Shown here piece by piece: positions 1 to 7,249 of a stretch of DNA of 7,249 nucleotides. Origin of the DNA: JBFJWU01 sp041623475 [NCBI: bacterium] (GTDB lineage Bacteria > J088); contig JBFJWU010000175.1 in the NCBI GenBank assembly GCA_041623475.1, positions 1-7,249 on the forward strand, given 5' to 3'. Numbering within the stretch: position 1 is the first letter of the stretch; every line of letters starts with the position of its first letter. The notes under the pieces were generated by a model. It had not been told where the DNA came from. It saw only the letters and a list, made by a program, of their open reading frames with translations, and did no database searches. A program made the translations under genes and the position numbers.

Positions 1-491
1 TACGTCCGAACGGCAATCGGGTCCCCGGCACGCAATTTCCGCATGTGCTCTATCCAGGATGCCTCTGCGTCCGGTAAATCCAAAGGATGTCGACCATCCT
101 GAATCTGGGCTTCTTCTGCCGCAATAGCAGCGCCAAACGACAGGGGCTCCATTCCACGTGCGTGGAACATCCACCAGGACGAAAATGCCCGGCTGACGGG
201 ATCTCGCAGCAGGACGAGCAATTTGGCGTCAGGGGTTTCTTTACGGATGCGCGCGGCAACATATGGAACAGCAAGGTAGCTGGGCGTCGCCTCTCCTGCG
301 GCCGTTTCGTGGGTCCAGTTAGCAAAGTGGTCGCCCAGGTATCTGTGCATGCCGTCTCTGTGATTTGCATCAAAGAAATGTGGCTCCTTGCGTGCTGACA
401 GGTAGACATCGGGATGCGACGAAATAAATTGTGCAAGTGCCGTCGTCCCGCATTTGGGCGCGCCAAGGATGAAAAATGTGGGTTTTCGCAT
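1..491 (-). CDS. PAPS-dependent sulfotransferase, N-terminal 163 residues (truncated by window edge)
   Basis: The reading frame starts at an ATG and stays open to the window edge, so the C-terminus is missing. The start of the protein (FFILGAPKCGTTAL, residues 6-19) is the 5'-phosphosulfate-binding P-loop-like motif of the NodH / heparan-sulfate N-sulfotransferase type (Sulfotransfer_1 fold), with Lys13 as the expected catalytic/PAPS-contacting lysine. It is followed by the family motif ARKEPHFF (33-40). The 3'-phosphate-binding segment LLRDPVSRAFSSWWMF (94-109) supplies the expected Arg96 and Ser104. No signal peptide or membrane segment is visible, so it should be cytoplasmic, transferring sulfate from PAPS to a carbohydrate hydroxyl. 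The acceptor is unknown; the neighbouring glycan genes make a saccharide likely. The start is supported by the motif lying 5 residues in, as in the family, although no strong Shine-Dalgarno sequence precedes it. It is separated from the upstream gene by 112 bases, so it may be transcribed separately. Confidence 0.88.
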   Translation of the reverse strand, partial: MRKPTFFILGAPKCGTTALAQFISSHPDVYLSARKEPHFFDANHRDGMHRYLGDHFANWTHETAAGEATPSYLAVPYVAARIRKETPDAKLLVLLRDPVSRAFSSWWMFHARGMEPLSFGAAIAAEEAQIQDGRHPLDLPDAEASWIEHMRKLRAGDPIAVRT

Positions 492-534
492 GGGATATAT
501 TACTTTACGGATTTGCCGGTTTCTGTCGGGGCGA

Positions 535-564
535 ATTATATCGAAACTATCCAGCCAGATTCAG
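535..564 (-). promoter_or_regulatory. Candidate sigma-70 promoter for the sulfotransferase gene
   Basis: Read on the minus strand, a perfect TATAAT -10 hexamer (535-540) is preceded at an 18-base spacing by CTGAAT (559-564), which keeps only the TGA core of the TTGACA -35 box. It lies in the AT-richer 112-base gap between the GT-C gene and the sulfotransferase start, about 44 bases upstream of the ATG. This is the only gap in the window large enough for a promoter. No hairpin with a U-tract was found in the gap, so readthrough from the upstream operon is equally possible. Confidence 0.4.
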
Positions 565-603
565 TACGCGGCACGATCGGCCGGGATAATTTATGGAACC
601 GCA

Positions 604-2190
604 TCAAGGCTGGCCGTTTCGCTGCCAGGAAAGCGCCTCAAGCCGCATTCCCGCAGCAACGGCGGCATTCGATAATTCTACATCGCTGCGGCGATAGAGA
701 TTCAGCACATAATCCGCTCTAAACGTCACTTTAAATACATACTGATATTGCTGCTTGAAATCAGGGTTGTCATAGAACGCATGCATCCCGCGCCGTCGTT
801 TCCGGGAGTCGTCGGGGCGCCGGGGTAAAACGATAAACGACGGCCGTTGCGCAAGGAGCCGCCGGACACTGTATTGCTTCAGGGCAGTTTCCCGATTCAA
901 GAGCCCTTCGGGGTGAATATCGATAATTTTGTCGATGTGCGAGTAATAAGGAACGGCTCCCATATCCCACCCGGCGTACGAAGCATCCGCCGGCGCGTAT
1001 TCCTTCAACCACTTCCCCAGCGAGATATGGGCGTGTTCCAGCCGCTCAGTATATTCTTGCTGACCTCGGTATTCGTCGGTCCAGGTCAGCTGCGCAAGGC
1101 ACAGAAGGGTGGTCAAAATAACGATTCCGGCCCGGCTGGCAGCCAGGGAAATTCTGGACAGTAATCGACGCTGCAAAGTTACAATTGATATTGCAGTCAA
1201 GCACGTCCAAAACGGCAGCATCGGTACTTCGTAGCGAAATCCGGGCATCCATTCGCGGTAGGCGGTAAACGCAGATACCAGCAAGGCCACAAACGCACCT
1301 GCCACGACTAAACGAGGCCAGATATTCCGCAAGCCAGACAGTGCTTGTCCAGCAACAATCACGACGGCAAACGGGATCATCGTGATCAACAGACCGGACA
1401 TTTCGTTCAGGCGGGACCAGATATGCAGCAGCGACCAATCCGCCTGCTTTGCATAGAAGGTGTTGGGAAACGGAAGTCCGTAATAGTTCCACCGCCAGCA
1501 AAAATAGAGGCCATAGACGAGCCCGAAAATGAAAATTCCCGGCGTAAGACAACGGAAGGCCCGCCGCCAATCTTGTCCATCGTCGCGGTCGAAACAGTAC
1601 CGGACTATGAGCATAGCCAGGCAGGCAAGGCTAAAACCCACGCCTTCCGGTCGACTCAGCGCCAGCGCCAACAGGAAGATAAAGGATCCGATATGTGACC
1701 TGCGATCGTCATATTCTGCCAATAATCGTGTGACCGCCATCACAGCAAAGAACGTAAACATGGGTGTTTCCAGTCCCCCGACGGACCAGAGTGCCAGAAA
1801 AGGACTGGTGCCCATCAATATGGTGGCCGATGCCGCTCCGCCTCTGGTCGTATAGCAACGGCTGGCAAGCCATCCGGTTGCCAATACCGTGCCAAGACCG
1901 AATGCGATTCCCATTACTTTGACGGCGTGGACGACGGCGTCATCGCCGAACCCGATTGTGAACAGGAGAGCCTGGAGTGCGACCCAAAGAAAGTTAGTGT
2001 ATCCCTCCACTGGTGGGTCTCCGCCAAGGCTGAATCTTAATCCATGGCCGTCCGCGAAATTTCGAGCGTACCGGAGCGATATAAATGTGTCATCGATGGT
2101 AAAGCCGTAGAAAATAATGCACAGCGTCGCAAAAACAACAGCCGAAAAAACAACTATCCATCTGCAGGTTTTGCTGTTCAGGGCAAACAT
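604..2190 (-). CDS. GT-C fold membrane glycosyltransferase, AftB-like / GT39-like
   Basis: A 528-residue polytopic protein. An N-terminal membrane segment (about 11-29) leads into a first periplasmic loop with the GT-C acidic pair ([17 protein letters not shown], Asp33-Asp34), then VEGYTNFLW (61-69), GGLETPMF (138-145), SRPEG (179-183) and [13 protein letters not shown] (236-248). This motif series is what I associate with the mycobacterial AftB-type arabinofuranosyltransferases and their Gram-negative relatives. About ten more membrane segments run to residue 370. A soluble, probably periplasmic, C-terminal domain (about 373-528) follows. GT-C enzymes use polyprenyl-phosphate-linked donors and act on the outer face of the inner membrane, so the likely role is adding a sugar to a glycan that has already been flipped. 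A Wzy-like polymerase role cannot be excluded. It follows the flippase by 31 bases, presumably in the same operon. No strong ribosome binding site precedes the ATG, but the start gives a sensible N-terminus. Donor and acceptor cannot be read from the sequence. Confidence 0.82.
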
Positions 2191-2221
2191 TACCGGGCGG
2201 AAGCCTCAGTTACTGCCACAA

Positions 2222-3520
2222 TCAAGCTGGATTCCCGGAAACGGATACGAACCGTCCGATCTTGTTGTGTTTGTATATTGCTGTTTTCGCAAAAAGCATC
2301 CAGGCAAAAGCGACCAGTTGTGCAACTGCGATTCCTTTTGCGTTCGGCCAATGGGAAAGCGCCAATGCGACAACGGTGAATACCAATAGTGAAGTGGCAT
2401 GGCAGAAAACAATACTTCGATCCTTGCCAGCCGCATACAGGCCGTAATGCGGCACCATGCTGATGCCATACAGAACCGTTCCGGAAACCAGAATCCACAA
2501 GACCGGGATGTGCTCAGCGTAGATCGATTTACCGGTCCACTCCATGACCCAGGGTGCTGCAAGGATAATCCCGATTGCCATCACCAGACTTACTGACGTT
2601 GCGGACCACGCGAATTCCCGCATGGTCCGCTTGTATGTCATTTGATCGCGAGCCGAATAGGCGGCCACAAGCCTTGGGTAAACAAAGGACGATACCGAGA
2701 AGCCCAGGAAGCTGATCACCAGAATGGCGATTCCCGAATAGAAGACATAGGCTCCCAGGATATCTTCTCCTGCGATACCCTGGACCATATATCGGTCAAA
2801 AGTTGTAATACCCTTCAAGCAAAGGGTCGAGACCAGGAACAGCAAGCCAACGGGATAGCCGCGCAGAATCCATTGCCAGTCGATTGTCCACCGTTTCCAT
2901 GGGGTTGCCCGTTTGACAATTATTGCGGCACCGCCGATGCAGGCAAAGGCAGCTCCGATAAGCCACCCGACAAAAATGGTTTCCAGCGTCCGGAGCTCGG
3001 GTGTCTTCCACATCACTGCCAGAACAACCCAGACCCAGATTCCCCGTCGGAAAAACAGGATCCAACTGGCCCATAACTGGTGTTGCATCGCGATGAGCGC
3101 CCGATTCAGTTCCTGCGCGAAATGTTCAAAGAACAGCAGACCCAAAAACCACCACATCATTTCCATGGGCAGCAACCCAAGCCAGAATAATATGAACTGA
3201 ACGGGGAAGATAATCAGATAGAGTGCTGCCGTTGCGAGCAGTTGATGTTGCAGGACAAATGACCAACGTGAACGTGGTTCGGACAAGAGTTCACGTTGAG
3301 CGTAAGTGTAGTAATCCCCGCCTACCAGCAGAACACCGTAATTGATCGTGGCAATAAAAAGTCCCAGCAAGCCCAACTGGGCGGGTTCCAATATCCGGGC
3401 ACAGCCCATGATCAGGGCAAACCTGCTGAATATCGTGATCCCCCGAAGCCCGACATTGGAACCGCGGACAATCAATACCTGCCCGATTCCGGACGCCTGC
3501 TTTTTCATAATCTGCGCCAT
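2222..3520 (-). CDS. Wzx-like polysaccharide/oligosaccharide flippase (MOP superfamily)
   Basis: A 432-residue, very hydrophobic protein with roughly twelve predicted membrane segments (about 26-40, 46-66, 92-116, 120-134, 151-170, 181-203, 222-238, 252-276, 303-324, 335-352, 370-388, 395-414), the normal size and layout for Wzx/RfbX-type exporters. The segment FDRYMVQGIAGEDILGAYVFY (241-261) resembles the conserved 'DR...G...G.Y' stretch at the start of the second half of these transporters. Such proteins move undecaprenyl-diphosphate-linked glycans from the cytoplasmic to the periplasmic leaflet. The gene begins 27 bases after the pseI stop, with AGGG five bases before the ATG. An in-frame ATG at codon 5 has no comparable upstream signal, so the first ATG is preferred. 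Position immediately after the pse genes suggests the exported glycan contains the pseudaminic acid made by them. Substrate is inferred from context; sequence identity in this family is too low to tell. Confidence 0.85.
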   Translation of the reverse strand: MAQIMKKQASGIGQVLIVRGSNVGLRGITIFSRFALIMGCARILEPAQLGLLGLFIATINYGVLLVGGDYYTYAQRELLSEPRSRWSFVLQHQLLATAALYLIIFPVQFILFWLGLLPMEMMWWFLGLLFFEHFAQELNRALIAMQHQLWASWILFFRRGIWVWVVLAVMWKTPELRTLETIFVGWLIGAAFACIGGAAIIVKRATPWKRWTIDWQWILRGYPVGLLFLVSTLCLKGITTFDRYMVQGIAGEDILGAYVFYSGIAILVISFLGFSVSSFVYPRLVAAYSARDQMTYKRTMREFAWSATSVSLVMAIGIILAAPWVMEWTGKSIYAEHIPVLWILVSGTVLYGISMVPHYGLYAAGKDRSIVFCHATSLLVFTVVALALSHWPNAKGIAVAQLVAFAWMLFAKTAIYKHNKIGRFVSVSGNPA

Positions 3521-3547
3521 GGCGGCCCTGCTTCCAGTCGCCGCGCG

Positions 3548-4606
3548 TCAGGGTCCGCCGTCGATCAGATCCCAGGCCAAAGGTGTACCACGGCTAATGT
3601 CCGACTTCGCTCGACGGCCGATAATATCGGAAAGATATCGGGGCGGCAATCCATGTCCGGGACGAATACTGCGAATATTTGCCCGGGTAAGTTCCTGGCC
3701 CGCTTCAATGTCTTGTACCACGTATAACGACCGCCGGAAAATTCGACTGTTTTCCTCGACGGGTTTGCGCTGATAACCGGCGGAGCCGAGTGCTTCCCAG
3801 GCTACTTTGGATTCCCGGCACAAGGTTGCCAGTTCTTCTGGTTGCAATGAAAATGCCGCATCCGGCCCGCCGTCGACCCGTCGGAATGTAAAATGTTTTT
3901 CAATCAAGGATGCGCCCAATGCAACGGCCGCAATTGCGGTCGTAGTGCCCAGGGTATGGTCGGAAAGACCAATAACACAGCCAAACCGTTCGGCCATGTC
4001 CGCTATCGTTCTTAGATTAGACTGTTCCGGGGGCGTGGGATATCCACTGATGCAGTGCAACAGTGCCAATTGCGAGCATCCGTTTTCTTTCGCCGTTTCT
4101 GTGGCTTCCTGAATCTCATCCTGGTCAGCCATACCTGTTGAAATGATCATCGGCTTGCCGGTTGAGGCGGCGTAAGCAATTAATTCCAGGTCGACTGCTT
4201 CAAAAGATGCAATCTTGTATGCGGGCGCCCCAAGGTTTTCGAGCAAGTCGACTGCGGTTGTGTCAAATGGGGAACTGAAAATGGTCAATCCGCGCTCGCG
4301 CGCCCGATTAAATATTGGTTCGTGCCAATCCCATGGCGTATGCGCCCATTCATAGAGTTCGTACAAAGATTTCCCTGCCCACGGCCCCTCGGTAATCTGG
4401 AAATCGGGTTGGTCGCTGTCAATAGTCAGCGTATCAGCTGTATACGTTTGGATCTTGACCGCGTCGGCACCAGCATCGCTGGCTATGTCAACTAATCGCA
4501 ATGCCTGGTCCAGGCTGCCGTTATGGTTTGCCGACAATTCGGCAATGACATATGGCGGGAATTCAGGGCCGATTAAGCGACCATCTATTTCAAGCTTATT
4601 GCTCAT
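3548..4606 (-). CDS. pseI: Pseudaminic acid synthase
   Basis: A 352-residue member of the NeuB/SpsE family that condenses 2,4-diamido-2,4,6-trideoxy-L-altrose with phosphoenolpyruvate to form pseudaminic acid in the cytoplasm. The TIM-barrel domain (about 17-275) shows the expected landmarks: YVIAELSANHNGS (19-31, Glu23, Asn27, His28), KIQTY (51-55), FSSPFD (110-115), YKIASFE (130-136), ISTGMA (155-160), HCISGYPTPPEQSNL (184-198), GLSDHT (213-218) and LIEKHFTF (234-241). The signature GGPDAAFSLQPEE (246-258) favours PseI over sialic (NeuB) or legionaminic (LegI) acid synthases. The C-terminal SAF/antifreeze-like domain (about 287-350) contains NSRIFRRSLYV and RPGHGLPP, which help bind substrate in the partner subunit of the dimer. 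Length is normal for the family. The start overlaps the end of the upstream formyltransferase gene by 11 bases, so translational coupling is likely; GAAG six bases before the ATG may serve as a weak ribosome binding site. Confidence 0.96.
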   Translation of the reverse strand: MSNKLEIDGRLIGPEFPPYVIAELSANHNGSLDQALRLVDIASDAGADAVKIQTYTADTLTIDSDQPDFQITEGPWAGKSLYELYEWAHTPWDWHEPIFNRARERGLTIFSSPFDTTAVDLLENLGAPAYKIASFEAVDLELIAYAASTGKPMIISTGMADQDEIQEATETAKENGCSQLALLHCISGYPTPPEQSNLRTIADMAERFGCVIGLSDHTLGTTTAIAAVALGASLIEKHFTFRRVDGGPDAAFSLQPEELATLCRESKVAWEALGSAGYQRKPVEENSRIFRRSLYVVQDIEAGQELTRANIRSIRPGHGLPPRYLSDIIGRRAKSDISRGTPLAWDLIDGGP

Positions 4607-5261
4607 CGCTGTCTTCTACCTTTTCGATTCGTATGGCATAAAGCTGGCCCCGGTGCCGGAAAAACGCGGGGAATCGCCGAGGGTCACAAACGCGCAGTAG
4701 GTCAAATTGTGCCGAAATAGTATTCTCCGCATCGAGTTTGCTGTCCTCCGGGGTCCGGCGCCGGTAGTAGGTGGCGTCGGCAGATTCGGGCTGAGGCTCG
4801 GGCACCACGGAGTTGAAGTTTTCGACGGCAAAGTCCATCAGCTCGATTTCGGTGGTGAAAAGCTTTTCGTTAATTTCATCGTACAGTTCGGTTCCGTCCA
4901 AATGGATCCTGCGTTTTAGCCAAATTGGGCCAGTGTCTACCGGCTCCGTTGCTTCAAGAAGCGTAACGGTCAATTCATCTGATCCATTGATTATTTCCCA
5001 TACGTGCGGGCTCCAGCCTCGGCCATCGGGAAGGTCGCTGGCATGGATGACCAACGTTTTTTTATATCGTTGGCGAACCGTTTCGCGAACGATGTCACTA
5101 CAGGAAATCAAAAAGAGCACGTCGCCCCCGTTTTCGGGCAACTCTTGAAGCCGTTGGAGCAAGTTCACGTCGTGTCCGCGGTCTTGCTGTTTGTCACACC
5201 AGCGCTCAAGAAACGGGTAGACAGGGTGCTCATCGGAGCTGCACAAAACGGCAATTTTCAT
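4596..5261 (-). CDS. Formyltransferase-family protein, predicted sugar N-formyltransferase replacing PseH
   Basis: A 221-residue protein of the methionyl-tRNA/sugar formyltransferase fold (N10-formyl-THF dependent). The core is VIHASDLPDGRGWSPHVWEI (71-90) followed by VTLLEATEPVDTGPIW (99-114), containing the expected catalytic His73 and Asp109 with the DTG turn. The segment YYRRRTPEDSKLD (165-177) matches the 'RR.P.D' stretch that follows the catalytic domain in ArnA-type and WbkC-type sugar formyltransferases. The usual catalytic Asn, two residues before the His, is Val71 here. I believe related proteins in other nonulosonic acid clusters share the 'LV.H.SDLP.G.GWSP' form, so this may be a subfamily trait. 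It starts by ATGA overlap with pseG, preceded by a run of six G three bases before the ATG, and its end overlaps pseI. This slot normally belongs to the N-acetyltransferase PseH, which is not seen here, so the predicted reaction is formylation of the 4-amine of UDP-4-amino-4,6-dideoxy-AltNAc (N-7 of the final sugar). Family call is firm; substrate is inferred. Confidence 0.87.
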   Translation of the reverse strand: MKIAVLCSSDEHPVYPFLERWCDKQQDRGHDVNLLQRLQELPENGGDVLFLISCSDIVRETVRQRYKKTLVIHASDLPDGRGWSPHVWEIINGSDELTVTLLEATEPVDTGPIWLKRRIHLDGTELYDEINEKLFTTEIELMDFAVENFNSVVPEPQPESADATYYRRRTPEDSKLDAENTISAQFDLLRVCDPRRFPAFFRHRGQLYAIRIEKVEDSDEQ

Positions 5262-6367
5262 AGTCCCCCCGTTATTGCCCGCGCTACCCTGGCAGTTCCG
5301 TTGCCGTCTACAATTGAGGACGCGCGCAGGGAAACCTCGTTTCGGTAGTCCGCCTTTGTAAGTAAACGACGCAACGGCTCAAGCAAGCGGTCTGGATTCT
5401 GCGCGACTTGCTCCGGCCGACCGACATGGATCCCTGCACCTGCCGAATCCAATTGTTCAGCAATGTAATGCTGATTGTCAGCCGTGGTGAACAAGAGGCT
5501 TGGCAGTCCCAGGCAACATCGTTCCCACGAACTTGCTCCAGCAGCACCAATAGCGATATCCACATCTGTTAATAGTCTGGCCACTTCAGTTACGCCAGAA
5601 CGAACATCGACGTGCAGATGCACGCTTTTTGCCGTTTCTTCAACCTGTTGTCGATATGGCGCATATTTCCCCAGCATGACGGTAATCTTTAAAGAAGAGT
5701 CGAACGTTGCCTCCGCGAGTTTTTCCAATACCAGCGAAGTTACGTTGTCCGCATCGACACCACCCATGTTAATCAATATGTTGCGCGGCGTAGTATTTTC
5801 CCTGCGACGTCCAAGTGCGGTTTCCCGCCATTCAGCGAACTCGGGCCTTAATAATGCGTACTTGGGACCGAGAAGTAATTCGGCACCCGCCGGAGTCAAG
5901 CTTTGATAATCTGCGTGGCTGCGGCCAAAATTTTGATCCAGCAACAGATCACAATCGTATGGACGATCGGCAAGGTCATCAATCACCGCAATTGACAACG
6001 CCTCATTTCGCAGTTGTCTATGCCAGGATTGGCCGATTCCATAGTGGTCCACAATGACCCAGTCCGCTCCGCCAAGTTCTTGTACGACAGTTCTCGTTTC
6101 GGCGGCATCGGTTTCCTGCGATGCGCCCAGCCACGTCTGATATTGTTGGCCATTTGCAGCGGTAGCATCTTGCGGGCCCGGTGGATTCAGTAAATGGACT
6201 GGAATTCCGTGTTGCCGAATCTGGTCGGCCAGGTTTCCAGGATGGTCACGACATACAAATTGAATCTCGGCTCCGCGATCCCGTAACGACTCTGACAACG
6301 TCAGACAACGTGACACGTGGCCCGTGGCAATTTCTTCCGACGCATCCGTCCGAAACAATACGCGCAT
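5258..6367 (-). CDS. pseG: UDP-2,4-diacylamido-2,4,6-trideoxy-L-altropyranose hydrolase
   Basis: A 369-residue PseG, a GT-B-like hydrolase related to MurG that removes UDP from the altrose intermediate so that PseI can use it. The N-terminus RVLFRTDASEEIATGHVSRCLTL (2-24) is the PseG signature, with His17 the expected catalytic base. Further landmarks are FVCRDHPGNL (37-46), VIVDHYGI (104-111), DDLADRPYDCDLLLDQN (130-146), LLGPKYALLRPEF (165-177), NMGGVD (200-205) and the nucleotide-binding GAAGASSWERCCLGLPSL (274-291). DGNGTAR (354-360) ends the protein. The residue before the conserved T-G-H is Ala14, where I expect Gly (GTGH). Length fits the longer proteobacterial form; the Campylobacter enzyme is shorter, and no acetyltransferase domain is fused. 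The gene begins 3 bases after the pseF stop, with a good GGAG ribosome binding site inside the pseF 3' end. It ends in an ATGA overlap with the formyltransferase gene. Confidence 0.95.
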   Translation of the reverse strand: MRVLFRTDASEEIATGHVSRCLTLSESLRDRGAEIQFVCRDHPGNLADQIRQHGIPVHLLNPPGPQDATAANGQQYQTWLGASQETDAAETRTVVQELGGADWVIVDHYGIGQSWHRQLRNEALSIAVIDDLADRPYDCDLLLDQNFGRSHADYQSLTPAGAELLLGPKYALLRPEFAEWRETALGRRRENTTPRNILINMGGVDADNVTSLVLEKLAEATFDSSLKITVMLGKYAPYRQQVEETAKSVHLHVDVRSGVTEVARLLTDVDIAIGAAGASSWERCCLGLPSLLFTTADNQHYIAEQLDSAGAGIHVGRPEQVAQNPDRLLEPLRRLLTKADYRNEVSLRASSIVDGNGTARVARAITGGL

Positions 6368-6370
6368 CCC

Positions 6371-7075
6371 TCAATCTCCGCCGGCCTCCAATTGTAAGGC
6401 TTGGAACATTAGCTCCGCCTGCCTCCAATCCTCATCTGTGTCAATGTCCTGTGCCAGATAACGGGGAATTTGTACGGCCACTGTATGCGACGCAAAAAAG
6501 TCCAATTTGTTTTGCCAGGCGTCCGTCGTTCCCCAGTACATCTGCCCTGCGTCATGAAAAGATTCTTCCAGGTCTTGCGAGCGTGCATTCATGTGCTCTG
6601 GCCAGAACATCTCGAGACGGTCAGCTTCGATCAGCCTGATCGCACGCTGAATGGGAAAAGGAAACGAGGTCACGGTAATTGCAAATGCGGCTTCGCAGTC
6701 ACGTAGACGGTTTAGCCCATCTCGGATGGTCTGCGGTTGCAGGAATGGAGCCGTGGCATAAATGCAACAAAATTCATCCGGAAGCACCATCTCTTGCCCC
6801 AGCGTCTTGATCGAATGCCGGATCACGGCCGCCGTCCCGGTTTCGTCGTCTGCTAATGTCTCGGGACGCTGAAACGGCACCTCCGCACCGATCGTCCTTG
6901 CGAGTTCAGCAATTTCTTCACTATCCGTTGAAACAACAACGCGATCAAAGCAATTTGAGCCAAGCGCTGCCTCAATTGGCCATGCAAGCATTGGTTTGCC
7001 GCAAAAGTCCCTGATGTTTTTGCGCGGAATGCGCTTGCTGCCGCCTCGTGCGGGTATGACCGCAATTGGCTTCAC
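6371..7075 (-). CDS. pseF: Pseudaminic acid cytidylyltransferase (CMP-Pse synthetase)
   Basis: A 234-residue NeuA/KdsB-type nucleotidyltransferase that activates pseudaminic acid with CTP to CMP-Pse. IPARGGSKRIPRKNI (7-21) is the CTP-binding loop, followed by VVVSTDSEEIAELA (46-59), FQRP (68-71), CIYATAPFL (104-112), the metal-binding region DAGQMYWG (175-182) and DIDTDEDW (210-217). The YATAPF and AGQMYWG forms favour PseF over NeuA. I place the start at a GTG whose last two bases and the following A form the TGA stop of pseC (GTGA overlap). An ATG 32 codons further upstream lies inside pseC in another frame and would add residues that do not resemble the family, so it is rejected. The ribosome binding site before the GTG is weak (AGAG about ten bases away), which fits translational coupling to pseC. 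pseG follows after 3 bases. Confidence 0.95.
   Translation of the reverse strand: MKPIAVIPARGGSKRIPRKNIRDFCGKPMLAWPIEAALGSNCFDRVVVSTDSEEIAELARTIGAEVPFQRPETLADDETGTAAVIRHSIKTLGQEMVLPDEFCCIYATAPFLQPQTIRDGLNRLRDCEAAFAITVTSFPFPIQRAIRLIEADRLEMFWPEHMNARSQDLEESFHDAGQMYWGTTDAWQNKLDFFASHTVAVQIPRYLAQDIDTDEDWRQAELMFQALQLEAGGD
6376..6379 (-). promoter_or_regulatory. Ribosome binding site of pseG, inside pseF
   Basis: GGAG on the minus strand, eight bases before the pseG ATG and within the last codons of pseF. It is the clearest Shine-Dalgarno sequence in the window and fixes the pseG start, which also matches the conserved PseG N-terminus. Confidence 0.7.
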
Positions 7076-7249
7076 GTAATGAGTTTCTCTAACGTGGCAA
7101 TAACGTAGTCCTGGTCGTCTTCCGACAAATCCGGGTACATTGGCAGGCTGATGGCTTCCGCATAATAACACTCGGCTTCGGGGAAATCGCCCCTCGCAAA
7201 TCCCAGGGACTGGTAGTAAGGTTGCAGGTGTACCGGGATGTAATGCAAA
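7072..7249 (-). CDS. pseC: UDP-4-amino-4,6-dideoxy-AltNAc transaminase, C-terminal 58 residues (5' end outside window)
   Basis: The frame is open from the window edge to a TGA. It reads LHYIPVHLQPYYQSLGF at the edge and continues GDFPEAECYYAEAISLPMYPDL. These are the closing motifs of the DegT/DnrJ/EryC1 (sugar aminotransferase) family, in the form typical of PseC. PseC is a PLP enzyme that transfers an amino group from glutamate to C-4 of the keto sugar made by PseB. The active-site lysine and most of the protein lie outside the window. The stop overlaps the pseF GTG start by four bases. The immediately downstream pseF, pseG and pseI strongly support pseC over other DegT-family aminotransferases. 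pseB would be expected further upstream, beyond this window. Confidence 0.92.
   Translation of the reverse strand, partial: LHYIPVHLQPYYQSLGFARGDFPEAECYYAEAISLPMYPDLSEDDQDYVIATLEKLIT

What the first reader, a model, noticed from the sequence alone, without database searches (positions are those of the whole stretch)
4596..5261. A formyltransferase occupies the PseH slot: predicted 7-N-formyl pseudaminic acid pathway
Seen: pseC, pseF, pseG and pseI surround a formyltransferase-fold gene joined to them by an ATGA overlap and an 11-base overlap, and no GNAT acetyltransferase gene is present. Known: PseH acetylates the 4-amine of UDP-4-amino-4,6-dideoxy-AltNAc, which becomes N-7 of pseudaminic acid; a 7-N-formyl pseudaminic acid is known from the Pseudomonas aeruginosa 1244 pilin/O-antigen glycan. 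Inference: this cluster makes Pse5Ac7Fo or a close relative, with formylation before PseG.
Basis: partly seen in the sequence, partly recalled or inferred. Interest (0 to 1): 0.72.

Follow-up and report, generated by a model that had tools for sequence, protein, structure and literature searches.

The report
Formyltransferase replacing PseH in pseudaminic cluster
A bacterial gene cluster for a sialic-acid-like surface sugar carries a formyl-adding enzyme exactly where relatives carry an acetyl-adding one, so it probably makes a formylated version of that sugar; the idea has a known precedent, but this is a separate and widespread enzyme family.

Summary
On the minus strand the window reads pseC (cut), pseF, pseG, formyltransferase (FT, 221 aa, 4596-5261), pseI, with the stated 4- and 11-base overlaps and no GNAT gene. 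FT has a full formyltransferase fold.

A search by FT sequence found 118 relatives; 80 loci were kept, and 75 have PseG just before and PseI just after FT. In a sample drawn by PseI (104 loci, 70 with PseG), FT is in 8, a GNAT (PseH-like) in 50, both in 1 (p 4e-4; p 0.004 without the two genomes on which the draw was centred). On a PseI tree the two swap at least 16 times.

Three things temper it. The principle is already known (PseJ; solved structures, paper recalled). Sixteen of the 80 FT loci have a GNAT within 6.5 kb, one fused to FT. All 82 FT sequences lack the canonical catalytic Asn.

New here: a second, distant pseudaminic formyltransferase family, common in Proteobacteria; a probable misannotation in Aeromonas ('glucuronic acid dehydrogenase'); and a further formyltransferase that in this sample always sits with a PIG-L deacetylase.

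The parts
4596..5261 (-). Formyltransferase (FT), 221 aa, in the slot between pseG and pseI; predicted UDP-4-amino-4,6-dideoxy-L-AltNAc N-formyltransferase
   Evidence: Pfam Formyl_trans_N; AF2 mean pLDDT 96.3; best structural match 1zgh Z 21.4, ArnA about 18.6; 48-row alignment A2
5258..6367 (-). pseG, UDP-sugar hydrolase, 369 aa; last 4 bases overlap FT (ATGA)
   Evidence: NCBIfam PseG 299.4 bits, cut-off 153.55; overlap
3548..4606 (-). pseI, pseudaminic acid synthase, 352 aa; first 11 bases overlap the end of FT
   Evidence: NCBIfam PseI 507.5 bits, cut-off 340.25; overlap
6371..7075 (-). pseF, pseudaminic acid cytidylyltransferase, 234 aa (GTG start)
   Evidence: NCBIfam PseF 321.6 bits, cut-off 205.7
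7075..7249 (-). pseC, last 58 codons only, cut by the window end
   Evidence: NCBIfam PseC 65 bits over profile 325-379 of 380
2222..3520 (-). Wzx-like polysaccharide flippase, 432 aa
   Evidence: Pfam Polysacc_synt 26.0 bits, just under cut-off 28.2; similar genes near pse in some FT loci
604..2190 (-). 528-aa protein, possible glycosyltransferase (context only)
   Evidence: weak NCBIfam LA3751_2_3_fam match, 34.3 bits, cut-off 200; no Pfam match
3..491 (-). Sulfotransferase, cut by the window start (context only)
   Evidence: Pfam Sulfotransfer_3 53.2 bits

Best explanation
FT is a sugar N-formyltransferase that does PseH's step with a different acyl group. PseB and PseC make UDP-4-amino-4,6-dideoxy-beta-L-AltNAc (established pathway; pseB not in the window). 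FT moves a formyl group, presumably from N10-formyl-tetrahydrofolate, onto the 4-amine (inferred). PseG removes UDP, PseI condenses with pyruvate and PseF adds CMP (inferred from strong family matches). The product would be CMP-Pse5Ac7Fo, residue mass about 302 instead of about 316 for Pse5Ac7Ac (own arithmetic). The flippase-like and sulfotransferase genes downstream suggest a surface polysaccharide rather than flagellin (weak inference).
For: Gene order and overlaps. Of 80 loci found by FT sequence, 75 have PseG ending and PseI starting within 700 bp of FT, 2 PseG only, 2 PseI only, 1 neither. PseI-drawn sample: of 70 loci with PseG, FT and GNAT within 6.5 kb: both 1, FT only 7, GNAT only 49, neither 13, Fisher p 4e-4; within 1.5 kb before PseI: 1, 7, 41, 21, p 0.006. 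Without L147 and L193, whose genomes were the centres of the draw and were known to have FT: p 0.004 and 0.027. At least 16 FT/GNAT changes on a 132-row PseI tree. Ten of ten listed locus pairs with PseI 73-82% identical show FT against GNAT between PseG and PseI, the GNAT fused to PseG in four. Aeromonas FGI subgroups IB and IC differ by PseH against another gene between pseG and pseI (PMC7874193, most of section 16); A. bivalvium, named there in IC, has FT in that place. Fold and invariant His73 and Asp109, 82 of 82. Pse5Ac7Fo exists in nature: Pseudoalteromonas distincta KMM 638 (passages).
Against: 16 of the 80 FT loci have a GNAT within 6.5 kb on the same strand; among the 45 with contiguous C-F-G-FT it is 6: two fused (L044 to FT, L071 to PseG) and four more than 2 kb downstream of pseI. 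In L008, L029, L034, L043, L050 and L064 a GNAT follows pseI directly. L044 fuses FT to a GNAT that passes the PseH cut-off, and L170 fuses them in the other order, which pure replacement does not explain. The Asn of the usual N-x-H...D site is Val, Ile, Leu or Cys in 82 of 82. 13 of 70 PseG loci have neither gene, so the slot can be empty or filled by something not looked for. With the centre genomes left out the exclusion is weaker (p 0.004 and 0.027). No chemistry, no genome of the window's organism, and no FT locus was tied to an organism of known Pse5Ac7Fo structure.
Confidence: 0.76

Rival explanations
1. FT formylates a different amine: N-5 of the sugar after removal of its acetyl group, or an amine on another sugar of the same glycan, while an unseen PseH elsewhere acetylates N-7.
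For: In L071 FT is fused to a PIG-L deacetylase, and FT-GNAT fusions exist. The window is cut inside pseC and its genome is not held.
Against: A PIG-L gene lies near FT in 1 of 9 FT loci of the PseI-drawn sample and 1 of the 80 FT loci within 6.5 kb. Deacetylases instead go with a second formyltransferase, FT2 (8 of 8). Curated PseH over cut-off in 1 of 50 FT genomes, and that one is the fusion, though that cut-off is insensitive: 10 of 48 GNAT-slot genomes.
Confidence: 0.14
2. FT keeps the fold but not the reaction: it lost the catalytic Asn and now hydrolyses formyl groups, transfers another group or has a structural role in a PseG/PseI complex.
For: Asn replaced in 82 of 82 sequences; good structural matches include a formyl-THF hydrolase domain (4qpd, Z 18.0) and HypX (Z 19.6).
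Against: His73 and Asp109 are invariant, Asp76 is kept in 79 of 82, and whole motifs such as GWSP are invariant, which argues for an active enzyme. The swaps with an acetyltransferase point to acyl transfer. The FT2 sequences whose motif could be read (8 of 9) show the same Asn loss.
Confidence: 0.07
3. Ordinary orthologue of PseJ, with nothing to add beyond the published pathway.
For: PDB entries 6ci2, 6ci4, 6ci5, 6edk are named formyltransferase PseJ and are homologous. The published PseJ pathway (recalled) leads to 7-formamido Pse.
Against: PseJ scores 27 bits against the family profile, against 73.7 for 1zgh and about 60 for ArnA, so it is not the nearest relative.
Confidence: 0.03

Closest known systems
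PseJ of Anoxybacillus (PDB 6ci2, 6ci4, 6ci5, 6edk; organism recalled)
   Same: Named formyltransferase of a Pse pathway; recalled: acts on the UDP-sugar after PseC and leads to a 7-formamido Pse derivative.
   Different: Only 27 bits to the FT profile, far below 1zgh and ArnA; from a Gram-positive (recalled), while most FT loci kept here are from Proteobacteria.
PseH (TIGR03585), GNAT acetyltransferase of the pathway
   Same: Sits between pseG and pseI in related clusters; predicted same acceptor amine.
   Different: Unrelated fold and donor (acetyl-CoA, established knowledge); FT is a Formyl_trans_N protein.
1zgh, 'methionyl-tRNA formyltransferase' of Clostridium thermocellum, and the FT2 genes found here
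   Same: Closest solved structure, Z 21.4, 208 residues, 20% identity; same replacement of the catalytic Asn in FT2.
   Different: Two FT2 genes scanned as such carry Pfam Formyl_trans_C_2, and so does the FT2 part of a fusion; FT does not. FT2 sits with a PIG-L deacetylase.
ArnA formyltransferase domain (1yrw, 2bln)
   Same: UDP-4-amino-sugar N-formyltransferase; same fold, Z about 18.5; about 60 bits.
   Different: ArnA has the Asn (N-L-H in the alignment) and a second domain acting on UDP-glucuronic acid (model name); FT has 221 residues and one domain.
Geobacillus flagellin islands (PMC5109656, passages)
   Same: PseC, F, G, I without PseH reported in types II-IV, and a formyltransferase (fmt2) in the type III strains.
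   Different: The paper does not link fmt2 to the PseH step in the passages seen; no sequence was compared here.

Membership tests
Formyltetrahydrofolate-dependent formyltransferase superfamily | Formyl_trans_N domain and fold | tested here: met
   39.6 bits, cut-off 26.1; AF2 pLDDT 96.3; 1zgh Z 21.4, ArnA Z 18.5-18.6 over 207-210 residues
Formyltetrahydrofolate-dependent formyltransferase superfamily | Catalytic His and Asp | tested here: met
   His73 and Asp109 in 82 of 82
Formyltetrahydrofolate-dependent formyltransferase superfamily | Catalytic Asn two residues before His (motif recalled; seen in the ArnA alignment) | tested here: not met
   Val 76, Ile 3, Leu 2, Cys 1 of 82
Formyltetrahydrofolate-dependent formyltransferase superfamily | Use of N10-formyl-THF | not testable with these tools
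   needs an assay
PseJ-type pseudaminic N-formyltransferase | Encoded in a pse cluster without a separate PseH | tested here: met
   window, as far as it reaches; 60 of 80 FT loci have PseG and PseI and no GNAT within 6.5 kb
PseJ-type pseudaminic N-formyltransferase | Closest sequence relative among solved structures is PseJ | tested here: not met
   PseJ 27 bits, 1zgh 73.7, ArnA about 60
PseJ-type pseudaminic N-formyltransferase | Structure closest to PseJ | tested here: inconclusive
   PseJ is not among the 50 rows shown, which does not exclude it
PseJ-type pseudaminic N-formyltransferase | Formylates the PseC product | not testable with these tools
   needs an assay
PseH (TIGR03585) | GNAT fold, PseH model over cut-off | tested here: not met
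   no GNAT or PseH hit in the window
ArnA | Formyltransferase fused to a domain acting on UDP-glucuronic acid | tested here: not met
   single 221-aa domain; ArnA model 57 bits, cut-off 777
Pseudaminic acid cluster | PseF, PseG and PseI over the curated cut-offs | tested here: met
Pseudaminic acid cluster | PseB and complete PseC | tested here: inconclusive
   PseC cut at the window end (65 bits); pseB would lie outside

The most novel reading that the evidence does not exclude
Pse clusters carry an exchangeable N-acyl module. One formyltransferase family without the catalytic Asn (FT, the window's) has repeatedly traded places with PseH to set formyl or acetyl at N-7. A second Asn-less one (FT2), found here only with a PIG-L deacetylase, strips and reformylates N-5. 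Fusions (FT-GNAT, PIG-L-FT, FT2-GNAT) combine both, so the N-acyl pattern of a strain's surface Pse could be read from its cluster. Both families would work with a catalytic site different from the textbook Asn-His-Asp triad.
Probability: 0.4. Interest if true: 0.6.

Novelty: new variant of a known kind. Interest (0 to 1): 0.43.

Why it matters
Pseudaminic acid is a surface and flagellar sugar in many bacteria, and its N-acyl groups shape recognition by antibodies and phages (general knowledge). A clean gene marker for 7-N-formyl would let formylated Pse be predicted from genomes, would correct annotations such as the Aeromonas 'glucuronic acid dehydrogenase', and offers a testable case of one biosynthetic slot filled repeatedly by two unrelated acyltransferases. 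The missing Asn also makes the family a test of how formyltransferases work.

Tried and rejected
Sinorhizobium plasmid hits (27-30% identity among the rows listed) were checked in two annotated loci and lie in another polysaccharide region without annotated pse genes; two further loci fetched had no annotation. Not used. Phage-collection hits (12 records, 23-33%) were not followed. Whole-genome PseH counting alone was rejected as evidence: generic GNATs match in 42 of 50 FT genomes and 13 of 14 control genomes, and the curated cut-off finds only 10 of 48 GNAT-slot genomes. FT plus GNAT in one locus was looked into: in two noncanonical loci examined, L008 and L013, extra genes (class III aminotransferase, aldo-keto reductase) are present, so those sugars may carry more modifications; the fusions stay unexplained. 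PseJ's residues at the active site could not be read, because no alignment with it was printed.

Literature: nine searches. In the listings and passages I saw, no paper describes this proteobacterial family as a Pse formyltransferase; most subscription papers are not held. The PseJ paper (Reimer and colleagues, 2018) is recalled; a DOI typed from recall was not held. Papers seen only as passages: PMC7371886, PMC5109656, PMC13317340, PMC6137143, PMC7281560 (reference list only), PMC3210612, PMC6222762, PMC3765264, PMC6388019. PMC7874193: passages and part 1 of 2 of section 16.

Rows dropped and limits of the counts: from the FT alignment of 82, the four Sinorhizobium loci and L006, a longer copy of L005. 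From the PseI tree, sample loci without PseG, without FT or GNAT, or with PseI under 280 residues, and FT loci whose PseI was too short or too far. PseI hits under the curated cut-off were not fetched. 38 of the 118 FT relatives were not kept by the tool; only 50 of the 80 FT genomes were searched for PseH. 'GNAT' means any hit of 60 bits or more to a profile that was itself built from hits in these loci. The PseI sample holds the two centre genomes G003 and G007, chosen because they have FT; the test without them is. An earlier count of flanking genes missed PseG in L031 because of an over-long ORF; one search replaces it. The contiguous C-F-G-FT count is 45 of the 77 loci that the script could judge.

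Full report
WHAT IS THERE. The minus strand of the window reads, in order of transcription: the last 58 codons of pseC (7075-7249), pseF (6371-7075), pseG (5258-6367), FT (4596-5261), pseI (3548-4606), a Wzx-like flippase (2222-3520), a 528-aa protein with a weak glycosyltransferase match (604-2190) and a cut sulfotransferase (3-491). PseF, PseG and PseI pass the NCBIfam equivalog cut-offs.

WHAT FT IS. Pfam gives Formyl_trans_N. AlphaFold2 on a 48-row alignment gave mean pLDDT 96.3, and structural comparison matched the whole chain: 1zgh Z 21.4 over 208 residues, HypX 19.6, ArnA and methionyl-tRNA formyltransferases about 18.6. A profile of the family finds 1zgh at 73.7 bits, ArnA near 60 and PseJ at 27. 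His73 and Asp109 are invariant in 82 of 82 sequences, Asp76 in 79 of 82. The Asn that precedes the His by two positions in this superfamily (motif recalled, visible in the ArnA alignment) is Val, Ile, Leu or Cys in all 82.

ITS NEIGHBOURHOOD ELSEWHERE. A scan of bacterial and archaeal genomes with FT and its phage relative as query found 118 relatives, of which the best 80 were kept (47-56% identity); most record titles are Proteobacteria, with some Verrucomicrobia, a Myxococcota and a Geobacteraceae genome among them. Of the 80, 75 have PseG ending and PseI starting within 700 bp of FT; L029 and L066 have PseG only, L069 and L071 PseI only, and L052, a 4.8 kb contig, neither. In 45 of the 77 loci that could be judged, PseC-PseF-PseG-FT is contiguous, the window's own order.

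DOES FT REPLACE PSEH? To avoid sampling by FT, PseI was searched in 369 genomes of the class of an Aliivibrio and 385 of the class of a Bradyrhizobium; 104 loci over the cut-off were fetched and annotated with profiles built here. Of the 70 with PseG nearby, FT is in 8 and a GNAT in 50; both in 1, neither in 13 (Fisher p 4e-4; p 0.006 if only the 1.5 kb before PseI counts). The two centre genomes were known to carry FT; without them the values are p 0.004 and 0.027. On a 132-row PseI tree, FT and GNAT change places at least 16 times; the tree is a quick one with 53 of 125 inner branches weak, and well-supported branches force fewer changes (9 for FT, 5 for GNAT, each against the rest). The ten best non-overlapping FT/GNAT pairs have PseI 73-82% identical and differ by FT against GNAT between PseG and PseI, the GNAT being fused to PseG in four. 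Two unrelated acyltransferases trading one place in one operon is best explained by a shared acceptor, the 4-amine of the PseC product.

LITERATURE LINK. In Aeromonas flagellar glycosylation islands, subgroup IB is described with PseH between pseG and pseI, and IC with a 'glucuronic acid dehydrogenase' there; IC includes three A. bivalvium strains, whose names I did not see (PMC7874193, part of section 16). The A. bivalvium CECT 7113 locus here, L013, reads pseB, pseC, aldo-keto reductase, cytidylyltransferase, class III aminotransferase, pseG, FT, pseI, the described IC order. The dehydrogenase name is probably carried over from ArnA, whose other domain acts on UDP-glucuronic acid (inference). 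Geobacillus islands of types II-IV are reported with PseC, F, G and I but no PseH, and type III with a formyltransferase (PMC5109656, passages). Pse5Ac7Fo is reported from Pseudoalteromonas distincta KMM 638 (cited in PMC3210612 and PMC7281560), and N7-formyl Pse from the P. aeruginosa 1244 pilin glycan (PMC6222762, passages).

RESULTS AGAINST. Sixteen of 80 FT loci have a GNAT within 6.5 kb; in six of them (L008, L029, L034, L043, L050, L064) it follows pseI directly. L044 encodes an FT-GNAT fusion whose GNAT passes the PseH cut-off, L170 a GNAT-FT fusion, and L071 a PseG-GNAT fusion plus a PIG-L-FT fusion plus FT2. These may make mixed or doubly altered sugars, or be intermediates of replacement; they remain unexplained. 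PseH over the curated cut-off was found in 1 of 50 FT genomes, against 10 of 48 GNAT-slot genomes, so that cut-off is a weak instrument. Among the other seven genomes, 0 of 6 with FT alone and the one with both (G139) passed it.

A SECOND MODULE. A distinct formyltransferase (FT2, like 1zgh, Pfam Formyl_trans_C_2 in the three scanned) lies within 6.5 kb of PseI in 8 of the 104 loci, and all 8 also have a PIG-L deacetylase; one further locus has PIG-L without a detected FT2 (p 3.5e-11). Five of the eight also have a GNAT. This suggests deacetylation and reformylation at N-5 with PseH kept for N-7 (inference). L213 and L214 have the same FT2 motif and may be near copies, so the count overstates independence; FT2 and PIG-L were sought with only two and one seed sequences.

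VERDICT. The principle is known through PseJ (PDB names; pathway recalled), so this is a new variant of a known kind: a distant, widespread, Asn-less formyltransferase family in PseH's slot. Whether it transfers formyl, to which amine and at which step, needs the bench.

Noticed in passing
L162, L169, L170, L185, L195, L199, L213, L214; L071:8538-9233: A second formyltransferase family (FT2, 1zgh-like) sits with a PIG-L deacetylase in 8 of 8 PseI-sample loci that have it; possible deacetylate-then-formylate module for N-5.
   Followed up: partly
L044:9989-11206; L170:7031-8251 and 8200-9363; L071:8567-10654: Fusions FT-GNAT, GNAT-FT, FT2-GNAT and PIG-L-FT inside pse clusters.
   Followed up: partly
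L013:10001-10648 (Aeromonas bivalvium): The gene between pseG and pseI, called glucuronic acid dehydrogenase for Aeromonas subgroup IC in PMC7874193, is this formyltransferase here.
   Followed up: yes
L005:5001-5642 (same contig as L006): A viral contig carries a 42% identical FT with no pse genes detected beside it; perhaps a phage that alters its host's sugar.
   Followed up: no
PDB 1zgh: The C. thermocellum 'methionyl-tRNA formyltransferase' resembles the FT2 genes of pse clusters and may be a sugar enzyme.
   Followed up: no
29 ORFs such as L071:7052-8545; L227, L233, L234: PseG-GNAT fusions are common, and three loci fuse a GNAT to PseI.
   Followed up: no
NCBIfam TIGR03585: The curated PseH cut-off is met in only 10 of 48 genomes whose pse locus has a GNAT, so annotation pipelines may miss many PseH genes.
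   Followed up: no
window 3-491: A cut sulfotransferase gene follows the pse genes on the same strand; the glycan may also be sulfated.
   Followed up: no
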